From positions 619,501 to 683,500 of the forward strand of contig CANNCV010000001.1 in the NCBI GenBank assembly GCA_947503245.1: a DNA stretch of 64,000 nt. The letters run 5' to 3'. This stretch comes from an uncultured Sphingomonadaceae bacterium. GTDB lineage: Bacteria; Pseudomonadota; Alphaproteobacteria; Sphingomonadales; Sphingomonadaceae. Below the pieces are notes generated by a model. The model ran no database searches. It saw nothing but the letters and a program-made list of their open reading frames with translations, and was not told where the DNA came from. Positions within the stretch are counted from its first letter, which is position 1. Every line of letters starts with the position of its first letter. Both the position numbers and the translations under genes were made by a program. Positions 1 to 64,000 of the stretch are shown in pieces.

Positions 1-584
1 CCATTGGGTTCTAGTTGCTCGAACGCCAGGAGCTGCATCTCGCGCATATATTCATACATGCCGATACGCTCTGCTAAAGGCGCATATATCTCCATGGTTT
101 CTTTGGCTATACGCTGGCGCTTTTCGGGTTTTTTGATGTGATGCAGGGTGCGCATATTATGCAGCCTGTCGGCCAGCTTGACGAGCAGCACCCGCAGATC
201 ATTCGACATGGCAAGCAGGAATTTGCGCAAATTCTCCGCCGCGCGCTCATCATCGGTTTGCGCTTCAATACGCGATAATTTGGTAACGCCATCGACCATT
301 TGGGCAATTTCTTTGCCAAACAGATCCTCAATTTCCTCGACAGTGGTCAGCGTGTCTTCAACCGTGTCATGCAACAAAGCCGTGACAATGGTTTCCTGAC
401 CAAGCCGTAAATCGGTCATTAGGCCAGCAACTTCTATCGGATGGCTGAAATAAGGGTCGCCGCTGGCGCGTTTCTGGCTGCCATGTTTCTGCACGGAAAA
501 GACATAGGCGCGGTTGATCAGCGCCTCATCTACATCGGGGTCATAACTTCTGACCCGTTCTACAAGTTCATATTGTCGCAGCAT
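1..584 (-). CDS. rsh: RelA/SpoT-family (p)ppGpp synthetase/hydrolase, N-terminal part
   Basis: Bifunctional stringent-response enzyme that makes and degrades (p)ppGpp; only the first 194 codons lie in the window, the rest runs off the left edge, which is why the ORF track lacks it. The reading starts MLRQYELVERV at 584. The N-terminal HD hydrolase domain is clear: HPIEVA near residue 48, then the metal-binding motif LHDTVEDT near residues 71-78, and later KLADRLHNMRT, all typical of long RSH proteins. The intact HDxxED residues suggest an active hydrolase, as in the single Rsh of most alphaproteobacteria. The synthetase, TGS and ACT domains are not visible. It lies downstream of, and on the same strand as, a structured intergenic element. 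Confidence 0.96.
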   Translation of the reverse strand, partial: MLRQYELVERVRSYDPDVDEALINRAYVFSVQKHGSQKRASGDPYFSHPIEVAGLMTDLRLGQETIVTALLHDTVEDTLTTVEEIEDLFGKEIAQMVDGVTKLSRIEAQTDDERAAENLRKFLLAMSNDLRVLLVKLADRLHNMRTLHHIKKPEKRQRIAKETMEIYAPLAERIGMYEYMREMQLLAFEQLEPN

Positions 585-620
585 CTATACAGATGAAGTG
601 CTTTTGCGAAAAATTGCAAC

Positions 621-710
621 AAAAAAGCCCGTATTTTCCAAAGCTGTCGTTCGGAAGAGGAAAAGAAACGACAGCAGATCATCTTTTAGATGGCTTGGAA
701 GAATACGGGC
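621..710 (-). terminator. Branched rho-independent terminator-like hairpin
   Basis: The outer stem GCCCGTATT/AATACGGGC on the minus strand is followed directly by TTTTTTG, as expected for intrinsic termination of the transcript from the 821-1153 gene or of a small RNA. The 80-base insert with two further hairpins is unusual for a terminator. Only about 37 bases separate the T run from the rsh start codon. Confidence 0.55.
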
Positions 711-810
711 CGAGTTTTGGTCTTGTGCAATGCAGTGGCGGTTTTGGCTGGGCATTATAGCCCTGGGTTAAGGGGGGCAGTGCCAAAACCGCCATCATGC
801 TGAGACCAAA
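621..810 (-). ncRNA. Structured intergenic RNA element, two stem-loop domains
   Basis: On the minus strand, two large inverted repeats follow the stop codon of the 110-residue secreted protein. Domain 1 (716-810) nests AGACCAAA/TTTGGTCT outside a perfect 12-base GCCAAAACCGCC/GGCGGTTTTGGC. Domain 2 (627-710) closes with GCCCGTATT/AATACGGGC plus TTGGAA/TTCCAA. It carries two inner hairpins (CTGTCGTT/AACGACAG and CATCT/AGATG), making a three-way junction, and ends in a T run. This is far more structure than a simple terminator. It could be a 3'-UTR-derived or independent small RNA, or a processed spacer; I do not recognise a known family, and no promoter inside it is obvious. Confidence 0.4.
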
Positions 811-820
811 TGGCGTTTAA

Positions 821-1153
821 TTATGCTTTGGCGTTACAGGTGCTCATGTCTTCGGCGGCAAAAGCTTCACCACGAACGCTAAAAGTTTCCAATGCGCCCA
901 TTTTCTTCGCCAAACGTGCACAGACATTGGATGGGCGGCTTGTTGCTTTGCGGGCGCGGCATGTATCGCCTGAACACTGCCAGACGACACCGCGGATAAT
1001 TTCGGTTTGGGCTTCTTCAACCGGTGTGCTCAACTTGGCCACATAATATGGGCCTTTGGCGGCGGCGGCAGGCGCTGATGCCAAAACTACGGTTGCGGTA
1101 AAGGCGACAGCGGCTGCAAAAAACTTCTGGGCAAAATTTGGGGATTGGGTCAT
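821..1153 (-). CDS. Small secreted protein, conserved sphingomonad/Caulobacter type
   Basis: A 110-residue protein with a clear Sec signal peptide: a polar start, a hydrophobic stretch around residues 12-30 and an AxA-type cleavage region (APAAAA). The mature part of about 77 residues contains VVWQCSGDTCRA, RPSNVCARLAKKMG and a C-terminal MSTCNAKA, so four cysteines that could form two disulfides in the periplasm. The layout resembles short alphaproteobacterial secreted proteins of the CC_3452 type as I remember them; that is recall, not a search. Function is unknown. It is divergent from the HxlR gene, so the palindromic operator between them may control both. Confidence 0.75.
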   Translation of the reverse strand: MTQSPNFAQKFFAAAVAFTATVVLASAPAAAAKGPYYVAKLSTPVEEAQTEIIRGVVWQCSGDTCRARKATSRPSNVCARLAKKMGALETFSVRGEAFAAEDMSTCNAKA

Positions 1154-1189
1154 TATATATTCCTTAGTTGTAAAAATCGATGCAAGCGC

Positions 1190-1212
1190 TTAGGTTGCGA
1201 ATCAATACCTAA
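1190..1212. promoter_or_regulatory. Imperfect inverted repeat in the divergent promoter region
   Basis: TTAGGT and ACCTAA face each other across 11 bases just upstream of the perfect palindrome. Together with a TTAGTTG half-site near 1164 it suggests a second binding site for a regulator, but the match to the main palindrome is only partial. Confidence 0.3.
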
Positions 1213-1219
1213 TATATTC

Positions 1220-1249
1220 AGTTTTTAGTTGCAACTAAAAACTTATAAT
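1220..1249 (+). promoter_or_regulatory. 24-base perfect palindrome abutting a TATAAT -10 box (probable HxlR operator)
   Basis: The half AGTTTTTAGTTG is followed immediately by its exact reverse complement (1220-1243), and TATAAT occupies 1244-1249. The palindrome therefore fills the -35/spacer region of a promoter whose transcript would begin near 1256, ahead of the HxlR gene at 1282. HxlR proteins bind DNA as dimers at such palindromes and commonly regulate themselves, so autoregulation is a reasonable inference. Confidence 0.65.
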
Positions 1250-1281
1250 TTGTGCCATAAGAGCATGTGGAGTGGATATTT

Positions 1282-1797
1282 ATGGGAAAATTGCGTGAGC
1301 CTCTGGGCGAACTGACGGACAGTTGCGGGCTGCCTATGGCGCTTGAGGCGATGGGCGAACGTTGGTCATTTATGATCTTACGCGCCAGTTTCAACGGCCT
1401 TCATCATTTTGAGGAATTTCTTGAAGAATTGGGGATTGCCCGCAACATATTGTCCAACCGTCTGACGAAATTGGTGCAAGCAGGTATCTTAAAGCGTGCG
1501 CCATGCGTTGATGACCGGCGGCGCATTGAATATCGCCTGACCGATAAAGGGCTTGATCTTTTGCCAGCCATGATCGCTCTGCGCCAATGGGGTGAGCGCT
1601 GGGGCACAGGTATTCCGTCCAATCCAGTATTGTGTGATGAACGCGATAGATTGCCTATCGCGCAATTGGTGCTGCGGTCTCATGACGGCCGAACATTAGG
1701 ACCAAAAGACCTGTGCTGGATTGATGAGAATGACTTAGACAACAAAGAGTCTAAGCATCAACCTGCCGATATTCGTCAATTGGTTGGCGGTTCCTGA
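1282..1797 (+). CDS. HxlR-family winged-helix transcriptional regulator
   Basis: A 171-residue DNA-binding protein. The first ~100 residues match the HxlR winged helix: LGELTDSCGLPMALEAMGERW, a FEEFLEELGIARNILSNRL recognition region and a wing around DDRRRIEYRLTDKG. The C-terminal ~60 residues extend beyond the usual HxlR length (110-130) and could sense a ligand or aid dimerisation. The ORF track opens at a GTG (1267), but GGAG at 1269-1272 lies nine bases before the ATG at 1282, which I take as the start. The gene sits behind a perfect palindrome and divergent from a small secreted protein. What it senses cannot be read from the sequence. Confidence 0.88.
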   Translation: MGKLREPLGELTDSCGLPMALEAMGERWSFMILRASFNGLHHFEEFLEELGIARNILSNRLTKLVQAGILKRAPCVDDRRRIEYRLTDKGLDLLPAMIALRQWGERWGTGIPSNPVLCDERDRLPIAQLVLRSHDGRTLGPKDLCWIDENDLDNKESKHQPADIRQLVGGS

Positions 1798-1831
1798 TCG
1801 CAATATAAGGCTTATGATTAAGCGCTAGCGT

Positions 1832-2644
1832 CTAACCTTGTTGGGATTGCGCAGAAATTTTTTCAGCACGTGGCCGCAAATGCGTCAATGCAGCGTCATG
1901 AATGCCTTTGGCGCTACAAAGCACACCGAAATGCACCGGGCGCGGCGATGTAAAAATGAGTGGCTTACCTGTCGCTTCTGTTGCCATAGCCCCTGATTCC
2001 AGAACGATAAGCGCTGCCGCTGCCAAGTCCCAAGCATAGCCCCATCGTAAAGTAGCGACCAGGTCGGCCTGATCACTGGCGATCATAGCCATACGCAGCG
2101 CAATGCTGTTCGGCTTTTCCACCATACTCAAAATATTGTCTGCTTCTGACAAACTGTCAGTCGGCACTCTTGCCCCGTTGAGAGATTGCCTCTGACTGCC
2201 GCTCAGCGCCTGACCATTGCAATCCGCGCCTTCGCCGCGCACTGCCATCCACATCTGGTCCTTTGCGGGTGCATAAAGTGCGGCCAATTGCGGCACACCG
2301 CCGACACAATAGGCCACAGAAACGGCCCAGCCATTTCGCCCACGAATAAAGTCGCGCGTGCCGTCAATGGGATCGACAATCCACATAGGCTGGTCGTCAT
2401 GGCGGCTAGCGGCATTGTCGCTTTCTTCTGAAAGCCAACCTGCATCTTTGTTCAGCCTACCCAGAGCCTCACGCAAATATCCGTCAACGGCCAGATCAGT
2501 TTTTGTCACGGGATGGCCCGGCGTCTTGTCCCAACTCTCTAATATTTTGCCAGGACGAAAATTTTCCAGCGCCAGCATACCGGCATCACGAACAATTTGC
2601 GCCAATTCTTTAGGTTGAGGGTGAGAGTGAAGGATGGGGGCCAT
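1832..2644 (-). CDS. cysQ: Inositol monophosphatase-family phosphatase, CysQ-like
   Basis: A 270-residue member of the Mg2+-dependent, Li+-sensitive phosphatase superfamily. The metal-binding motifs are in order: SEES near residue 72, WIVDPIDGTRDFIRG near 88-102 (the DxxDGT core) and WDLAAAALIVLESGA near 205. The RDFIRG variant after DGT is typical of the 3'(2'),5'-bisphosphate nucleotidase branch, which recycles PAP from sulfate assimilation, rather than true inositol phosphatases; histidinol-phosphate phosphatase is an alternative within the superfamily. Its ATG overlaps the TAA of pmbA by one base, so the two are probably translated from one mRNA. Confidence 0.85.
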   Translation of the reverse strand: MAPILHSHPQPKELAQIVRDAGMLALENFRPGKILESWDKTPGHPVTKTDLAVDGYLREALGRLNKDAGWLSEESDNAASRHDDQPMWIVDPIDGTRDFIRGRNGWAVSVAYCVGGVPQLAALYAPAKDQMWMAVRGEGADCNGQALSGSQRQSLNGARVPTDSLSEADNILSMVEKPNSIALRMAMIASDQADLVATLRWGYAWDLAAAALIVLESGAMATEATGKPLIFTSPRPVHFGVLCSAKGIHDAALTHLRPRAEKISAQSQQG

Positions 2645-4008
2645 TACTGGCCTGCAATAGTCATGCCATCAACCCGCAAAGTTGGTGTGTTGATAGCGCG
2701 GTGCATCGATAGATCATCAGCTGCTGTCATCGCAGCAAACATATCCAGCAAGTTGCCAGCAATGGTGATCTCGCTAACGGCCTCTGCAATGACCCCGCCA
2801 CGAATGGCAAAGCCGCTTGCGCCGCGACTATAATCGCCCGTTACGGCATTCATGCCCTGTCCGGCCAATTCTGTGACATATACGCCTTCTTCTATATCGG
2901 CCATCAATGTTTTTGGGCTGATGCTGCCAGCTGCCAGATGGACATTGGTCGCAGAAATGCCTGGACTTCCGCCAATACCGCGACTGGCATGGCCAGTGGT
3001 TTCCATCCCCAGTTGAGCAGCCGTTGCGCTGTTCAACAGCCAGCCAGTCAATGCACCATTATGCACCAGTTCCTTGCGTGTCGTGGCCACGCCCTCGCCG
3101 TCAAACAGACGTGAACGCAGGCCCCGCGCATAATGCGGATCATCAATGATAGAGATGGCACTATCAAAGATAGTTTTGCCCAGATGTTCCTGCAAGAAAC
3201 TGGATTTGCGGGCTACAGATGTACCGCTGATCGCGCCAAGGAAATGCCCAATCAAACTGCCTGCCACACGCGGGTCAAAGATAACGGGCCGCACACCGCT
3301 TGCCATGGTTTGCGGGTTCATGCGGGCTATAGCGCGTTCACCAGCACGTCTGCCAATGGCCTGCGGCGATTCCAGGTCGCTATAATGCCGCGCTGTGCGA
3401 TAGGCATAATCGCGCTGCATATTGGCCCCTTCACCGGCCAGAACGCTGGCGCTGGTGCCAAATATTGATGTGCTATAAGCAGCGGAGAAACCATTGCTTG
3501 TAGCAAGAGCGATAAGCGACGACCCCGCACTCGCAGAACCGCCCTCAGAATTGGTGACACCATCAACTGCGCGCGCAGCATCTTCTGCAGCCAGCGCATC
3601 GGCCTGTAATATGGCAGGATCATTATGTCCGTTCTTGTCATTCAGCGCCAAAATGTCCTGCTGCTGAGCAATATCTTCGCCTGTATAGAGCAATTCTTCA
3701 GGCGCAAGCCGTGCAAATTCATCTTCAGGTGCCAGCCGCGCCATGGCGATGGCGCGCTCTACCAACTGTTCAAGCGATGCCGTATCAAAGCTGTTGGTGG
3801 ACACACTGGCATGTCTGGTGCCGTCAAACACGCGCAGGCCAAGGTCGCTGCTCTCACTGCGTTGCACATCTTCCAATGACCCCAGACGGATTTGTACATC
3901 GGTCGATTGTTCGCTGACAAAAATTGCATCGGCTCCGGTCGCCCCTGCCTTGATAGCTCGGGCAACGCAGTCGGCCGCGATTTCGCGGGCTTTATCTTCT
4001 TCGATCAT
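2644..4008 (-). CDS. pmbA: PmbA/TldD-family metalloprotease subunit
   Basis: A 454-residue protein matching PmbA (TldE) in length and features: an N-terminal FVSEQSTDVQIRLGSLEDVQRSESSDLGLRVF stretch, then in the C-terminal half ATTRKELVHNGALTGWLLNS, GYASRG-like GHASRGIGG and the conserved GMNAVTGDYSRGASGFAIRGG. In E. coli PmbA pairs with TldD in a cytoplasmic protease that processes microcin precursors and degrades the CcdA antitoxin; TldD holds the zinc HExxxH motif, which is absent here as expected. No tldD lies in the window. The gene is followed by, and overlaps, the CysQ-like phosphatase. Confidence 0.93.
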   Translation of the reverse strand: MIEEDKAREIAADCVARAIKAGATGADAIFVSEQSTDVQIRLGSLEDVQRSESSDLGLRVFDGTRHASVSTNSFDTASLEQLVERAIAMARLAPEDEFARLAPEELLYTGEDIAQQQDILALNDKNGHNDPAILQADALAAEDAARAVDGVTNSEGGSASAGSSLIALATSNGFSAAYSTSIFGTSASVLAGEGANMQRDYAYRTARHYSDLESPQAIGRRAGERAIARMNPQTMASGVRPVIFDPRVAGSLIGHFLGAISGTSVARKSSFLQEHLGKTIFDSAISIIDDPHYARGLRSRLFDGEGVATTRKELVHNGALTGWLLNSATAAQLGMETTGHASRGIGGSPGISATNVHLAAGSISPKTLMADIEEGVYVTELAGQGMNAVTGDYSRGASGFAIRGGVIAEAVSEITIAGNLLDMFAAMTAADDLSMHRAINTPTLRVDGMTIAGQ

Positions 4009-4160
4009 GACAAGACCTATCCTTCATGGCAGCTATATAAGCAAGGACCATAAGGAGGTTAATGCACTAAATTGCTTATCAATATGCTATATTGCTAGGC
4101 CATCTTTGCCAGCATAGGCGGGGCATGCCTATTGCTGCCCCCTATTGACACGGCATGCTT

Positions 4161-4556
4161 TTAGAAAATCGCGTGCAAAATTTTAGCAGTGCCGGCAACT
4201 ATGAATGGGAAGGCAATGGCGGCACACCATAGCAAGATGGTATCGCGGCGGAACAGGCGAGCATATGTCATGTCATCATTATCTGCCATATGTTCCCAGC
4301 GTCGTTCAAAGTTACGGCACGCAGGAATGACAATCGCGACGAGAGCGACCAAGGCAAAATAGGGCAGAATTGAGCGTGAGTCGCCTTTAATGGCTGACAT
4401 GCCGACAAAGATTTGTAATCCGGTATAGGTTAACAAGGCATAGGCGATATGGTTGCTCATCTTTTGCGACCATGTCAGAGGCTTTGCAGTAGCGGCTGCC
4501 CCATAATGCGCTGTATTATGAAAGCTTTCCGATGGGTTATTTGCTGTCTCAGCCAT
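4161..4556 (-). CDS. Small membrane protein of unknown function
   Basis: A 131-residue protein with about three membrane helices: roughly residues 35-53 (HIAYALLTYTGLQIFVG), 63-81 (SILPYFALVALVAIVIPAC) and 107-127 (TILLWCAAIAFPFIVAGTA). The N-terminal 30 residues are polar and likely cytoplasmic; a charged RNFERRWEHM loop separates helices two and three. I do not recognise the family. A usable ribosome site (TAGGAATCT before ATG) supports the start. It stands alone between pmbA and an intergenic stretch of about 470 bases. Confidence 0.7.
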   Translation of the reverse strand: MAETANNPSESFHNTAHYGAAATAKPLTWSQKMSNHIAYALLTYTGLQIFVGMSAIKGDSRSILPYFALVALVAIVIPACRNFERRWEHMADNDDMTYARLFRRDTILLWCAAIAFPFIVAGTAKILHAIF

Positions 4557-5028
4557 AGATTCCTACCCCTTATTAGCTCTGGCATCATGGTGTTTTCGTG
4601 GCGGTATTTATGCGATTATTTTGTGCAGCCGACCCGAAATAAAATGCCAAGCAGTTATGTTCCCAATAAGGAGGCTAGGCCAAGAATTATCAAAGCGCAA
4701 TATCTGCATGTGTGAAACCATGTTTCGCGTAACTATCTGCTGTGATTGTTATGATTCAGGACATGCTATTATCCGCCGGCCCAGACGCAAGGATCGCATA
4801 ACATGGCGCCATGCATGAAATGTCTTCCAACATGAGCAAATGTAAATTTGGGGCTATAAAATTTTGCGAAGTGCTGTAAGATTCGCTCACGAAACAAAAA
4901 ATAAGATGTCGCAAACAAAAGTAATATCATTGACTGTCTCGTTTTCTATGACTGTATAGAGGCGTAGAGAGCCAATAAATCATTACACGTCCGTGCTTTG
5001 TGGCGTCCCTTTCGGGAGCCCGTTGATA
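4557..5028. other. Intergenic region, 472 bases
   Basis: I find no convincing gene here. It is AT-rich towards its right end and holds the probable promoter of the flavin oxidoreductase (4930-4958). The short ORFs listed in the track across it lack ribosome sites and protein-like composition. Confidence 0.6.
4930..4958 (+). promoter_or_regulatory. Sigma-70-like promoter
   Basis: TTGACT (4930-4935) and TGTATA (4953-4958) are separated by 17 bases, giving a leader of about 65 bases before the flavin oxidoreductase start at 5029. Pattern match only. Confidence 0.45.
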
Positions 5029-6327
5029 ATGACCATTAACTTGCATTCGCCGCTGCCATTGCCATGTGGCGCAACGCTGAAAAACCGTTTTGCCAAGGCC
5101 GCAATGACAGAAGGGTTGGCTGACCCTTGTGGAATCCCCGGTGAAGACCTTAACAATCTTTATGGTCTTTGGTCTGATGGTGGCGCGGCTTTGCTGCTGA
5201 GCGGCAATATCATGGTGGATAGCGACCATTTGGAAAGGCCTGGCAATATTGTCATTGATTCCGAATTAAACCGCGAATTGACAGATGGTTTGCTAGCCTT
5301 GGCCAAGCACGCAACGCGCAATGATAATCATTTTTGGGCACAACTCAGTCATTCGGGCAGACAAACCCCCAAAAATGTTAATCCTTCACCCAAGGCACCT
5401 TCGGCGGTGAAGGTGAATTTGCCGGGCGGGCAATTTGGCATGCCTATGGCTATGAGCGATGATGAGATAAGCGATATCATCACCAAATTTGCCAATGCGG
5501 CCCGAACTGTAAAGGATGCTGGTTTTACCGGCGTGCAGATTCATGCCGCTCATGGCTATTTGCTCTCATCATTTTTAAGCCCGCTTACCAATTTGCGTGA
5601 TGATAAATATGGCGGATCATTGGAAAACCGTGCGCGTTTCTTGCGCGAAGTGGTGGCTGCTGTGCGCAGTGTTGTTGGCAAGACATTCCCCGTTGCGGTC
5701 AAACTCAACAGTGCGGATTTTCAACGCGGCGGTTTCCAGTTTGAAGACAGTCTGCAGGTGGCGCAATGGCTTGCCAATGATGGCATTGATTTGCTGGAGA
5801 TATCAGGCGGCAATTATGAGCAACCTAAGTTGTTAGGCCTAGCAGGCTTGGAAGAGGAAGAGCCGCAAAATGTCGCAGAATCCACTGGCCAGCGTGAGGC
5901 TTATTTTGTCGATTTTGCCAAAGCGATGCAGGCGCAAGTAACGATTCCTTTGATGGTCACAGGCGGCTTTAGAACAGCCGCTGCAATGGACTTTGCCGTT
6001 GATAGCGGTGCGGCAGATGTTATTGGTATTGGCCGACCAATGTGCACTATGTCTGATGCTCCGGAGAAATTGCTCAACGGTCTGGAAAAACTACCAAGCC
6101 CTGAAAAGGAATTGGGCATGTTCCCTTCATGGCTGGGTTTTTTGCGCAATATAGGCATGTTTCGCGCTATGGAAGGCTTTGCCGTCCAATATTGGTTTTA
6201 CGCTCAGATTTATGCCTTGGCTGAAAAAGGACAAATGGACACACAGGTTACGCCTTTTCAGGCATTTCGGATGGTTGAAGCACGCAACAAACATCTGATT
6301 TCAGAAAGAAAACGGTTGGTTTTCTAA
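5029..6327 (+). CDS. NADH:flavin oxidoreductase, old yellow enzyme family
   Basis: A 432-residue FMN-dependent TIM-barrel oxidoreductase. Visible motifs: LKNRFAKAAMTE at the N-terminus, WAQLSHSGRQ near residue 103, the active-site/FMN region IHAAHGYLLSSFLSPLTNLR near 175-195 with DDKYGGSLENR, and phosphate-binding DVIGIGRPM near 330. The family reduces activated C=C bonds or acts in ring-reduction steps; the substrate cannot be told. Length exceeds the classic ~370 residues because of a C-terminal helical extension. The track starts at GTG 4993; I chose ATG 5029, which has GGGAG ten bases upstream and matches where homologues begin. It converges on fadD. Confidence 0.9.
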   Translation: MTINLHSPLPLPCGATLKNRFAKAAMTEGLADPCGIPGEDLNNLYGLWSDGGAALLLSGNIMVDSDHLERPGNIVIDSELNRELTDGLLALAKHATRNDNHFWAQLSHSGRQTPKNVNPSPKAPSAVKVNLPGGQFGMPMAMSDDEISDIITKFANAARTVKDAGFTGVQIHAAHGYLLSSFLSPLTNLRDDKYGGSLENRARFLREVVAAVRSVVGKTFPVAVKLNSADFQRGGFQFEDSLQVAQWLANDGIDLLEISGGNYEQPKLLGLAGLEEEEPQNVAESTGQREAYFVDFAKAMQAQVTIPLMVTGGFRTAAAMDFAVDSGAADVIGIGRPMCTMSDAPEKLLNGLEKLPSPEKELGMFPSWLGFLRNIGMFRAMEGFAVQYWFYAQIYALAEKGQMDTQVTPFQAFRMVEARNKHLISERKRLVF

Positions 6328-6370
6328 TCCCAGAAAAGACGCGATGAGAAGGACTTGGTCACTTCCACGC

Positions 6371-8083
6371 CTATTCGTCGCCCAGCTCTTCCTGCCGCAA
6401 TGTCTTCCGGTCCAGCTTGCCAATCAGTGTTTTGGGGAGTTCAGAGCGGATAACAACTTCGGTCACGCGTTCATGCTTGCCCAATTGCGGGTTCAGCCAT
6501 GCCTTTATGGTTTCGCCATCTGTGGCTTGCGGGCTGTTAAGGGTGACAAAAGCCTTGGGGCATTCGCCAAGATATGCGTCGCCAACACCAATGACCAAGG
6601 CCTCTTTAATGTCCTCATGCTGGTATAAAATCTCTTCAATCTGACTAGGGAAAACCTTAAACCCACCGACTGAGATCATATCTTTGATGCGGTCGACAAT
6701 GGCGACATAGCCTTCATCATCTATGGTCGCGACATCCCCTGTACGCAGGAAACCATCGATAAAGACGCCTGAATCAGCATCCGGCCGGTTCCAATAGCCT
6801 TGCATCACTTGCGGTCCGGAAAAGATTAATTCACCGGGCTCTCCGTCTGCCACGGTTTTGGAAGGGTCTTCCTTATCCACCAAGCGGATCAATGTGCCAG
6901 GCAAAGGTTGGCCGATAGAGCCGGTCTTGTTCAATCCTTCATAAGGATTGCATGAAACTACGCCGCTGCTCTCTGTCAGGCCATAGCCTTCGACAACTTT
7001 TGCTCCCGTCGTCTTTTCGAAGGTTGCTTTTACCTCTGCCGGCAAAGGTGCACCGCCTGAAATACAGGCACGTAATGAAGAGAAGTTTGTCTTCTCCGTA
7101 CGGGGGTGGTCAATCAATGCCTGATACATTGTCGGCACACCCGGCAATGATGTCACCTTGGTGCGGTCAATGGCCGCCAGTGCCTGAGCCGCATCGAAAC
7201 GCGGCAATATGACCATCTCGCCGCCGTTTAACACGGTCCGGTTCAGCACACAGGTGTTGGCAAAAACATGGAAAAAGGGCAGCACGCCCAAAATACGGTC
7301 TTCGGCGGTATGATCGGGGTCGATCATATTTACCTGACGGGCATTGGCGGTCAGATTCTGGTGGGTCAACATCGCGCCTTTGGGCGTTCCCGTAGTGCCA
7401 CCAGTATATTGCAGCAGTGCTATATCCTTTTCTGGATCAATAGAGACAGGCTGAACATCACCATCATTATCTATCAGATCAGAAAAGCGCGAAATACGTG
7501 GGTCATCAGGACGTTTGGCAATATCCTTGCCTTTGAACAAACGGTAAAATACAGATTTAATGCCGGGCAGGGCGCCTTCAACCGAACCAACAACCAATGT
7601 GCGTAGGCTAGACTGGTCAAGCACCTGCAATGCTGTTGGCAATAATGCGGCTGCTGTGAGCGTGAACAATATGGTAGTGCCGCTATCTTCAACCTGATGG
7701 GCCAGCTCATCCACGGTATAGAGCGGAGAAAAATTGACCAGAGTCGCGCCAGCGGCCATTGCACCATAATAAGCAGCGACATAATGCGGCACATTGGGCA
7801 GAAAAAGGCCAATGCGATCACCCTTGCCAACACCCATTTGCTGCAAGCCTTTGGCAACACGCTGTGCAGCCTTTGCAGTGTCGGCATAGCTGAATTTGCG
7901 GCCCATAAAATCAATCGCAGGCGCATCGCCTTTGCGTTCAGCGCTGCGGAAAAGCATGTTGGGCAGGCTAAGCGGCGCAAATGTCTGATCCCATGCCGGT
8001 GGATGATTATAATGGCGCGACCAGATTATACCGGCATCGACAGAAGTGTGAGGCGCGGAGGTGTCAGACTGAGGGTTATTCAT
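6371..8083 (-). CDS. fadD: Long-chain fatty acid--CoA ligase
   Basis: A 570-residue adenylate-forming enzyme that activates fatty acids to acyl-CoA for beta-oxidation or lipid synthesis. The ANL signature set is complete: P-loop-like YTGGTTGTPKGAMLTH near residue 230, EGYGLTESSG near 375, the hinge region GFLRTGDVATIDDEGYVAIVDRIKD near 455 with DMISVGGFKVFP following, and the catalytic C-terminal lysine in PKTLIGKLDRKTL. The N-terminus (DAGIIWSRHYNHPPAWDQTF) resembles sphingomonad FadD proteins. The gene is monocistronic, convergent with the flavin oxidoreductase; an imperfect inverted repeat lies upstream. Confidence 0.94.
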   Translation of the reverse strand: MNNPQSDTSAPHTSVDAGIIWSRHYNHPPAWDQTFAPLSLPNMLFRSAERKGDAPAIDFMGRKFSYADTAKAAQRVAKGLQQMGVGKGDRIGLFLPNVPHYVAAYYGAMAAGATLVNFSPLYTVDELAHQVEDSGTTILFTLTAAALLPTALQVLDQSSLRTLVVGSVEGALPGIKSVFYRLFKGKDIAKRPDDPRISRFSDLIDNDGDVQPVSIDPEKDIALLQYTGGTTGTPKGAMLTHQNLTANARQVNMIDPDHTAEDRILGVLPFFHVFANTCVLNRTVLNGGEMVILPRFDAAQALAAIDRTKVTSLPGVPTMYQALIDHPRTEKTNFSSLRACISGGAPLPAEVKATFEKTTGAKVVEGYGLTESSGVVSCNPYEGLNKTGSIGQPLPGTLIRLVDKEDPSKTVADGEPGELIFSGPQVMQGYWNRPDADSGVFIDGFLRTGDVATIDDEGYVAIVDRIKDMISVGGFKVFPSQIEEILYQHEDIKEALVIGVGDAYLGECPKAFVTLNSPQATDGETIKAWLNPQLGKHERVTEVVIRSELPKTLIGKLDRKTLRQEELGDE

Positions 8084-8111
8084 TGGGCACTTTCAGAAAT
8101 AGAGAAACAGC

Positions 8112-8129
8112 ACATGCTATGAAGCATGT
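8112..8129. promoter_or_regulatory. Inverted repeat upstream of fadD
   Basis: ACATGC and GCATGT face each other across six bases, 29 bases upstream of the fadD start. The position suits a repressor operator, for example of a TetR- or GntR-type fatty-acid regulator, but nothing identifies the protein. Confidence 0.3.
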
Positions 8130-8274
8130 TGTTATAAGCGTTGGTTACTGACATTCATGTTAACAAGGGGTCTCTAAGCGAACACCCTGTGATTGACAAG
8201 CAATAGCCTGCATATGGTGCCTAACTGACGTAAATTCGCTTGAAGTCCCGTGCGGGTTACACCAATTAGGCCCT

Positions 8275-9606
8275 ATGCTGCGTCTCTTAGCCCGCCTTCG
8301 CTTCCGATTGCTGCAATCCCATCCAGCGAAATTGCTGGTCTTGGGTTATGCCACCTATATGCTGATCGGCTGGATAATGCTGTCGCTGCCCGGTGCAACG
8401 CAGACGGCTGTTAGCGGGATGGATCATCTGTTTATTGCGGTATCAGCCGTATCGACAACCGGTCTGGTAACCATTGATCCAGGGGTCAGTTATAGCTTTT
8501 GGGGCCAATTGGTGATTGTGGCGCTGATCCAGATTGGCGGCATTGGCTATATGGCCTTTTCCAGCTTCATTATCTTATCGGCGGTTAATCCAGATTCGCG
8601 CCTGTGCATCAAAATTGCCCGTTCAACTTTCCAATTGCCTGAGGATTTTGAAGTGCGCAGTTTCTTGCGCCATGTCATTGTCTTTACATTGCTATGTGAA
8701 GCAATTGGCGCGGCATTGCTCTATATAGTGTTTAGCAATAATGGCGAGCCAGACGCGCTATGGAGCGCAATTTTTCATAGCATATCGGCGTTTTGTACGG
8801 CAGGCTTCAGCCTCAATAGCGACAGTTTTACCAGCTATGCAGGTGACACTACGGTAAATTTCATCATCGCATTTCTATGCTATTCCGGTTCAATCGGCTT
8901 TTTGGTGGTTAGCGATGTTTGGCGCGTGTTCACTGGGCAAAAAGCGCGATTGGGTTTTACCAGCAAGATTATCTTTCGCCTGACAGTCTTTTTGGCTGCG
9001 GCTGGAACGGCTTTATTCGCTCTTGTGGGTGAGTGGCCCGACCAAATGGCCAATTGGCAGATATTGCTGGCCAGTTTTTTCCAAGTGATGACCGCGCAAA
9101 CCACTGTAGGCTTCAACACCATGGCAATTGGCGAACTGGCTTTACCAATGGTGATGATCATCTACTTCTTGATGATCTTCGGCGCTTCTCCAGCAGGGAC
9201 GGCTGGTGGCTTGAAAAACACCACATTGGCTGTGCTGATCGGTATTGTCCGTTCGGTCACGCGGCAACGGCCAGATGTCACATTTTTGCGGCGCGTGATT
9301 CCAGCAGAAGTGCGCACCACCGCCATCGCAGCTTGCGCCATGTACATCTTCCTGCTTGGCACCGCGGTCTTTCTGCTCAGCATGACAGAGACCGCGATAT
9401 TCGAGACTATATTGTTCGAGGCCTTGTCAGCCATGGGCACGGTGGGCCTATCTATGGGACTGACAGGCGAGTTGAGCGAATTGGGCAAGCTGATCATCAT
9501 CGCACTGATGTTCGCTGGCCGGGTTGGCTTTGTGACCTTGGGCATTGCTGCGGCCACGCGCGATGATGACGGTATTTTGACCGATGACGAGGCTTTCGTA
9601 ATTTAG
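8275..9606 (+). CDS. TrkH/KtrB-family potassium transporter
   Basis: A 443-residue inner-membrane K+ uptake protein. Four pore-loop repeats with the conserved filter glycines can be read: AVSTTGLVTID (near residue 61), FCTAGFSLNS (near 180), TAQTTVGFNTM (near 277) and SAMGTVGLSMG (near 388), separated by hydrophobic pairs of helices. The length fits the KtrB/TrkG-like branch better than TrkH of E. coli (~480). Such channels need a cytoplasmic RCK partner (TrkA/KtrA), which is not in this window. It is divergent from fadD and ends 35 bases before the convergent hydrolase gene. Confidence 0.92.
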   Translation: MLRLLARLRFRLLQSHPAKLLVLGYATYMLIGWIMLSLPGATQTAVSGMDHLFIAVSAVSTTGLVTIDPGVSYSFWGQLVIVALIQIGGIGYMAFSSFIILSAVNPDSRLCIKIARSTFQLPEDFEVRSFLRHVIVFTLLCEAIGAALLYIVFSNNGEPDALWSAIFHSISAFCTAGFSLNSDSFTSYAGDTTVNFIIAFLCYSGSIGFLVVSDVWRVFTGQKARLGFTSKIIFRLTVFLAAAGTALFALVGEWPDQMANWQILLASFFQVMTAQTTVGFNTMAIGELALPMVMIIYFLMIFGASPAGTAGGLKNTTLAVLIGIVRSVTRQRPDVTFLRRVIPAEVRTTAIAACAMYIFLLGTAVFLLSMTETAIFETILFEALSAMGTVGLSMGLTGELSELGKLIIIALMFAGRVGFVTLGIAAATRDDDGILTDDEAFVI

Positions 9607-9641
9607 GCAGATCGCCCGCACATATAGATTGGCATATTAGC

Positions 9642-10766
9642 TTAGGCTGCGCTGAACCAACCAACACCATCACGGGTTTCGCATTGTGCGCGGCCGGTCC
9701 GCTCCAAATGGCGCAAATGGGCCATGGCTTCGCCTGCGGCCAATCCGTAGACGCTGTCGTCAATTGTCCTATCAAACAATAGGTCAAAACAGTCAGTGGC
9801 GCGCAATTCACGCTTGGCCAGTTCGGCCTCTAACGCATCCAGTCTTTGATGATGACCTTGCGCCAATATGTCGAGCCTGTGCTGAACGCCGGTAAAGGGG
9901 TAACCATGGGCTGGCAGCACCAGCATATCATCGGCCAAAGCGGCTTTAAATTTATCGATACTGGCCAGCCACTCGCCCAATGGATCGCTATCCGGTTCGG
10001 CATCCATCAATGAGACATTGGAAGTGATACGCGGCAAAATCTGGTCACCAGCAATGATGACGCCATTATGATGATCGACAAAGCTGCAATGTTCAGGTGT
10101 GTGTCCACCGCCAGTTATGGCGTGCCATTGGCGCTTGCCGACAGTAATAACATCGCCATCATTGATACGGCGATGGCTGATCGGCAGGCGCGATACGGCG
10201 CGCGCAAAATTGCCCCAGCCCTGCTTTGCAAATTTTGCCAGCCGCTCTTCGGAATAGCCATTAAATTTGCGCAGCGCGATGGCTTCTTTGGGCGGTGCGT
10301 CTTGAATATCTGATGTCAGCATCCGCGCCATCAGCCACTCGGTGCGGTTCATCCATATCTTGACCTTAAACTTGTTGGCCAGCCATCCTGCACAGCCAAT
10401 ATGATCGGGGTGAAAATGGGTGACCAATATACGGGTCAGCTCTTTGTCTTTTAACGGCCCTGCAAATAATGACTTCCAGCTATCAATTGCTGGCGGCATA
10501 AACAGGCCGGTATCGGCGATCGCATAGCCTTTTTCGACATCATTATCATCGCTCAGCAACCAGATATTGATATGGTTCAGATTGCCCGGCACGGGCAGGC
10601 GTGTCCAACCGATATCCGGCAAGAGCGGGAATATGGTGCCATATTCGGGTGCTTGCTCACCCAAAGGGTAGGTCAGCCCCTTAAATTCGGTAGGCTCAAA
10701 GCCATGGTCAGCCAAAAGCGTCCAATCCGGCTCGCCACTGGCTGTCTCAGGCGCTGTGCTGGCCAT
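9642..10766 (-). CDS. Metallo-beta-lactamase-fold hydrolase
   Basis: A 374-residue zinc-dependent hydrolase. The signature THFHPDHIGCAGWL sits near residue 118; further metal ligands are probably the His in GGGHTPEHCSF, the Asp in IIAGDQILP and the His in LPAHGYPF. The extended C-terminal helical region is typical of the MBL proteins that are often annotated as glyoxalase-II-like or lactonase-like; the substrate is unknown. Start chosen at ATG 10766, whose A is shared with the TGA of trcR (TGATG), indicating translational coupling; the track extends one TTG codon further. Confidence 0.88.
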   Translation of the reverse strand: MASTAPETASGEPDWTLLADHGFEPTEFKGLTYPLGEQAPEYGTIFPLLPDIGWTRLPVPGNLNHINIWLLSDDNDVEKGYAIADTGLFMPPAIDSWKSLFAGPLKDKELTRILVTHFHPDHIGCAGWLANKFKVKIWMNRTEWLMARMLTSDIQDAPPKEAIALRKFNGYSEERLAKFAKQGWGNFARAVSRLPISHRRINDGDVITVGKRQWHAITGGGHTPEHCSFVDHHNGVIIAGDQILPRITSNVSLMDAEPDSDPLGEWLASIDKFKAALADDMLVLPAHGYPFTGVQHRLDILAQGHHQRLDALEAELAKRELRATDCFDLLFDRTIDDSVYGLAAGEAMAHLRHLERTGRAQCETRDGVGWFSAA

Positions 10767-11482
10767 CAATTTTCAGGGTTGCTGCCCAGCGGTTCACCAC
10801 CCAGCAACTTGGCTGTCATGGCTTCTTCTTCAGCTTGTTTTAGAGCATCTTCTGCGGCCTGACGTTCGGCGGCGCGCTCTGCTTGTAATTGCTCGATCAT
10901 CGCAGCGCGATCACCGCCAAGGCGGCTATCTTCATTATCGCTGGTGGCAATGCCAGCACGCTTAGCGGCTTTCGCTACAACAGCATCCAGATCACGCTGG
11001 CTGCAAAGGCCGAGTGTTACAGGGTCTTTGGGTTGAATATTGGCGATGTTCCAATGACTGCGATCACGAATAGCGTTGATGGTGTTGCGCGTGGTACCGA
11101 TCAGCTTGCTGATCTGACCATCGGAGATTTCCGGGTGATTGCGCAGCAACCATGCGATGCCATCAGGCTTATCCTGCCGCTTGGAAACAGGTGTATAGCG
11201 CGGGCCTTTGGTCCGGTGCTTTTGCTCGGGCCCTTTGGCGATGATGAGGCTATAATCTGGATCGGCCTGACCTTTGTCTAGCTCTTCCTGCGTTAGCTCG
11301 CCAGCCTGAATCGGGTCGCGCCCTGTATATTTGGAGCTAGCCAGATCATCCGCCATCGCCTGCACTTCCAGAATGTGCAAACCGCAAAATTCCGCAATTT
11401 GTTCAAAGCTAAGACCCGTATTGTCCACCAGCCATGAAGCGGTGGCGTGCGGCATAAGCGGCTTTACACTTGTATCGGCCAT
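10766..11482 (-). CDS. trcR: Cell-cycle transcriptional regulator TrcR (DUF1013)
   Basis: A 238-residue protein of the alphaproteobacterial DUF1013 family, named TrcR in Caulobacter-type annotation. Typical features are the N-terminal PHATASWLVDNTGLSFEQIAEFCGLH, the central PDYSLIIAKGPEQKHRTKGPRYTPVSKRQDKPDGIAWLLRNHPEISDGQISKLIGTTRNTI, which looks like a helix-turn-helix, and a charged, probably coiled C-terminal tail. The family is implicated in cell-cycle transcription together with RNA polymerase; details here are inference. A good ribosome site (AGGAG, ten bases) precedes ATG 11482. Coupled to the downstream hydrolase. Confidence 0.9.
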   Translation of the reverse strand: MADTSVKPLMPHATASWLVDNTGLSFEQIAEFCGLHILEVQAMADDLASSKYTGRDPIQAGELTQEELDKGQADPDYSLIIAKGPEQKHRTKGPRYTPVSKRQDKPDGIAWLLRNHPEISDGQISKLIGTTRNTINAIRDRSHWNIANIQPKDPVTLGLCSQRDLDAVVAKAAKRAGIATSDNEDSRLGGDRAAMIEQLQAERAAERQAAEDALKQAEEEAMTAKLLGGEPLGSNPEN

Positions 11483-11515
11483 GATCTGTTTTCTCCTGTC
11501 AGCCGGATGTTGCTA

Positions 11516-11698
11516 TCATGGCATGATGTCATCAAGCCGCGCTGCATCCGGGATATGCAAATAATAATGGCCACCCCATGCAGGGCGGCCTTCATCCTCT
11601 CGGTACGCTTTTTTTCCGTCATCGGCAAGACTTGTTGCACATGGCACGAACTTCTTACCGATTTTGCCATGAGATAGTGCAGACAAAAGCGATTGCAC
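11516..11698 (-). CDS. Possible small protein upstream of trcR
   Basis: A 60-residue reading frame starting at GTG, with protein-like composition (KFVPCATSLADDGKKAY, RPAWGGHYYLHIPDAARLDD) and codon use like its neighbours. It lies 33 bases upstream of trcR on the same strand. Against it: no strong ribosome site and no ATG. I do not recognise the sequence. Two other frames over the same stretch look like noise. Confidence 0.33.
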   Translation of the reverse strand: MQSLLSALSHGKIGKKFVPCATSLADDGKKAYREDEGRPAWGGHYYLHIPDAARLDDIMP

Positions 11699-11776
11699 CT
11701 GTGTCGTAACGCTATCGTTTCGGTTTAAGCAATCGTCAAGAATTTGCGAATAACTTGATTGTATCAGGAGGAGATG

Positions 11777-12514
11777 ATGAAGAATATCATGATGATCAAA
11801 CGCATTATTGCGGTTCTATTGGGCAGTTTGCTTCTGACAGGGTGTTTTGGCAGCAAAGAGCAGGAATATATCGTTAAAAAACCAGCTTCTCAGCTCTATC
11901 AGATCATTTCCAGTCTTGAACTTAATGGCTCGGCACTTGGTTCCTATGCGGATGCGGCCAATACCATCACGGTTACGCGCGTCAATAATGAGTCCGTCAC
12001 TTACAAGTTCACGTCCGAGGAAGATCAGGATGGTGCGACAATCGCATTCCGGTTTCAGCCTTCGACAGATGGCAAAGCGACCAAGGTGCTGGTGACCTAT
12101 GATATCCCAACCGTCAGTGTTGGTGACGGCAAATCACTGGGCAAATCGGCGGGTGAATATTTTGTTGTGCCGACCCTTGTGCGCAAAGCTTTTAAAAAGG
12201 ATTTGAAAAAGCTCTTCAAAGCGATTGAGGAAAGCAAGCCACACCGCCAATCTGCGCGCGAACTGAATCTTGCCTTTCATGCGGTCAGTTTGGTGACAAA
12301 CCCTAAGAAAATGCGGTCACTCGTGGAATCTGATTCTTCACGCTATGCGGTGTTGAACAATAATTTCCGTGATGATGGCGGGCGTGACTATGCTGGTTCA
12401 TCCACCAATATTGATGCGGCGAGCAAGGGAGGTTGGGCCACGGACAATGCACGGCCAATGAGCGATGCTAAGCCGATGACTGATACGGATAATACCGAAT
12501 TCAGCACGTGGTAA
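11777..12514 (+). CDS. Lipoprotein of unknown function
   Basis: A 245-residue protein with a lipoprotein signal: charged start (KNIMMIKR), hydrophobic IIAVLLGSLLL and lipobox LTGC, so it is probably anchored in the outer membrane or at the periplasmic face. The mature domain mixes beta-rich stretches (NTITVTRVNNESVTYKFTSE, ATIAFRFQPS) with a lysine-rich helix (AFKKDLKKLFKAIEES). The C-terminus is low-complexity and Asp/Thr rich. AGGAGG at 11766-11771 lies five bases before ATG 11777, which decides the start over the TTG in the track. Unrecognised family. Confidence 0.78.
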   Translation: MKNIMMIKRIIAVLLGSLLLTGCFGSKEQEYIVKKPASQLYQIISSLELNGSALGSYADAANTITVTRVNNESVTYKFTSEEDQDGATIAFRFQPSTDGKATKVLVTYDIPTVSVGDGKSLGKSAGEYFVVPTLVRKAFKKDLKKLFKAIEESKPHRQSARELNLAFHAVSLVTNPKKMRSLVESDSSRYAVLNNNFRDDGGRDYAGSSTNIDAASKGGWATDNARPMSDAKPMTDTDNTEFSTW

Positions 12515-12549
12515 GCGCTAGTCTTAACAGTCTTTTCGCCCTAGCGCTT
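12513..12549. terminator. Hairpin between convergent genes
   Basis: AAGCGCTAG and CTAGCGCTT form a perfect nine-base stem around a 19-base loop, overlapping both stop-codon regions. It sits exactly between two convergent genes, as a shared terminator would, although neither side has a long T run. Confidence 0.5.
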
Positions 12550-13583
12550 TAGTCGCCAGCCACTTTCAACACTATCTTGCCGATATGTGCGCCAGATTCC
12601 ATATGCTGATGGGCGTCTGCAGCCTGATCCAGCGGAAAGACTGTATCAACCGCTGGAGCCAATGCCCCTGCATTGACCATCGGCCAGACAATATTGTGAA
12701 TCTCATCAGCCAATAAGGCTTTAAATTCACCGCTGCGCGCTCTCAATGTTGATCCAGTGAGCACGAGCCGTTTGCGCATAATCTCAACCATGGAGATTTC
12801 CGCTGTCAGCCCACCTTGTACGGCAATGGTCACATGGCGACCATCTTCTGCAAGGCAAGACATGTTGCGCGGCACATAGTCGCCAGCCACCATGTCGATG
12901 ACAATATTGACCCCTCCGCCATTGGTCAGCCGTTCAACCTCAGCGACAAAGTCCTGCGTCTTGTAATTAATAGCCACATCAGCGCCAGCATGGAGAGCCG
13001 CAGCGCATTTCTCATCCGAACCGCATGTCACATAAATGGTCATATCGAACAATTTGGCTAATTTAATCGCCATCATGCCGATGCCGCTGGTGCCGCCATG
13101 GACCAAGACGCTTTCGCCTTTGCGGGCATAGGCGCGCTCAAACAGATTGTGCCAGACGGTAAACAATGTTTCAGGCAAGGCTGCCGCAGATGACATATCC
13201 AATATTTCAGGCACAGGCAGGCAATGGCGATAGTCGGCACAGCAATATTCTGCATAGCCGCCGCCTGCGACCAGAGCGCATATTTTCTGGCCTATCATCT
13301 CGACTGGAACATTCTTGCCCGCTGCCACAACGGTGCCGGATATTTCCAGTCCGAAGATTGTCGGCGCACCGGCCGGCGGTGGATAAAAGCCTTTGCGTTG
13401 GATAATATCGGGGCGATTTACTCCGGCATAGGCAACAGCAATCAGCAGATCATCATCGCCAGGTGTTGGCACTTTATGCTGGCCCAATATCAATGCATCG
13501 GGGCCACCAGGCTGCGGCGCATCGACGGCGCGCATCATGTCCGGAATATCGCCGTCTCGTCTAGGATCTGTATCAGCCATCAT
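12549..13583 (-). CDS. NAD(P)H quinone oxidoreductase, PIG3-like medium-chain reductase
   Basis: A 344-residue zinc-independent member of the medium-chain dehydrogenase/reductase superfamily. Motifs: AYAGVNRPDIIQRKGFYPPPAGAP near residue 50 and GLEISGTVVAAG, the Rossmann glycine motif VHGGTSGIGMMAIKLAK near 145-160, and the C-terminal GAHIGKIVLKVAGD. YPPPxGAP and SGIGTxAIQL-type motifs match the TP53I3 (PIG3)-like quinone oxidoreductases, which use NADPH. Start: the track begins at GTG 13622; ATG 13583 (followed by a second ATG) matches the usual N-terminus better. Divergent from the DUF1192 gene. Confidence 0.88.
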   Translation of the reverse strand: MMADTDPRRDGDIPDMMRAVDAPQPGGPDALILGQHKVPTPGDDDLLIAVAYAGVNRPDIIQRKGFYPPPAGAPTIFGLEISGTVVAAGKNVPVEMIGQKICALVAGGGYAEYCCADYRHCLPVPEILDMSSAAALPETLFTVWHNLFERAYARKGESVLVHGGTSGIGMMAIKLAKLFDMTIYVTCGSDEKCAAALHAGADVAINYKTQDFVAEVERLTNGGGVNIVIDMVAGDYVPRNMSCLAEDGRHVTIAVQGGLTAEISMVEIMRKRLVLTGSTLRARSGEFKALLADEIHNIVWPMVNAGALAPAVDTVFPLDQAADAHQHMESGAHIGKIVLKVAGD

Positions 13584-13693
13584 ATTGCCCACTGCGCCCC
13601 CTCTATATCGTGGCTTTAGCACGATTACGCTATTTTGTTATTTTTGCGGAATAGTTTATTGACAGCTTGCAGCAACAGGTCAACATTAACGCC

Positions 13694-13912
13694 ATGGATG
13701 AAGACGATTTTACTACCGGATTTACCGCCGCAAAGGGCGATGATGTGCTGGCACAATTGGCAAAGACTGACCTTGATCCGCTGTCAATTGATGAACTGAA
13801 TGAACGGGTTGCTGCGCTAAAAGCTGAAATCACGCGATGTGAAGCGCATCGTGACAATGCATCAAGCCACCGCCTCGCCGCCGAAGCGCTTTTTGGCAAT
13901 AAGAAAAGCTAA
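13694..13912 (+). CDS. DUF1192 small protein
   Basis: A 72-residue acidic protein whose LDPLSIDELNERVAALKAEITRCE segment is the hallmark of the alphaproteobacterial DUF1192 family, followed by a short helix and AEALFGNKKS. It is probably a short coiled-coil protein; its function is unknown. Start taken at ATG 13694 (MDEDDF) rather than the upstream TTG-type start of the track, since homologues begin with an acidic Met-Asp/Glu run. It stands between a divergent oxidoreductase and clpA. Confidence 0.82.
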   Translation: MDEDDFTTGFTAAKGDDVLAQLAKTDLDPLSIDELNERVAALKAEITRCEAHRDNASSHRLAAEALFGNKKS

Positions 13913-14125
13913 TTGTGCCGGGCACCATCGCAAAGTTTCAAAAGCCACCTATATATTATTGAGACGCTGGTAACCTCAAACATTTGGGTATCAGGTAAAT
14001 CTATTATGTTATTTGCCGTGAGAACACAGGTTACGGCAAAACTGCGTCAAAATTGTTTTTGGCCTTGCAAAATACCGAATTTATGCGCTGATTAGCCATA
14101 GTGAATCGAAAGAGAAAACGAGAAT

Positions 14126-16447
14126 ATGCCTTCATTTACAGAATCGCTGGAAAAAACCATCCATCTGGCATTGCACAATGCCAAGGAGCGGCGCCACGAA
14201 TATGCCACGTTGGAGCATTTGCTGCTCGCGCTGGTCAGTGATGAAGATGCATCCGAAGTGATGCGTGCATGCGGCGTCGATCTGGAAGAGCTGAATGACA
14301 CTTTAGTGCATTATCTCGACCGTGAGTTGGAATCGCTGAAAGTCGATCAGGATGTAGAGCCCGCGCCGACATCGGTTTTTCAGCGTGTTGTGCAACGCGC
14401 CTTGCTGCATGTCCAAAGCTCTAATCGCGATGTTGTTACAGGCGCCAATGTATTGGTGGCCCTGTTTTCAGAGCGGGAAAGCTATGCCGTATATTTTCTG
14501 CAGCAACAGGATATGAGCCGTCTCGACGCCGTTAGCTATATTAGCCACGGCATTGGCAAGGGTGGGCAGGCCGGCAGTGCAACACCGCCCGAAGGCGCAG
14601 AAGATCAAGCGGAAGCCGCAAAAGGCGATGGCAAGAGCAAGAAAGAAAGTGCGCTTGACCAATTCACCGTCAATCTGAACAAAAAGGCCGAGGACGGTAA
14701 AATCGATCCGTTGATTGGCCGCGGTCCGGAAGTGGATCGCACTGTACAGATCCTGTGCCGCAGGTCGAAAAACAATCCGCTTTATGTTGGTGATCCAGGG
14801 GTCGGCAAGACAGCCATTGCCGAAGGTTTGGCCCGCAAAATCATTGAAGGTGACGTCCCTGAAGTATTGCTGGAGGCTGTGATCTACTCTCTCGACATGG
14901 GCGCTCTGCTGGCAGGTACACGTTATCGCGGCGATTTTGAGGAGCGGCTTAAGCAAGTTGTATCCGAGCTGGAAAAATTGCCGCATGCTGTTCTGTTCAT
15001 TGACGAGATTCATACCGTGATTGGTGCGGGCGCCACCTCTGGCGGTGCCATGGATGCTTCCAACTTGTTGAAACCGGCTTTGTCCGGCGGTTCTATCCGC
15101 TGCATCGGCTCGACCACCTATAAGGAATTTCGCAACCATTTTGAGAAAGACCGGGCTTTGCTCCGGCGCTTCCAGAAAATCGACGTGGCGGAACCAAGCA
15201 TTGATGACACCATCAAGATTTTGCGCGGCTTGCGTTCGGCCTTTGAAGACCATCATAAGGTCAAATATACGCCTGATGCCCTGAAAACCGCAGTGGAGAT
15301 GTCGGCGCGCTATATCAATGACCGCAAACTACCGGATAAGGCGATTGACGTGATTGATGAGGTCGGCGCGATGCAGATGCTGATGCCGCCTTCTCGTCGC
15401 CGCAAAACCATTACTGCGCGCGAAATTGAGGCTGTGATTGCGACCATGGCGCGGATACCGCCCAAATCTGTATCAAAAGATGATCGCAAGCAATTGGAAC
15501 ATCTTGAGCGTGACCTAAAGCATGTTGTGTTCGGGCAGGATATTGCGATCAGCAAATTGTCGAGCGCTATCAAATTGTCACGGGCTGGCTTGCGCGAGCC
15601 GGAAAAACCAATTGGCAATTATCTCTTTAGCGGTCCAACAGGTGTCGGCAAAACAGAGGTGGCTCGCCAATTGGCAAGTGTCATGGGCATTCCGCTTCAG
15701 CGTTTTGACATGTCAGAATATATGGAGCGTCATTCGATCAGCCGGTTGATCGGCGCGCCTCCAGGCTATGTTGGCTATGATCAAGGTGGTCTGCTTACTG
15801 ATGCTGTCGATCAAAACCCACATTGTGTGCTGTTGCTCGATGAAATTGAGAAGGCGCACCCTGATCTGTTCAACGTGCTGCTGCAAGTCATGGACAATGG
15901 CAAGCTGACCGACCATCATGGCAAGACCGTTGATTTTCGCAACGTGGTGCTGATCATGACCACCAATGCTGGTGCCGCCGATATGGCGCGTGAAGGCATT
16001 GGCTTCGGTAATAATGACCGTGAAGATGTGCAGGAAGATGCCGTGAAGAAAATGTTCACGCCAGAATTCCGCAACCGTCTCGACGCGATTGTTCCGTTCA
16101 CCTATTTGTCACCAGAGGTTGTTGCTCGGGTCGTTGATAAGTTTATCTTGCAACTGGAGCTGCAATTGGCTGATCAAAATGTGCATATTCAGCTAGATGC
16201 TGATGCACGGGCATGGCTCGCTGAAAAAGGCTATGATAAACTCTTTGGTGCCCGTCCCATGGGGCGTCTCATCCAAGAGAAGATCAAGCAGCCTTTGGCG
16301 GAAGAGCTATTGTTCGGCAAATTGGCGCAAGGCGGCGAAGTCTCTGTGCATATGAAAGACAAGCAGATGGCGTTTGAAATCACCGCTGCACCGCCGCGCG
16401 GTTCTGGCAAAAAGCCGAAAAAGAAAGTCCCTGCCAAGAAGGGCTAG
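14126..16447 (+). CDS. clpA: Clp protease ATP-binding subunit ClpA
   Basis: A 773-residue AAA+ unfoldase that feeds substrates to ClpP. Order: N-domain (1-145) starting MPSFTESLEKTIHLA with the ClpS-binding fold, D1 with Walker A GDPGVGKTAI and Walker B VLFIDEIHT, then D2 with GPTGVGKTEV and CVLLLDEIEKAH. The ClpP-contacting loop appears as GIGFGNN near residue 630, distinguishing ClpA from ClpB, as does the missing middle coiled coil. The C-terminal tail is lysine rich (KKPKKKVPAKK). The adaptor clpS, which often precedes clpA, is not in the 213 bases upstream. A strong terminator follows. Confidence 0.96.
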   Translation: MPSFTESLEKTIHLALHNAKERRHEYATLEHLLLALVSDEDASEVMRACGVDLEELNDTLVHYLDRELESLKVDQDVEPAPTSVFQRVVQRALLHVQSSNRDVVTGANVLVALFSERESYAVYFLQQQDMSRLDAVSYISHGIGKGGQAGSATPPEGAEDQAEAAKGDGKSKKESALDQFTVNLNKKAEDGKIDPLIGRGPEVDRTVQILCRRSKNNPLYVGDPGVGKTAIAEGLARKIIEGDVPEVLLEAVIYSLDMGALLAGTRYRGDFEERLKQVVSELEKLPHAVLFIDEIHTVIGAGATSGGAMDASNLLKPALSGGSIRCIGSTTYKEFRNHFEKDRALLRRFQKIDVAEPSIDDTIKILRGLRSAFEDHHKVKYTPDALKTAVEMSARYINDRKLPDKAIDVIDEVGAMQMLMPPSRRRKTITAREIEAVIATMARIPPKSVSKDDRKQLEHLERDLKHVVFGQDIAISKLSSAIKLSRAGLREPEKPIGNYLFSGPTGVGKTEVARQLASVMGIPLQRFDMSEYMERHSISRLIGAPPGYVGYDQGGLLTDAVDQNPHCVLLLDEIEKAHPDLFNVLLQVMDNGKLTDHHGKTVDFRNVVLIMTTNAGAADMAREGIGFGNNDREDVQEDAVKKMFTPEFRNRLDAIVPFTYLSPEVVARVVDKFILQLELQLADQNVHIQLDADARAWLAEKGYDKLFGARPMGRLIQEKIKQPLAEELLFGKLAQGGEVSVHMKDKQMAFEITAAPPRGSGKKPKKKVPAKKG

Positions 16448-16482
16448 GTGACAGGAACATCATGGCCTTTGGGCAAGCATAG

Positions 16483-16517
16483 AGGCAGGGACTGGAAAGT
16501 CTTTGCCTTTTTGTTTG
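16483..16517 (+). terminator. Rho-independent terminator after clpA
   Basis: AGGCAGGGACT and AGTCTTTGCCT form an eleven-pair stem (two G-U pairs) around the loop GGAA, followed by TTTTGTTTG. Confidence 0.8.
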
Positions 16518-16660
16518 TCAGTTCCTCATTTTTATGGATCAGGCTGGCTTGACAGTTTGTGTGTCAAAAAAATTAGATTTTTGATATAAAGCTGCTTGCT
16601 TTTGTACGTTAAGCAGTTGTAACAATAGCACAAACATATGGTCAGAATGTCGAGGAAGCC

Positions 16661-17059
16661 ATGAAATCTGTGACGTATATCAGCACGGCCAAAGAAATTT
16701 TTGATAACGCCGCATTGGATACCTTGCTCTTACAATGCCGCGCTTTTAATGGCAAAAATGATATTACGGGATGCTTGGTCTATAACGGAATAAACTTTCT
16801 GCAATTGATTGAAGGCCCTGAAAGCTCGATTGATTCCTGCATGGCGCGGATTATTGCTGACGACCGCCATAGCGGCGTTGTTGGTATCCGCAGTGAGACG
16901 ATTGGCGTAAGGGAATTCCCTAGCTGGACCATGGCAGGGCGGTTATATCCCGATTCAAAAGGCCAAACCAGTGTTGGCATTATTGATGAAGTTTTGCAGG
17001 GTGCGCGCTCCCAGACACGGGCAATTTTCTCAAGCTTCACAACTTTGAAAGCGGCCTGA
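16661..17059 (+). CDS. BLUF-domain blue-light photoreceptor, stand-alone
   Basis: A 132-residue protein that is a single FAD-binding BLUF domain with a short C-terminal helix. The flavin-switch residues are at the canonical spacing: Tyr6 (TYIS), Asn30 (FNGKND), Gln48 (FLQLIEG); also DITGCLVY, the basic DDRHSGVVGI and FPSWTM near residue 90 with its Trp and Met. BLUF domains use FAD and a Tyr-Gln hydrogen-bond switch to sense blue light and usually act through partner proteins when short. No output domain is fused and no obvious partner is adjacent (clpA upstream, erpA downstream). Expression and partner are unknown. Confidence 0.93.
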   Translation: MKSVTYISTAKEIFDNAALDTLLLQCRAFNGKNDITGCLVYNGINFLQLIEGPESSIDSCMARIIADDRHSGVVGIRSETIGVREFPSWTMAGRLYPDSKGQTSVGIIDEVLQGARSQTRAIFSSFTTLKAA

Positions 17060-17107
17060 TCCGTATCATACCTTGAGAGTTACGCCGCTTAGGCTTATAT
17101 ATTTCTC

Positions 17108-17434
17108 ATGAGTGACATCCAACTTCTCCCGGGCGCAGCCAAACGTGTTACACAAATTGCTGAAAAGCTCGGCAAACAAGCCATGCTGCGTCTGTCTGTA
17201 GAGGGCGGCGGTTGTAGCGGCTTTCAATATCGTTTTGGCTTGGCCGATTCGATTGAAGATGACGATAAAGTTGCCGAATGCGACGGTGTTAAGCTTGTGG
17301 TTGATGAAATCAGCCTCGATCTGGTGCGCGGTGCAGCGGTTGATTTTGTCGAAAGCCTAGGCGGCGCATCTTTTCAGGTAACCAATCCCAATGCTGCCTC
17401 TGGTTGCGGCTGTGGCTCCAGCTTTTCCGTCTAA
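17108..17434 (+). CDS. erpA: A-type iron-sulfur carrier, ErpA/IscA family
   Basis: A 108-residue HesB/IscA-fold protein that delivers Fe-S clusters to apoproteins. The three conserved cysteines are present: Cys in GGGCSGFQY near residue 36 and the C-terminal CGCGSSF pair near 101-103. VDEISLDLVRGAAVDFVESLGGASFQVTNPNAASGCGCGSSF matches ErpA-type carriers, which suit respiratory and isoprenoid enzymes; IscA or SufA cannot be excluded. Located alone, not inside an isc or suf cluster, as is usual for erpA. Start ATG 17108. Confidence 0.92.
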   Translation: MSDIQLLPGAAKRVTQIAEKLGKQAMLRLSVEGGGCSGFQYRFGLADSIEDDDKVAECDGVKLVVDEISLDLVRGAAVDFVESLGGASFQVTNPNAASGCGCGSSFSV

Positions 17435-17479
17435 ACGCTTTTCTGTCTAAACAATGCTGCGCCGCATATGGCCGCACCA

Positions 17480-18727
17480 TCAATAGCGCTTAACCAATTT
17501 CAAATCCCTATCCGGCCGATAATGGTCCAGCATATCCGCGCGCTGACCCTGCATAATCTCTTGCGCGGCAATCTCTCCAACAAGCGGCGCCAAAGAAACA
17601 CCGCTGTGCATGATGGCCAGATAAGCTTGGGGCCTATCCTTTGGTGCGCCAAGAACGGGGTGGCCATCCAGCGGCAAAGGGCGCCAGCCGATATAAACAT
17701 CGTCAATCTCTGCGCGCGCAATTGCTGGTAAATATTGCGCGGCGACGCTTATAATTCGCGCGGCATGCGCCTGTGCCATTGCGGTATCGGGGAAGCGATT
17801 GGGCCGATCTTTCAGCCTTTCATCATGCGCGGCAGTCTTTGGCGGTCCGTCCTGCTCCCCTAAGACGATGCGGCCATCATCACGTTGATGAATGTGTACA
17901 CCGGGCGCAACGATGATCCGCTGCGCCAATCGGGGCATAGGCGTGGTCAAAACAATCACGCCCGAAGTAGAACGTTGCGGCAGATCAATGCCCGCAAGCT
18001 GCTGCACCGCCTCTGGGTCTGCGCCGGTGGCGATGACATAATGGTCAACCGCCACATCGCCTTTGCTGGTGGTCAATATCGTCCCACCATCTTTTGCGGG
18101 CTTTGCTGCGCTCACATTGCATTGGGTTGTCAGTTTCGCGCCCAAAGCAACCGCCTTGTTGACGAGCAATTGCGCCGCCTGCACGGGGTCAACCGCGCCA
18201 TCATTGCCGGAAAATGCAGCCTGCCCATCATCAGGAAAGATCAATTCCGGCTCCATAGAGCGTATTGCTTCTGCATCGAGCATTTTTGTCGGTTCGCCCC
18301 AACGCGCCTGTTCGGCAATTTGCTCTGCCAATAATGTTTGCCGTTCCTGTGATGCAAACCATTCCAATGATCCGCCCCAACGCACGGGCAGATCAAGTTC
18401 TGCCTCCAGCTTTTTCCACCCTGTAAGGCTTTTTTGGGTGAAGCTGTGATAATGGCGCGGCTGCTTTGCCCAGCTGGCGTTGATCCATGCAAAGGTGCCT
18501 CGGCTGGCGCGCGTTGCAATGTCTGACCGCTCCAAAATCGTTACTTTTGCGCCAGCCAGCGCCAGATGATAGGCAATCGATGCACCGACTATGCCGCAGC
18601 CGATCACCGCCACATGCTTCGCTTTGCCCAGAGATTCTGGCGAACATGCGGCCAGCGCCGCGCTTGCCGCAGCCAATTGCAGCACCATGCGCCGGTTTAC
18701 GCTGGGGCCGTCAAAACCATATGTCAT
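17480..18727 (-). CDS. FAD-dependent oxidoreductase (DAO family) with Tat/lipoprotein-like signal
   Basis: A 415-residue amine/amino-acid oxidase-type flavoprotein. The Rossmann motif VAVIGCGIVGASIAYHLALAGA follows an N-terminal segment holding a twin-arginine motif (NRRMVLQL) and a hydrophobic stretch ending LAACS, which looks like a lipobox. The family (glycine oxidase, DadA-like) oxidises amines or D-amino acids; GWRPLPLDGHPVLGAPKDRP near residue 360 and an MHSGVSLAPLVGE C-terminal motif are typical. The signal suggests export of the folded flavoprotein to the periplasm, perhaps membrane-anchored. It converges on erpA. Substrate unknown. Confidence 0.88.
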   Translation of the reverse strand: MTYGFDGPSVNRRMVLQLAAASAALAACSPESLGKAKHVAVIGCGIVGASIAYHLALAGAKVTILERSDIATRASRGTFAWINASWAKQPRHYHSFTQKSLTGWKKLEAELDLPVRWGGSLEWFASQERQTLLAEQIAEQARWGEPTKMLDAEAIRSMEPELIFPDDGQAAFSGNDGAVDPVQAAQLLVNKAVALGAKLTTQCNVSAAKPAKDGGTILTTSKGDVAVDHYVIATGADPEAVQQLAGIDLPQRSTSGVIVLTTPMPRLAQRIIVAPGVHIHQRDDGRIVLGEQDGPPKTAAHDERLKDRPNRFPDTAMAQAHAARIISVAAQYLPAIARAEIDDVYIGWRPLPLDGHPVLGAPKDRPQAYLAIMHSGVSLAPLVGEIAAQEIMQGQRADMLDHYRPDRDLKLVKRY

Positions 18728-18867
18728 ATTAAATTACCGCCCCCCTATTCAAACATATGTACAGACAAGCATGTTGCTCTCAGCCTGGCAATGATTTGCT
18801 GCAATAAACGCAAAGCTTCCGCAAATTGGCAAATGTCTTTGAAGCATGGGCGCAATGGCGCTAGACC

Positions 18868-19668
18868 ATGCGCATGACAAAAGTTGCCAGTTTTAACATT
18901 AACGGGATCAAGGCCCGTTTGCCGCGTTTGATTGAATGGTTGGAGGAGACGCAGCCCGATATTGCGTGCTTGCAAGAGATAAAAACGCAGGATGAGGGCT
19001 TCCCCATCGCGGAGTTTGAGAAGATTGGCTATGGCGCCATCTGGCATGGCCAAAAAAGCTTTAACGGCGTAGCGATATTGGCCAAGGGGAGCGAGCCGGT
19101 CGAAACCAAAAGGGGGCTGGATGGCGAGCCGGAGGATGACCATTCGCGCTATTTAGAGGCCGATGTGACTATTGGCGATGATGCGTCACCGCTGCGCGTG
19201 GCCAGTATCTATCTTCCTAATGGCAATCCATTGCCCGGCCCGAAATTTGATTATAAATTGCGCTGGATGAAGCGCCTGCGCGCGCGGGCGGCTGAAATCT
19301 GGGCGGAGGAAGTGCCTGCGGTTCTGGCCGGTGATTATAATGTTATCCCGCGCGATAATGATGTGTTCTCTGTCAACGCCATGGCGTCTGATGCGCTGAT
19401 GCAACCGGAATCACGCGCCGCCTATCGCCGTTTGCTGGCGGATGGGTGGACAGATGCGCTGGGCAATTGGCACCCGCAAGGCAATATCTGGACTTATTGG
19501 GATTATCAGCGCGGCGCGTGGCAACGCGATAATGGCTTTCGCATCGACCATCTGTTGCTCAGCCCGCAAGCGGCGGACCGGCTGAGCGCGTGCGGTGTCG
19601 ATAAAGACCATCGTGGCCGCGAAAAAGCCAGCGACCATGCACCAACATGGGTGATTTTGGACAGATGA
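18868..19668 (+). CDS. xthA: Exodeoxyribonuclease III
   Basis: A 266-residue AP endonuclease/3'-5' exonuclease for base-excision repair. Catalytic motifs of the EEP fold are in place: FNINGIKARL near residue 9, the metal Glu in CLQEIKTQD, PNGNP near 111, GDYNVIPRDNDVF near 150 and the terminal SDHAPTWVIL. Length matches alphaproteobacterial XthA. A second in-frame ATG lies six bases downstream of 18868 (MTKVASFN); either could be used. The stop TGA overlaps the ATG of the next gene (ATGA). Confidence 0.94.
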   Translation: MRMTKVASFNINGIKARLPRLIEWLEETQPDIACLQEIKTQDEGFPIAEFEKIGYGAIWHGQKSFNGVAILAKGSEPVETKRGLDGEPEDDHSRYLEADVTIGDDASPLRVASIYLPNGNPLPGPKFDYKLRWMKRLRARAAEIWAEEVPAVLAGDYNVIPRDNDVFSVNAMASDALMQPESRAAYRRLLADGWTDALGNWHPQGNIWTYWDYQRGAWQRDNGFRIDHLLLSPQAADRLSACGVDKDHRGREKASDHAPTWVILDR

Positions 19669-20495
19669 AGAGACGGCTGATGCATATAGTGATTGCCTTA
19701 GTGGCCCTCTATTGCATCATCGTGCTCGCTCTATGGGCCATGCAACGCAGCCTTTTTTATTATCCAGACCCAAATTTGCCATCATCGGCTGAGGTTGAGC
19801 AATTCGGCTTTGCGCCCTTGGGCATTTCTGTGCCTGATATTGGTGATGGTGAGATGACCAGCTATTGGCGGCCACCGGCTGATCCAACAAAGCCAGTAAT
19901 CATCCATTTTCACGGCAATGCTGGCAATATCGGCAGTCGTTTGCCGGTCTATAAACAATTGACGCAAGACGGCGCAGGGCTGCTTGCCATGGGTTATCCG
20001 GCATATGGTGGCAATATAGGTGATGCGAATGAGCAGAATTTCTATGCCGATGCACAGGCGCATTATGCATGGCTAATATCCCATGGCATCGCGCCAGATC
20101 GCATTGTGGTTTATGGAGAGTCCATCGGCACCGGACCAGCGACATGGCTGGCATCACAGCAAAAAGTGGCAGGGCTGGTTTTAGAAGCTCCCTATGCTGC
20201 TTTTGACGAACTGCTTGCGCAAAAAGCGCCCTTTGTCCCTGCAAAGCTGATCGCCCGAGACCGATATCGTAGCATTGACCGTATCGCCAATATTGCTGCA
20301 CCTTTGTTATGGATTCATGGCGAGGAGGACACGCTTATCCCCATCAGCGAGGGGCAAAGGCTGTTTGATGTCGCCAAGTCGCCCAAGCGTGCGGTCAAAC
20401 TTATCGATACGGGCCATAATGACATATGGCGCAATGATATCGGGCCTTTGGTGCGGCAAAGCCTAGAGGGTTATGTTAAGACCGCAGGTGAATAA
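19665..20495 (+). CDS. Alpha/beta hydrolase, BEM46/ABHD13-like
   Basis: A 276-residue hydrolase with an N-terminal membrane anchor (IVIALVALYCIIVLALWA). The oxyanion HFHGNAGNIGSR, the nucleophile elbow VVYGESIGTG (Ser), a probable Asp in WIHGEEDTLIPISEG and the His in DTGHNDIW complete a catalytic triad. The order and motifs fit the BEM46/ABHD13 branch of membrane-associated serine hydrolases; substrate unknown. Start chosen at ATG 19665 because it overlaps the xthA stop by four bases (ATGA), indicating translational coupling; the track's earlier ATG lies inside xthA. Confidence 0.88.
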   Translation: MKRRLMHIVIALVALYCIIVLALWAMQRSLFYYPDPNLPSSAEVEQFGFAPLGISVPDIGDGEMTSYWRPPADPTKPVIIHFHGNAGNIGSRLPVYKQLTQDGAGLLAMGYPAYGGNIGDANEQNFYADAQAHYAWLISHGIAPDRIVVYGESIGTGPATWLASQQKVAGLVLEAPYAAFDELLAQKAPFVPAKLIARDRYRSIDRIANIAAPLLWIHGEEDTLIPISEGQRLFDVAKSPKRAVKLIDTGHNDIWRNDIGPLVRQSLEGYVKTAGE

Positions 20496-20511
20496 GCCGT
20501 CACCAAGCGGC

Positions 20512-21924
20512 TCAATGCCCAACGCTTTCCCCGCGCTCTAGGCCAGATAGGGCAAGTTGTTGATCAATTTGTTCCATCAGTCGTTCGAGTCCGGCTTCGC
20601 TGCTGGCTTCTGCGCGGGCGACCAGAACATCCTGTGTATTGCTGGCGCGCAATAGCCACCAGCCATCAGCGGTATTAACCCGTGCGCCATCGGTGTCGTT
20701 TACTGCCGCGCCATTGGTTTTCAGCCGCTCTAACACCTCGTCAATCACTGCGAATTTTCGGCTTTCATCGACCTGAAAACGCATTTCAGGTGTGTTGATC
20801 ATTTCGGCCATATCGCTGCGTAATTCGGTGACGCTTTTCTTCAGCACAGTGGCTGCCGTGATCAGCCGGACCGCAGCGTAAAGGGCATCGTCAAAACCAT
20901 AATATTCATGCGCGAAGAACACATGTCCGCTCATTTCACCAGCCAATGGTGAACCTGTTTCCTTCATTTTGGACTTAATTAGGCTGTGGCCAGTTTTCCA
21001 CATCAGCGGCTCACCGCCTAGCTCATCAACACGATCATACAGTGCCTGGCTTGCCTTAACATCGGCGATAATCGTCGCTCCTGGCACTTCTTGCAGAACA
21101 TGGGCCGCATAGATTTGTAGCAGCTGATCACCCCAGATCACACGGCCTTCACCGTCAATTGCGCCTATACGGTCGCCATCGCCATCAAAAGCCACTCCGA
21201 AATCGAGCTTCTTGTCCGCGACAAGGGCTTTCAAATCAGCGAGATTTGCCTCTTCGGTCGGGTCAGGATGGTGGTTCGGAAAGTTTCCATCCACTTCAGT
21301 ATAGAGGCAATGATGTTCACCAGGCAGTTTTTTGACCAGCTTTTCCAGTATATGGCCAGCCGCGCCATTGCCTGCATCCCAACCAATGCGCATCGCGTCG
21401 CCAGAAAAGCCTTCGACCAAACGGTCAACATATTGATCGATAATATCCAGCTCGCGCGTGGCTGCGACGGCGCTAGCATCGTCCCCATCGATCCAATCAC
21501 CAGACGCCGCCATACGGCCCAGTTCCTGAATATCCGCACCGAAAAATGGACGGTTTTGAAAGACCATCTTGAGGCCATTATAATTGGCGGGGTTATGGCT
21601 GCCGGTTATTTCAATGCCGCCATCAACATTATCTAACACGCATTCGGCATAATAGAGCATAGGCGTCGGCCCCATGCCAATGCGCACCGCAGCTACGCCA
21701 GAATCATTCAGTCCATTGACCAAAGATTCTTCCAGCATGGGTGAGCTGACCCGGCCATCATAACCCACGGCAACACAGCTGCCGCCGGCTCGGGCAATTA
21801 AAGTACCAAAACCACGGCCAATAGCATAGGCATCAGCTTTGCCTAATGTCTCACCTATGATGCCGCGAATATCATATTCGCGCAGTGATGTAGCGTGGAA
21901 TTGATGGCTGTTCGGCTTGCCCAT
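20512..21924 (-). CDS. pgmG: Phosphomannomutase/phosphoglucomutase
   Basis: A 470-residue alpha-D-phosphohexomutase that interconverts hexose 1- and 6-phosphates for exopolysaccharide and LPS sugar nucleotides. Motifs: REYDIRGIIGETL near residue 15, catalytic phosphoserine loop EITGSHNPANYNGLK near 105, metal loop FDGDGDRIGAIDG near 245, sugar-binding GEMSGHVFFAHEYYG near 325 and C-terminal phosphate-binding LLRASNTQDVLVARAEA. This is the AlgC/PgmG type of sphingomonads, where PgmG serves sphingan synthesis; the symbol follows that resemblance. AAAGG nine bases before ATG supports the start. Downstream of mipZ on the same strand. Confidence 0.94.
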   Translation of the reverse strand: MGKPNSHQFHATSLREYDIRGIIGETLGKADAYAIGRGFGTLIARAGGSCVAVGYDGRVSSPMLEESLVNGLNDSGVAAVRIGMGPTPMLYYAECVLDNVDGGIEITGSHNPANYNGLKMVFQNRPFFGADIQELGRMAASGDWIDGDDASAVAATRELDIIDQYVDRLVEGFSGDAMRIGWDAGNGAAGHILEKLVKKLPGEHHCLYTEVDGNFPNHHPDPTEEANLADLKALVADKKLDFGVAFDGDGDRIGAIDGEGRVIWGDQLLQIYAAHVLQEVPGATIIADVKASQALYDRVDELGGEPLMWKTGHSLIKSKMKETGSPLAGEMSGHVFFAHEYYGFDDALYAAVRLITAATVLKKSVTELRSDMAEMINTPEMRFQVDESRKFAVIDEVLERLKTNGAAVNDTDGARVNTADGWWLLRASNTQDVLVARAEASSEAGLERLMEQIDQQLALSGLERGESVGH

Positions 21925-22023
21925 ATGAAATGGCCTTTCTGAATGATAGGAGCGATTATTCTTATTATAACGGTATTGTTACAAATTAACTTATGGGAAA
22001 ATATTGGTGCAAATCCAATATAA

Positions 22024-22848
22024 TCAAAAGAAAGATTTTTGCGCAGGAATTTTTTCAACTTGGGTTCCGGGCAGGTGCAGAGCAGTGACCATCTGTCGCA
22101 ATTCCTGCCGTGCCAAAATATGACTGGTGCCAAGGTCACCCAGATAGCCTTTATCCAATAATGTTAGGCCAGAAGGGAACAGCTCGCGGTAAATGACGCG
22201 TTCGCTTAGCCCTGGAATGATGCGGAAACCGACCCGCTTTGACAATTGGGCCAATGCATCCTCCATGCGCTGCATATTGCGCGCGCTGACATGCTGCACA
22301 CGGTTGCGCATAACGACCCAATCCATGGTTTTCTGGCTATTCTGGGCACGCGCCTTGCGCGCTTCAAAGATCAATTCTGCGTAAAAGCTGATGCGCTTTA
22401 CTTTGAAAGTTTGCGGATCGACCGAGCCGATCAGATCAAAATCGACAAAGCTATCATTCATGGGGGTGACCAATGTGTCTGCGCAAGTGGCGACGTAGCG
22501 GGCAAATTTATCGTCGCGCCCCGGTGTATCAAATATCAGAAAGTCATGGCCCTGACCTTCTTTGGCGATCATCTGGTCCAGCCTGGCCAGACTATCATAT
22601 TCAAATACTGTATAGTTTGCGGTGGGCAGATCGGCCTTGATACGCGCCATCGTTTCCGCGCGGTTCTCCAAATAGCGGTAAGATGTCCGCTGACGTGGAT
22701 CAAGATCAATAACGCCGACAGAAAATCCGCGATAGGCCAGAGAAACCGCCAAATGCACAGCCGATGTGGATTTGCCTGTACCGCCTTTTTCATTAGCGAA
22801 GACAATATAATGGGGGTCCCCGTCACTGCGCGGAGTGGTCAAAGCCAT
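22024..22848 (-). CDS. mipZ: Division-plane positioning ATPase MipZ
   Basis: A 274-residue ParA-superfamily P-loop ATPase. The deviant Walker A is HYIVFANEKGGTGKSTSAVH near residue 13-31, followed by GVIDLDPRQRTSYRYLENR and FLIFDTPGRDD, a set that distinguishes MipZ from ParA. In Caulobacter MipZ dimers on the nucleoid, emanating from ParB at the poles, block FtsZ assembly away from midcell. It is followed by pgmG and divergent from panC. Few alphaproteobacterial genes are as diagnostic as this one. Confidence 0.95.
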   Translation of the reverse strand: MALTTPRSDGDPHYIVFANEKGGTGKSTSAVHLAVSLAYRGFSVGVIDLDPRQRTSYRYLENRAETMARIKADLPTANYTVFEYDSLARLDQMIAKEGQGHDFLIFDTPGRDDKFARYVATCADTLVTPMNDSFVDFDLIGSVDPQTFKVKRISFYAELIFEARKARAQNSQKTMDWVVMRNRVQHVSARNMQRMEDALAQLSKRVGFRIIPGLSERVIYRELFPSGLTLLDKGYLGDLGTSHILARQELRQMVTALHLPGTQVEKIPAQKSFF

Positions 22849-23015
22849 GTGCTATTTCCAATACCGCAAATGGCGATCACTCTCATTGCCCCCTTGACCA
22901 TAATAATGGTAATTGCCCCGTTGCGATTCACGCATGACTTTTTGAGATCATCGCACAACCGCCTTTTCGCGCAGATGGTTAAGCAAAGCAAGTCTCACAT
23001 TAAGGGAGTTTCAAA

Positions 23016-23879
23016 GTGCAAGCAGTTTCTGACATTATGTCGCTTCGCACCGCCACAAAAGGTCTGCGCAATACAGGTGCATCGCTTGCTCTGGTGCCGA
23101 CCATGGGCGCGTTGCACGATGGCCATCTTGCACTGGTGGAACAGGCCAAGCGTCGCGTGGACTATGTTGCGGTGTCTATCTTTGTCAACCCGACCCAATT
23201 TGGCGAAGGCGAAGATCTGGATGCTTATCCCCGTCAATTGGCCCGAGATAAAGCCTTGCTGGAAGAGGCAGGCGCGGCCCTGCTTTGGGTGCCCGATGTT
23301 CAGACCATGTATCCGGCCGGTTTCCAAACGGTGATTTCTACGCCTCAGGCTGCACAAGGCCTATGTGGTGCAAAGCGGCCGGGCCATTTTGACGGCGTTG
23401 CCACCGTGGTGTGTAAACTGCTTAATCAGGTGGACCCCGATATCGCTCTGTTTGGAGAGAAGGATTATCAGCAATTGGCGGTCATAAAATCCATGGTTCG
23501 TGATCTTAATATGGATGTCGCTATTGAAGGCGTGCCAACCATCAGAGAGGCGGACGGACTGGCAATGTCTTCGCGCAATGCGTATTTGAGTGTGGAGCAG
23601 CGCCAGTCTGCGGTGACTTTACCCAATGCCATGAAGGCGGCGATTGCTGACATTCAGACAGGCGGCAAGGTGGATCAGGCCTTAGCCACATTGCAGAATT
23701 CGCTGGAGCAAGCCAGCTTTCATCAATGTGATTATGCCGAATTGCGCGTGGCGAACAGTCTGGCTGTACCGGATTTTGACACGCTGAAGGGCGGCACAGA
23801 ATTGCGCCTTCTGGTCGCTGCACATATTGGAAAAACCCGATTAATTGACAATATGCCGCTCTTCTGGCCCACCATATAA
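23016..23879 (+). CDS. panC: Pantoate--beta-alanine ligase
   Basis: A 287-residue enzyme that condenses pantoate with beta-alanine using ATP, the last step to pantothenate. The nucleotidyltransferase HxGH motif appears as PTMGALHDGHLAL near residue 29; FVNPTQFGEGEDLDAYPR, LFGEKDYQQLAVI and MSSRNAYLS follow in the usual order. Translation starts at GTG 23016 with GGGAG seven bases upstream. The other pantothenate genes (panB, panD) are not nearby. Divergent from mipZ. Confidence 0.95.
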   Translation: MQAVSDIMSLRTATKGLRNTGASLALVPTMGALHDGHLALVEQAKRRVDYVAVSIFVNPTQFGEGEDLDAYPRQLARDKALLEEAGAALLWVPDVQTMYPAGFQTVISTPQAAQGLCGAKRPGHFDGVATVVCKLLNQVDPDIALFGEKDYQQLAVIKSMVRDLNMDVAIEGVPTIREADGLAMSSRNAYLSVEQRQSAVTLPNAMKAAIADIQTGGKVDQALATLQNSLEQASFHQCDYAELRVANSLAVPDFDTLKGGTELRLLVAAHIGKTRLIDNMPLFWPTI

Positions 23880-23973
23880 TCAGTCAGATTAACTTTTTAC
23901 ATTTCCTAACAACTGTAAAAAACGGCAAAATCCCGCCATTTTGCGCAAAAGGTTTCCAAATCGCCCCACGCTG

Positions 23974-23988
23974 TTAACCATTTGTTGA
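23974..23988 (+). promoter_or_regulatory. CtrA-like binding site
   Basis: TTAACCATTTGTTGA matches the CtrA consensus TTAA-N7-TTAA except for one base and contains the extended half-site TTAACCAT. It lies about 57 bases before the SEL1-like gene. This is a pattern match in a cell-cycle-rich window, not proof of binding. Confidence 0.4.
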
Positions 23989-24044
23989 TACCTTAAGCCG
24001 AACGTCAACCTGTCTTTGAAAGAAAACAGACGGGGAAATGACTA

Positions 24045-24344
24045 ATGGCTAACAGTATGAAGAGCGCGAATTTTCTGCTCGAAACAAAATTGGCAGATGC
24101 TGCCAATGGTGACATCGCTGCCTATTTTGATTTGGGCGTTGCCTATTCAACCGGCACTGACGGTTTGACCATGGATATGATTGAAGCGCATAAATGGTTT
24201 AATCTGGCTGCAGTGAATGGCCATGATGAAGCACAAAATTGCCGCGCAGAAATTGCCGATGAAATGACAGCACGTGAAATTGCAGAAGCACAGCGTCAGG
24301 CGCGTGCATGGCTGGGCCAAGTGCGCCAACAACGCGCTGCGTAA
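24045..24344 (+). CDS. Small SEL1-like repeat protein
   Basis: A 99-residue alpha-helical protein with one recognisable SEL1-type repeat (AHKWFNLAAVNGHDEAQ, residues about 47-63), preceded by a degenerate one (AANGDIAAYFDLGVAYSTG). The C-terminal helix is charged (EIAEAQRQARAWLGQVRQQR). SEL1 repeats mediate protein contacts; no signal peptide is seen, so it is probably cytoplasmic. A possible CtrA site lies upstream. Converges on the FemAB-like gene, whose stop is only three bases away. Confidence 0.8.
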   Translation: MANSMKSANFLLETKLADAANGDIAAYFDLGVAYSTGTDGLTMDMIEAHKWFNLAAVNGHDEAQNCRAEIADEMTAREIAEAQRQARAWLGQVRQQRAA

Positions 24345-24347
24345 ATC

Positions 24348-25502
24348 CTAAGCAGTTTCGCCTTTGCGAAAAGGGGCCATTGCGCCCAAAAATTCCTGAT
24401 CTTGCGCAACGGCTTGCCGTTCCTGCTCAAGAAAGTCTGCCACCGCGCTATGAAAGCCGCGATCTGGCAAATAATGGGCTGACCATGTGGTGACAGGGGC
24501 ATATCCCCGCGCCAATTTGTGCCCGCCTTGTGCGCCCGCTTCTACGCGTGACAGGCCGCGTTCAATGGCAATATCGATTGCCTGATAATAGCATAATTCA
24601 AAATGCAGACAGTCAATATGCTGCGTACACCCCCAATAGCGGCCATATAATGCGTCTGGCCCCAGAAAATTCAAAGCCCCGGCCACTGGCTCTCCGTCCT
24701 GATAGGCCAGCACCAGCACAATCTTGTCAGCCATGGTCTGCCCCATCAGGCTAAAGGCCTTACGCGTCAGATATGGGCGCCCATATTTGCGCATCCCGGT
24801 GTCCTGATAAAATATCCAGAAAGCATCCCAATGCGCCTCTGTAATATCCGCGCCCGATAGCCGTATAATATCAACATCGGCCTGTGCGCGTGCGCGTTCT
24901 TTGCGCACGGCTTTGCGTTTGCGTGAGACAAATGTGGCGAGGAAGTCATCGAAATCGCGGTAATTCTGATTTGACCAGTGAAATTGCGTATCGCTGCGCA
25001 TCAACCATCCGGCCTCATCAAAGATTTTGCGCTCTGCATCATTCAAAAATGTCGCATGGGCAGAGGAGAAACCATTTTGGGATGTGAAATTCTGCGCACC
25101 GGCAATGAGCGGCATATGCCATTTGTCACTAGCGCAAAGCAGCCGCGGGCCGGTTGCTGGTGTGAAGGGCGATGTAATCTGGACCTTGGGATAATATTGC
25201 CCGCCGGCATTTTCAAAAGCATGGGCCCAGCTATGGTCAAAAACATATTCGCCCTGACTATGCCCTTTTAAATAGCTTGGCATAGCTGCGGCAAGTTGGC
25301 CATCAGCATCATGGATGGTCAGATAGGCCGGTTGCCAACCTGTGCCGGGGCCAACACTGGTGGACTCTTCCAGCGCTGACAAAAATGTGGCGCTGGTAAA
25401 AGGGTTGTCGCCACAAGCGCGATTGAGCCTGTCCCAGGCATTATGATCCAGATCGCCAAAACTGCTGGCAATGGCGGCGTGAATGACGTCACTCTGGCTC
25501 AT
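24348..25502 (-). CDS. FemAB-like GNAT acyltransferase (DUF482)
   Basis: A 384-residue protein of the FemAB-like family formerly called DUF482, often annotated 'peptidogalycan biosynthesis protein'. Signature stretches: NPFTSATFLSALEESTS near residue 33, YPKVQITSPFTPATGPRLL, FHWSNQNYRDFDDFLATF with KRKAVRKERARA, GALNFLGPDALYGRYWGC near 285 and the C-terminal FELCYYQAIDIAIERGL and EAGAQGGHKLARGY. These proteins have tandem GNAT folds; the true substrate is not established. Probably cotranscribed with ridA (17 bases apart). Confidence 0.85.
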   Translation of the reverse strand: MSQSDVIHAAIASSFGDLDHNAWDRLNRACGDNPFTSATFLSALEESTSVGPGTGWQPAYLTIHDADGQLAAAMPSYLKGHSQGEYVFDHSWAHAFENAGGQYYPKVQITSPFTPATGPRLLCASDKWHMPLIAGAQNFTSQNGFSSAHATFLNDAERKIFDEAGWLMRSDTQFHWSNQNYRDFDDFLATFVSRKRKAVRKERARAQADVDIIRLSGADITEAHWDAFWIFYQDTGMRKYGRPYLTRKAFSLMGQTMADKIVLVLAYQDGEPVAGALNFLGPDALYGRYWGCTQHIDCLHFELCYYQAIDIAIERGLSRVEAGAQGGHKLARGYAPVTTWSAHYLPDRGFHSAVADFLEQERQAVAQDQEFLGAMAPFRKGETA

Positions 25503-25518
25503 GGGCGGCTATAAAGGC

Positions 25519-25986
25519 TCAGGCGCTAATGGCGATAATGGCGTCTACTTCTACAGAGGCATCGAGCGGTAAGACAGGAACGCCCACAGCGCTGCGCGCA
25601 TGTTCGCCTTTTTCACCAAAGACTTTTTGCATCAGGTCCGACGTGCCATTAACGACTTTTGGCTGGTCAGTGAAGTCAGCGGTAGAAGCCACAAATCCGC
25701 CCAACTTGACCACTTTTTCAACTCTGTCCAGATCGCCATCAAGGGCGGCCTTCATTTGCGCGATCAAGCCAATGCCGCAATAATAGGCTGCGTTAAAACC
25801 AGCGGTGACATCCAGACGGTCGCCCAGCTTTCCGGTTATCAATGTGCCATCCGCAAAGGGCAGCTGGCCGGAAATATAAAGCAGCCCGCCAGTGATGACA
25901 TAGGGCTTATAAGATGCAACGGCTGCGGCTGGCTCTGGCAGGGTGATGCCCAATTCTTTCAAGCGTGCGTCAATCAATCCGGTCAT
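25519..25986 (-). CDS. RidA-family enamine/imine deaminase
   Basis: A 155-residue member of the RidA/YjgF/UK114 family that hydrolyses reactive enamines and imines made by PLP enzymes. The size fits the longer RidA subgroup common in alphaproteobacteria, with ISGQLPFADG near residue 38 and a C-terminal RSAVGVPVLPLDASVEVDAI, where the Arg and Glu-containing ends form the active site. AAAGGA before ATG supports the start. It sits between the FemAB-like and HAD genes on one strand. Confidence 0.92.
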   Translation of the reverse strand: MTGLIDARLKELGITLPEPAAAVASYKPYVITGGLLYISGQLPFADGTLITGKLGDRLDVTAGFNAAYYCGIGLIAQMKAALDGDLDRVEKVVKLGGFVASTADFTDQPKVVNGTSDLMQKVFGEKGEHARSAVGVPVLPLDASVEVDAIIAISA

Positions 25987-26022
25987 AATGTATCCTTTAT
26001 AAAATGGCTCAGCTATAGCGGC

Positions 26023-26679
26023 TCAGGCAGCAGCTTTTTGCGGGGGAGAGGCAGGCTCTCCTTGGGAAAAGCGTTCCAATATCCATGGCAGCGCAGCATC
26101 CCATTGGTCAATACGGGCATGAGCATTGCCTGCCTCATGCGCGCAGCCAAAATGCGGCGCTACTTCAGGTTCGCCGATCATATGCAAACGCCATGTATCG
26201 GGCACAATCTCGCCAACCGATCCGTGATGCTGTGGCAGATCATCAATGAACAGACTGACACTTGGCTGATATTCCTCGACAATGCGTTTCAGCGCTTCGC
26301 CCTTTGGCCCCTGATTGGTGTAAACAGGGTGGGCAATACCGAAATTGGCCAATTGCTCAGCACGCGCATCACGGCGATGGTCCATCAAATTGGTCAAGAT
26401 GGCCACATCGGCAACTTTGCCAATTTCCGTTATGGCGTTGACAGCGCCAGCAATGGGGTGCTGCCGGTGCATTTCGGTGTCGAAAAAGCCGCCCAGCAAT
26501 TCCCAAATGCGCTCTGGTGCGACAGGCTCGGACGTTTTGCGGTCAGTCAGTGCATTGGCAAAATCGCGGCCCTTCATCGAAAATTCGATATCATGCGCTT
26601 CATTGAGCCACTCGCTGAAAGGCACCACCATATGTAGCAGCACTTCATCACAGTCAGTAATCAGCAGGGGTTTGGTCAT
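26023..26679 (-). CDS. HAD-superfamily hydrolase
   Basis: A 218-residue haloacid dehalogenase-fold phosphatase. Motif I is LITDCDEVLLH (nucleophile Asp in DxDxV form), motif II ILTNLM near residue 96, motif III probably K126 in NQGPKGEAL, and motif IV VSLFIDDLPQH near 140. A cap-like helical insertion lies between motifs I and II. Substrate unknown. DUF3572 ends nine bases upstream, so the two are likely cotranscribed. Confidence 0.86.
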   Translation of the reverse strand: MTKPLLITDCDEVLLHMVVPFSEWLNEAHDIEFSMKGRDFANALTDRKTSEPVAPERIWELLGGFFDTEMHRQHPIAGAVNAITEIGKVADVAILTNLMDHRRDARAEQLANFGIAHPVYTNQGPKGEALKRIVEEYQPSVSLFIDDLPQHHGSVGEIVPDTWRLHMIGEPEVAPHFGCAHEAGNAHARIDQWDAALPWILERFSQGEPASPPQKAAA

Positions 26680-26688
26680 AAGGCTCGT

Positions 26689-26985
26689 CTATCCGTCCAG
26701 TTCATATATTGCGCGCGCCAGATATTCCGGCGGAATGTTAAGATCGTCCGATGCGGCCAGCACATCAGGTTCGTGCGATGCCAGCCAACCCATCACCGCC
26801 GACAACACTTCGGGTGATCCCGCGCGTTCGCGCAGATCATCAACCGAAAGGCCGGTCATGTCCAACAGTCTTTGGCTGCGATTATCATCACCAATCACCC
26901 AGGCCAGAACCTGCAAGGCAATGACATCGGCAGAGCTATAGCCCTTTTGCCCATGGGATTGCGGTTTTTGGAAAGGGTCAGCCAT
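26689..26985 (-). CDS. DUF3572 protein
   Basis: A 98-residue helical protein typical of alphaproteobacterial DUF3572, recognised from ALQVLAWVIGDDNRSQRLLDMTGLSVDDLRERAGSPEVL and the C-terminal IPPEYLARAIYELDG. The family is usually found beside divK, as here, in divergent orientation; its function is unknown. The N-terminal 15 residues (DPFQKPQSHGQKG) are probably flexible. Confidence 0.88.
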   Translation of the reverse strand: MADPFQKPQSHGQKGYSSADVIALQVLAWVIGDDNRSQRLLDMTGLSVDDLRERAGSPEVLSAVMGWLASHEPDVLAASDDLNIPPEYLARAIYELDG

Positions 26986-27202
26986 ATTTTGGCAGTGCTC
27001 ACTTGATGTTTGCCTATCGCCAGCGCATTGATGGCTGGCAATTTGGCGTGGTTGGGACTAGCTACAAACAGAATATCATGTGTGGTTGGCCAATCATGTT
27101 TCAAGTGGCATGATCGCGCTATTGCAGCAAGTGATAGTTGCAGTGGCTCTGGTTAAAGCCGCGCAGCCCGTTAAAATTTGGGCATAAATTTGGGACGGAA
27201 AA

Positions 27203-27565
27203 ATGGCAAAACGCATCTTGGTGGTCGAAGATAATGATTTGAACCGCAAATTATTCTGCGATTTGTTGCGCGCGCATGGTTATAGCGTGGAGCCAGTGTC
27301 AGATGGCCGTGAAGTGCTGGACAAAGCGCGTGAGTTTATTCCCAATCTGATGATCATGGATATCCAATTGCCGCATATTAGCGGGCTGGAACTGATCGAA
27401 GCGATTAAGGCGGACAAGACGCTGAAAACCATTCCCGTGCTGGCCGTGACTGCTTATGCCGGTACCGGTGACGAACAACGCATCCGCGCCGCCGGAGCAG
27501 AGGGCTATATCTCCAAACCCGTCAGCATCGGCCCCTTTGTTGAGGCCGTGAATAAGCTGATTTAG
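27203..27565 (+). CDS. divK: Single-domain response regulator DivK
   Basis: A 120-residue receiver domain without output. Acidic pair E9-D10 (VVEDNDLNRKLF), phosphoacceptor Asp53 (MIMDIQLPHISG), the conserved Thr in VTAYAG and Lys in YISKPVSI near residue 106 are all intact. Sequence and DUF3572 neighbour identify it as DivK, the essential polar regulator that acts on DivL-CckA to control CtrA. GGGACGGA upstream serves as ribosome site. Caulobacter has pleD next to divK; here the next gene on the plus strand is 3 kb away. Confidence 0.95.
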   Translation: MAKRILVVEDNDLNRKLFCDLLRAHGYSVEPVSDGREVLDKAREFIPNLMIMDIQLPHISGLELIEAIKADKTLKTIPVLAVTAYAGTGDEQRIRAAGAEGYISKPVSIGPFVEAVNKLI

Positions 27566-27613
27566 GCGGAATATCTTCTATTTCTTGCGCTCATATATAC
27601 GCAAACAATAGGC

Positions 27614-27763
27614 CTAACTGTCATCAGAGACAATACCGTCAAGGTTTGTATTTAAACTAAGCTCAACCTGATCAACATTTTTGTCCAGTTTAATCAGGAC
27701 AGGAGTGCTCCATGATTTGAGATTGTGACTGTTAGAATTTGATGTTTGGTCATTAGCATGCAT
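27614..27763 (-). CDS. 49-residue peptide gene, RiPP-precursor-like
   Basis: Too short for the ORF track. The minus-strand frame starts ATG CAT GCT at 27763 and ends TAG at 27614, giving a 49-residue peptide beginning MHANDQTSNSNS. The central KSWSTPVLIKLDKNVDQVE resembles the W/Y-x-x-P-x-L-x-x-L-(D/G) leader motif that RiPP recognition elements bind in lasso-type and related precursors; the C-terminus NLDGIVSDDS would be the core. A strong GAGAGG ribosome site lies eight bases before ATG and TATATATTC just upstream could be a -10 box. No modifying enzyme (asparagine-synthase-like, PqqD-like or rSAM) is in the window, so it may be an orphan or an ordinary small protein. Confidence 0.6.
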   Translation of the reverse strand: MHANDQTSNSNSHNLKSWSTPVLIKLDKNVDQVELSLNTNLDGIVSDDS

Positions 27764-27913
27764 TTTTGTACCCTCTCAAAGAATATATAGATACTTTACA
27801 GGCAGATACAGCTATTCAATAGACAGTCAATATAGTTGATCCGGAAAATGTGGCGAATGTGACGGCACAGCACGATTTATCATCATAGCGCGCGCGACGC
27901 CTTGAGCTGGCAC

Positions 27914-27951
27914 TAAGGCATAAAGCCTTTCCCCTATGGCGAAACGCCTTA
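27914..27951. other. Nested hairpins downstream of ftsK
   Basis: TAAGGC and GCCTTA form an outer stem; inside lie AAGGC/GCCTT and GGCG/CGCC short hairpins that compete with it. The position, 63 bases after the ftsK stop, suits a transcript 3' end, but there is no T run on either strand. Confidence 0.3.
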
Positions 27952-28014
27952 CTATCTAAAAGAAGACGCAGAACCCAGCGAGTAATGGATTGGGCTACAT
28001 TGCCCCATCAAGCC

Positions 28015-30387
28015 CTATAAAGGATTGCCATCCCTATCGCGAAAGACTTCGCGACGGCCGACATGATCGGGGGCGCTGACAAGGCCGTCCTCTTCCATCT
28101 GCTCAATCAAGCGGGCGGCGGTGTTATAGCCGACGCGCAATTGACGTTGCAGCCAGCTGGTTGATGCTTTCTGGCTTTCAAACACCATCTGGCAGGCACG
28201 GCGATAGCGTTCATTTTCCGGATTATCGTCAATCGTTGCGCCATCAAGCGCAAAGCCGCCATCAGCGGGTTCTTCAGTAACCGACTGGACATAATCGGGC
28301 TGGCCCTGTGCGCGCCAATGGTCGGCGACGCGGCGTACTTCGTCATCAGAGACAAAGGGGCCGTGCACACGGCTAAGCTGTTTGCCACCGGGCATATAGA
28401 GCATATCACCTTTGCCGAGCAGCTGCTCCGCGCCCTGTTCGCCCAAAATGGTGCGGCTGTCGATTTTTGAGGTGACGTGAAAGCTGATCCGCGTTGGTAG
28501 GTTAGCCTTGATAACGCCAGTGATAACGTCAACCGATGGCCGCTGTGTCGCCATGATAAGGTGGATGCCCGCAGCCCGCGCTTTTTGCGCCAATCGCTGG
28601 ATCAGGAATTCCACCTCTTTGCCCGCTGTCATCATCAGATCAGCGAGCTCGTCAACAATCACCACAATTTGCGGCAATGGCTCAAAATCAAGCTGCTCTT
28701 CCTCAAAAATTGGCTGGCCGCTATCAGGGTCAAAGCCGGTTTGCACCTTACGGCCCAATGGCTTGCCTTTGGCTTTGGCGATCTTCACCTTCTCATTAAA
28801 ATTTGCCAGATTGCGCACAGAGATGGACGACATCATGCGATAGCGTTCCTCCATCTGCTCCACCGCCCATTTGAGCGCGCGGACGGCCTTTGCCGGTTCG
28901 GTCACCACGGGGGAGAGCAGATGCGGAATATCATCATAGCTGGAGAGTTCCAGCATTTTGGGGTCGATCATGATCATCCGGCACTGATCGGGCGTCAGGC
29001 GATAGAGCAGTGACAGGATCATGCAGTTCAGGCCGACGGACTTACCCGAGCCGGTGGTGCCCGCCACCAGCAGATGCGGCATGGGCGAAAGATCGGCAAT
29101 AACCGGGTCGCCGCTGATATTTTTGCCCAGTATGATGGGCAATTGGCCGCGATTATCCGCAAAATGATGGCTGGCCACCATTTCATGCAGAACAACCATA
29201 TCGCGCTGTTGGTTCGGCAGTTCGATGCCAATCACATTTCGGCCGGGTATAACCGCGATACGCGCCGAAAGCGACGACATGTTGCGAGCAATATCATCGG
29301 CCAGCTGAATAACGCGGCTGGCTTTGATGCCAGGCGCTGGCTCCAGCTCATACATGGTGACCACAGGGCCAGGGCGTACAGCAGTGATATGGCCTTTAAC
29401 ATGAAAATCATCGAGCACATTTTCCAGCAAGCGCGCATTGCGCTCCAATGCCAGTTTGTCGAGCTTTGGTCCGGTGGGCGCTTCGGTCTGGTCCAGAAGA
29501 TCGAGCGACGGCAGATCATAATCACCAAAAAAATCGCCCTGACGGCTGGTCGGGCCAAGCTGCGCTTTGCGCGGCGGCAAGGACGGTTCAGTAATTTCCG
29601 GCGGAGCGCGGCGCTCTTGCCTCTCTGAAGCATCGCGCGGTTTGACCTTCTTATCGGTAACATCGCCAATATCAGTTTCGATGGCATCATCATCGCTATG
29701 GCGGGACCATGGCAGTGTGAAGCCGGTCAAGAAACTGGGCAGAGCGACGGCAAATTTTGGCTGTGGCAGGGTGAAGAGCGAGCGTTCAATGCGCAAAGCC
29801 TTCCAGACCATCCACAACCCGATAATGAGCGCTAGAGCAGACATGCCGATCATAACCCAGATTTGCAAATTCTCTGGCACCTGAGATTGCACCGCGCCAA
29901 TGCCTTTATTGGCTAAAATGCCGGTAAGTCCGCCCCATTGTGCGGGCAGACCGCCTGCGCGCCCTTCAAAAACCGTGCCGATAAACGCCGCAAGAAGCAG
30001 CAAGCCGCCACCCATTAATATGGTGTCACGCGGCCTTATCTTGTTATCGCCGCCATCCCATAAGCGCCGCGCAGTGACATAGATAAAGGGCAGAAGCAAA
30101 ACCGCAATCGGACCGATAAGATAGAGTGATCGATCGGAAACCCATGCTCCGGGCCGCCCCATCCAATTGCTGACAAGGCCGCCTGCTGCTGTGCTGGGAG
30201 ACGGATCGGATAATTCATGGCTCATCAACGCCAGTGCGAAGAACACGATGAAGACAAGCAACAGGCCAGCGACAATAAGCTCTAGGCTGCGGCCCAGACT
30301 TTCGCGCATGATAGCGCGCCAATCACCCGCTTTTGCTGATCGGGATTTGCTGCCTGTCCCGCTTTTTGTCATCGCCCTGCTCGCCAT
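28015..30387 (-). CDS. ftsK: DNA translocase FtsK
   Basis: A 790-residue septal DNA pump that clears and resolves chromosomes at division. About four N-terminal membrane helices (residues ~30-190), a Pro/charged linker (~210-300), then the RecA-like motor with Walker A VAGTTGSGKSVGLN near 455, Walker B IVVIVDELADLMM near 580, QRPSVDVITGVIKANLPTRI, and the C-terminal gamma winged helix (STSWLQRQLRVGYNTAARLIEQME) that reads KOPS. I start at ATG 30387 (MASRAMTKSG) because GGAG lies six bases upstream; the track's extra 30 residues lack this. Divergent from the UbiH gene. Confidence 0.96.
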   Translation of the reverse strand: MASRAMTKSGTGSKSRSAKAGDWRAIMRESLGRSLELIVAGLLLVFIVFFALALMSHELSDPSPSTAAGGLVSNWMGRPGAWVSDRSLYLIGPIAVLLLPFIYVTARRLWDGGDNKIRPRDTILMGGGLLLLAAFIGTVFEGRAGGLPAQWGGLTGILANKGIGAVQSQVPENLQIWVMIGMSALALIIGLWMVWKALRIERSLFTLPQPKFAVALPSFLTGFTLPWSRHSDDDAIETDIGDVTDKKVKPRDASERQERRAPPEITEPSLPPRKAQLGPTSRQGDFFGDYDLPSLDLLDQTEAPTGPKLDKLALERNARLLENVLDDFHVKGHITAVRPGPVVTMYELEPAPGIKASRVIQLADDIARNMSSLSARIAVIPGRNVIGIELPNQQRDMVVLHEMVASHHFADNRGQLPIILGKNISGDPVIADLSPMPHLLVAGTTGSGKSVGLNCMILSLLYRLTPDQCRMIMIDPKMLELSSYDDIPHLLSPVVTEPAKAVRALKWAVEQMEERYRMMSSISVRNLANFNEKVKIAKAKGKPLGRKVQTGFDPDSGQPIFEEEQLDFEPLPQIVVIVDELADLMMTAGKEVEFLIQRLAQKARAAGIHLIMATQRPSVDVITGVIKANLPTRISFHVTSKIDSRTILGEQGAEQLLGKGDMLYMPGGKQLSRVHGPFVSDDEVRRVADHWRAQGQPDYVQSVTEEPADGGFALDGATIDDNPENERYRRACQMVFESQKASTSWLQRQLRVGYNTAARLIEQMEEDGLVSAPDHVGRREVFRDRDGNPL

Positions 30388-30570
30388 AAGGCACTCCGTA
30401 TTGTCCGGTTCGACTGCCCTTAGCGCGGCTGTCGCTGTGTTGCGGCCATAATGCACAGGCAGAGGACTCCGCGTCAAGAGTCGAAAATGTCACGTTTTCT
30501 GCGGCTTGAATCATCTGGTGAGCGACACCAATTCTTTGCATAGACAATCATATCGCGATAAAGGCAGCTA

Positions 30571-31869
30571 ATGGCAGCAAAAAACCCCCCGCAAAGCGCA
30601 ATTAGCAGCGATGTTATTGTTTCAGGAGCAGGTCTTATAGGGCTTAGCATGGCGCTGGCATTGGCGCGTTCGGGTGTCTCTGTGCAGCTTATTGACCGGC
30701 GCAGCCCTGATGCCATTGCTCAAAGAGCAAGTCAGCAAGAGGGCGGGGATATTCGCGCCACGGCCATTATCCGCTCCAGTTGGGAAATGTTCTGCGCTTT
30801 GGGGTTGGAAGATGCTCTGGCACCAAGTTCGCAGCCTATCAATGCAATTGAAGTGCGCGATGGAGTTGCTGGCAAACCGCTGCGGTTTGCGGGTGAAGAT
30901 GGCGATGCTGAAGAACCGGGCGCGATGGGGCAGATGGTGCCTAATACTGTACTGGCCAGCGCTTTGTTTGATGCACCGTCCTGTCATGAACTTGTGACCG
31001 GGCATTTTGGTGCGGCCATTGCAGAACAGAGTGAAGATGCACATCGTCATAAAGTCAGATTGGACAATGGCACACAGATAGAGGCGTCATTATTGATAAT
31101 CGCCGAAGGACGCCAATCATCCAGCCGCGATGCCAAAGGCTTTGTGCCAACACGCTGGCAATATGATCATCATGCGATTGTCGCGACCATCGGGCACAGC
31201 CTGCCGCATCACGGCGTAGCGCATGAACTGTTCTTCACTGATGGCCCATTGGCGATGCTGCCACTGCCCGAAGCTGAGCCTGTAACAGGTGTTGCGAGTG
31301 ACGGGCATGAATATCGCTCATCGCTTGTATGGTCTTTGCCTGCGGATAAGGCAGAAGGCTATGGCGCATTGTCACCGCGGGGCTTTGCCGCAGAACTTGG
31401 CAAGATATTACAGCCATTATTTGGCGATATCTCCCCCATTGGCGAACGCGTCACATATCCTTTGTCATTCCATGTTGTGAACCACCCCGTGCGTGGGCGC
31501 AGTGTCGTCATTGGTGACGGTGCACATGCGCTGCATCCTATTGCCGGGCAAGGCTTTAACCTTGGGTTGCGGGATGTTGCCTGTCTGGCCGAAATTGTTG
31601 CAGAAAATGTACGCATGGGCCTTGATTGCGGCGATGCAGGGCAGTTGGAGCGATATAGCAATTGGCGTGATGGCGATGTCACCATGATGGCGGCAGCGAC
31701 GGATGGACTGACCCGTATCTTTGGGCTTTCCGGTAAAACCGCCAGCAAAATCCGTCAGGCCGGTATGGCCATGGTCGGCGGTGTGCCGGCACTGCGTAAT
31801 ATAGTGGCCAGTGAAGCGCGCGGTGAAGCAGGGCGGTTGCCGCGACTGTTACAGGGCTTAGAGGTTTAG
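30571..31869 (+). CDS. UbiH/UbiF/COQ6-family ubiquinone hydroxylase
   Basis: A 432-residue FAD-dependent aromatic hydroxylase of ubiquinone synthesis. The FAD dinucleotide motif VIVSGAGLIGLSMALALARSG is near residue 15, and the family signature GDGAHALHPIAGQGFNLGLRDV is near 313. Typical UbiH/UbiF/VisC length is ~400. Which ring position it hydroxylates (C5, C6 or C1; the alphaproteobacterial UbiL/UbiM variants are possible) cannot be read from the sequence. AAAGG before ATG supports the start. COQ9 in the same window belongs to the same pathway. Confidence 0.92.
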   Translation: MAAKNPPQSAISSDVIVSGAGLIGLSMALALARSGVSVQLIDRRSPDAIAQRASQQEGGDIRATAIIRSSWEMFCALGLEDALAPSSQPINAIEVRDGVAGKPLRFAGEDGDAEEPGAMGQMVPNTVLASALFDAPSCHELVTGHFGAAIAEQSEDAHRHKVRLDNGTQIEASLLIIAEGRQSSSRDAKGFVPTRWQYDHHAIVATIGHSLPHHGVAHELFFTDGPLAMLPLPEAEPVTGVASDGHEYRSSLVWSLPADKAEGYGALSPRGFAAELGKILQPLFGDISPIGERVTYPLSFHVVNHPVRGRSVVIGDGAHALHPIAGQGFNLGLRDVACLAEIVAENVRMGLDCGDAGQLERYSNWRDGDVTMMAAATDGLTRIFGLSGKTASKIRQAGMAMVGGVPALRNIVASEARGEAGRLPRLLQGLEV

Positions 31870-32006
31870 GCTTAAGCCTAGGGATATCTCTGATCATATC
31901 CTTGAGCATAACCAATGCCAGACTTGCAACTTTCCACGCCATGGTGCAGGGCATAATGATTATGCGGCGCACACGCTCTCCCTCTTTCATCACCTGATAT
32001 TCGGCT

Positions 32007-33320
32007 ATGTCTCCCTTTCCTTGGCTTGACCTTGTCATTATCGGGCTATTGATATTGCTCAACGGCGTTTTTGCTATGTCGGAGCTGGCCATTGTGTCAG
32101 CCCGCACGGCGCGATTGGCGTCTATGGCCGAAGATGGCAATCGCGGTGCACGTGTGGCGATGAAACTGGCCACTGATCCGGGCCGCTTTTTGTCGACAGT
32201 ACAGGTCGGCATTACGCTGATCGGCATTTTGGCGGGTGCCTATTCGGGCTCTAGCCTGGGCGGCCCAGTGGGTGAGCGGCTACAGGCTCTGGGGTTGGCA
32301 GCCGATATGTCCGCCAGTGTCGGTTTCGCGCTGGTTATCGGTGTGACCACCTATGCATCATTGGTTATCGGCGAATTGGTTCCCAAACAGATCGCATTGC
32401 GCTCTGCTGAGCGGATTGCAGTGGCCATGGCTGTGCCTATGGACGCTTTGGCACGTATTGCTTTGCCTATTGTTTGGCTGCTTGACCGAACAAGCGCACT
32501 CATCTTTCGCCTTATGGGCTTGCGGCGTTCATCCGATGATGTGGTGACCGCAGAAGAATTGCAGATGGTCTTTGCAGAAGCCACTCGGTCCGGCGTTATT
32601 GAGGAACAAGAACGGGCGATTATTTCCGGCGTTGTGCGCTTGGGGGATCGTCCTGTCCGTGAAATTATGACACCGCGTACAGAGATTGACTCTGTTGATG
32701 TGAATGCAAGCAAAGACGAGATTCTGGCGCTGCTGGAGCGTTCACCGCATAGCCTGTTGCCGGTCACTGATGGCAGTGTTGATGATATTATCGGCATTAT
32801 AAAGGTGCGCCAACTATTGAAAGAGATGGTGTCAGGCAAGATACCCGATTTGCGCGGCATGATGCTGCCTGCGGCGACAGTCCCGGACCAACGTGATGCC
32901 ATGGATGCTCTGGGTGTGCTCCAAAGTGCTGATGTTGCCATGGTCATGGTTCGCGATGAATATGGCCATCTTGACGGGCTGCTGACTCCGGCTGACTTTC
33001 TGTCAGCGCTGGCGGGCAATTTTGTGTCCGATCAGGACCATGACGAAGATTTGAGCATCATTGAACGCAATGATGGCAGCCTTTTGGTGCCCGGCGCTCT
33101 CGCTGCGGATGTTATGGCAGAGCGCACTGGCATCAAGTTTGATGATAACCGCGACTTCGCCACTGTTGCAGGTTATGCATTGGCAATATTGCGCAGACTG
33201 CCCAAAGAGGGTGAGCAATTTAGTGATCAGGGCTGGCAGTTTGAGATTATCGATATGGACAATCGCAAGATAGACAAATTGCTGGTCAGCAAATTGCCGG
33301 AAGATAGCAAAAAGACCTGA
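32007..33320 (+). CDS. CNNM/CorC-family (HlyC/TlyC) membrane protein
   Basis: A 437-residue protein with an N-terminal DUF21/CNNM membrane domain (four hydrophobic segments within residues ~5-170, including ISAR-like IVSARTARLASMAEDG), a CBS pair (residues ~215-330, starting REIMTPRTEIDSVDV) and a C-terminal CorC/HlyC domain (DGSLLVPGALAADVM...). The family is linked to Mg2+/Co2+ efflux, although often called hemolysin. It follows the UbiH gene by 137 bases on the same strand and converges on bamE, whose terminator overlaps its last codons. Confidence 0.92.
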   Translation: MSPFPWLDLVIIGLLILLNGVFAMSELAIVSARTARLASMAEDGNRGARVAMKLATDPGRFLSTVQVGITLIGILAGAYSGSSLGGPVGERLQALGLAADMSASVGFALVIGVTTYASLVIGELVPKQIALRSAERIAVAMAVPMDALARIALPIVWLLDRTSALIFRLMGLRRSSDDVVTAEELQMVFAEATRSGVIEEQERAIISGVVRLGDRPVREIMTPRTEIDSVDVNASKDEILALLERSPHSLLPVTDGSVDDIIGIIKVRQLLKEMVSGKIPDLRGMMLPAATVPDQRDAMDALGVLQSADVAMVMVRDEYGHLDGLLTPADFLSALAGNFVSDQDHDEDLSIIERNDGSLLVPGALAADVMAERTGIKFDDNRDFATVAGYALAILRRLPKEGEQFSDQGWQFEIIDMDNRKIDKLLVSKLPEDSKKT

Positions 33321-33333
33321 TCCTTTTCAGGCC
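33311..33333 (-). terminator. Rho-independent terminator of bamE, inside the corC 3' end
   Basis: On the minus strand GGCCTGA and TCAGGTC form a seven-pair stem (one G-U) with a six-base loop, followed by TTTTTGC. It overlaps the last codons of the convergent CorC-family gene. Confidence 0.65.
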
Positions 33334-33346
33334 AAAATTAAGGATA

Positions 33347-33841
33347 TTATCTGCCGGGTGCGCCAGCGCCGCCGCCTGTTCCCGGTGCGCCGACTGTTCC
33401 GATATTTCCGAACAGATCTTCAAAGAAGCCGCGCTCACGGCCCAATGTTGGTGTTTTATCGCCTTCAGGAGATAGGTTTACAGCCAGCTCTACGCCCGTT
33501 TTGTTAACGCCAACAACATTGCCGCGATCATCAAATTCGATGCGCAATACGGTTTGTGCACTCGGCTTTGGGCGGGCAAATGCCAGTTGACGGGTATCAC
33601 GTGCGACATAATACCATTGGTTTTTGTCAAACTGACCAACAAATGTTGGCCGGCCCAGCGTATCTTCTACAGAACGTTTATTATCGACGCCGGGTTGTAT
33701 TGCGCTGACCAATACCTGATCTGCCACATAGCCCTGATGGCCGCGAATTTGGGTGCAGCCAGAAAGAACGACCGCGCAACCTGCTATCAGGCATGCAGTT
33801 TTCAAAGTGCTGGAAAGTGATTTGGATGATCTGTGTTTCAT
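33347..33841 (-). CDS. bamE: Outer membrane assembly lipoprotein BamE
   Basis: A 164-residue SmpA/BamE lipoprotein of the BAM complex that folds outer-membrane proteins. Signal peptide with lipobox VVLSGC near residue 24-29; the BamE fold shows in GVDNKRSVEDTLGRPTFVGQFDKNQWYYVARDTRQLAF (residues ~52-90) and VLRIEFDDRGNVV. The C-terminal tail is Gly/Ala rich (APGTGGGAGAPGR) and likely disordered. I start at ATG 33841 (MKHRSS), with GGTGG five bases upstream, rather than the track's GTG. Divergent from the cytochrome bc1 chaperone. Confidence 0.93.
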   Translation of the reverse strand: MKHRSSKSLSSTLKTACLIAGCAVVLSGCTQIRGHQGYVADQVLVSAIQPGVDNKRSVEDTLGRPTFVGQFDKNQWYYVARDTRQLAFARPKPSAQTVLRIEFDDRGNVVGVNKTGVELAVNLSPEGDKTPTLGRERGFFEDLFGNIGTVGAPGTGGGAGAPGR

Positions 33842-34042
33842 AATATCCACCGGCTCGGTTTATCCCTTAACTGCAATTTCGCTTTGGACCCCATGAGTCC
33901 GCAATCATGTGTTGCGCATCGCATCTGTCCGCACAAATAGCAATATCCGATTCTACCGGCACAGCTATGCAACCTTATATTGCCAAGCGCGTTATGGACT
34001 TTAATGTCACAAATGACACTTTAACGGGGAGTGAATTACTAA

Positions 34043-34594
34043 ATGCGGTCGATTTTTACTCCGCTCTCGCGATTGTTTCGCAAAGATGACAGGCGGGATG
34101 CGGTTATGCCGCTCTATAATGCCATTGTTGCCGAAGCACGCAACCCCTATTGGTATGAAGCTGGCGGCCTTAAAGACACGATAAACGGCCGTTTCAACAT
34201 GCTTATTACGCTGATAGTTCTGGTCCTGCTGAAATTGGAATCCATCGATGGACAGGATGAGGCCAGCGTAGCGATAACCGAATTATTTGTCGACGATATG
34301 GATGAACAGATGCGTCAACAAGGCATTGGCGATGTCGTGGTTGGCAAACGCATTGGCAAGATGGTCAGTGCATTGGGTGGCCGTCTTACAGTGTTCCGCA
34401 AAACATTTTTGCTATCAGGTGATGATCGCAATACGGCAATGGATGCACTGTTAAAGCGAAATCTTTATGAAGATGAAGACGTTAGCCAAGAGGCCTTGCG
34501 CAGCACGCGTAATGCTTTAATCGCACGTTATGAAGGGCTTCAAGCCCATTCAACAGACCGTATTTTTGCAGGTGATCTTTGGTCATCATTATGA
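34043..34594 (+). CDS. Ubiquinol-cytochrome c chaperone family protein
   Basis: A 183-residue protein of the Ubiq_cyt_C_chap family (bacterial relatives of mitochondrial CBP3/UQCC1), which helps assemble cytochrome bc1. Recognised from YNAIVAEARNPYWYEAGGLKDTINGRFNMLITLIVLVLLKLE and FVDDMDEQMRQQGIGDVVVGKRIGKMVSALGGRLTVF. Cytoplasmic, helical. GGGGAG lies 11 bases before ATG. Followed 32 bases later by the YceD-like gene, a pairing common in alphaproteobacteria. Confidence 0.93.
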   Translation: MRSIFTPLSRLFRKDDRRDAVMPLYNAIVAEARNPYWYEAGGLKDTINGRFNMLITLIVLVLLKLESIDGQDEASVAITELFVDDMDEQMRQQGIGDVVVGKRIGKMVSALGGRLTVFRKTFLLSGDDRNTAMDALLKRNLYEDEDVSQEALRSTRNALIARYEGLQAHSTDRIFAGDLWSSL

Positions 34595-34626
34595 CCGACA
34601 GATATTAAGGCTATAATATTAGTTTG

Positions 34627-35202
34627 ATGCATATGGATAATGCACACTCCCATAATGATGAACAGCAAGCGGAATATTCCGTTGTTGTTGATATTCGCCA
34701 GTTGAGCGACGCTCCGACCAAAATATCCGCCACTGCGCAAGAAAGAGCCGCATTGGCAAAGCGTTTTGATATTATCGATATTGAGGAATTGTCGGCAACT
34801 ATTGGCTATCGGCATGATGATGCGGCGGTGATGGCCACTGGCCGATTGTCAGCGGATATTGTGCAGCAATGCGTTGTTTCTCTAGAACCATTTTCAACCA
34901 ACATCACGCATGATTTCTCTATCGTCTTTCAGCCTGTAGAGACCGTTTCAGATTTGCCGGAACAAGATGCTGAAAGCGGTGATGACAGTTTTGAAATTGA
35001 TAGTGATGATTGTGACGTGATGACCTATGCTGATGGTCGCTTCGACATAGGAGAGGCCGTTGCTCAAACTTTGGCGCTGGAGCTAGACCCGTTTCCACGG
35101 GGGCCCAATGCAGAAGATGTTGCAAAGGCGCATGGCTTGGTCACCGAAGTGCCAAAGGACAACCCCTTTGCGATGTTGGAACAGCTTAAGCCCAAGGGCT
35201 AA
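34627..35202 (+). CDS. YceD/DUF177 protein (large ribosomal RNA accumulation factor)
   Basis: A 191-residue acidic protein of the DUF177 family; in bacteria and plants the family affects 23S rRNA accumulation. Recognised from the two-part layout: TGRLSADIVQQCVVSLEPFSTNITHDFSIVF (usual CxxxC partly reduced to one Cys) and the C-terminal DIGEAVAQTLALELDPFPRGP. In many bacteria yceD precedes rpmF (L32); here rpmF is absent and ssb follows in the opposite direction. The start is uncertain among TTG 34624, ATG 34627 and ATG 34633; none has a strong ribosome site. Confidence 0.85.
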   Translation: MHMDNAHSHNDEQQAEYSVVVDIRQLSDAPTKISATAQERAALAKRFDIIDIEELSATIGYRHDDAAVMATGRLSADIVQQCVVSLEPFSTNITHDFSIVFQPVETVSDLPEQDAESGDDSFEIDSDDCDVMTYADGRFDIGEAVAQTLALELDPFPRGPNAEDVAKAHGLVTEVPKDNPFAMLEQLKPKG

Positions 35203-35236
35203 TGTTCACCATTATCTGCAAATATGCGCTCGCGCT

Positions 35237-35776
35237 TCAAAACGGGACTTCATCGTCCAGATCATCATAGCCACCGCTTGGCCCTGATCCGCCAGAACCG
35301 CCACCCATCGAGCCGCTTCCGCCGCCGCCTTGGTTCCAGCCACCAGAACCACCGCCTGATCCTCCAGAGGCACCTCCGCCATAGCCACCGCCCATGGAGC
35401 CGCCACCACCGCCGCCGCCGGCATTTGCGCTATCAAGCATGGTCAGAGTGCCATTATAGCCCTGCAAAACCACCTCTGTGGTATAGCGGTCATTGCCTTG
35501 CTGATCCTGCCATTTGCGTGTGCGCAAGCTGCCCTCGACATAAACCTTGCTGCCTTTTTTCAGGTAGCTCTCTGCAATCTTGACCAGCCCTTCGGAGAAG
35601 ATAGCGACCGAAACCCATTCCGTGCGCTCTTGCTTTTCGCCGGTATTGCGATCCTTCCAACTTTCTGAGCAAGCAAGCCGCAAATTGCATACACGGCCAC
35701 CACTTTGAAAGCTGCGCACTTCAGGGTCTGCACCCAAATTGCCGATGAGAATGACTTTATTGACCGAGCCTGCCAC
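35237..35776 (-). CDS. ssb: Single-stranded DNA-binding protein
   Basis: A 179-residue SSB. OB-fold (residues 1-112) begins [21 protein letters not shown] and includes [33 protein letters not shown] long Gly-rich linker (residues ~118-165, [16 protein letters not shown] repeats) leads to the conserved acidic tip DDLDDEVPF that recruits replication and repair partners. The linker is long enough to scramble the ORF shadows around 35.3 kb. Located between yceD and feoB rather than next to uvrA. Confidence 0.96.
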
Positions 35777-35824
35777 GAATCGCGCTCCCTTATTGAAAAC
35801 CAGTTATGCTATTTTCTAACCCTA

Positions 35825-37690
35825 TTAGAGGCCAAATGCACGGGCGGTCCAATAGGTTATCCCCGCAGCAATCCATGCCAGTGCGAAGAGATAAACGGTC
35901 ATGAAGATCGGCCAGCGCCAACTATTGGTTTCGCGCCGCGTCACTGCGATGGTGGATATGCATTGGGGCGCAAAGACAAACCAGGCAAGAAAGGCCAAGG
36001 CTGTGGGTAATGACCAGCGCCCGGCCAAAGTGCCGCCTAGCTCTTGCGCTTGTACATCCTCATCTTCGGCATCAATGGCATAGGTGGTGGCCAGAGCAGA
36101 TACCGCAACTTCACGGGCGGCCATAGCGGGAATGATGGCCAGCGCGATATCGCGGCTAAAACCAATAGGTGCTACAACCGGTTCAATCGCTGCGGCGATG
36201 CGTCCTGCTGCGCTATAATCGGATTGTGTTCCTGCAACATCATCGGGTTTTTGCGGGAAGGTCAGCAATAGCCACAAAGCAATGGTTGCGACAAAGATGA
36301 TGGTTCCAGCGCGGCGCAGGAAAATCCATGCCCGTTGCCACAGGCCCAGCAATATATCGCGTGGACGTGGCCATTGATATTTGGGCATTTCCATCAAAAA
36401 CCCAGCGGCATCGCCTTTGGTTACTGATCTACGCAACACCCACGCGACCAGCATCGCCCCAGCAATACCAAACAGATAAAGGCCGAACAGCACAACGCCC
36501 TGCAAGCCCACAAATGGGGCCAATTCGGTATTGGGAATGAAAGCGCCGATAATCACGGTGTAAACTGGCAGGCGCGCCGAGCAGGTGATAATCGGCGCAA
36601 CCAATATGGTCGTCAGCCTGTCCTTGGCATCGGAAATGCTGCGCGTGGCCATAATCCCGGGAATGGCGCATGCGAAAGAGGAGAGGAGCGGGATAAATGA
36701 TCTACCGGACAGGCCAACGCTTGCCATCAACCGGTCCATGATAAACGCAGCGCGCGCCATATAGCCGCTGGCTTCCAGCAACAATATGAACAGGAATAAT
36801 ATGATAATTTGCGGCAGGAAGACGATTACCGAGCCAATGCCAGCAATCACCCCTTCGGTGAGCATATCGCGAAAAAAGCCTTCGGGCAGAACCGCTTTTG
36901 CGCCATCGCCCAATGTACCAATGCTAGCCTCAATACCGTCCATAAAGGGCGTCGCCCAACTGAACACCGCTTGGAATATTACAAATAACAGGCCGAGCAA
37001 TATAAGCGGACCGGAAAAACTGTTCAGCAATATGCGATCAGCCTGTTTGGACAAACGGCGGCCCGCTGTCTCACCAATGATGATGTCACGGGTTATGGCG
37101 CGAGCTGCTTTTCGTCGTGCTGCTATGCTGTCACCCATTAGCTGCGTGGGCAAGGGTGCTTTGGTCGGATCCGCATTGACCAAAGCAGCATTAGCGGCGT
37201 CGATTAAGGCATCCAGCCCGCGTTTGCGAACAGCAACCGTTTCGACTACCGGTACGTTTAGTGCTTTGCTAAGCGCTGCCGGGTCCAGTGTTAGTCCATC
37301 ACGCTGGGCCAGATCGATCATATTCAGTGCGATCACCGTCGGCTGGCCAAGCGCCAAAACCTCAAGGGCAAAGGCGAGATGCTGCTCTAAATTGGCGGCA
37401 TCAAGCACCAGCAAAAGCAGATCGGGGCGATTCTCACCTTCTTGTTCGCCCATGATGACACCGCGGGTTACCGCCTCGTCCGGGCTTGTCGGGTCGAGAC
37501 TGTAACTGCCTGGCAGGTCAATAATCTCGCACGATGTGCCATCTGCGAGTGTCAGGCGACCGGCTTTGCGTTCAACTGTTACGCCGGGATAGTTGGCAAT
37601 TTTCTGCCGTGCGCCGGTCAATGCATTGAACAATGCGCTTTTGCCAGCATTGGGGTTGCCAACCAGCGCGATGAGTGGCTGCTTAGTCAT
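35825..37690 (-). CDS. feoB: Ferrous iron transporter FeoB
   Basis: A 621-residue inner-membrane Fe2+ transporter. The N-terminal G-domain has G1 GNPNAGKSALFN, G3 DLPGSYSLDPTSPDE and G4 LNMIDLAQ; a GDI-like helical part follows, then two Gate regions of membrane helices, with conserved Cys in SSFACAIPGIMATR and CSARLPVYTVIIGAFIP. Length is slightly shorter than E. coli FeoB (773) but normal for this lineage. Its ATG overlaps the feoA TGA (ATGA). Probable Fur control through the site upstream of feoA. Confidence 0.95.
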   Translation of the reverse strand: MTKQPLIALVGNPNAGKSALFNALTGARQKIANYPGVTVERKAGRLTLADGTSCEIIDLPGSYSLDPTSPDEAVTRGVIMGEQEGENRPDLLLLVLDAANLEQHLAFALEVLALGQPTVIALNMIDLAQRDGLTLDPAALSKALNVPVVETVAVRKRGLDALIDAANAALVNADPTKAPLPTQLMGDSIAARRKAARAITRDIIIGETAGRRLSKQADRILLNSFSGPLILLGLLFVIFQAVFSWATPFMDGIEASIGTLGDGAKAVLPEGFFRDMLTEGVIAGIGSVIVFLPQIIILFLFILLLEASGYMARAAFIMDRLMASVGLSGRSFIPLLSSFACAIPGIMATRSISDAKDRLTTILVAPIITCSARLPVYTVIIGAFIPNTELAPFVGLQGVVLFGLYLFGIAGAMLVAWVLRRSVTKGDAAGFLMEMPKYQWPRPRDILLGLWQRAWIFLRRAGTIIFVATIALWLLLTFPQKPDDVAGTQSDYSAAGRIAAAIEPVVAPIGFSRDIALAIIPAMAAREVAVSALATTYAIDAEDEDVQAQELGGTLAGRWSLPTALAFLAWFVFAPQCISTIAVTRRETNSWRWPIFMTVYLFALAWIAAGITYWTARAFGL

Positions 37691-37956
37691 GGCGTTTCGT
37701 CCGATGTGGTTGAAGGCGCTAGAGGTTCAACTGTGATTGCCAGTGCATGTTTGCGGCGGATGGCAACGGTGACTCGCCCAATTTCCAAAGCAATGGGGTC
37801 GCGGCCGAAAAATACGCCGCGTTGGCGTATGGTCACTTCCTCTCCAACATCTATGCCCAATGCACGCAGGCGGCGTCCTTCGGCTTCCGGGAAACACGAC
37901 CAATCAACATTGGCGATGCGAACGGGTTGATTGTTGGTGAGCTTATCAAGAATCAT
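37687..37956 (-). CDS. feoA: FeoA, ferrous iron transport accessory protein
   Basis: An 89-residue SH3-like protein that assists FeoB. Family features: LDKLTNNQPVRIANVD, a GRRLRALGIDVGEEVTI core and PIALEIGRVTVAIRRKHALAITVEPL. The track starts at ATG 38022, but a TATAAC -10-like box at 38008-38013 would place the transcript start downstream of that codon, so ATG 37956 (MILDKL) is preferred; it also matches the family's N-terminus. Neither start has a clear ribosome site. Overlaps feoB by four bases. No FeoC is present. Confidence 0.88.
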   Translation of the reverse strand: MILDKLTNNQPVRIANVDWSCFPEAEGRRLRALGIDVGEEVTIRQRGVFFGRDPIALEIGRVTVAIRRKHALAITVEPLAPSTTSDETP

Positions 37957-38007
37957 GAGGTTGGTTTGCACCAGTCGCAAGTCTGCCGAGCATGCGGGAT
38001 GCCACTC

Positions 38008-38060
38008 GTTATAGTGACACATTTAGGAGCAGGCGTTTGTTAATGCAAACGATTATCAAT
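38008..38060 (-). promoter_or_regulatory. feoAB promoter with Fur-box-like repeat
   Basis: On the minus strand ATTGATAATC is followed by CGTTTGCATTAACAAACG, which holds a six-base inverted repeat; GATAAT and ATTAAC units resemble the Fur/Irr-type consensus. TATAAC at 38013-38008 fits a -10 box 20-40 bases further down. Iron repression of feoAB is therefore likely but is inferred from motif and gene content. Confidence 0.5.
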
Positions 38061-38079
38061 TCAAATCGGCGTGATAGCT

Positions 38080-38760
38080 TTATTTCTTGCCAGGATAACG
38101 CAGCCGCCCAAGAAAACTGCCCAGATCAAATGATTCTCGGTCGGTATTCAACCATTTGGCTTTGACCTTTTCGAACTGCATAACGTTCTCAATCCGCCGT
38201 TCCAGAAAAGCACGGGTTTCGGCATGGTCTTCGCTGTCATCATCAAGAAAGTGCATCAGGGTTGATGAATAGACGCCGGTCAAAATGGTTCTTTTGGTAT
38301 AATGATTATAGTCTGTGGCTGTATCACCCGCCATGCGCCAGATCAGATCGGCAGTGCGCCATGAAATTTTGCCTGCTCGCTTGAGATTAACCGGCAAGGC
38401 CAGAATAGCGATAGCACGGCGCAAGGCTTCTTTTTCTTGCTCTACTGATGTGAAGCGATACCAGACAAGCTCTGTAATCTTGCTGCGAATTTTCATCGTA
38501 TTCAGCTTGTCTTCACTGAAATCGCGCTGCATTTTTGCGTCTATATGCAGAATCCACTGGTCGACCATATCAATAGGACCGTCAGGAAAAGCCAAGCGGG
38601 CAATCGCTGGGTCTATGCCCTGTCCATTGGCGGCGTTGGTCAGGGCCTCGTCGCTCCATCCATCAAAGGCGGCTTCTTGTGCTATAAAGGGTGGCAACCA
38701 TGTGCGCACCTCATCAACGGTGTAATCTTCGGGCAGGCTTTCCATCAATATATCAGTCAT
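38080..38760 (-). CDS. COQ9-family ubiquinone biosynthesis protein
   Basis: A 226-residue protein of the COQ9 family, which in mitochondria presents quinone intermediates to the COQ7 hydroxylase. Diagnostic stretches are FIAQEAAFDGWSDEALTNAA near residue 28, ELVWYRFTSVEQEKEALRRA near 95, WRTADLIWRMAGDTATDYNHYTKRTILTGVYSSTLM near 130 and FLERRIENVMQFEKVK. The N-terminal TetR-like fold is expected. The gene stands alone on the minus strand between the feo operon and the divergent alkene reductase. Confidence 0.94.
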   Translation of the reverse strand: MTDILMESLPEDYTVDEVRTWLPPFIAQEAAFDGWSDEALTNAANGQGIDPAIARLAFPDGPIDMVDQWILHIDAKMQRDFSEDKLNTMKIRSKITELVWYRFTSVEQEKEALRRAIAILALPVNLKRAGKISWRTADLIWRMAGDTATDYNHYTKRTILTGVYSSTLMHFLDDDSEDHAETRAFLERRIENVMQFEKVKAKWLNTDRESFDLGSFLGRLRYPGKK

Positions 38761-38903
38761 TTTCTGCGCTCCGGCTTCCTTGCTCTCTTAATGTAGGGAT
38801 GCAAGGCGATCTTCTCAATGCAGCAAAAATCATATTGCTGCTGCGCCTTGCTCTTTGGCGTTCCGGTGCTTAGCTGGTGCAAATCTTATTAGGAAACTGC
38901 ATT

Positions 38904-40028
38904 ATGCCATCTTTGTTTGAACCTTTAACGCTTGGTGCAATCACTGCGCCAAACCGCGCTTTAATGTCCCCTTTGACACGGTGCCGTGCTACCAAAGCGC
39001 ATGTGCCCGTACCCATGATGGGGGAATATTATAGCCAGCGCGCCGGTGCTGGACTGATTATTTCAGAAGCCACAGGCATTAGTCAGGAAGGACTAGGCAC
39101 GCCTTTTGCGCCAGGCATCTGGAGTGATGCGCAGTTGGAAGCCTGGAAACCGATCGTTGAGCAGGTGCATGAAGCAGGCGGCCGGATTATCTGCCAGCTT
39201 TGGCATATGGGGCGGCTGGTCCATCCGGATTTTATTGATGGTGCGCCGCCTATTTCTGCCTCGGCAACCACTGGACCTGGAAAAATACGCACCTATAAAG
39301 GCAAAAAGCCCTATGAGCAGGCCCGTGCACTGCTTTTGGAAGAAATTCCCCGCTTGCTGGCTGATTATGAAATGGCTGCGGCCAATGCAAAAAAGGCGGG
39401 TTTTGACGGAGTGCAATTGCACGCGGCCAATGGGTATTTGATCGATCAGTTTATCCGTTCAAACAGCAATTTTCGCGAAGATGAATATGGCGGGCCAATT
39501 GAAAACCGTATTCGCTTGCTGGGCGAAGTAACACAGCGGCTGGTCGATGTGTGGGGCGCAGACTGTGTTTCGGTGCGCATGTCGCCAAATGGCGATTCAC
39601 AAGGCGCAGATGACGCAACGCCAGTGGAGACATTCACGGCCGCTGCCAAATTGCTCAACAATATCGGCATTGGGTTTCTGGAGCTGCGCGAACCTCCACC
39701 ACATGGCACTTATGGCAATACTGATATTCCGGCAGTTAGCCCCGATATTCGCAAGGTGTTTGATGCGCCTTTGGTGCTCAACAGTGATTATGACAAAGAT
39801 AGGGCACAGGCTGCTTTGGATGCAGGGGTTTGCGATGCCATCGCATTTGGCCGGACCTTCATCACCAATCCTGATCTGGTGGAGCGTATGCGCCAAAATG
39901 CACCGCTGAACCCCGCACTGGGCGGCAAAACGCCATGGGACTTCACCCCGACCTGGTATAGCCAAGGGCCAGAGGGGTATATTGATTATCCCAGCCTTGA
40001 TGATGAAAAGACCAGCCTCGCATCATGA
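38904..40028 (+). CDS. Alkene reductase, old yellow enzyme class (NemA-like)
   Basis: A 374-residue FMN-dependent ene-reductase. Motifs: TLGAITAPNRALMSPLTRCRA at the N-terminus, ICQLWHMGRLVHPDF near residue 95, the active-site pair VQLHAANGYLIDQFIRSNSN near 175 (His/Asn), DEYGGPIENRIRLLGEV and the phosphate-binding DAIAFGRTFITNPDL. This set matches classical OYEs such as NemA and XenB that reduce activated alkenes or nitro esters using NAD(P)H. Start at ATG 38904 with AGGA nine bases upstream; the track's extra nine residues are discounted. Its TGA overlaps the ATG of the desaturase gene. Confidence 0.93.
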   Translation: MPSLFEPLTLGAITAPNRALMSPLTRCRATKAHVPVPMMGEYYSQRAGAGLIISEATGISQEGLGTPFAPGIWSDAQLEAWKPIVEQVHEAGGRIICQLWHMGRLVHPDFIDGAPPISASATTGPGKIRTYKGKKPYEQARALLLEEIPRLLADYEMAAANAKKAGFDGVQLHAANGYLIDQFIRSNSNFREDEYGGPIENRIRLLGEVTQRLVDVWGADCVSVRMSPNGDSQGADDATPVETFTAAAKLLNNIGIGFLELREPPPHGTYGNTDIPAVSPDIRKVFDAPLVLNSDYDKDRAQAALDAGVCDAIAFGRTFITNPDLVERMRQNAPLNPALGGKTPWDFTPTWYSQGPEGYIDYPSLDDEKTSLAS

Positions 40029-40822
40029 TCGCCAGTGACCAGCCTTTGCTGATAAGCGCTTTGCTTGTTGCTATGGTGCTGGTCCTGCTGCTGGGCGAAT
40101 GGGCGTTTCGGCGGCGTGCCTTGCGTGATGACCGCACGGCCCGATGGCGCAGTCATATCGGTTTCGTGCTGGTCAATATGCCGGTGGAGCGCCTTACTCA
40201 GGCAGCAATGGCGGTCGCACTATATGGTGGAATCAGCGCATTGGGCGTGGGAGATTTTGGCCTAATACCTATGCTCGGGCTACCTATTTGGGCGGCGTAT
40301 CTGCTCGCCATAATGTTGCTCGACTTTGCGGTCTGGGCGCAGCATCTGGCAACGCATCATATCCCTTTATTATGGCGGCTACACCGCGTTCATCATGCCG
40401 ACCGCGACATTGATATGACCACGGCGCTGCGTTTTCATCCGCTCGAAATCGGGCTTTCGATGGTCTATAAGATGGCGATTGCCTTTCTGCTGGGCGTTCC
40501 TCTCGGCGCGCTTATTATATTTGAGCTGCTGCTGTCACTTTTCCCCTTGTTCAACCATGCCAATATCCGCCTGCCAATATGGCTGGACCGTGTTTTGCGC
40601 TTGGTTGTGGTGACGCCGGATATGCACCGCGTTCACCATAGTGCGATTGAGCGCGAGACAAATAGCAATTTCGGTTTCTGCTTCGTATTCTGGGACCGGT
40701 TATTTGGTACATATATCGCGCAGCCGCATGACGGCCATGATGATATGACCATTGGTCTGTCCGAATGGCAGGATGACAAGCCCCGACGGTTCGGCTGGTC
40801 AATGTGGTTGCCGTTTAAGTAA
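40025..40822 (+). CDS. Sterol desaturase-family di-iron membrane protein
   Basis: A 265-residue membrane hydroxylase/desaturase. The histidine clusters that bind two irons are present: HLATHH near residue 113, WRLHRVHHADRDID near 122 and DMHRVHHSAIERETNSNFGF near 205-225. Four hydrophobic segments surround them. Bacterial members hydroxylate carotenoids, ornithine lipids or sphingolipids; the substrate is not evident. Its ATG overlaps the alkene reductase stop (ATGA), so both are made from one mRNA. Confidence 0.9.
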   Translation: MIASDQPLLISALLVAMVLVLLLGEWAFRRRALRDDRTARWRSHIGFVLVNMPVERLTQAAMAVALYGGISALGVGDFGLIPMLGLPIWAAYLLAIMLLDFAVWAQHLATHHIPLLWRLHRVHHADRDIDMTTALRFHPLEIGLSMVYKMAIAFLLGVPLGALIIFELLLSLFPLFNHANIRLPIWLDRVLRLVVVTPDMHRVHHSAIERETNSNFGFCFVFWDRLFGTYIAQPHDGHDDMTIGLSEWQDDKPRRFGWSMWLPFK

Positions 40823-40849
40823 AAACTGCCGCCAAAAAGATCTAACTGC

Positions 40850-40878
40850 ATCTGCTGCGGCCAGCAGATTTTGCATTT
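40850..40878 (+). terminator. Terminator after the desaturase gene
   Basis: ATCTGCTG and CAGCAGAT form a perfect eight-pair stem with a CGGC loop, followed by TTTTGCATTT. The T run is short, so strength is uncertain. Confidence 0.55.
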
Positions 40879-40901
40879 ACAGATATTCACGCTAAAGGGA
40901 C

Positions 40902-40921
40902 GTATCAATTGATACTATAAT
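40902..40921 (+). promoter_or_regulatory. 14-base palindrome next to a -10 box
   Basis: GTATCAATTGATAC is a perfect palindrome at 40902-40915 and is followed at once by TATAAT (40916-40921). The geometry, an operator in the spacer of a promoter, resembles that of the HxlR gene, but the binding protein is unknown and no clear -35 box is seen. Confidence 0.45.
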
Positions 40922-40946
40922 GCGCAGGGGAGAGCATTATTTTGTT

Positions 40947-41306
40947 ATGGGACTGATATCAGAAATCATAGCGCTCGACGCGCTAACGCAGACTGCCATC
41001 AAGCTGGGCCAGCGCACCGATCAGGAGCGGCTGTTAGAGCTTATTAAGCTGCGCAAAGAGCTATCTCAACAGATGGGCAAGCTTTCCAAAGCCGCAGATG
41101 CTTTTGATTTTTCGGGCCGTGGCGATGATATAGCCGGTATTTTTCGGCAGAAATTATCGCATATGAAATCGGTAATTGCCAAGCATCAGGCATTTTGGCC
41201 CGTGTCAATGATTGAGACGGATTCGCGCGAATATCGCCGCTCCGCCGACAATCTAATTAATGTGCAGGCAGCTTTTATTGCATGGGCATTGAAAGAGTTG
41301 CGCTAA
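40947..41306 (+). CDS. Helical protein of unknown function
   Basis: A 119-residue, probably all-helical cytoplasmic protein without signal peptide: LISEIIALDALTQTAIKLGQ, RLLELIKLRKELSQQMGKL and INVQAAFIAWALKELR are strongly amphipathic. I do not recognise the family; the shape recalls small chaperone-like bundles but this is only an impression. ATG 40947 is chosen over the ORF-track ATG at 40920, because the latter falls inside the TATAAT box; GGGGAG lies 15 bases upstream, a long spacing. Confidence 0.7.
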   Translation: MGLISEIIALDALTQTAIKLGQRTDQERLLELIKLRKELSQQMGKLSKAADAFDFSGRGDDIAGIFRQKLSHMKSVIAKHQAFWPVSMIETDSREYRRSADNLINVQAAFIAWALKELR

Positions 41307-41357
41307 AAGCTCTGCACGGGCAGATAGTCCCTAACATCCGCAAAGGGAGAGAGCGAC

Positions 41358-41843
41358 ATGGCAGGCCTATATTTTGAAGAATTCACTATCGGCCAGACCT
41401 TCACCCATGCATTGCGCCGCACGGTGACAGAAACCGATAATCTGATGTTCTCCGCGATGACGCATAATCCGGCGGCGCTGCATCTGGATGAGCAATGGTG
41501 TCAGGATAATAGCGAATTTGGCACGCGCATCGTCAATAGCTGTTTCACTCTGGGTCTGATGGTCGGCATCTCTGTTGGCGATACGACATTGGGCACCACG
41601 GTGGCCAATCTTGGCTGGGATGAAGTGCGCTTCCCCAAACCGCTTTTCCATGGCGATACTGTGCGGGTGGAAAGCGAGGTTCTCTCCATGCGGCCCAGCA
41701 AATCGCGCCCGGGCCAGGGCATTGTGGTGTTTGCCCACCGTGCTTTTAACCAGCATGATGATCTGGTTGCCAGTTGCAAACGCTCGGCATTGATGTTGCC
41801 GCGCCCTGATGCGCAGGCCGAGGCTGCAAAGGGCATGGTATAA
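41358..41843 (+). CDS. MaoC-family (R)-specific enoyl-CoA hydratase-like protein
   Basis: A 161-residue hot-dog fold dehydratase. Typical residues: FEEFTIGQTFTHALRRTVTETD, the hydratase motif MTHNPAALHLD near residue 35-45 (Asp/His catalytic pair), GTRIVNSCFTLGLMVGISV and GWDEVRFPKPLFHGDTVRVESEVL. Family members hydrate mesaconyl-, enoyl- or similar CoA thioesters. It is coupled to the next gene, a CoA-ester lyase: TAA and ATG share a base. GGGAGAG upstream is a good ribosome site. Confidence 0.9.
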   Translation: MAGLYFEEFTIGQTFTHALRRTVTETDNLMFSAMTHNPAALHLDEQWCQDNSEFGTRIVNSCFTLGLMVGISVGDTTLGTTVANLGWDEVRFPKPLFHGDTVRVESEVLSMRPSKSRPGQGIVVFAHRAFNQHDDLVASCKRSALMLPRPDAQAEAAKGMV

Positions 41844-42757
41844 TGGCGCACGCCAAACCCGTAAGGACCATGCGCACGCTGCTCTTTGTGCCGGGCGATA
41901 GTGCGCGCAAGCTGGAGAAATCAAAAGGCAGCGGCGCCGATACTGTCATCATCGATCTGGAAGATTCTGTGGCGCCCGATGGCAAAAGCGGCGCGCGCAA
42001 AATGGCGCGCAGTTTTCTTGCTGCGCGGCAGAGCGACGATAATGCACCTCGCTATTGGGTGCGGGTCAACCCGCTCGACAGCGGTTTAACGCAGGATGAT
42101 CTGGCGGGTATATTTGCTGATGGCGTTGTCCCAACGGGCATTATGTTGCCCAAGGCTAGCGGCCCCGATGATATCCGCACATTGGACGCCATGTTGCTGG
42201 CGCAGGAAAAGGCACATGCCCTGCCATCGCAATCCATAGCCGTTATTCCCATCGTCACTGAAACACCGGCGGCGGCGATCAGCGTGCACCGCTATGTTAC
42301 TGAAGATTATGCCGGGCGGGCGCGGCTTGCGGCGCTGACATGGGGCGCGGAGGATTTAAGCGCTGCAATAGGCGCGACGCGCAAGCGTGATGCGCAGGGG
42401 CAATGGACATTCCCCTACCAAATGGTGCGGGCCAGCACCTTGCTCGCCGCTCATGCGCTGGATATTTCGGCCATTGATACGCTGCATGCCGATTTTCGTG
42501 ATGAAAGCGGGTTGCAAAGCGCGGCGGAAACGGCGCGGGCCGATGGTTTTGCGGGCATGCTCGCCATTCATCCGGCACAAGTGGCGGTTATCAATGCCGC
42601 TTTCACGCCTGATGCGCAAGAGATTGCCTATGCCAACGCCGTTGTCGCGGCTTTTGCGGCGCAGCCCGGCGCTGGCGTGGTGTCGCTGGATGGCAAAATG
42701 CTCGATATGCCGCACCTGAAACTGGCGCAGCGGGTGCTTGGTCACAGCAATATTTAG
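41843..42757 (+). CDS. HpcH/HpaI (CitE-like) CoA-ester lyase
   Basis: A 304-residue TIM-barrel lyase of the citrate lyase beta-subunit family. Visible motifs: RTLLFVPGDSARKLEKS near residue 12, TVIIDLEDSVAPDGK near 34 (metal Asp/Glu), VRVNPLDS near 72, VIPIVTETPAA near 137 (Glu), TWGAEDLSAAIGA near 166 and GMLAIHPAQVAVIN. Such proteins next to a MaoC hydratase cleave malyl-CoA or methylmalyl/citramalyl-type thioesters, the reactions of C4-C5 dicarboxylate-CoA metabolism. Which substrate applies here is not readable. Confidence 0.9.
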   Translation: MAHAKPVRTMRTLLFVPGDSARKLEKSKGSGADTVIIDLEDSVAPDGKSGARKMARSFLAARQSDDNAPRYWVRVNPLDSGLTQDDLAGIFADGVVPTGIMLPKASGPDDIRTLDAMLLAQEKAHALPSQSIAVIPIVTETPAAAISVHRYVTEDYAGRARLAALTWGAEDLSAAIGATRKRDAQGQWTFPYQMVRASTLLAAHALDISAIDTLHADFRDESGLQSAAETARADGFAGMLAIHPAQVAVINAAFTPDAQEIAYANAVVAAFAAQPGAGVVSLDGKMLDMPHLKLAQRVLGHSNI

Positions 42758-42772
42758 CTGCTTCAGATATTA

Positions 42773-42957
42773 TTATTGCGCGCAAAGCCCGAATTGTCTT
42801 GCTATTTTGGCGGTTAGACGCCACATGCCGCCATACAACAGCATCTGTGCCGTTCGCGAAATCTCTCGCGCGGTAATATCGATAGCGTGAACGCCGGACC
42901 CTTGGCCCTTATGCCAAGCGGAACCATCCGGACCGGTCGATCATCCAGATGCACCAT
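42773..42957 (-). pseudogene. Small gene interrupted by a one-base frameshift
   Basis: The minus strand has a strong ribosome site (GGGAGGTAAC) directly before ATG 42957. The first frame reads MVHLDDRPVRMVPLGIRAKGP and then degenerates; a frame two bases on continues VHAIDITAREISRTAQMLL and YGGMWRLTAKIARQFG to TAA at 42773. Adding one G in CCGG near 42895 joins both into a 61-residue, well-formed protein. Either a real decaying gene or a sequencing error in a short G run. No family recognised. It converges on the CoA-ester lyase gene. Confidence 0.55.
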
Positions 42958-43052
42958 GTTACCTCCCTTTTCACGCGGGTCGTTTTGTTTCCCGCATCTG
43001 CATGCGCATCGGTCCGCCGGTGCGCGGTATATGCTTATTTATTGAGAATATT

Positions 43053-44780
43053 ATGTCTTATTTTGAAGAACTCGGCTTGGCCGAACCTATTTTGCGCGCA
43101 TTGAAGAGCAAGGGCTATACTGACCCGACGCCAATTCAGAAACAGGCTATTCCGGCACTGCTCAAAGGCCGCGATCTGTGCGGTATCGCGCAAACCGGCA
43201 CGGGCAAAACAGCGGCTTTTTCGCTGCCTTCGCTCGATTATCTGGCCAGCAATGCAAAAGAGGCCCCGCATAAGGGCTGCCGCATGCTGATCCTCTCCCC
43301 CACGCGCGAACTGGCGGCACAGATTGCCGATAATATGCGCGAATATGCGCGCTTCCTAAAATTGTCAGTCACCACTGTCTTTGGCGGCGTGCCGATCAAC
43401 CGGCAAATCCGCCAATTGTCGCACGGTGTTGATGTTCTGGTGGCGACGCCGGGCCGCTTGCTCGATCTGATTGAGCAGCGGGCATTGCGCCTTGATAATG
43501 TGGAAATTTTCGTGCTCGATGAGGCCGATCAGATGATGGATCTGGGCTTTATCGTACCGCTGAAACGCATTGATAAATTGCTGCCCAAAGATCGGCAGAG
43601 CCTGTTCTTTTCCGCCACCATGCCCAAGGCGATTGCCGAATTGGGCGCGCGCTTTTTGAACAATCCTGTGCAGGTATCGGTTGCGCCGCAATCGACAACC
43701 GCAGAGCGCGTTGAGCAATATGTGACCCATGTGCAGCAAAAGGAAAAACAGGCGTTGCTGACGCTGCGCCTGCAAGCGCTGAATGGAGAGCAGGCATTGG
43801 TGTTTACGCGCACAAAACATGGTGCGGACCGTGTTGTCCGTCACCTTATGGGCGCTGGCCTGCAAGCCGCCGCGATTCATGGCAACAAAAGCCAGGGACA
43901 GCGCACCGCCGCTTTGCAGGGCTTTCGCCAGAAGAAAATGCAGATATTGGTCGCCACGGATATTGCTGCGCGCGGCATTGATATTTCCGATATTGGTTAT
44001 GTGTTCAATTATGAAATCCCCAATGTGGCAGAGCAATATGTTCACCGTATCGGGCGTACCGCACGTGCGGGCGCGGAAGGCGTAGCGATCAGCTTTGTCG
44101 CGCCGGATGAAAAACCCTATATTCGCGATATTCAAAAGCTGACGGGCGTAAAACTTACGCCCATGGCGCTGCCTGACGATTTCATCGAAAAGGCCAAAGC
44201 ATTGCCTGGCCCCGCAAAGAAACCCAGCGGTGATGGCGGCGGGCGTGGGCGCGGCGGACGATCTGGCGCACGTTCTGGTCCCCGAGCAGATGGTGGCAGA
44301 GGCGGTGCACGCGGTGGACGCCCGAGCAGCAATCGTGATCGCCGCCCAGACCGCAGCGCTGGCGCAGAGCGTAGCGAGAGAAGCGAACGCGGCCCACGCA
44401 GCGATTATAACCCTGCGGCCTTTCGTGAAAAAGGCGAAGACACCGCAAGCGGCAATCGCAGCGCCAATAATCGCCATGAAGGTAACCGCAGTGGCGGCAA
44501 AGGCCCGCGCCGTGATGGCCAATCTTCAGGGCCATCTTCGGGCCAGCCTTCCGGACGCTCTCACAATAAACCCGGCGGCAAAAGCAATTTCAAACCGCGC
44601 AGTGGCGGGCGGCCCGATGGTCAGAAATCAGGTGCAGGCGCAGAGCGTTCTGGTGGCAATAACGCCGGCAATGGTGGTCGCAATTCGCGTCCCAATGCGC
44701 ACCCCAATTCCGGCGGCAGGAAACCAAGCGGGGGCAAGCAAGGTGGTCAGGGCTTTCAAAAGCGCCGTTCCAGCAATTAG
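43053..44780 (+). CDS. rhlE: DEAD-box RNA helicase, RhlE-like
   Basis: A 575-residue ATP-dependent RNA helicase. Q motif and motif I (GIAQTGTGKTAAF) near residue 45, motif Ia PTRELAAQI, motif II VLDEADQMMD near 155, motif III FFSATMPK and motif VI YVHRIGRTARAG are all present. The last ~190 residues are Arg/Gly/Asn-rich with RGGR and DGGRGG repeats, giving a disordered RNA-binding tail as in other RhlE proteins. It likely acts in ribosome assembly or RNA decay, often cold induced. ATG 43053 (MSYFEEL) is chosen; the track's upstream 17 residues are not family-like. Confidence 0.93.
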   Translation: MSYFEELGLAEPILRALKSKGYTDPTPIQKQAIPALLKGRDLCGIAQTGTGKTAAFSLPSLDYLASNAKEAPHKGCRMLILSPTRELAAQIADNMREYARFLKLSVTTVFGGVPINRQIRQLSHGVDVLVATPGRLLDLIEQRALRLDNVEIFVLDEADQMMDLGFIVPLKRIDKLLPKDRQSLFFSATMPKAIAELGARFLNNPVQVSVAPQSTTAERVEQYVTHVQQKEKQALLTLRLQALNGEQALVFTRTKHGADRVVRHLMGAGLQAAAIHGNKSQGQRTAALQGFRQKKMQILVATDIAARGIDISDIGYVFNYEIPNVAEQYVHRIGRTARAGAEGVAISFVAPDEKPYIRDIQKLTGVKLTPMALPDDFIEKAKALPGPAKKPSGDGGGRGRGGRSGARSGPRADGGRGGARGGRPSSNRDRRPDRSAGAERSERSERGPRSDYNPAAFREKGEDTASGNRSANNRHEGNRSGGKGPRRDGQSSGPSSGQPSGRSHNKPGGKSNFKPRSGGRPDGQKSGAGAERSGGNNAGNGGRNSRPNAHPNSGGRKPSGGKQGGQGFQKRRSSN

Positions 44781-44823
44781 GGTTCCAACAAATAGGGGCT
44801 GGGTCTAAAGCCTCCAACCAAGC

Positions 44824-46419
44824 CTAATGGCGGAAATGGCGCATGCTGGTAAAGACCATGGCTAGCCCAGCTTCATCAGCGGCGGCGATAACCTCATCAT
44901 CGCGGATGGAGCCGCCGGGCTGAATCACCGCACTTGCCCCCGCCTCAACTGCGGCCAACAGGCCATCGGCAAAGGGGAAGAACGCATCAGAGGCAACGGC
45001 CGACCCTTTGGTCAATGCCTCGCTCCACCCTTGTGTTTCCGCTGCCTCCTGCGCCTTGGCATAGGCGATGCGCGCGCTGTCACGGCGGTTCATCTGCCCT
45101 GCGCCAATGCCCGCAGTCTGGCCGTCTTTGGCATAGACAATCGCGTTGGATTTCACATGCTTGGCAATGGTCCATGCAAACAGGCAATCATCCAGTTCCT
45201 GCTCGCTTGGTTGTCGCTTGGTAACGACCTTCAGTGCGTCCTTGGCAATATGGCCATTGTCGCGGCTTTGGATCAACCAACCGCCAGCAATCGTCTTGGC
45301 CATCATGCCGCTGCGCCGCGCATTGGGCAGGTCACCCGTTAGCAACAGCCGCAGATTTTTCTTCGCGGCAAAGACTGCCTTCGCTGCATCATCGGCATCG
45401 GGCGCGCACACCACTTCGGTAAATATGCCGGTTATGGCGCGCGCGGTTGCTTCATCCAATGTGCGGTTGACCGCCACAATGCCGCCAAAGGCCGACACAC
45501 TGTCGCAAGCAAATGCCTTTTCATAAGCCTCAATAATGGTCTTGCCAGTGGCAACGCCGCACGGATTGGCATGTTTCACAATCACCACGGTGGGCGGGCC
45601 ATCGGCAAATTCGCTGACCAGCTCCAGCGCTGCATCAGCATCATTATAATTATTATAAGACAGCGCTTTGCCCTGAATCTGCGTCGCCTGTGCAATGCCA
45701 GAACCGGCAGGACCAGCAGGCAGATAGAGCGCTGCGGCCTGATGCGGGTTTTCACCATAGCGCAAAATGTCCGCGCGCGTGGCCACCATGGGCAGTGTTT
45801 CGGGGAATTGCTCGCCCTGATCGGCAAAAGCAAACCAGCTGGCAATCATGGCATCATAAGTCGCAGTGGCAGAGAATGCCTTGGCCGCCATCTTCTTGCG
45901 AAATGGCAGAGTGGTGGCGCTGCCATGATCGTTTAATTCGGCCACCAGATCGCCATAATCTGACGGGTCGGTAACAATGGTGACATAAGCATGGTTCTTC
46001 GCGGCAGAGCGCACCATGCTGGGGCCGCCAATATCAATATTCTCAATAATATCTGGCCGCTCTGCGCCGCTCGCCACAGTCTGCGCAAAGGGGTAGAGAT
46101 TGACCACCACCAGATCGATCGCGCCTATTGCATGCTCGTCCATCGCAGCGGCATGTTCGGCATTGTCGCGTACGGCCAGCAACCCACCATGCACTTTGGG
46201 GTGCAGTGTCTTGACGCGGCCATCCATCATTTCGGGAAAGCCGGTGAGTTCAGACACATCTTTAACGTCTAGTCCGGCATCGCGCAGGGTTTTGGCTGTG
46301 CCGCCGGTGGACACCAGTTCAACACCAAAATCAGCCAGTGACCAGCCCAGTTCGGCCAGCCCTGTTTTGTCTGATACAGACAATAATGCGCGTTTAATCG
46401 GGATATGTGTGTCGGTCAT
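44824..46419 (-). CDS. purH: Bifunctional AICAR transformylase/IMP cyclohydrolase
   Basis: A 531-residue enzyme for the last two steps of IMP synthesis. The IMP cyclohydrolase part begins [17 protein letters not shown] and includes [20 protein letters not shown] and [12 protein letters not shown]; the AICAR transformylase part has [43 protein letters not shown] (catalytic Lys-His) and the C-terminal [30 protein letters not shown]. Start at ATG 46419; the track's 13 upstream residues overlap the upstream gene's stop region. Follows the heparinase-like gene by 10 bases. Confidence 0.96.
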
Positions 46420-46429
46420 TCTTTTGGGC

Positions 46430-48199
46430 CTATTCCATTTGTTTGAGCACCCAGCCATGGCGTCCGCCGCCCGGGCCGGTATTGCCGGATAAAACTATCT
46501 GTTTTGTCGTTTGCGGTGTGCCGTTGCCGTCCACCCAAAGGCTGTCCTCAATCGTGACGGCGGCATCTGCCGAACGCAATTGCCATACGCGTCCATCAGC
46601 AAGCCGCAACATCGCGCCGCGCGCATTGCTGGTCAGATAAGTCTCAACACCCTTGCCCAGATGAAAGCGGATCGCAAAGGGCACTTGCTCAAATTTGCGA
46701 CGGCGTGATTTGCGCGTATCTTCGGTTGGGACCAGCAGGTCTTCACCACGAACCTCCGTGCCATCAGAACGCAAGAGCAGGATGCGGCGATGAAGTAAGC
46801 CATAATTTCTGGCATAACCATCATGGCCCACTTCCAAGCGCGTGGCGTTATCCAGTTCTTTGCGTTCCAGTTCAACCTCAGTCACGCCATTGCCCAAAGT
46901 GCCTTTGGCCAGCACGGCCGTGCTGTTGAGATTGTCGAGGCATAAGGTTGAATGGGCCGCCGTAGCGCGCAGGCCCTGCGATAATTTGGCGGGAATGGCT
47001 CCGCCGATACAGCTAGCCCCGCCGCAGCTGGTAATAATGCGCTGGTCACCACTGGAAAATTCAAAGGCAAGGGTTGATGCACACCCGCTTTCACTGAATT
47101 TGGCCAATGGCGGCGCACCCGCATCAACCAGGACGACCGCGCCGCCTGCCGGTATACGTTGATACCCCCAATTGGGCGCTTGCTGTAATGGACGTGCGAC
47201 GATGTTGCTGGCCTTTACCACCGCATCAACTTCGGCAGATGACAGAGCGGGCGCACCTTGCCAGCTGGCCAATGAGCCATCAAAATGGGTAATGCCTTGC
47301 AAAGCAGGAACCGCAGCGGCAAGCGCATCATAGAGCGGTTTTGGCATTGGCTCATCAGCCGTTTCATAGGCCGACCGCAACATGCCGAGCAGAGCCACGG
47401 TGCGAAACTGTCCGCGCGGACTGCGTGAAATGACCCCGCCATCGTCATCCAGCATGGTTTTAAGCAATCTTTTCAGCCCTGCCTCACCGAATATCCGCCG
47501 TGCTTTGCCGCCGGGCAGGATGAGCGACGCGGTCACAATCGCCACCCATGTTGCCAATCGCGGAGTCCCAAATGGTGCTTTATCGGCATTTTGGTCGAGC
47601 ATACGCGCAGTACGGTCAAGCTGATGCAGCACTCTTGCACGGTGACGGCGATCATCTCCGCCAATGATCAAGGGTGCATATGCTGCCCAGTGCAAAAAGC
47701 GCCATGCTGCGATATGTGGTTGCCAGCCTGGCCCCGCAATCTTGTTACCATTAATATCCAGCCACTGCGCGATCATTGCTTCTGCATCACTGCGCAATTG
47801 TTCGCGCGGCGCGGTTGCGGCAAAATCGCGTAACCAGTGAAAGCCGTGATAATATTCCTGAAAACCGGCCGGTAATTTCGCGCCAAGATGATCAAATCCG
47901 TCTATCTTTTGCTTAATGCCCAGAAAATGGAAAAAGCCTGCGCGGATGGCCATGCCGCGTGCATTGTCTCCGGATATTGTATCTTGCGGCAAGTATAAGA
48001 GCCGCAAGGGCAGCTTTTCATCAGCAACAAAACGCGACAAAGCCGTTGGCCATGCGAGGCGGTAAAAGCGGTTAATGGCTCTTTCGCCCATGGAAAGGCT
48101 GTCATCTTCCTCTGCCTGCAACATCAATGCTTGCTGAACTTGGTCGCTGTCACCCGCGTCATCAATAGCGGGCTGCTGACCGAGTTTTTCTGCGTCCAC
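46430..48199 (-). CDS. Heparinase II/III-like polysaccharide lyase-family protein
   Basis: A 589-residue protein with an N-terminal helical alpha/alpha-toroid (residues ~30-330, including [26 protein letters not shown] and [12 protein letters not shown]) and a C-terminal beta-sandwich heparinase domain ([37 protein letters not shown]). No signal peptide is visible, so it may be cytoplasmic, although the family otherwise works on polysaccharides; its conserved place before purH in alphaproteobacteria is better known than its function. Starts at GTG 48199, one base after the rpe stop, with GCAGG in the end of rpe. Confidence 0.85.
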
Positions 48200-48200
48200 C

Positions 48201-48872
48201 TTAGCCTGCCAACCCGTGTTTCAGGGTCTTGATATTATCGGCATAACGCTCTGGCCCGCCTTTGAATGTGGCACTGCCCGCAACCAGCACATCTGCGCCC
48301 GCTTCTATGCATAAAGGCGCGGTTTCAGCATTTACACCGCCATCGACTTCCAGATGAATATCGCGTCCTGATGCCGTGATCATGCTGCGTATGGCGCGGA
48401 TTTTGTCGAGCTGACTATGTATAAATCTTTGCCCGCCAAAGCCTGGGTTTACGCTCATCACCAGGATCAGATCAACACTGTCCATAAGATAGTCCAATGC
48501 GCTTTCTGGAGTGGCTGGGTTGAGCACTACTCCAGCCTTTTTGCCCAGTGAACGGATCAGTTGCAATGTGCGGTGGATATGCGGCCCTGCTTCCGGATGC
48601 ACGGTGATAATATCTGCGCCAGCCTCTGCAAAGGCTTCGACATAAGGGTCAACCGGCGAAATCATCAAATGCACATCAAAGGGTTTATCGCTATGCGGGC
48701 GCAGCGCCTTTACCACATCAGGGCCAATGGTGATATTGGGCACAAAATGGCCGTCCATCACATCAATATGCACCCAATCGCACCCGGCTTCATCAATGGC
48801 GCGTACTTCCTCGCCCAATTTGGCAAAGTCTGCGGACAAGATAGAGGGTGAGATAAGAGGAGCTGTCGTCAT
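48201..48872 (-). CDS. rpe: Ribulose-phosphate 3-epimerase
   Basis: A 223-residue TIM-barrel enzyme of the pentose phosphate pathway interconverting ribulose 5-phosphate and xylulose 5-phosphate. Motifs: [17 protein letters not shown] near residue 8, [20 protein letters not shown] near 32, VHLMI near 68, [14 protein letters not shown] near 142 and [18 protein letters not shown] near 178, providing the two catalytic Asp and the metal ligands. First of a rpe-heparinase-purH run, with rsmB upstream. Confidence 0.95.
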
Positions 48873-48997
48873 GCCGCGAACTTTAGCCTAACCTACACGT
48901 TGGGCAAGTCAGTTGCGCAGCTGTCCACAATTATGCTGCATACAATTTACAGCTTATACAGCGTTCTGCCGCGTAATGGTTGTAAACTGGCTTGCGT

Positions 48998-50326
48998 TTA
49001 TTCAGAGCGCTGGAAACTGGCGACGAAAAAGCCGTCAAGTCCGCCTTGATCTTCCATCATGCCGGGCAGAATTCGCAGACAGCCATTATCATTGGCTGTT
49101 ATGCCTTGGGGCAGGGTATTAGCGGGCAGCTCCTTAAGTGTAAAATTGCTGTGTTTCTCAAGGAAATATTGCACCTGCTGCTCGCCTTCTTCTGGCTCCA
49201 GAGAACATACGGCGTAAACCAGCTGCCCGCCCGGCTTGACCCATTTTGCAGCACGGTCCAGCAATGTACGCTGTAAACTGGTCAGCTTTTCAGTTTCATT
49301 CTCGCCAATACGATAGAGCACATCGGGGTTACGCCTATAGGTGCCGGTGGCCGTGCAGGGGGCGTCCAGCAAGATGGCATCGCTGGCTGTAGGAGCCTCC
49401 CAAACCCGCAAATCTGTGGTCACAATATCGGCTTTAAGGCCAGTGCGATCGAGGTTTTCCTGCAATCGCTTCAGCCGTTTTTTGGAGGAATCCAAAGCGG
49501 TTACGTTCCAGCCTTGTGCAGCCAGTTGCATGGTTTTACCGCCCGGTGCCGCACATAAATCCAGCACGGTTCTGCCTTCGCCCTCTCCCAATAGGCGGGC
49601 GGGCAGGCTGGCGGCAAGATTTTGCACCCAATAATCGCCAACATTAAAGTCTGGATCATCGCTCAGCCTTACGCCCTCAGCAAGCCGCAAATGCCCTGCG
49701 GCCATGCTGATGGCCCCCAGTTTTTCCGCCAACATATCTGTTTTATCTGCATCGCGCACAGTCAGGTCGATGGGCGGCGCTTTGGCAAAGCCTTTGCGTG
49801 CTTTGACTGTCATGTCATCGCCCCATGCTTGTTGCCAGCGCTCTTGCACCTCGGGTGGCAGCCATGGCGGATCAGGCAATAGGCTTTCATTCTCTAAGGC
49901 TGCGCGTTGTTTGTCTATTGCAGAGAAAACACCATGCGCCAATCGGCGTGGGCCACCTGCTAATAGGGGCAGACCAGTGGCGATAACGGCATGGGCTGGT
50001 GTGCCAAGTATCAGTGATTGCGCCAACATGAGCCGCAGCACAAAGCGTGGCCGTGCATGTTCGGCCAACGGTTTTTTCATCGCTCCGTCGAGCAGTTCGT
50101 CCAATCCGCCCAAATTGCGCAAAGTTTCTGCAACTATGGCGAGCGCGAAAGCCGCATCGTCACTGCGCGTCAATTTTTTGCAGGCGGTATTTTGCGCGAC
50201 ATCAAGCGTGTCGCCGCGTCTCAGAACAGATTCCAGCATGGCCAAAGCAGCGCGGCGAGTTTCAACACCGCTGCTTTCGTCTTTGGGGTTACGCTCTGGT
50301 TTTGCTGAACTGTCCGGCCTAGTCAT
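48998..50326 (-). CDS. rsmB: 16S rRNA m5C967 methyltransferase, RsmB/NOP family
   Basis: A 442-residue SAM-dependent RNA m5C methyltransferase. N-terminal NusB-like helical domain (residues ~25-160), then the Rossmann part with VLDLCAAPGGKTMQLA near 258, DAILLDAPCTATGTYRRNPDVLY near 323 (assisting Cys) and YAVCSLEPEEGEQQ near 388 with the catalytic Cys. The domain order is that of RsmB (Fmu/Sun). It lies upstream of rpe on the same strand, separated by 125 bases. Confidence 0.93.
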   Translation of the reverse strand: MTRPDSSAKPERNPKDESSGVETRRAALAMLESVLRRGDTLDVAQNTACKKLTRSDDAAFALAIVAETLRNLGGLDELLDGAMKKPLAEHARPRFVLRLMLAQSLILGTPAHAVIATGLPLLAGGPRRLAHGVFSAIDKQRAALENESLLPDPPWLPPEVQERWQQAWGDDMTVKARKGFAKAPPIDLTVRDADKTDMLAEKLGAISMAAGHLRLAEGVRLSDDPDFNVGDYWVQNLAASLPARLLGEGEGRTVLDLCAAPGGKTMQLAAQGWNVTALDSSKKRLKRLQENLDRTGLKADIVTTDLRVWEAPTASDAILLDAPCTATGTYRRNPDVLYRIGENETEKLTSLQRTLLDRAAKWVKPGGQLVYAVCSLEPEEGEQQVQYFLEKHSNFTLKELPANTLPQGITANDNGCLRILPGMMEDQGGLDGFFVASFQRSE

Positions 50327-50385
50327 CTTCGCGGCCTAGGAGGGTTTTGCGATTATGGAAACCGATAACCGCAAAATATGCCATA

Positions 50386-51375
50386 TTAGTCGCGGCGCAG
50401 CGGGTCCAACGCACTAGAAGACCGTGCTTTCTTACGATTATTTGCCGCAGACTTTGGAACGGAAACCTCATGGCTTTTGCTGCCTTTGTGGCGATGTACT
50501 TGCGCAGTTGCCCAATCGTCATGGGTCATATCATTGGTTTGCGGCATGACAGATGATTGCCCCATATGCTGGGCAATATCTTGTAGCGCGGCAATGCGAT
50601 CACCTGTATCGGGATGGGTTGAGAACATGCTCCGCAGGCCAGCCGGCACGATATAGAGTTGGGCCGCAGCGGGTACGCGCTCGCTGACCGGATTAGGGAT
50701 GCGCTGCGCTTCCCCCGAAATTTTCGCCAGCGCCGATGCCAGTGCCAATGGCTTGCCGCTTATTTCAGCGCCGCCTGCATCTGCGCCGAATTCGCGCGTA
50801 CGACTAATGGCCATTTGTACAATCATGGCAGCCATAGGCGCAACAAATACGGCCAGCAGACCAGCAATGCCTGCACCGCGGTCACGGAAGAACAGGCCGA
50901 AATTGGCGATCATCGATATCGCGCCGGCAATAGTTGCCACCATGGTCATAATCAGCGTGTCGCGATTTTTCACATGCGCCAGTTCATGCGCCATAACGCC
51001 TTCAACTTCGTCTTGGTTCAGCATGCTGAGCAAGCCTGTTGTCGCAGCGACAGCGGCATTGTCTGGGTTGCGCCCTGTTGCAAAAGCATTGGGGTGTTGA
51101 CTATCGATAATATAGACTTTGGGCATAGGCAGGCCGCCATTTTGTGCCAGATTTTGCACCATATTATAAAATTCAGGATTGGAAGCCGGTGTCACTTCGC
51201 GCGCATTGTGCATACGCAGGACAATTTTGTCTGCGTTCCACAGGCTGAACAGGTTCATACCCGCTGCAACAAGCAGGGCCAAGAAGGCACCGCCCGGGCC
51301 ACCTAATGTGTAGCCCAATGCCATGAAGATAGCTGTAATCGCCGCCAGCAACATTACCGTCTTCACCTGATTCAT
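50386..51375 (-). CDS. htpX: Membrane zinc metalloprotease HtpX
   Basis: A 329-residue inner-membrane quality-control protease. Two N-terminal helices (residues ~5-45), the zinc motif [13 protein letters not shown] near residue 128 (HExxH) with third ligand Glu in [13 protein letters not shown] near 200, and two further helices between them. The C-terminal tail (residues ~285-329) is basic and extends beyond the E. coli protein. It follows rsmB's promoter side and is divergent from the DUF1674 gene. Confidence 0.94.
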
Positions 51376-51587
51376 CGCGTTATTTCATCCTTATGCAAGA
51401 CATATAAAAGGGCATAGGCATATGGTGGTTTTGCAATCACCATTTCGCTGCCTATATATCCTAATATGGTGGTTTTCTGCCATATTACAATCATGGTGCA
51501 TTTGCGGTGAACACGGTTTTTTAGCCACATGCTGCGATTAACATGATTGCGCAAAGGGCAAAGAGACGTAGTAAAAGGGCGAGATAT

Positions 51588-51788
51588 ATGGCGAAAGAGC
51601 AATCGAAACTGCCAAAAGACATAGAGCGTATGACCAAGCGTCCGGCACATATTGCTGCGCCTGCCCATTGGTCTGATGACCCTGCACCCGATGTTAAACC
51701 GGGTGGTTCATCCTCATCAGAACAAGCAGAAAAAAGCCCGACCCGCTATGGTGATTGGGTTTATAAAGGCATTGCCATCGACTTTTAG
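51588..51788 (+). CDS. DUF1674 protein, SDHAF4-like succinate dehydrogenase assembly factor
   Basis: A 66-residue protein ending PTRYGDWVYKGIAIDF, the conserved C-terminal signature of the DUF1674/SDHAF4 (Sdh8) family that binds the flavinylated SdhA before assembly. The N-terminal half is Lys/Pro-rich and likely disordered. I start at ATG 51588 (MAKEQSKLPK); the track's earlier ATG adds 15 Arg-rich residues of doubtful relevance. Converges on rpoN. Confidence 0.87.
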   Translation: MAKEQSKLPKDIERMTKRPAHIAAPAHWSDDPAPDVKPGGSSSSEQAEKSPTRYGDWVYKGIAIDF

Positions 51789-51808
51789 GTGGTCATTTTT
51801 TGGGTTTG

Positions 51809-53359
51809 TCAGACACGGCCTGATTTTAACCGGCGGCGCTGAACCGATGACCCCAAATTCATGGCTTCGCGATATTTAGCAACGGTCCGCCGAGCGAGAT
51901 CATAGCCTTGCTCGCCCAACATTTTGACCAGCTTGTCATCTGAGAGGATTTTCTTCGGATCCTCATTATCTATCAAGGTCTTCAGAGCATTTTTGACGGC
52001 TTCGGACGATACCGCATCACCGCCATCTGATGATGAAATGCCCGAAGAGAAAAAATATTTCAGCTCAAAAACACCGCGATCACAGGTCAGATATTTATTG
52101 CTGGTGACGCGCGATATTGTGGATTCGTGCATCTCCACTTTCTCGGCAATTTCACGCAGCGTCAGCGGTTTCAAATGCGCCACCCCCTGTTTGAAAAAGT
52201 CTTCTTGCCGCCGGACCAATTCAGTCGCCACTTTGGTGATTGTGCGCTGCCTCTGATCCAGTGTGCGCACCAGCCATTGTGCATCTGCCAAGCACTCATT
52301 CAGCCATGCTTGCGAATTCTTGTCCTGCACACCATCGACCAGTTCGCTATGATAGCTGCGGTTTATGAGGATACGCGGCAGGTTTGCAGGGTTAAGTTGA
52401 ACCTTCCACCCATTATGCGTTTCGCTGATGATGACGTCAGGAACGACTGGTGCTGCCATATCATTGGCAAATATGCTGCCCGGCCGCGGTTGATAGGCGC
52501 GCAGTTCATTGATCATATCGATAATATCATCTTCATCGAGGCGGCAAATACGCTTGAGCCGAGGAATATCTCGCCGCGCCACAAGATCGAGATTTTTCAG
52601 CATGCGTTCCATGGCCGGGTCATAACGATTGGCCTCTTTCGCCTGTATCGTAAGACATTCGGCCAGGTCGCGTGCGCCCACTCCGCTAGGGTCCATTGTA
52701 TGTATGACGCCGAGCACTGCCTCAACATTGGACACACCTATGCCCAATTGGTCGGCAATATCGTGCAAACTGCTCTGCAAATAACCATTTTCATCAATAT
52801 TGCTGATCAGCATTTCCGCAATAAACATATCAGCATCGGCCAGCATTGTGCCGGCCTGTTGGCGCAAATGGTCGGCCAATGATGGTGTTTCGGCATGGCG
52901 CGCTTCAATATCCGGTAAAGATCCATCACCAGCAGCGGAGCCTGTCGCTGGTCCGCCAATTTCCCCAATCGCTTCGGAAACACCGTCATTGACGCAATCA
53001 TGATGAAAGACATCTTCTGCGCTGCTGTCGAGTGGTTGATCGCTTTGCCCTGCGCCTTCCGCGATGAGCATGTCTGCCGTGGCTATATTGTCATCGCCAA
53101 AGTCACTGCCACCATCCAGTGCATCACCATCCGGACTATCACTATTTGGCGTTTCAACAGGCGTTATCGCATCGGTTTCAGCGCTGGCTGATGCCGCTTC
53201 GCTCTCTTGTTCCAACAAAGGGTTTTTCTCAATCTCTTCGCGCAGATATTCCTGCATCTCAAGATTGGATAAGGTCAGCAGCTTCACCGCCTGCTGCATT
53301 TGCGGCGTCATTACCAGTGATTGTTTTTGCCTCAGGTCGAGGCGAGGTGCGAGCGCCAT
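51809..53359 (-). CDS. rpoN: RNA polymerase sigma-54 factor
   Basis: A 516-residue sigma-54. Region I starts MALAPRLDLRQKQSLVMTPQMQQAVKLLTLSN; an acidic, low-complexity region II (residues ~50-150) follows; the core-binding region and HTH come next, and the C-terminus has the RpoN box as ARRTVAKYREAMNLGSSVQRR. ATG 53359 is chosen over the TTG of the track because homologues begin MALxPRLDLRQ. Follows lptB, the arrangement usual in alphaproteobacteria; the hpf and ptsN genes that commonly follow rpoN are missing here. Confidence 0.95.
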   Translation of the reverse strand: MALAPRLDLRQKQSLVMTPQMQQAVKLLTLSNLEMQEYLREEIEKNPLLEQESEAASASAETDAITPVETPNSDSPDGDALDGGSDFGDDNIATADMLIAEGAGQSDQPLDSSAEDVFHHDCVNDGVSEAIGEIGGPATGSAAGDGSLPDIEARHAETPSLADHLRQQAGTMLADADMFIAEMLISNIDENGYLQSSLHDIADQLGIGVSNVEAVLGVIHTMDPSGVGARDLAECLTIQAKEANRYDPAMERMLKNLDLVARRDIPRLKRICRLDEDDIIDMINELRAYQPRPGSIFANDMAAPVVPDVIISETHNGWKVQLNPANLPRILINRSYHSELVDGVQDKNSQAWLNECLADAQWLVRTLDQRQRTITKVATELVRRQEDFFKQGVAHLKPLTLREIAEKVEMHESTISRVTSNKYLTCDRGVFELKYFFSSGISSSDGGDAVSSEAVKNALKTLIDNEDPKKILSDDKLVKMLGEQGYDLARRTVAKYREAMNLGSSVQRRRLKSGRV

Positions 53360-53442
53360 AGCAGCAGCTACCAACCTTTACTGAAAGCGCGGCTTCCAGT
53401 GATGGGCAGGCAGAAATGATGCTGATCGGTCATATACCCTAT

Positions 53443-54246
53443 TTATAGGGCAAACCCTTCACCTAGGTAAAGGCGTCTAACATTCTCATCTGCAACTAGT
53501 GCTTCAGGAGTGCCAGAAAACAACACTTGACCATCATATATGATGCAGGCGCGATCAACGATATCCAGTGTTTCACGCACATTATGGTCTGTGATCAACA
53601 CGCCAATAGAACGCGATTTCAATTGAATCACCAGATCGCGAATGTCGGAAATGGAGATCGGATCAATGCCTGCAAATGGCTCGTCGAGCAGCATGATGGA
53701 GGGGTTGGCCGCCAATGCACGCGCAATTTCACAGCGCCGCCTTTCGCCACCAGAAAGCGCCATCGCGGCTGCATCGCGCAATTTGGTCAAGCCAAATTCA
53801 TCCAGCAGTTTTTCCAGCATATTTTGACGCTCTTGCGCCACTGGTTCCGCCATTTCCAGCACGGCCATGATATTTTGTTCAACCGTCATGCCGCGAAAGA
53901 TTGAGGTTTCCTGCGGCAAATAGCCCAAACCCAATATTGCGCGGCGGTACATTGGCAGCGCGGTAATATTTTCGCCATCAAGCATGATGCGGCCAGCATC
54001 GGGCTTTACCAGACCCATAATCGAATAAAAGCAGGTCGTCTTGCCGGCGCCATTAGGGCCGAGCAATCCAACAACTTCCCCTTTTGCGACCGAGAGGGAA
54101 ATGTCAGTCAGAATGGCGCGGCGGTCGTAGCTTTTGGCGATTGACACTACCGCCAAACCATCTTCCAACGCTTCCGGGCGTAAGGCAGGCTCATGCAAGT
54201 GATTGGCAGAGATGCCAACGGCGGCAAGGTTTACAGAATCATCCAT
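53443..54246 (-). CDS. lptB: LPS export ABC transporter ATPase LptB
   Basis: A 267-residue ATPase that powers LPS extraction from the inner membrane with LptFG. Walker A GLLGPNGAGKTTCFY near residue 62, Q-loop LPQETSIFRG, ABC signature ALSGGERRRCEIARALA near 165, Walker B IMLLDEPFAGIDPIS and the switch His in ITDHNVRETLDI are in place. An N-terminal ~28-residue extension precedes the core. Part of lptC-lptA-lptB-rpoN. Confidence 0.96.
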   Translation of the reverse strand: MDDSVNLAAVGISANHLHEPALRPEALEDGLAVVSIAKSYDRRAILTDISLSVAKGEVVGLLGPNGAGKTTCFYSIMGLVKPDAGRIMLDGENITALPMYRRAILGLGYLPQETSIFRGMTVEQNIMAVLEMAEPVAQERQNMLEKLLDEFGLTKLRDAAAMALSGGERRRCEIARALAANPSIMLLDEPFAGIDPISISDIRDLVIQLKSRSIGVLITDHNVRETLDIVDRACIIYDGQVLFSGTPEALVADENVRRLYLGEGFAL

Positions 54247-54267
54247 TATGCAATTGTCATTCCCGGC

Positions 54268-54858
54268 TTATTGCGGTGCATCTTGCGCATCGCCGCGTTG
54301 TGGAACAGCAAAACTGCCACTGACGCGGCCCTGATTGGAGGCACCTGCACCGGAGCCTGACCGTCCGACTCTGCCATCGACGCTGGAAACACCTGTTGTC
54401 AGATCGATGGTCAGTCGTTCGCCGGTCAATGTGTCACCGCCGCGATTGAGGCGGACATTGCCAATCATGGTGATAATGCGCCGGTTAAGGTCATAAATGG
54501 CATTTTCGCCCTGTGCACGGGTATCGCCTTTGCTGATATCCACGCCGCCTACAGCGTCAATGCGGCTAATATCCGTCGATCCAACATCGCTAAACGCCAC
54601 TGTAACGCGGGCTGCTCGTAACCTCAGACCGGCTTGTTGTAAATCAGCGCCGCCTGACAGAACAACCCGATCCTGCCTTTGTTGCAGCTCAATACGCCCG
54701 GCATCAAAAGACACTGGCGCATTGCTGTTGTGTGTAAACAATGCCTGCGCGCGGATGGTGCTTGGCGTTATGACCAGCATCAGCGCGGCAATCGGCAGAA
54801 TCGCACCCATGATGAACAATATGGATCGAAAAAGTGGCTGGCGGATCTGATGGGTCAT
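54268..54858 (-). CDS. lptA: LPS transport periplasmic protein LptA (OstA-like)
   Basis: A 196-residue periplasmic bridge protein. The N-terminal hydrophobic segment (SILFIMGAILPIAALMLVI) is a signal, followed by the beta-jellyroll OstA repeat pattern: FDAGRIELQQRQDRVVLSGGADLQQAGLRLRAARV and IYDLNRRIITMIGNVRLNRGGDTLTGERLTIDL. The tail is Gly/Ser rich. LptA oligomers carry LPS from LptC to LptD. Lies between lptC and lptB. Confidence 0.92.
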   Translation of the reverse strand: MTHQIRQPLFRSILFIMGAILPIAALMLVITPSTIRAQALFTHNSNAPVSFDAGRIELQQRQDRVVLSGGADLQQAGLRLRAARVTVAFSDVGSTDISRIDAVGGVDISKGDTRAQGENAIYDLNRRIITMIGNVRLNRGGDTLTGERLTIDLTTGVSSVDGRVGRSGSGAGASNQGRVSGSFAVPQRGDAQDAPQ

Positions 54859-54910
54859 AATGTGAAGCCTGATAAGCGTTAGGGAATATGGAGATATTGC
54901 ACTTGGTGTA

Positions 54911-55549
54911 TTATCGCAAGCGTCCTTGCTCTATCCTGAGTTTTGCGTTGCCTTCCAGAGTAACTGTGCGGGCTTCCAGGTCAGAACGTAAGCTGTCTGC
55001 CTCAAATGTCCCCATTGGCGTTCGACCATTGACGCGGCCGCGGCTTTTCAATGACCGTTCGCGCAGATCAAGATCGACATCGCGTGTGACAAGACGATAT
55101 CCATTTTCGCTCTCGAAAAGTACCGGACCGATAATCTCGACCTGCTCACCCTCAATATCATATTCGCCCTTATCGGCCTTTAATTCACCCGGGCCAGATT
55201 CAAATAACAGGCGCGCGGTAAGCTCTGATAGTTCAACAATGGGAATGTCAGAGCTGCGCTGAATGGCTTCCCCGGCTTGCAGCGTAAAGGGTCGGTCGCG
55301 GCTATCTTTACCACGATAAATAGCATCAGCGACGCGCATGGCCTCTGGAGCAATTTCCACCGTGTCTTTGTCTAAAAGGAAGCTTAGCTCGGAACGTTGC
55401 AGCAACGGGGCCAGCACCAGGAAGGCAAATAATCCACCAATCGCAGCTGGCAAAGCACCGCGCAAAAAGCGTATTATTCTGTCATGATTTCCGTCAGGTG
55501 CAGCAGAGTCCTGCCGCTGCGTTCGCCTTTGTTGCGCGATTTCGGTCAT
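54911..55549 (-). CDS. lptC: LPS export protein LptC
   Basis: A 212-residue single-pass inner-membrane protein. One transmembrane helix (LPAAIGGLFAFLVLAPLL, residues ~34-52) precedes a jellyroll with RGKDSRDRPFTLQAGEAIQRS and DIEGEQVEIIGPVLFESENGYRLVTRDVDLDLRERSLKSRGRVNG. The length and cytoplasmic N-terminus of ~30 residues fit alphaproteobacterial LptC. LptC accepts LPS from LptB2FG. First gene of the lpt-rpoN group; the RNase D-like gene lies 92 bases upstream. Confidence 0.92.
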   Translation of the reverse strand: MTEIAQQRRTQRQDSAAPDGNHDRIIRFLRGALPAAIGGLFAFLVLAPLLQRSELSFLLDKDTVEIAPEAMRVADAIYRGKDSRDRPFTLQAGEAIQRSSDIPIVELSELTARLLFESGPGELKADKGEYDIEGEQVEIIGPVLFESENGYRLVTRDVDLDLRERSLKSRGRVNGRTPMGTFEADSLRSDLEARTVTLEGNAKLRIEQGRLR

Positions 55550-55641
55550 GCTGCGTACCTGTTATCCGGTATTCTGGCTGACGAGGCGCGACATTGCGTA
55601 TCGATATAGGCCATCATCCCATAATGCTTGAGCGTGATATA

Positions 55642-56259
55642 TTAGCTATGTGCAAAAATATCAATCTCTGGCCAGCCGATCAGATCCAGTTCCGCGCGGT
55701 GCGGCAGAAAGTCGAAACAGGCCTGCGCTATTTCCATGCGCCCCTCGCGCTCTAGACGGACGATAAGCTGTTCGCGCAGAGCATGCAGAAACCGTACATC
55801 ACTGGCGGCATATTCGCGCTGCGCATCGGACAGTTCGGGCGCACCCCAATCGCTGGATTGTTGCTGCTTGGAAATATCTTTGCCCAGCAATTCGCGCACC
55901 AGTTCCTTTAAGCCATGCCGGTCCGTATAGGTACGGATAAGCCGAGATGCGATCTTGCTGCAAAACACAGGTGCAGCGACAACGTCCAGATAATGAGAGA
56001 TAGCGGCCAAATCAAAGCGGCCGAAATGGTAAAGTTTTACGCGTTCCGGATCTGCCAGTATCTGGCGCAAATTTGGTGCCGCATAATCGCTATTCGGCCC
56101 GAAGCGAATTAGGTGTTCATCATCGCCGCCATCAGAAATTTGGACAACACATAAACGGTCGCGATGGGTTTGCAGCCCCATGGTTTCAGTGTCTACTGCA
56201 ACATCACCTGATGCCAGAACACCTGCTGGCAGATCTTCTTCATGGAAAAAAACGCTCAA
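55642..56259 (-). CDS. RNase D-type 3'-5' exonuclease
   Basis: A 205-residue DEDDy exonuclease domain protein. Motif I VAVDTETMGLQTHRDRLCVVQIS near residue 20, motif II KLYHFGRFDLAAI near 95 and motif III EYAASDVRFLHAL near 163 give the Asp/Glu metal ligands and Tyr. It lacks the HRDC domains of full RNase D (~375 residues), a form common beside lptC in alphaproteobacteria, and may process RNA 3' ends. Translation starts at TTG 56259: AGGAG lies seven bases upstream and no better codon exists. Confidence 0.9.
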   Translation of the reverse strand: MSVFFHEEDLPAGVLASGDVAVDTETMGLQTHRDRLCVVQISDGGDDEHLIRFGPNSDYAAPNLRQILADPERVKLYHFGRFDLAAISHYLDVVAAPVFCSKIASRLIRTYTDRHGLKELVRELLGKDISKQQQSSDWGAPELSDAQREYAASDVRFLHALREQLIVRLEREGRMEIAQACFDFLPHRAELDLIGWPEIDIFAHS

Positions 56260-56815
56260 TGAATCGCTCCTGAAATTGTTGGCCTGAGTTACTGAAAAAT
56301 TATGAGTAAATCATGATCTCAGTTCAATATGCTCTTCCGTTCTATGCACTGTATTGGCAACAGAATAAACATGATTGTCACATTTGTTACCTATTTAAAA
56401 GCGGATATTGCCGACAATGTATATGGGCAATTAACGGTCAGATAATATCGGATTCACAATGGTTTGAAGCTGGTGATAGCTGGTTTTATCCATATTAACC
56501 GAGCAGGCTCAGACAGTCCCTGCATCATCAGCCCGCAAAAAAGCAACTATGCCATGCTAAAACATTCGCTAATTTGGATTTTTTGGGTTATACAGAGTCG
56601 CAATATCTTCTGGCTGAACGGCTGCTTCCTGATTAGGAAAATTCCCAAAGGCTGGCATTGCCTCTGTTGCTAACAATTTTGCCGTAACACCTATCCGGCA
56701 TTGCATATTGACAGAGGCATGTAAAAAAGTTGGGAATGTTTTTCCACACGACAGATGTTTTGTTCGTCCGGGGGCAACTGTCGACTATAATTGGGCGTGA
56801 ATGAGTAGTTATATT
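56260..56815. other. Intergenic region upstream of the cold-shock gene
   Basis: 556 bases without a convincing gene. The frames 56313-56498 and 56464-56673 look composition-random. A TATAAT box at 56786-56791 would give a short leader to the cold-shock gene; TTGACA at 56708-56713 lacks a matching -10. Such a long AT-rich stretch could include a regulatory leader, but I see no clear structure. Confidence 0.5.
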
Positions 56816-57577
56816 ATGGGTTTTGATAGAGGCCGGCGTGGCAGAGGTCGTGACAAGCGGGACGGATTTGGCGAAGATGATTTCGGTGGTTTCCCACCCC
56901 CAGGTGACGCATTTGGCGGCGGATATAATCGCGGCAATGACAATCGTGGTAACGATAATCGTGGCGGTGGTTATAATCGCGGCGGTGGCGGCGGCGGTTA
57001 TGGCCGTGACAATGCCGGCGGCGGTGGCGGCTATGAGCCTCGCGGCGGTGCTGGTGGCGGCGGTGGTCGCCCAGGCGGCGGCATGCCAGCACAGGTTGTT
57101 GGCGAAGGCACTGGCACGGTAAAATTCTTTAATGGCGGCAAAGGTTTCGGCTTTATTCAGCGTGATGGCGGCGGAGACGATGTCTTTGTTCATATCAGCG
57201 CTGTTGAGCGGGCTGGATTGACAGGCCTTGCCGAAGGACAAAAGCTGGAATTCACATTGATCGACCGCGGCGGTAAAGTATCGGCCAGCGATCTGAAAAT
57301 TGATGGTGAAGTCATTCCTGTAGAAGCTGCTGCGGCCCCACCGAAGCGTGAACTTACGGGTGAACGCGTTGGCGGTACGGTGAAGTTCTTTAATGCTATG
57401 AAAGGCTTTGGCTTCATACAGCGTGATGACGGCCAGCCAGATGCATTTGTGCATATCTCTGCTGTCGAACGCTCAGGAATGTCCGGCCTTGAAGAGGGTG
57501 ACCGGCTTGACTTTGATCTTGAAGTTGATCGCCGAGGCAAATATTCCGCGGTTAATCTGGCGGCTAAGCAAGACTGA
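56816..57577 (+). CDS. Tandem cold-shock-domain protein with Gly/Asn-rich N-terminus
   Basis: A 253-residue nucleic-acid-binding protein. An N-terminal disordered part (residues ~1-98) starts [21 protein letters not shown] and is dense in GGGYNRG, DNRG and GGGGG repeats. Two cold-shock domains follow, each with the RNP1 motif: [15 protein letters not shown] and [15 protein letters not shown], then [13 protein letters not shown] and [13 protein letters not shown]. Fusions of two CSDs are common in alphaproteobacteria and act as RNA chaperones. ATG 56816 is chosen, since the -10 box at 56786 would place the transcript start beside the track's ATG 56801. A terminator follows. Confidence 0.9.
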
Positions 57578-57655
57578 TTGCGAGAGGCTCTAGCCTCTAA
57601 ACGCAGGCAGATAGAGCGTTAAATGGCCAATACTATATTGGCTACAGATATTAGA

Positions 57656-57687
57656 AAAAGGGGAGGGCGATTGCTCTCCCTTTTTTT
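57656..57687 (+). terminator. Rho-independent terminator after the cold-shock gene
   Basis: GGGAG and CTCCC pair around a ten-base loop, preceded by AAAAAG and followed by TTTTTTTG. The stem is short but the T run is strong and the position fits the end of the cold-shock gene transcript. Confidence 0.7.
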
Positions 57688-57911
57688 GTTGTGATTATAT
57701 CGCGTTTATAAAATGCGAATATCATACATGCTGCATACAGGAGGCGCATTGGAACTGGTCTTATATCGGTACTAGCAGGTTCGCTTGATGTAACGCCATT
57801 CCGTCTCTTCTCGCACTCCAATATTATCTGCTTTCATTGAACGAAGGTGGTTTGGCTAAGTGGCGCTAGGGATAGAACTGTGTAGCTGGCTCCAACGATA
57901 TATTATGAGGC

Positions 57912-57944
57912 CAAACAAAAAGGGCGCCCCGAAGGAGCGCCCTT
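57912..57944 (-). terminator. Rho-independent terminator of the autotransporter gene
   Basis: On the minus strand AAGGGCGC and GCGCCCTT form a perfect eight-pair stem around a nine-base loop (TCCTTCGGG), followed by TTTGTTTGG. It lies 25 bases past the autotransporter stop. Confidence 0.82.
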
Positions 57945-57968
57945 GATGATATAGATGTATCAGTCAGA

Positions 57969-60900
57969 TCAGAATTTGAACTTGATCGAACCCTGATAAG
58001 ACTGGTTTTGGAAATCACTCCGGGCAACGGTTGTCTCAACCGATACGCCCAGAACGATATTTCCAGTAGTAACACTCAAACCAGCGCCCACTTCAGCCCA
58101 ATCACTGTCATCGCTAGCGATTGCGAATGGAGCAAATGCGCCCGAACCGCCTGCAAATCCAGCACCGAAGCTGTTGTCACGATCTTGGAAATCATGAACA
58201 TAATCGGCTCTCAACCAAGGCTGTACTTTGCTGCCTGGCTTGTTGGTAAGAGTAACGCCAGCGCGGCCTTGTAGCGTATCGAAGCTGTCACGCTGAATGT
58301 TCAGAGCAGGTGCACCACCTGTTTCTGTTACGTCATCAAAGTTCACGGTTGCATAGTTGATTGCAGCACGTGGGATCAAACGAACAGATTTGGTGTTGAT
58401 TTCGCCAGAAATTCCAACTTCAGCCGAGAAGGTCAGACTGTCATCGCTGGTAGCCAAGTTAAAGCTAGTGGCACCAACTGCAACAGTACGCGATGTATCT
58501 GTTGAGAAGCTACCAATGCTTGCTTGGCCGTCAATGGTGATACCGCCGGTCTTAACAGCGCCATAGACTGTACCTTGGATCAACTCGCCATCAGCGCTCT
58601 GACCCTGCTGTGACGAACCGTCAATATCAGCATATGCAACTGAAACACCGATGATGCTGGATTCTGTCGGGAAGTATTCAACACCGCCACTGAAGAAATA
58701 GCCATCAAAGGTATCTGGCTGAATGGTCAAAGACGAAGGCATACCCTGACCCTGACCGTCCAAATATCCACCAGACAGGTAGAATGCGAAGTTGGAGTCA
58801 ACATTCGAATTTGCATTGCGCGAAGCATCGTCAGCCTGCGCTGCTGCTGTCGCACTAGCAAAAGCCTGCTGTACTGGAGCGCCATTATTTGATGCTACAG
58901 CCAGTTGAAGTGGGTTAGCATTGATAGCAACACTACCACCGCGCTCGTCTGAGAATGCTGTCGCCAGACGGTTACGGTTGAAGCCCATCAGGCTATTGAC
59001 CAGCATTTCTGCAATGCTGAGACGGGTTGTTTCCGTGAATGGAGCCAAACCTTCCAGTGTTGCACCCAGATTAGCTGCGTTTGCACCTTCAGTGAAGTTG
59101 AAGATCTCAGGCAAAGCGGCCAAGCCATTAGCGCGGTTTGCATCTAGCAATGCCGCATACGACAATTGGACAGCAGACGTCTGATCTACAACATCGACAT
59201 AGTCATTGACGTTGAAAACAAGCTGGACACTGAATGAACCGTCATCATTGGTAACAGTGGTGAAGGTTGGATCCAGAACCGCACTGGTACCGCCAAACCC
59301 GGTAGTGAAATCACCGGTCAGAGCAGTATCAGCTGTCAAAATAGTGTATGTGTCACCATCGTTGAACAGGAAGTTGGTCAATGGATTTACCAACACTGTG
59401 CCACCGATAGAAGCTACACCTTGATTGGCATCCAATACCATTGATGGAGACCCATCATCGTTCAGTACAGGGTTACCGTCTGCGTCCAATTCAGGGATCA
59501 ATGTAGAAGAAACAGTGATCAGGTCTGAATTGCCCATGTCATCAAGATCAACAAGATAGCTGCTGCCTGATGCCAGCGTGAGGTTGCCTTCAAAGTTCAA
59601 GGTACCAATTGTGCCCATACCGGCTGGTGAAATTGTACCAGCGATATTGGTGGTAAATGGCGTCGCTACTGTACCAGTACCTGTTAGCAAACCTGTAAAC
59701 AGTGTGAAGTCACCATTGCCGCTCAAACGACCGTCAACATTGATTGAACCACCGGTTTGATTAATACCCAATATGCTGTTCAGGCTTCCGGTTTCTGCAA
59801 TATTCAATCCTGCAGCACCAGTAACAGCCAGGTTATCAATCTCAACAGTGCTGCTCAATGTAGTCGTGCCAGCATTTGACAGTGTCACATCGAAGAAGCG
59901 TCCACTTACGCCATTAGCAACATCGACATTTACATTGTCAGGAACAAAGTCAGTTGCACCTGGCAAGCCATTGTCGATTGTCGGATCGGGGAGCGCAGGA
60001 GCCGCTGGGCCCATGTCGTCACCATCATCCATACCGTCGCCATCATCCATACCGTCTTCTTGCGAAGCATCTTCAGCGAATTCAACGCCGTCATCTTGTG
60101 AGGAGTCTTCAGCAAACTCGACACCGTTTTGCGGCGCATTGATAGCGAAATCGATCGCATTAGACTGGGCTTGGTTTTCAGCAAAGTTGACCGCTGCCAG
60201 CTGCGTAGCTGTTGAAGCAGGAGCAACGGCAACATTGTCAGCATCAACAGCCTCTGTTTCAACTGCATCGGTGCCAACACCAAGGTCTGCATCGACACGA
60301 CCAAGATTGTTAAAGAGCTGGATTCCGCCCTCTGCTTCGTCGCCAGCGCCATCGGCGGCCGGGTCCTCAAATGTGCCTTCTGTTTCACCAGTAGCCAGAT
60401 CAGTACAGAAATCGCCAGGGCCGCCGAATTCAATACATACTGCACCAAAATCAGGTCCTGTTCCGGAGAGACCGGCTTCAGGGGTTGTCGGCACACCATT
60501 TACGATGTTGCCGTCTGCATCAATGATCCGGTAGTTTGGATCAAGCAAGCTTACCCAGTGACTTGCATCTTCCCAGTCGCCATCACCTTCGGCCGTACCG
60601 ACGTAACGATACGGGTTGGTTTCAGCGATATACTCCCAAAATAGGAAGAGCGGCTGATAGAAGCTTTGTGTACCAAGAGCACTAAATGGTTGTGGGCCAA
60701 AGAAACGCGAACCACCAGATAATGTACCAATAACGAGATCTTCATCTGTGATATCATTATTTGCAGCGTCAAGAATCAATGGACCGCCTGAGTCACCGCC
60801 GGCTGTCGTGCCTTCATTAGGCAGGGCATCATCGCGGAAGCCATTAAAGTCAAATGGATCGGTACGATCCTGACTGTCAAAATCGATCTGATAAAGATTT

Positions 60901-61625
60901 TGTGGAAGATTAGGATCGCCTGGTCCGAACAGAACGTCGTTACGATCATCCAAAGAAGCTAGAGCTCCAAGGAAATTCTCAGCAGCACGACGACGGAAGT
61001 CAACGCCATCAACTGCGCCTTCAATCGCGTTGCCAGTGCCACCATAACCAGTGATGTTGACGTGGTAACCAGTACCAACAACTGGGTCGATCGCACCTGG
61101 ATCAGGCAATGCAGAAAATAGCAAAGCCCATGTTGGGATGTTCGCCGCTGGTGTATCCAGAGTTGCTAAAGCAATATCAGCTTCGATGAAACCTAGCGCT
61201 TGCGGGTTTTGCAATGAGCGAGGATCATATTGAATTTGAGATATATTATAAACGAACAATTCAGGATTGGTCGCAAAGCCATTTGCAATCCAGTTCTGGA
61301 AACCTGGCAATGCGTCTACGTCGAACGAGAATGCTGATGCAACCGTGTCACCACCGTCATAATCGCTTTCAGGACGGTCGTTCACACAGTGCGCGGCGAA
61401 CAAGACTGTACGCGGGTTAATCAGCGTGCCTGTGCAGACAAAACCATCATTGCGGAAAAACTGGCCGATGCCATTAACGCCGCCTTCGGTGTCGACAATG
61501 GCTTCACTATCAGTGTTTTCATTGGGTACAATAGCATTGGCAGGAGATGCCGCCAAAATTGTTGCCATGGCAGCAACAGCTGTTCCCGCACGCAACATGC
61601 GTGCAGAGTTGGTAATACTCTTCAT
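57969..61625 (-). CDS. Autotransporter with N-terminal trypsin-like serine protease
   Basis: A 1218-residue secreted protein. Signal peptide (residues 1-31, AMATILAASPANA), then a chymotrypsin-like protease with the full triad: His79 (LFAAHCVND), Asp150 (EADIALATLD) and Ser279 (TAGGDSGGPLI). A long passenger with an acidic repeat linker (residues ~520-580) and a beta-helix-like region (TGAAGLNIAETGSL, NFEGNLTLASGSSYLVDL) follows. The last ~270 residues form the translocator barrel, ending in the aromatic-rich strand SYQGSIKFKF. The protein probably cleaves itself or surface substrates outside the cell. ATG 61625 is chosen; GGAGGG lies ten bases upstream. A strong terminator follows. Confidence 0.92.
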   Translation of the reverse strand: MKSITNSARMLRAGTAVAAMATILAASPANAIVPNENTDSEAIVDTEGGVNGIGQFFRNDGFVCTGTLINPRTVLFAAHCVNDRPESDYDGGDTVASAFSFDVDALPGFQNWIANGFATNPELFVYNISQIQYDPRSLQNPQALGFIEADIALATLDTPAANIPTWALLFSALPDPGAIDPVVGTGYHVNITGYGGTGNAIEGAVDGVDFRRRAAENFLGALASLDDRNDVLFGPGDPNLPQNLYQIDFDSQDRTDPFDFNGFRDDALPNEGTTAGGDSGGPLILDAANNDITDEDLVIGTLSGGSRFFGPQPFSALGTQSFYQPLFLFWEYIAETNPYRYVGTAEGDGDWEDASHWVSLLDPNYRIIDADGNIVNGVPTTPEAGLSGTGPDFGAVCIEFGGPGDFCTDLATGETEGTFEDPAADGAGDEAEGGIQLFNNLGRVDADLGVGTDAVETEAVDADNVAVAPASTATQLAAVNFAENQAQSNAIDFAINAPQNGVEFAEDSSQDDGVEFAEDASQEDGMDDGDGMDDGDDMGPAAPALPDPTIDNGLPGATDFVPDNVNVDVANGVSGRFFDVTLSNAGTTTLSSTVEIDNLAVTGAAGLNIAETGSLNSILGINQTGGSINVDGRLSGNGDFTLFTGLLTGTGTVATPFTTNIAGTISPAGMGTIGTLNFEGNLTLASGSSYLVDLDDMGNSDLITVSSTLIPELDADGNPVLNDDGSPSMVLDANQGVASIGGTVLVNPLTNFLFNDGDTYTILTADTALTGDFTTGFGGTSAVLDPTFTTVTNDDGSFSVQLVFNVNDYVDVVDQTSAVQLSYAALLDANRANGLAALPEIFNFTEGANAANLGATLEGLAPFTETTRLSIAEMLVNSLMGFNRNRLATAFSDERGGSVAINANPLQLAVASNNGAPVQQAFASATAAAQADDASRNANSNVDSNFAFYLSGGYLDGQGQGMPSSLTIQPDTFDGYFFSGGVEYFPTESSIIGVSVAYADIDGSSQQGQSADGELIQGTVYGAVKTGGITIDGQASIGSFSTDTSRTVAVGATSFNLATSDDSLTFSAEVGISGEINTKSVRLIPRAAINYATVNFDDVTETGGAPALNIQRDSFDTLQGRAGVTLTNKPGSKVQPWLRADYVHDFQDRDNSFGAGFAGGSGAFAPFAIASDDSDWAEVGAGLSVTTGNIVLGVSVETTVARSDFQNQSYQGSIKFKF
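60010..60135 (-). repeat. Acidic direct repeats within the autotransporter passenger
   Basis: Two DNA repeats lie in tandem: the 17-mer CCATCATCCATACCGTC twice in 38 bases, and a ~34-base unit (EFAEDSSQDDGV / EFAEDASQEDGM at protein level) twice. Together they encode FAED-SQ-DG and DGMDDGD strings. Their close spacing and similarity suggest slippage-prone, low-complexity sequence. Confidence 0.75.
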
Positions 61626-61900
61626 TCTCAATTCCCTCCGTGGATTCTCACGAGAAGGATTATTATCGGTAAAGGCCGGTTGCACAAGAAGCTTCCAGTG
61701 GTGATTCAGCATTTTTTAACGTTACGCTAATCAAATGTTGCTTAAAAACGACAATATATGACGGCTGCGCAACGACTTTTCTTTTAATGCCGAGGCCAGT
61801 TGCATAGCGTGCACTGGCTTGTGCACATTTAACACATCGTTTTGCAAATTGGTGCGACTCTTACGAATCGCCAGCTTGGCCACTCCATATTTCTATATGC
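61626..61900. other. Intergenic region between autotransporter and GDT1 genes
   Basis: 275 bases with the autotransporter promoter on its left. I see no gene; GTGCAC occurs twice (near 61817 and 61829) but no further structure is convincing. Confidence 0.4.
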
Positions 61901-62467
61901 TCAAATTATACGCCATGCTTTTAACGCAAAATATATGCCACCTATTAAGAAGCCATAACCGCCGATTTTGCGGATGGTTTTGATGGGCAGCATGCGAGCC
62001 AGTTCTTCCTGCCACATAATAGCAGGCAATAATGCCATCATGACTCCGCACCAACCGCCGACCATTGCGAACTCAGCTGCACCATCACGCGCGGCTGTTG
62101 CTCCGATGATAAATTGTCCTTTATCGCCCAGTTGAACGATAAACAGCCCGGCAAATATAGTCAGAAAGGCTCCGCTAGGCCAGTTTTCGAGCAGATCAAT
62201 AGGGCGGCGCCAAGCCAGCATACCAATGCCAGCAAAGATTAACGCAAGGGCATAGAATAAGATTCGTGCATCATTATTGATCCATTCACTGACCAATCGG
62301 CCTGCATAGGCCGCGAGCGCACAATTTATAGCGGTTGCGATAGCACAGCCCGCGAAAAGCGCTGCGCGATTTGGAAACCTGATCGAAAGGGCCGCCACAA
62401 GTATCTGTGTGCGGTCGCCTATCTGGGTCAGCGCCGTAAGCAATAAGGTGGACAAAAACACTTCCAT
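61901..62467 (-). CDS. TMEM165/GDT1 (UPF0016) family cation transporter, variant motifs
   Basis: A 188-residue membrane protein with six helices in two repeats, typical of the UPF0016 family that exchanges Mn2+ or Ca2+ for H+. The two signature sites read LTQIGDRTQ (residue ~14) and VQLGDKGQF (residue ~115), whereas the canonical motif is E-x-G-D-(K/R)-(S/T); both Glu are Gln and the second Ser/Thr is Gly, so ion selectivity may differ. ATG 62467 (MEVFLST) is chosen; the track's N-terminal 38 residues are not family-like. Convergent with nothing; upstream is rpmG, divergent. Confidence 0.85.
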   Translation of the reverse strand: MEVFLSTLLLTALTQIGDRTQILVAALSIRFPNRAALFAGCAIATAINCALAAYAGRLVSEWINNDARILFYALALIFAGIGMLAWRRPIDLLENWPSGAFLTIFAGLFIVQLGDKGQFIIGATAARDGAAEFAMVGGWCGVMMALLPAIMWQEELARMLPIKTIRKIGGYGFLIGGIYFALKAWRII

Positions 62468-62540
62468 AGCGTCCACTATAACGCACATATGCGCTAATAT
62501 AGTGATAATTTGATCATGCTCGGATAAAGTTTGTGGCTGA

Positions 62541-62702
62541 CTAAGCGTAACGCCAATGTGTTTTGCACTTGACTTTGTCACCGAAAAGCATATTCAGCGC
62601 CGCTGTTATATGGGCGGTTATGCGTCCTTTTTGCTGCAAAATAGCGCGTATTTTCCTGAGTTCCGATTCGGGCTTATATAAAGGTCTATTAAGCAGTGCC
62701 AT
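62541..62702 (-). CDS. Possible 53-residue protein opposite the rpmG leader
   Basis: A minus-strand frame from ATG 62702 to TAG 62541 reads MALLNRPLYKPESELRKIRA and continues QQKGRITAHITAALNMLFGD, with neighbour-like codon choice. It lacks a ribosome site and would sit over the rpmG promoter region. Not recognised; may be fortuitous. Confidence 0.3.
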   Translation of the reverse strand: MALLNRPLYKPESELRKIRAILQQKGRITAHITAALNMLFGDKVKCKTHWRYA

Positions 62703-62727
62703 TTGATGAAAATAGGAAGCATGTACC

Positions 62728-62895
62728 ATGGCGAAACCAGCCACCGTCAAAATCAAACTTGTCAGCACAGCTGATACCGGTTTTTATTATGTGACGAAAA
62801 AGAACCCTCGGAATATTACGGAAAAAATGACCTTCCGTAAATATGATCCAGTGGTTCGCAAGCATGTCGAATTCAAAGAAGCCAAAATCAAGTAA
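62728..62895 (+). CDS. rpmG: 50S ribosomal protein L33
   Basis: A 55-residue ribosomal protein too short for the ORF track. It begins [21 protein letters not shown] and ends EFKEAKIK, with [21 protein letters not shown] between; this is the cysteine-free (zinc-independent) L33 form usual in proteobacteria. AGGA lies about nine bases before ATG. Stands alone. Confidence 0.95.
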
Positions 62896-63058
62896 GCAGA
62901 TTTACGGCTTTATCTCAGCATATTTGGCCTGGTTCGTAGAAACGGGCCTGGATGCTGTTGCGGCTAAACCCAACAAAGTCTTCTTGCCTGTAATGGTTCA
63001 GTTGCTATTCAACCCGTAACAATCATGATGAGAGCATGATGATGACGGGATTGAAAAT

Positions 63059-63709
63059 ATGATACATCGCTATATCGCTGGAATATTGCTGAGTGCGATT
63101 GTCGCTGCGCCTATTGCAATGATATCAACCGCGCCTGCGGTTGCTCAGGCGAAATCAGAAACTGATCTTGACCGCGTGTCGCGTCATTTGCGCGGTATTA
63201 CGACATTAAAGGCCAATTTTGTTCAGACAGACAGGAACCGTCAGGAGCTGAGCGGGTCTTTATTGCTCAAACAACCCGGCAAAATTCGTTTTCAGTATCA
63301 AAAAGACGTGCCCTTGCTGATTGTTGCAGATGGGCGCGCCCTGACGATGATCGATTATGAGGTTCGGCAGGTGCAGCGCTGGCCCATTAAGAACAGCCCT
63401 TTAGGCGCATTGCTGGATCCGAATCGCGATGTCCGTCGCTATGGTCGGTTAATCCCTACTGACAATGCCAATGTCATCAGTGTCGAAGTGAAGGACCCGA
63501 AAAGGCCGGAATATGGCACTATCACCATGGTGTTTCGCCGCGATGCCAATGCGCCGGCTGGTTTAGAAATGGCTGGCTGGGTGGCTTTGGATTCGAAAAA
63601 TAACCGAACAACTATCAGCCTGACAGGCCATCGTTATAATCAGCCCGTTGCAGATAGCGCGTTCAAATGGAAAGATCCGCGCCGCAATCGGCGGCCGGGG
63701 CGGCGATAA
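63059..63709 (+). CDS. lolA: Outer-membrane lipoprotein carrier protein LolA
   Basis: A 216-residue periplasmic lipoprotein chaperone. Signal peptide (residues ~1-30, ending AVAQA), then LDRVSRHLRGITTLKANFVQTDRNRQELSGSLLLKQPGKIRFQYQK, LIVADGRALTMIDYEVRQVQRWPIKNSPLGALLDP and IDNANVISV-type beta strands of the LolA half-barrel. The C-terminus is extremely basic (KDPRRNRRPGRR). Lol pathway ferries lipoproteins from LolCDE to the outer membrane. Downstream gene partial. Confidence 0.93.
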   Translation: MIHRYIAGILLSAIVAAPIAMISTAPAVAQAKSETDLDRVSRHLRGITTLKANFVQTDRNRQELSGSLLLKQPGKIRFQYQKDVPLLIVADGRALTMIDYEVRQVQRWPIKNSPLGALLDPNRDVRRYGRLIPTDNANVISVEVKDPKRPEYGTITMVFRRDANAPAGLEMAGWVALDSKNNRTTISLTGHRYNQPVADSAFKWKDPRRNRRPGRR

Positions 63710-63928
63710 CATCTATTTGGGCTTATGCTCAAAGCAGATTTTCCCATTGCGGCCTAGTAATTTGTAAAATGGTGCAAAACATATCTTTTGTGCAACGTTT
63801 TCACTTTCTCAAAAGCATGATTTTTCCAATTTCCGCTAGGGAAAGCTGGTTTTTCTCGATAAAGTCTTAATGATCGTTAACCACAGACTTCAAACTATAT
63901 TTACGGGTCGCTGCATATATGGATGTTT

Positions 63929-64000
63929 ATGACCAGCCAAACCATCTTCTATCAGCGCGAATGGCGCGCATTATTTGCTGCTATCATAGTGGCCACATTG
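63929..64000 (+). CDS. Partial gene at the right edge, unidentified
   Basis: A frame from ATG 63929 reads MTSQTIFYQREWRALFAAII and runs off the window after 24 codons. Hydrophobic residues suggest a membrane segment begins near residue 15. ATG 63923 in the same frame is an alternative start. TTAATGATCGTTAACC about 45 bases upstream resembles a CtrA site with a six- instead of seven-base spacer. Confidence 0.5.
   Translation, partial: MTSQTIFYQREWRALFAAIIVATL

Follow-up and report, generated by a model that had tools for sequence, protein, structure and literature searches.

A short gene of an uncultured Sphingomonadaceae bacterium belongs to a dispersed family of probable lasso-type precursor peptides

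The window gene

What does the short open reading frame (ORF) that lies between a DivK-like response regulator gene (27203-27565, plus strand) and an FtsK-like translocase gene (28015-30477, minus strand) encode, and could enzymes encoded elsewhere in the genome act on its product? An earlier note on this DNA had pointed to a hidden gene for a 49-residue peptide at 27614-27763, with no strand given. The ORF exists and lies on the minus strand of the window (the whole 64,000-nt stretch that was analyzed). It contains 49 codons plus a stop codon, with an ATG start, and it is annotated as a candidate precursor gene from the ORF reading and from family membership. The coding sequence runs from 27763 to 27617, and the stop codon is at 27616-27614 (window ORF reading). 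The gene is at C1:647117 in its own genome (G000). The full translation is MHANDQTSNSNSHNLKSWSTPVLIKLDKNVDQVELSLNTNLDGIVSDDS.

The strong ribosome-binding site that had been described is present. It reads GAGAGGG (27771-27777, minus strand) and is separated from the ATG by a 7-nt spacer. The possible -10 box did not hold up: the promoter scan at the gene found 2 promoter-like sites in 600 bp, with 0.9 expected, which is at chance level. The terminator scan found no terminator-like site at the gene. The peptide had 0 matches in the Pfam and NCBIfam hmmscan. No orthologue was found beside divK in the two genus-mates (G001 and G002).

The peptide family

A single-sequence search with the window peptide gave one weak second match, which is part of a tandem trio on C2. 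A four-sequence profile gave eight members in the same genome, namely, the window gene and seven paralogues. The profile search placed the paralogues as the trio of 49-codon genes (C2:516743, 517224, and 517487), a pair upstream of rpsL (C2:234573 and 234866), and two single genes (C2:508842 and C1:1088514). All eight are short intact ORFs, and their gene neighborhoods are otherwise ordinary. The family counts at least 8 members here, and relatives contain more than 50. The gene had been read earlier as an orphan precursor or a new small-protein family; this is too narrow, given the family and the enzyme set that this genome also encodes. A Ruegeria match to the window peptide, from a single-sequence scan of genome contigs, falls in an unrelated frame, antisense to a gene for a monooxygenase, and was rejected as chance.

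All eight members contain W-x-x-P-x-[LV], Ile or Val at W+15, an acid at W+24 or W+25, and a C-terminal Ser. Column statistics were taken from 47 family members, all of them encoded in cyclase-containing genomes. The motif there has the form W-x-x-P-x-[LVI], a conservative variant of Y-x-x-P-x-L, and W and P are present in 47/47. Ile or Val is found at W+15 (position -2) in 38/47. The first acid is at core position 8 (W+24) in 33/47 and at core positions 7 to 9 in 43/47. A C-terminal Ser ends 57 of 57 subfamily members, versus 9.3% of ORFs of comparable length. Ser ends were part of the model's training, so the cleaner figure is the held-out one, in which 17 of 17 parsed matches with a model alignment reaching no further than column 42 of 49 also end in Ser.

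Close paralogues have constrained leaders and diversified cores, although the counts are small. For 516743 and 517224, pN/pS was 0.05/0.24 in the leader and 0.29/0.25 in the core (small counts). The pair at 234 kb gave 0.12/0.18 in the leader and 0.46/0.17 in the core (small counts). Hairpins of the form GGGCGCC...GGCGCCC, followed by T runs, lie 3' of the trio genes (G000:C2:516600-517480) and are terminator-like. As read in the sequence, they suggest that each trio precursor may be transcribed separately.

A sister group of sphingomonad peptides was also observed (L092, L096, L099, L103, L104, L106, L141, and others). It has the form WxxPxLxxLGxxxDVA/G..., with the core counted from the residue after DVA. 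Nine of 10 contain no Asp or Glu at core positions 7 to 9, and position 8 is usually Gln. The peptides end in Ser (one in Thr).

Predicted anatomy of the window peptide

The window peptide was compared with BsfA, an experimentally studied phosphorylated lasso precursor with Ile(-2) from the bsf cluster of Bradymonas sediminis (PMC10368454). BsfA, translated here from the gene sequence printed in that paper, reads Y-KK-P-Q-L-...-I(-2)-R/G...D8, with the cut site (slash) shown by MS (PMC10368454). The family shares with it an aromatic-x-x-P-x-L leader, Ile/Val(-2), a 17-residue spacing to the core, and an acid at core position 8; the aromatic residue is W here and Y there. All lasso precursors reported before BsfA had Thr(-2), and Ile/Val(-2) precursors have been reported in Sphingomonadales (PMC10368454). 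Thr is absent from the penultimate leader position of the window peptide, which has Val33. Val33 is 15 residues after W18, and Ile(-2) of BsfA is 15 residues after its Tyr. BsfA accepts Ile(-2) experimentally, so the window peptide was placed in the Ile/Val(-2) subgroup.

The predicted leader of the window copy contains residues 1 to 34 and ends in ..QVE, with Val at -2 (27662-27763, minus strand). It rests on BsfA-identical spacing from WxxPxL (PMC10368454) and on the column statistics. The leader-like W-x-x-P-x-L-x-x-L-D motif of the earlier note is present as described, as W18-S-T-P21-V-L23-I-K-L26-D27, and the proposal of a RiPP gained support. WSTPVL (W18-L23; 27695-27712, minus strand) is the predicted leader recognition motif and the counterpart of the lasso YxxPxL; its W and P are invariant in the family. 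By likeness to BsfA, the cut is predicted between E34 and L35. A cut one residue later is also possible, because a small residue is found at the next position in 38/47 versus 32/47 (family columns); this would put the Asp of the window peptide at core position 7 instead of 8.

The predicted core, LSLNTNLDGIVSDDS, contains residues 35 to 49 (27617-27661, minus strand), as placed by the BsfA spacing, with an alternative start one residue later. A C-terminal core had been suggested before as LDGIVSDDS, which is too short. Asp42 (27638-27640, minus strand) is core position 8 and the candidate isopeptide acceptor; the first Asp or Glu is exactly there in 33 of the 47 members. Ser49 (27617-27619, minus strand) is C-terminal, as in 57/57 subfamily members, and is a candidate phosphorylation site, at the place of the known lasso-kinase site (PMC9266682).

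Taken together, the window ORF quite probably encodes a lasso-type precursor that is processed in trans, with residues 1 to 34 as the leader, LSLNTNLDGIVSDDS as the core, and a ring closed to Asp8. The window copy is atypical in having Val rather than Ile at -2 and Leu at core position 1. Leu at core position 1 is unusual for lasso peptides.

Membership of the window copy

A model made only from peptides of 12 other genomes put the window ORF at the top of the 1504 ORFs in the window (E=1.4e-5, genome scaled), and the best value of the same model in 41 shuffled or reversed windows was 0.023. A model made only from 11 peptides whose genes lie no more than 20 kb from a lasso-type cyclase gene gave it first place as well (E=6.4e-4 versus 0.95 in shuffles); the training peptides had been gathered iteratively with models containing the window peptide, so some circularity stays, which the two restricted models mitigate and do not remove. 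The window gene is a real small gene and a member of the family. A chance ORF in an AT-rich intergenic stretch would fit the short frame, the chance-level promoter-like sites, and the lack of a positional orthologue. It is very improbable, as the window ORF outscores every ORF of the 41 shuffled or reversed windows in the other-genomes model (genome-wide E=1.4e-5). The gene could also be a decaying precursor copy that is no longer used, being divergent, without a positional orthologue, and low in score relative to most paralogues (it is among the two weakest-scoring members in the genome). We consider decay unlikely; the frame is intact, the ribosome site is kept, and so are all family hallmarks, including W, P, a hydrophobic -2 residue, Asp8, and the C-terminal Ser.

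The enzyme set

A lasso-type enzyme set is present at C2:519.9-527.6 kb, all on one strand and on another contig than the window gene. It encodes a B2 protease (NF033537; 71.5 bits versus a cutoff of 33), a PqqD-like B1 protein (C2:522189-522473; PF05402; E=1.8e-16), a sulfotransferase (PF00685, Sulfotransfer_1), an ABC protein that is a putative exporter (C2:519875-521644), and an HprK-like kinase. The kinase contains the H-K-D-D motif residues (LHASG...GTSGAGKST...TDD); it matches HprK_rel_A at E=6e-8, below that model's own cutoff. A lasso-cyclase-like Asn_synthase protein and an NTP_transf_5 nucleotidyltransferase complete the set. Both the PqqD-type and the asparagine synthase-type genes that the earlier note had advised looking for elsewhere in the genome are thus on C2. 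Its statement that there is no modifying enzyme stands for the window, where the ORFs of the 64,000 nt include no evident RiPP enzyme, but not for the genome. The trio is clustered with the B and C genes, 7 to 8 kb from the cyclase gene, and the window copy is not. The sole match of the cyclase in plasmids was from Tistrella (29%).

These components are those of kinase-bearing lasso clusters (PMC10368454, PMC9266682, PMC8498205). A kinase and a nucleotidyltransferase are shared with the bsf cluster; the sulfotransferase is a difference. The BsfA kinase acts on Ser3, whereas the conserved Ser here is C-terminal. An HprK-like kinase, the H-K-D-D motif, and a conserved C-terminal Ser are shared with paeninodin, SyanA-SyanK, and pseudomycoidin, and the nucleotidyltransferase is shared with pseudomycoidin (PMC9266682, PMC8498205). 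Lasso kinases of Paenibacillus, Thermobacillus, and Sphingobium phosphorylate the C-terminal Ser (PMC9266682). A sulfotransferase gene is found beside some Firmicutes lasso clusters (PMC9266682, PMC8498205).

Other genes were observed in this region. Genes for two proteins with a phage tail-collar domain and an apparent signal peptide lie between precursors and enzymes in both genomes (G000:C2:517759-519060; G002:C1:2010382-2011670). Another RiPP-like locus (L004) lies between two precursor sites, at G000:C2:512432-516615. It encodes an MbnB/TglH/ChrH-type enzyme (PF05114; E=3e-103) and its DUF2063-like partner, together with a ferritin-like protein and a Cys-rich protein of 235 aa.

Co-occurrence and dispersal

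In the genus g16 (40 genomes), the peptides were found in 7/7 genomes with a close cyclase versus 2/33 without (Fisher P=1.9e-6), although these genomes are related and the seven cases are not seven independent events. In the genus of the window organism, G001 contains no lasso B2, close cyclase, or peptides, and G002 contains the enzymes and 11 family matches. The earlier note had held that the lack of a homologous frame in close relatives would count against the gene; the lack is real for the position beside divK, but the family itself is present in G002.

Ten related genomes contain 46 precursors, and in 36 cases the distance to the cyclase gene exceeds 20 kb. The 20-kb regions that hold the enzymes in G303, G306, G214, and G310 yielded no precursor. 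G303 is a single contig, and its nearest precursor is 182 kb from the cyclase gene. The enzyme set of G002 is itself split. The B2, ABC, and nucleotidyltransferase genes are at C2:291.7-295.1 kb, and the cyclase, kinase, sulfotransferase, and B1 genes are at C1:2012-2017 kb. The first part (L068; C2:291704-298078) adjoins mobilization/relaxase-like genes, and the other part is L153 (C1:2012416-2016598).

The scattered precursor architecture is the unexpected part of the system. The precursors of BsfA and of paeninodin, SyanA, and pseudomycoidin are in their clusters, and those here are scattered. No published description of scattered lasso precursors was found in the open-access papers searched, and the novelty of the architecture is provisional.

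Proposed processing

The PqqD-like B1 protein would bind the W-x-x-P-x-L leader. Phosphorylation of the C-terminal Ser would be the task of the HprK-like kinase, and further decoration may come from the nucleotidyltransferase and sulfotransferase. B2 would cut after the [IV]-x pair, which is V33-E34 in the window peptide. The Asn-synthase-like cyclase would join the new N terminus to Asp8 of the core, and the ABC protein would export the product. At least eight dispersed precursors, conserved in the leader and variable in the core, would be substrates of one enzyme set.

The peptide could be a precursor of which the product is not a threaded lasso. It might be a phosphorylated, glycosylated, or sulfated peptide, either linear or with a simple branched ring. 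The kinase, nucleotidyltransferase, and sulfotransferase are consistent with this, as are core position 1, which is often N, F, I, L, or V, the 4/47 members without an acid at core positions 7 to 9, and the sister group with Gln at position 8. We regard it as a doubtful reading with an appreciable chance, given the B2 protease, the lasso-cyclase-like Asn synthase, and the acid at core position 8 in most members. A second lasso-type cluster at C1:2009-2018 kb, with its own B2, PqqD, HprK-like kinase, and cyclase, is less likely to serve the window peptide, and we consider it quite improbable in that role. Its apparent precursor (..REWIAPEVEIMEAREAKNGPDTVFDGSQYS) has another leader spacing, and identity between its cyclase and that of C2 is only about 27%. 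The motif set of the window peptide is that of the trio next to the C2 enzymes, and the peptide family is found in genomes whose cyclase is closely related to the C2 one. The second cluster (L065; G000:C1:2009348-2018070) is flanked by IS-type transposases, and its candidate precursor ends in GPDTVFDGSQYS.

We favor a lasso-type product of the C2 set. It is fairly likely that the system as a whole is combinatorial, with one trans-acting set containing a kinase and a sulfotransferase, a dispersed library of fast-diversifying precursors, and, in several genomes, enzymes without any precursor next to them.

Implications

Precursors of prochlorosins and synechococsins occur one by one at scattered sites, and one promiscuous enzyme modifies them (PMC10783134). 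The family here is like the prochlorosins in its many genome-scattered precursors with a conserved leader and a variable core. This is a likeness of architecture only. Prochlorosins are lanthipeptides with Nif11-type leaders and LanM enzymes, and they have no sequence or enzyme relationship to this family; the window peptide has no Pfam or NCBIfam match, and the enzyme set is lasso type.

Lasso peptides are mined next to their enzymes, and most substrates here are elsewhere. Their number is consequently underestimated by genome mining, and some enzyme clusters seem to have no precursor. If the proposed system is real, it would be a lasso equivalent of the prochlorosins, with most of its substrates escaping ordinary cluster mining. 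The many copies, conserved leaders, diversified cores, and invariant modifiable C terminus make a library role a testable question. Several enzyme steps with a broad tolerance for cores would offer a natural way of building lasso libraries. A single enzyme set may turn the scattered precursors, probably trimmed, phosphorylated, and knotted, into an entire library of molecules.
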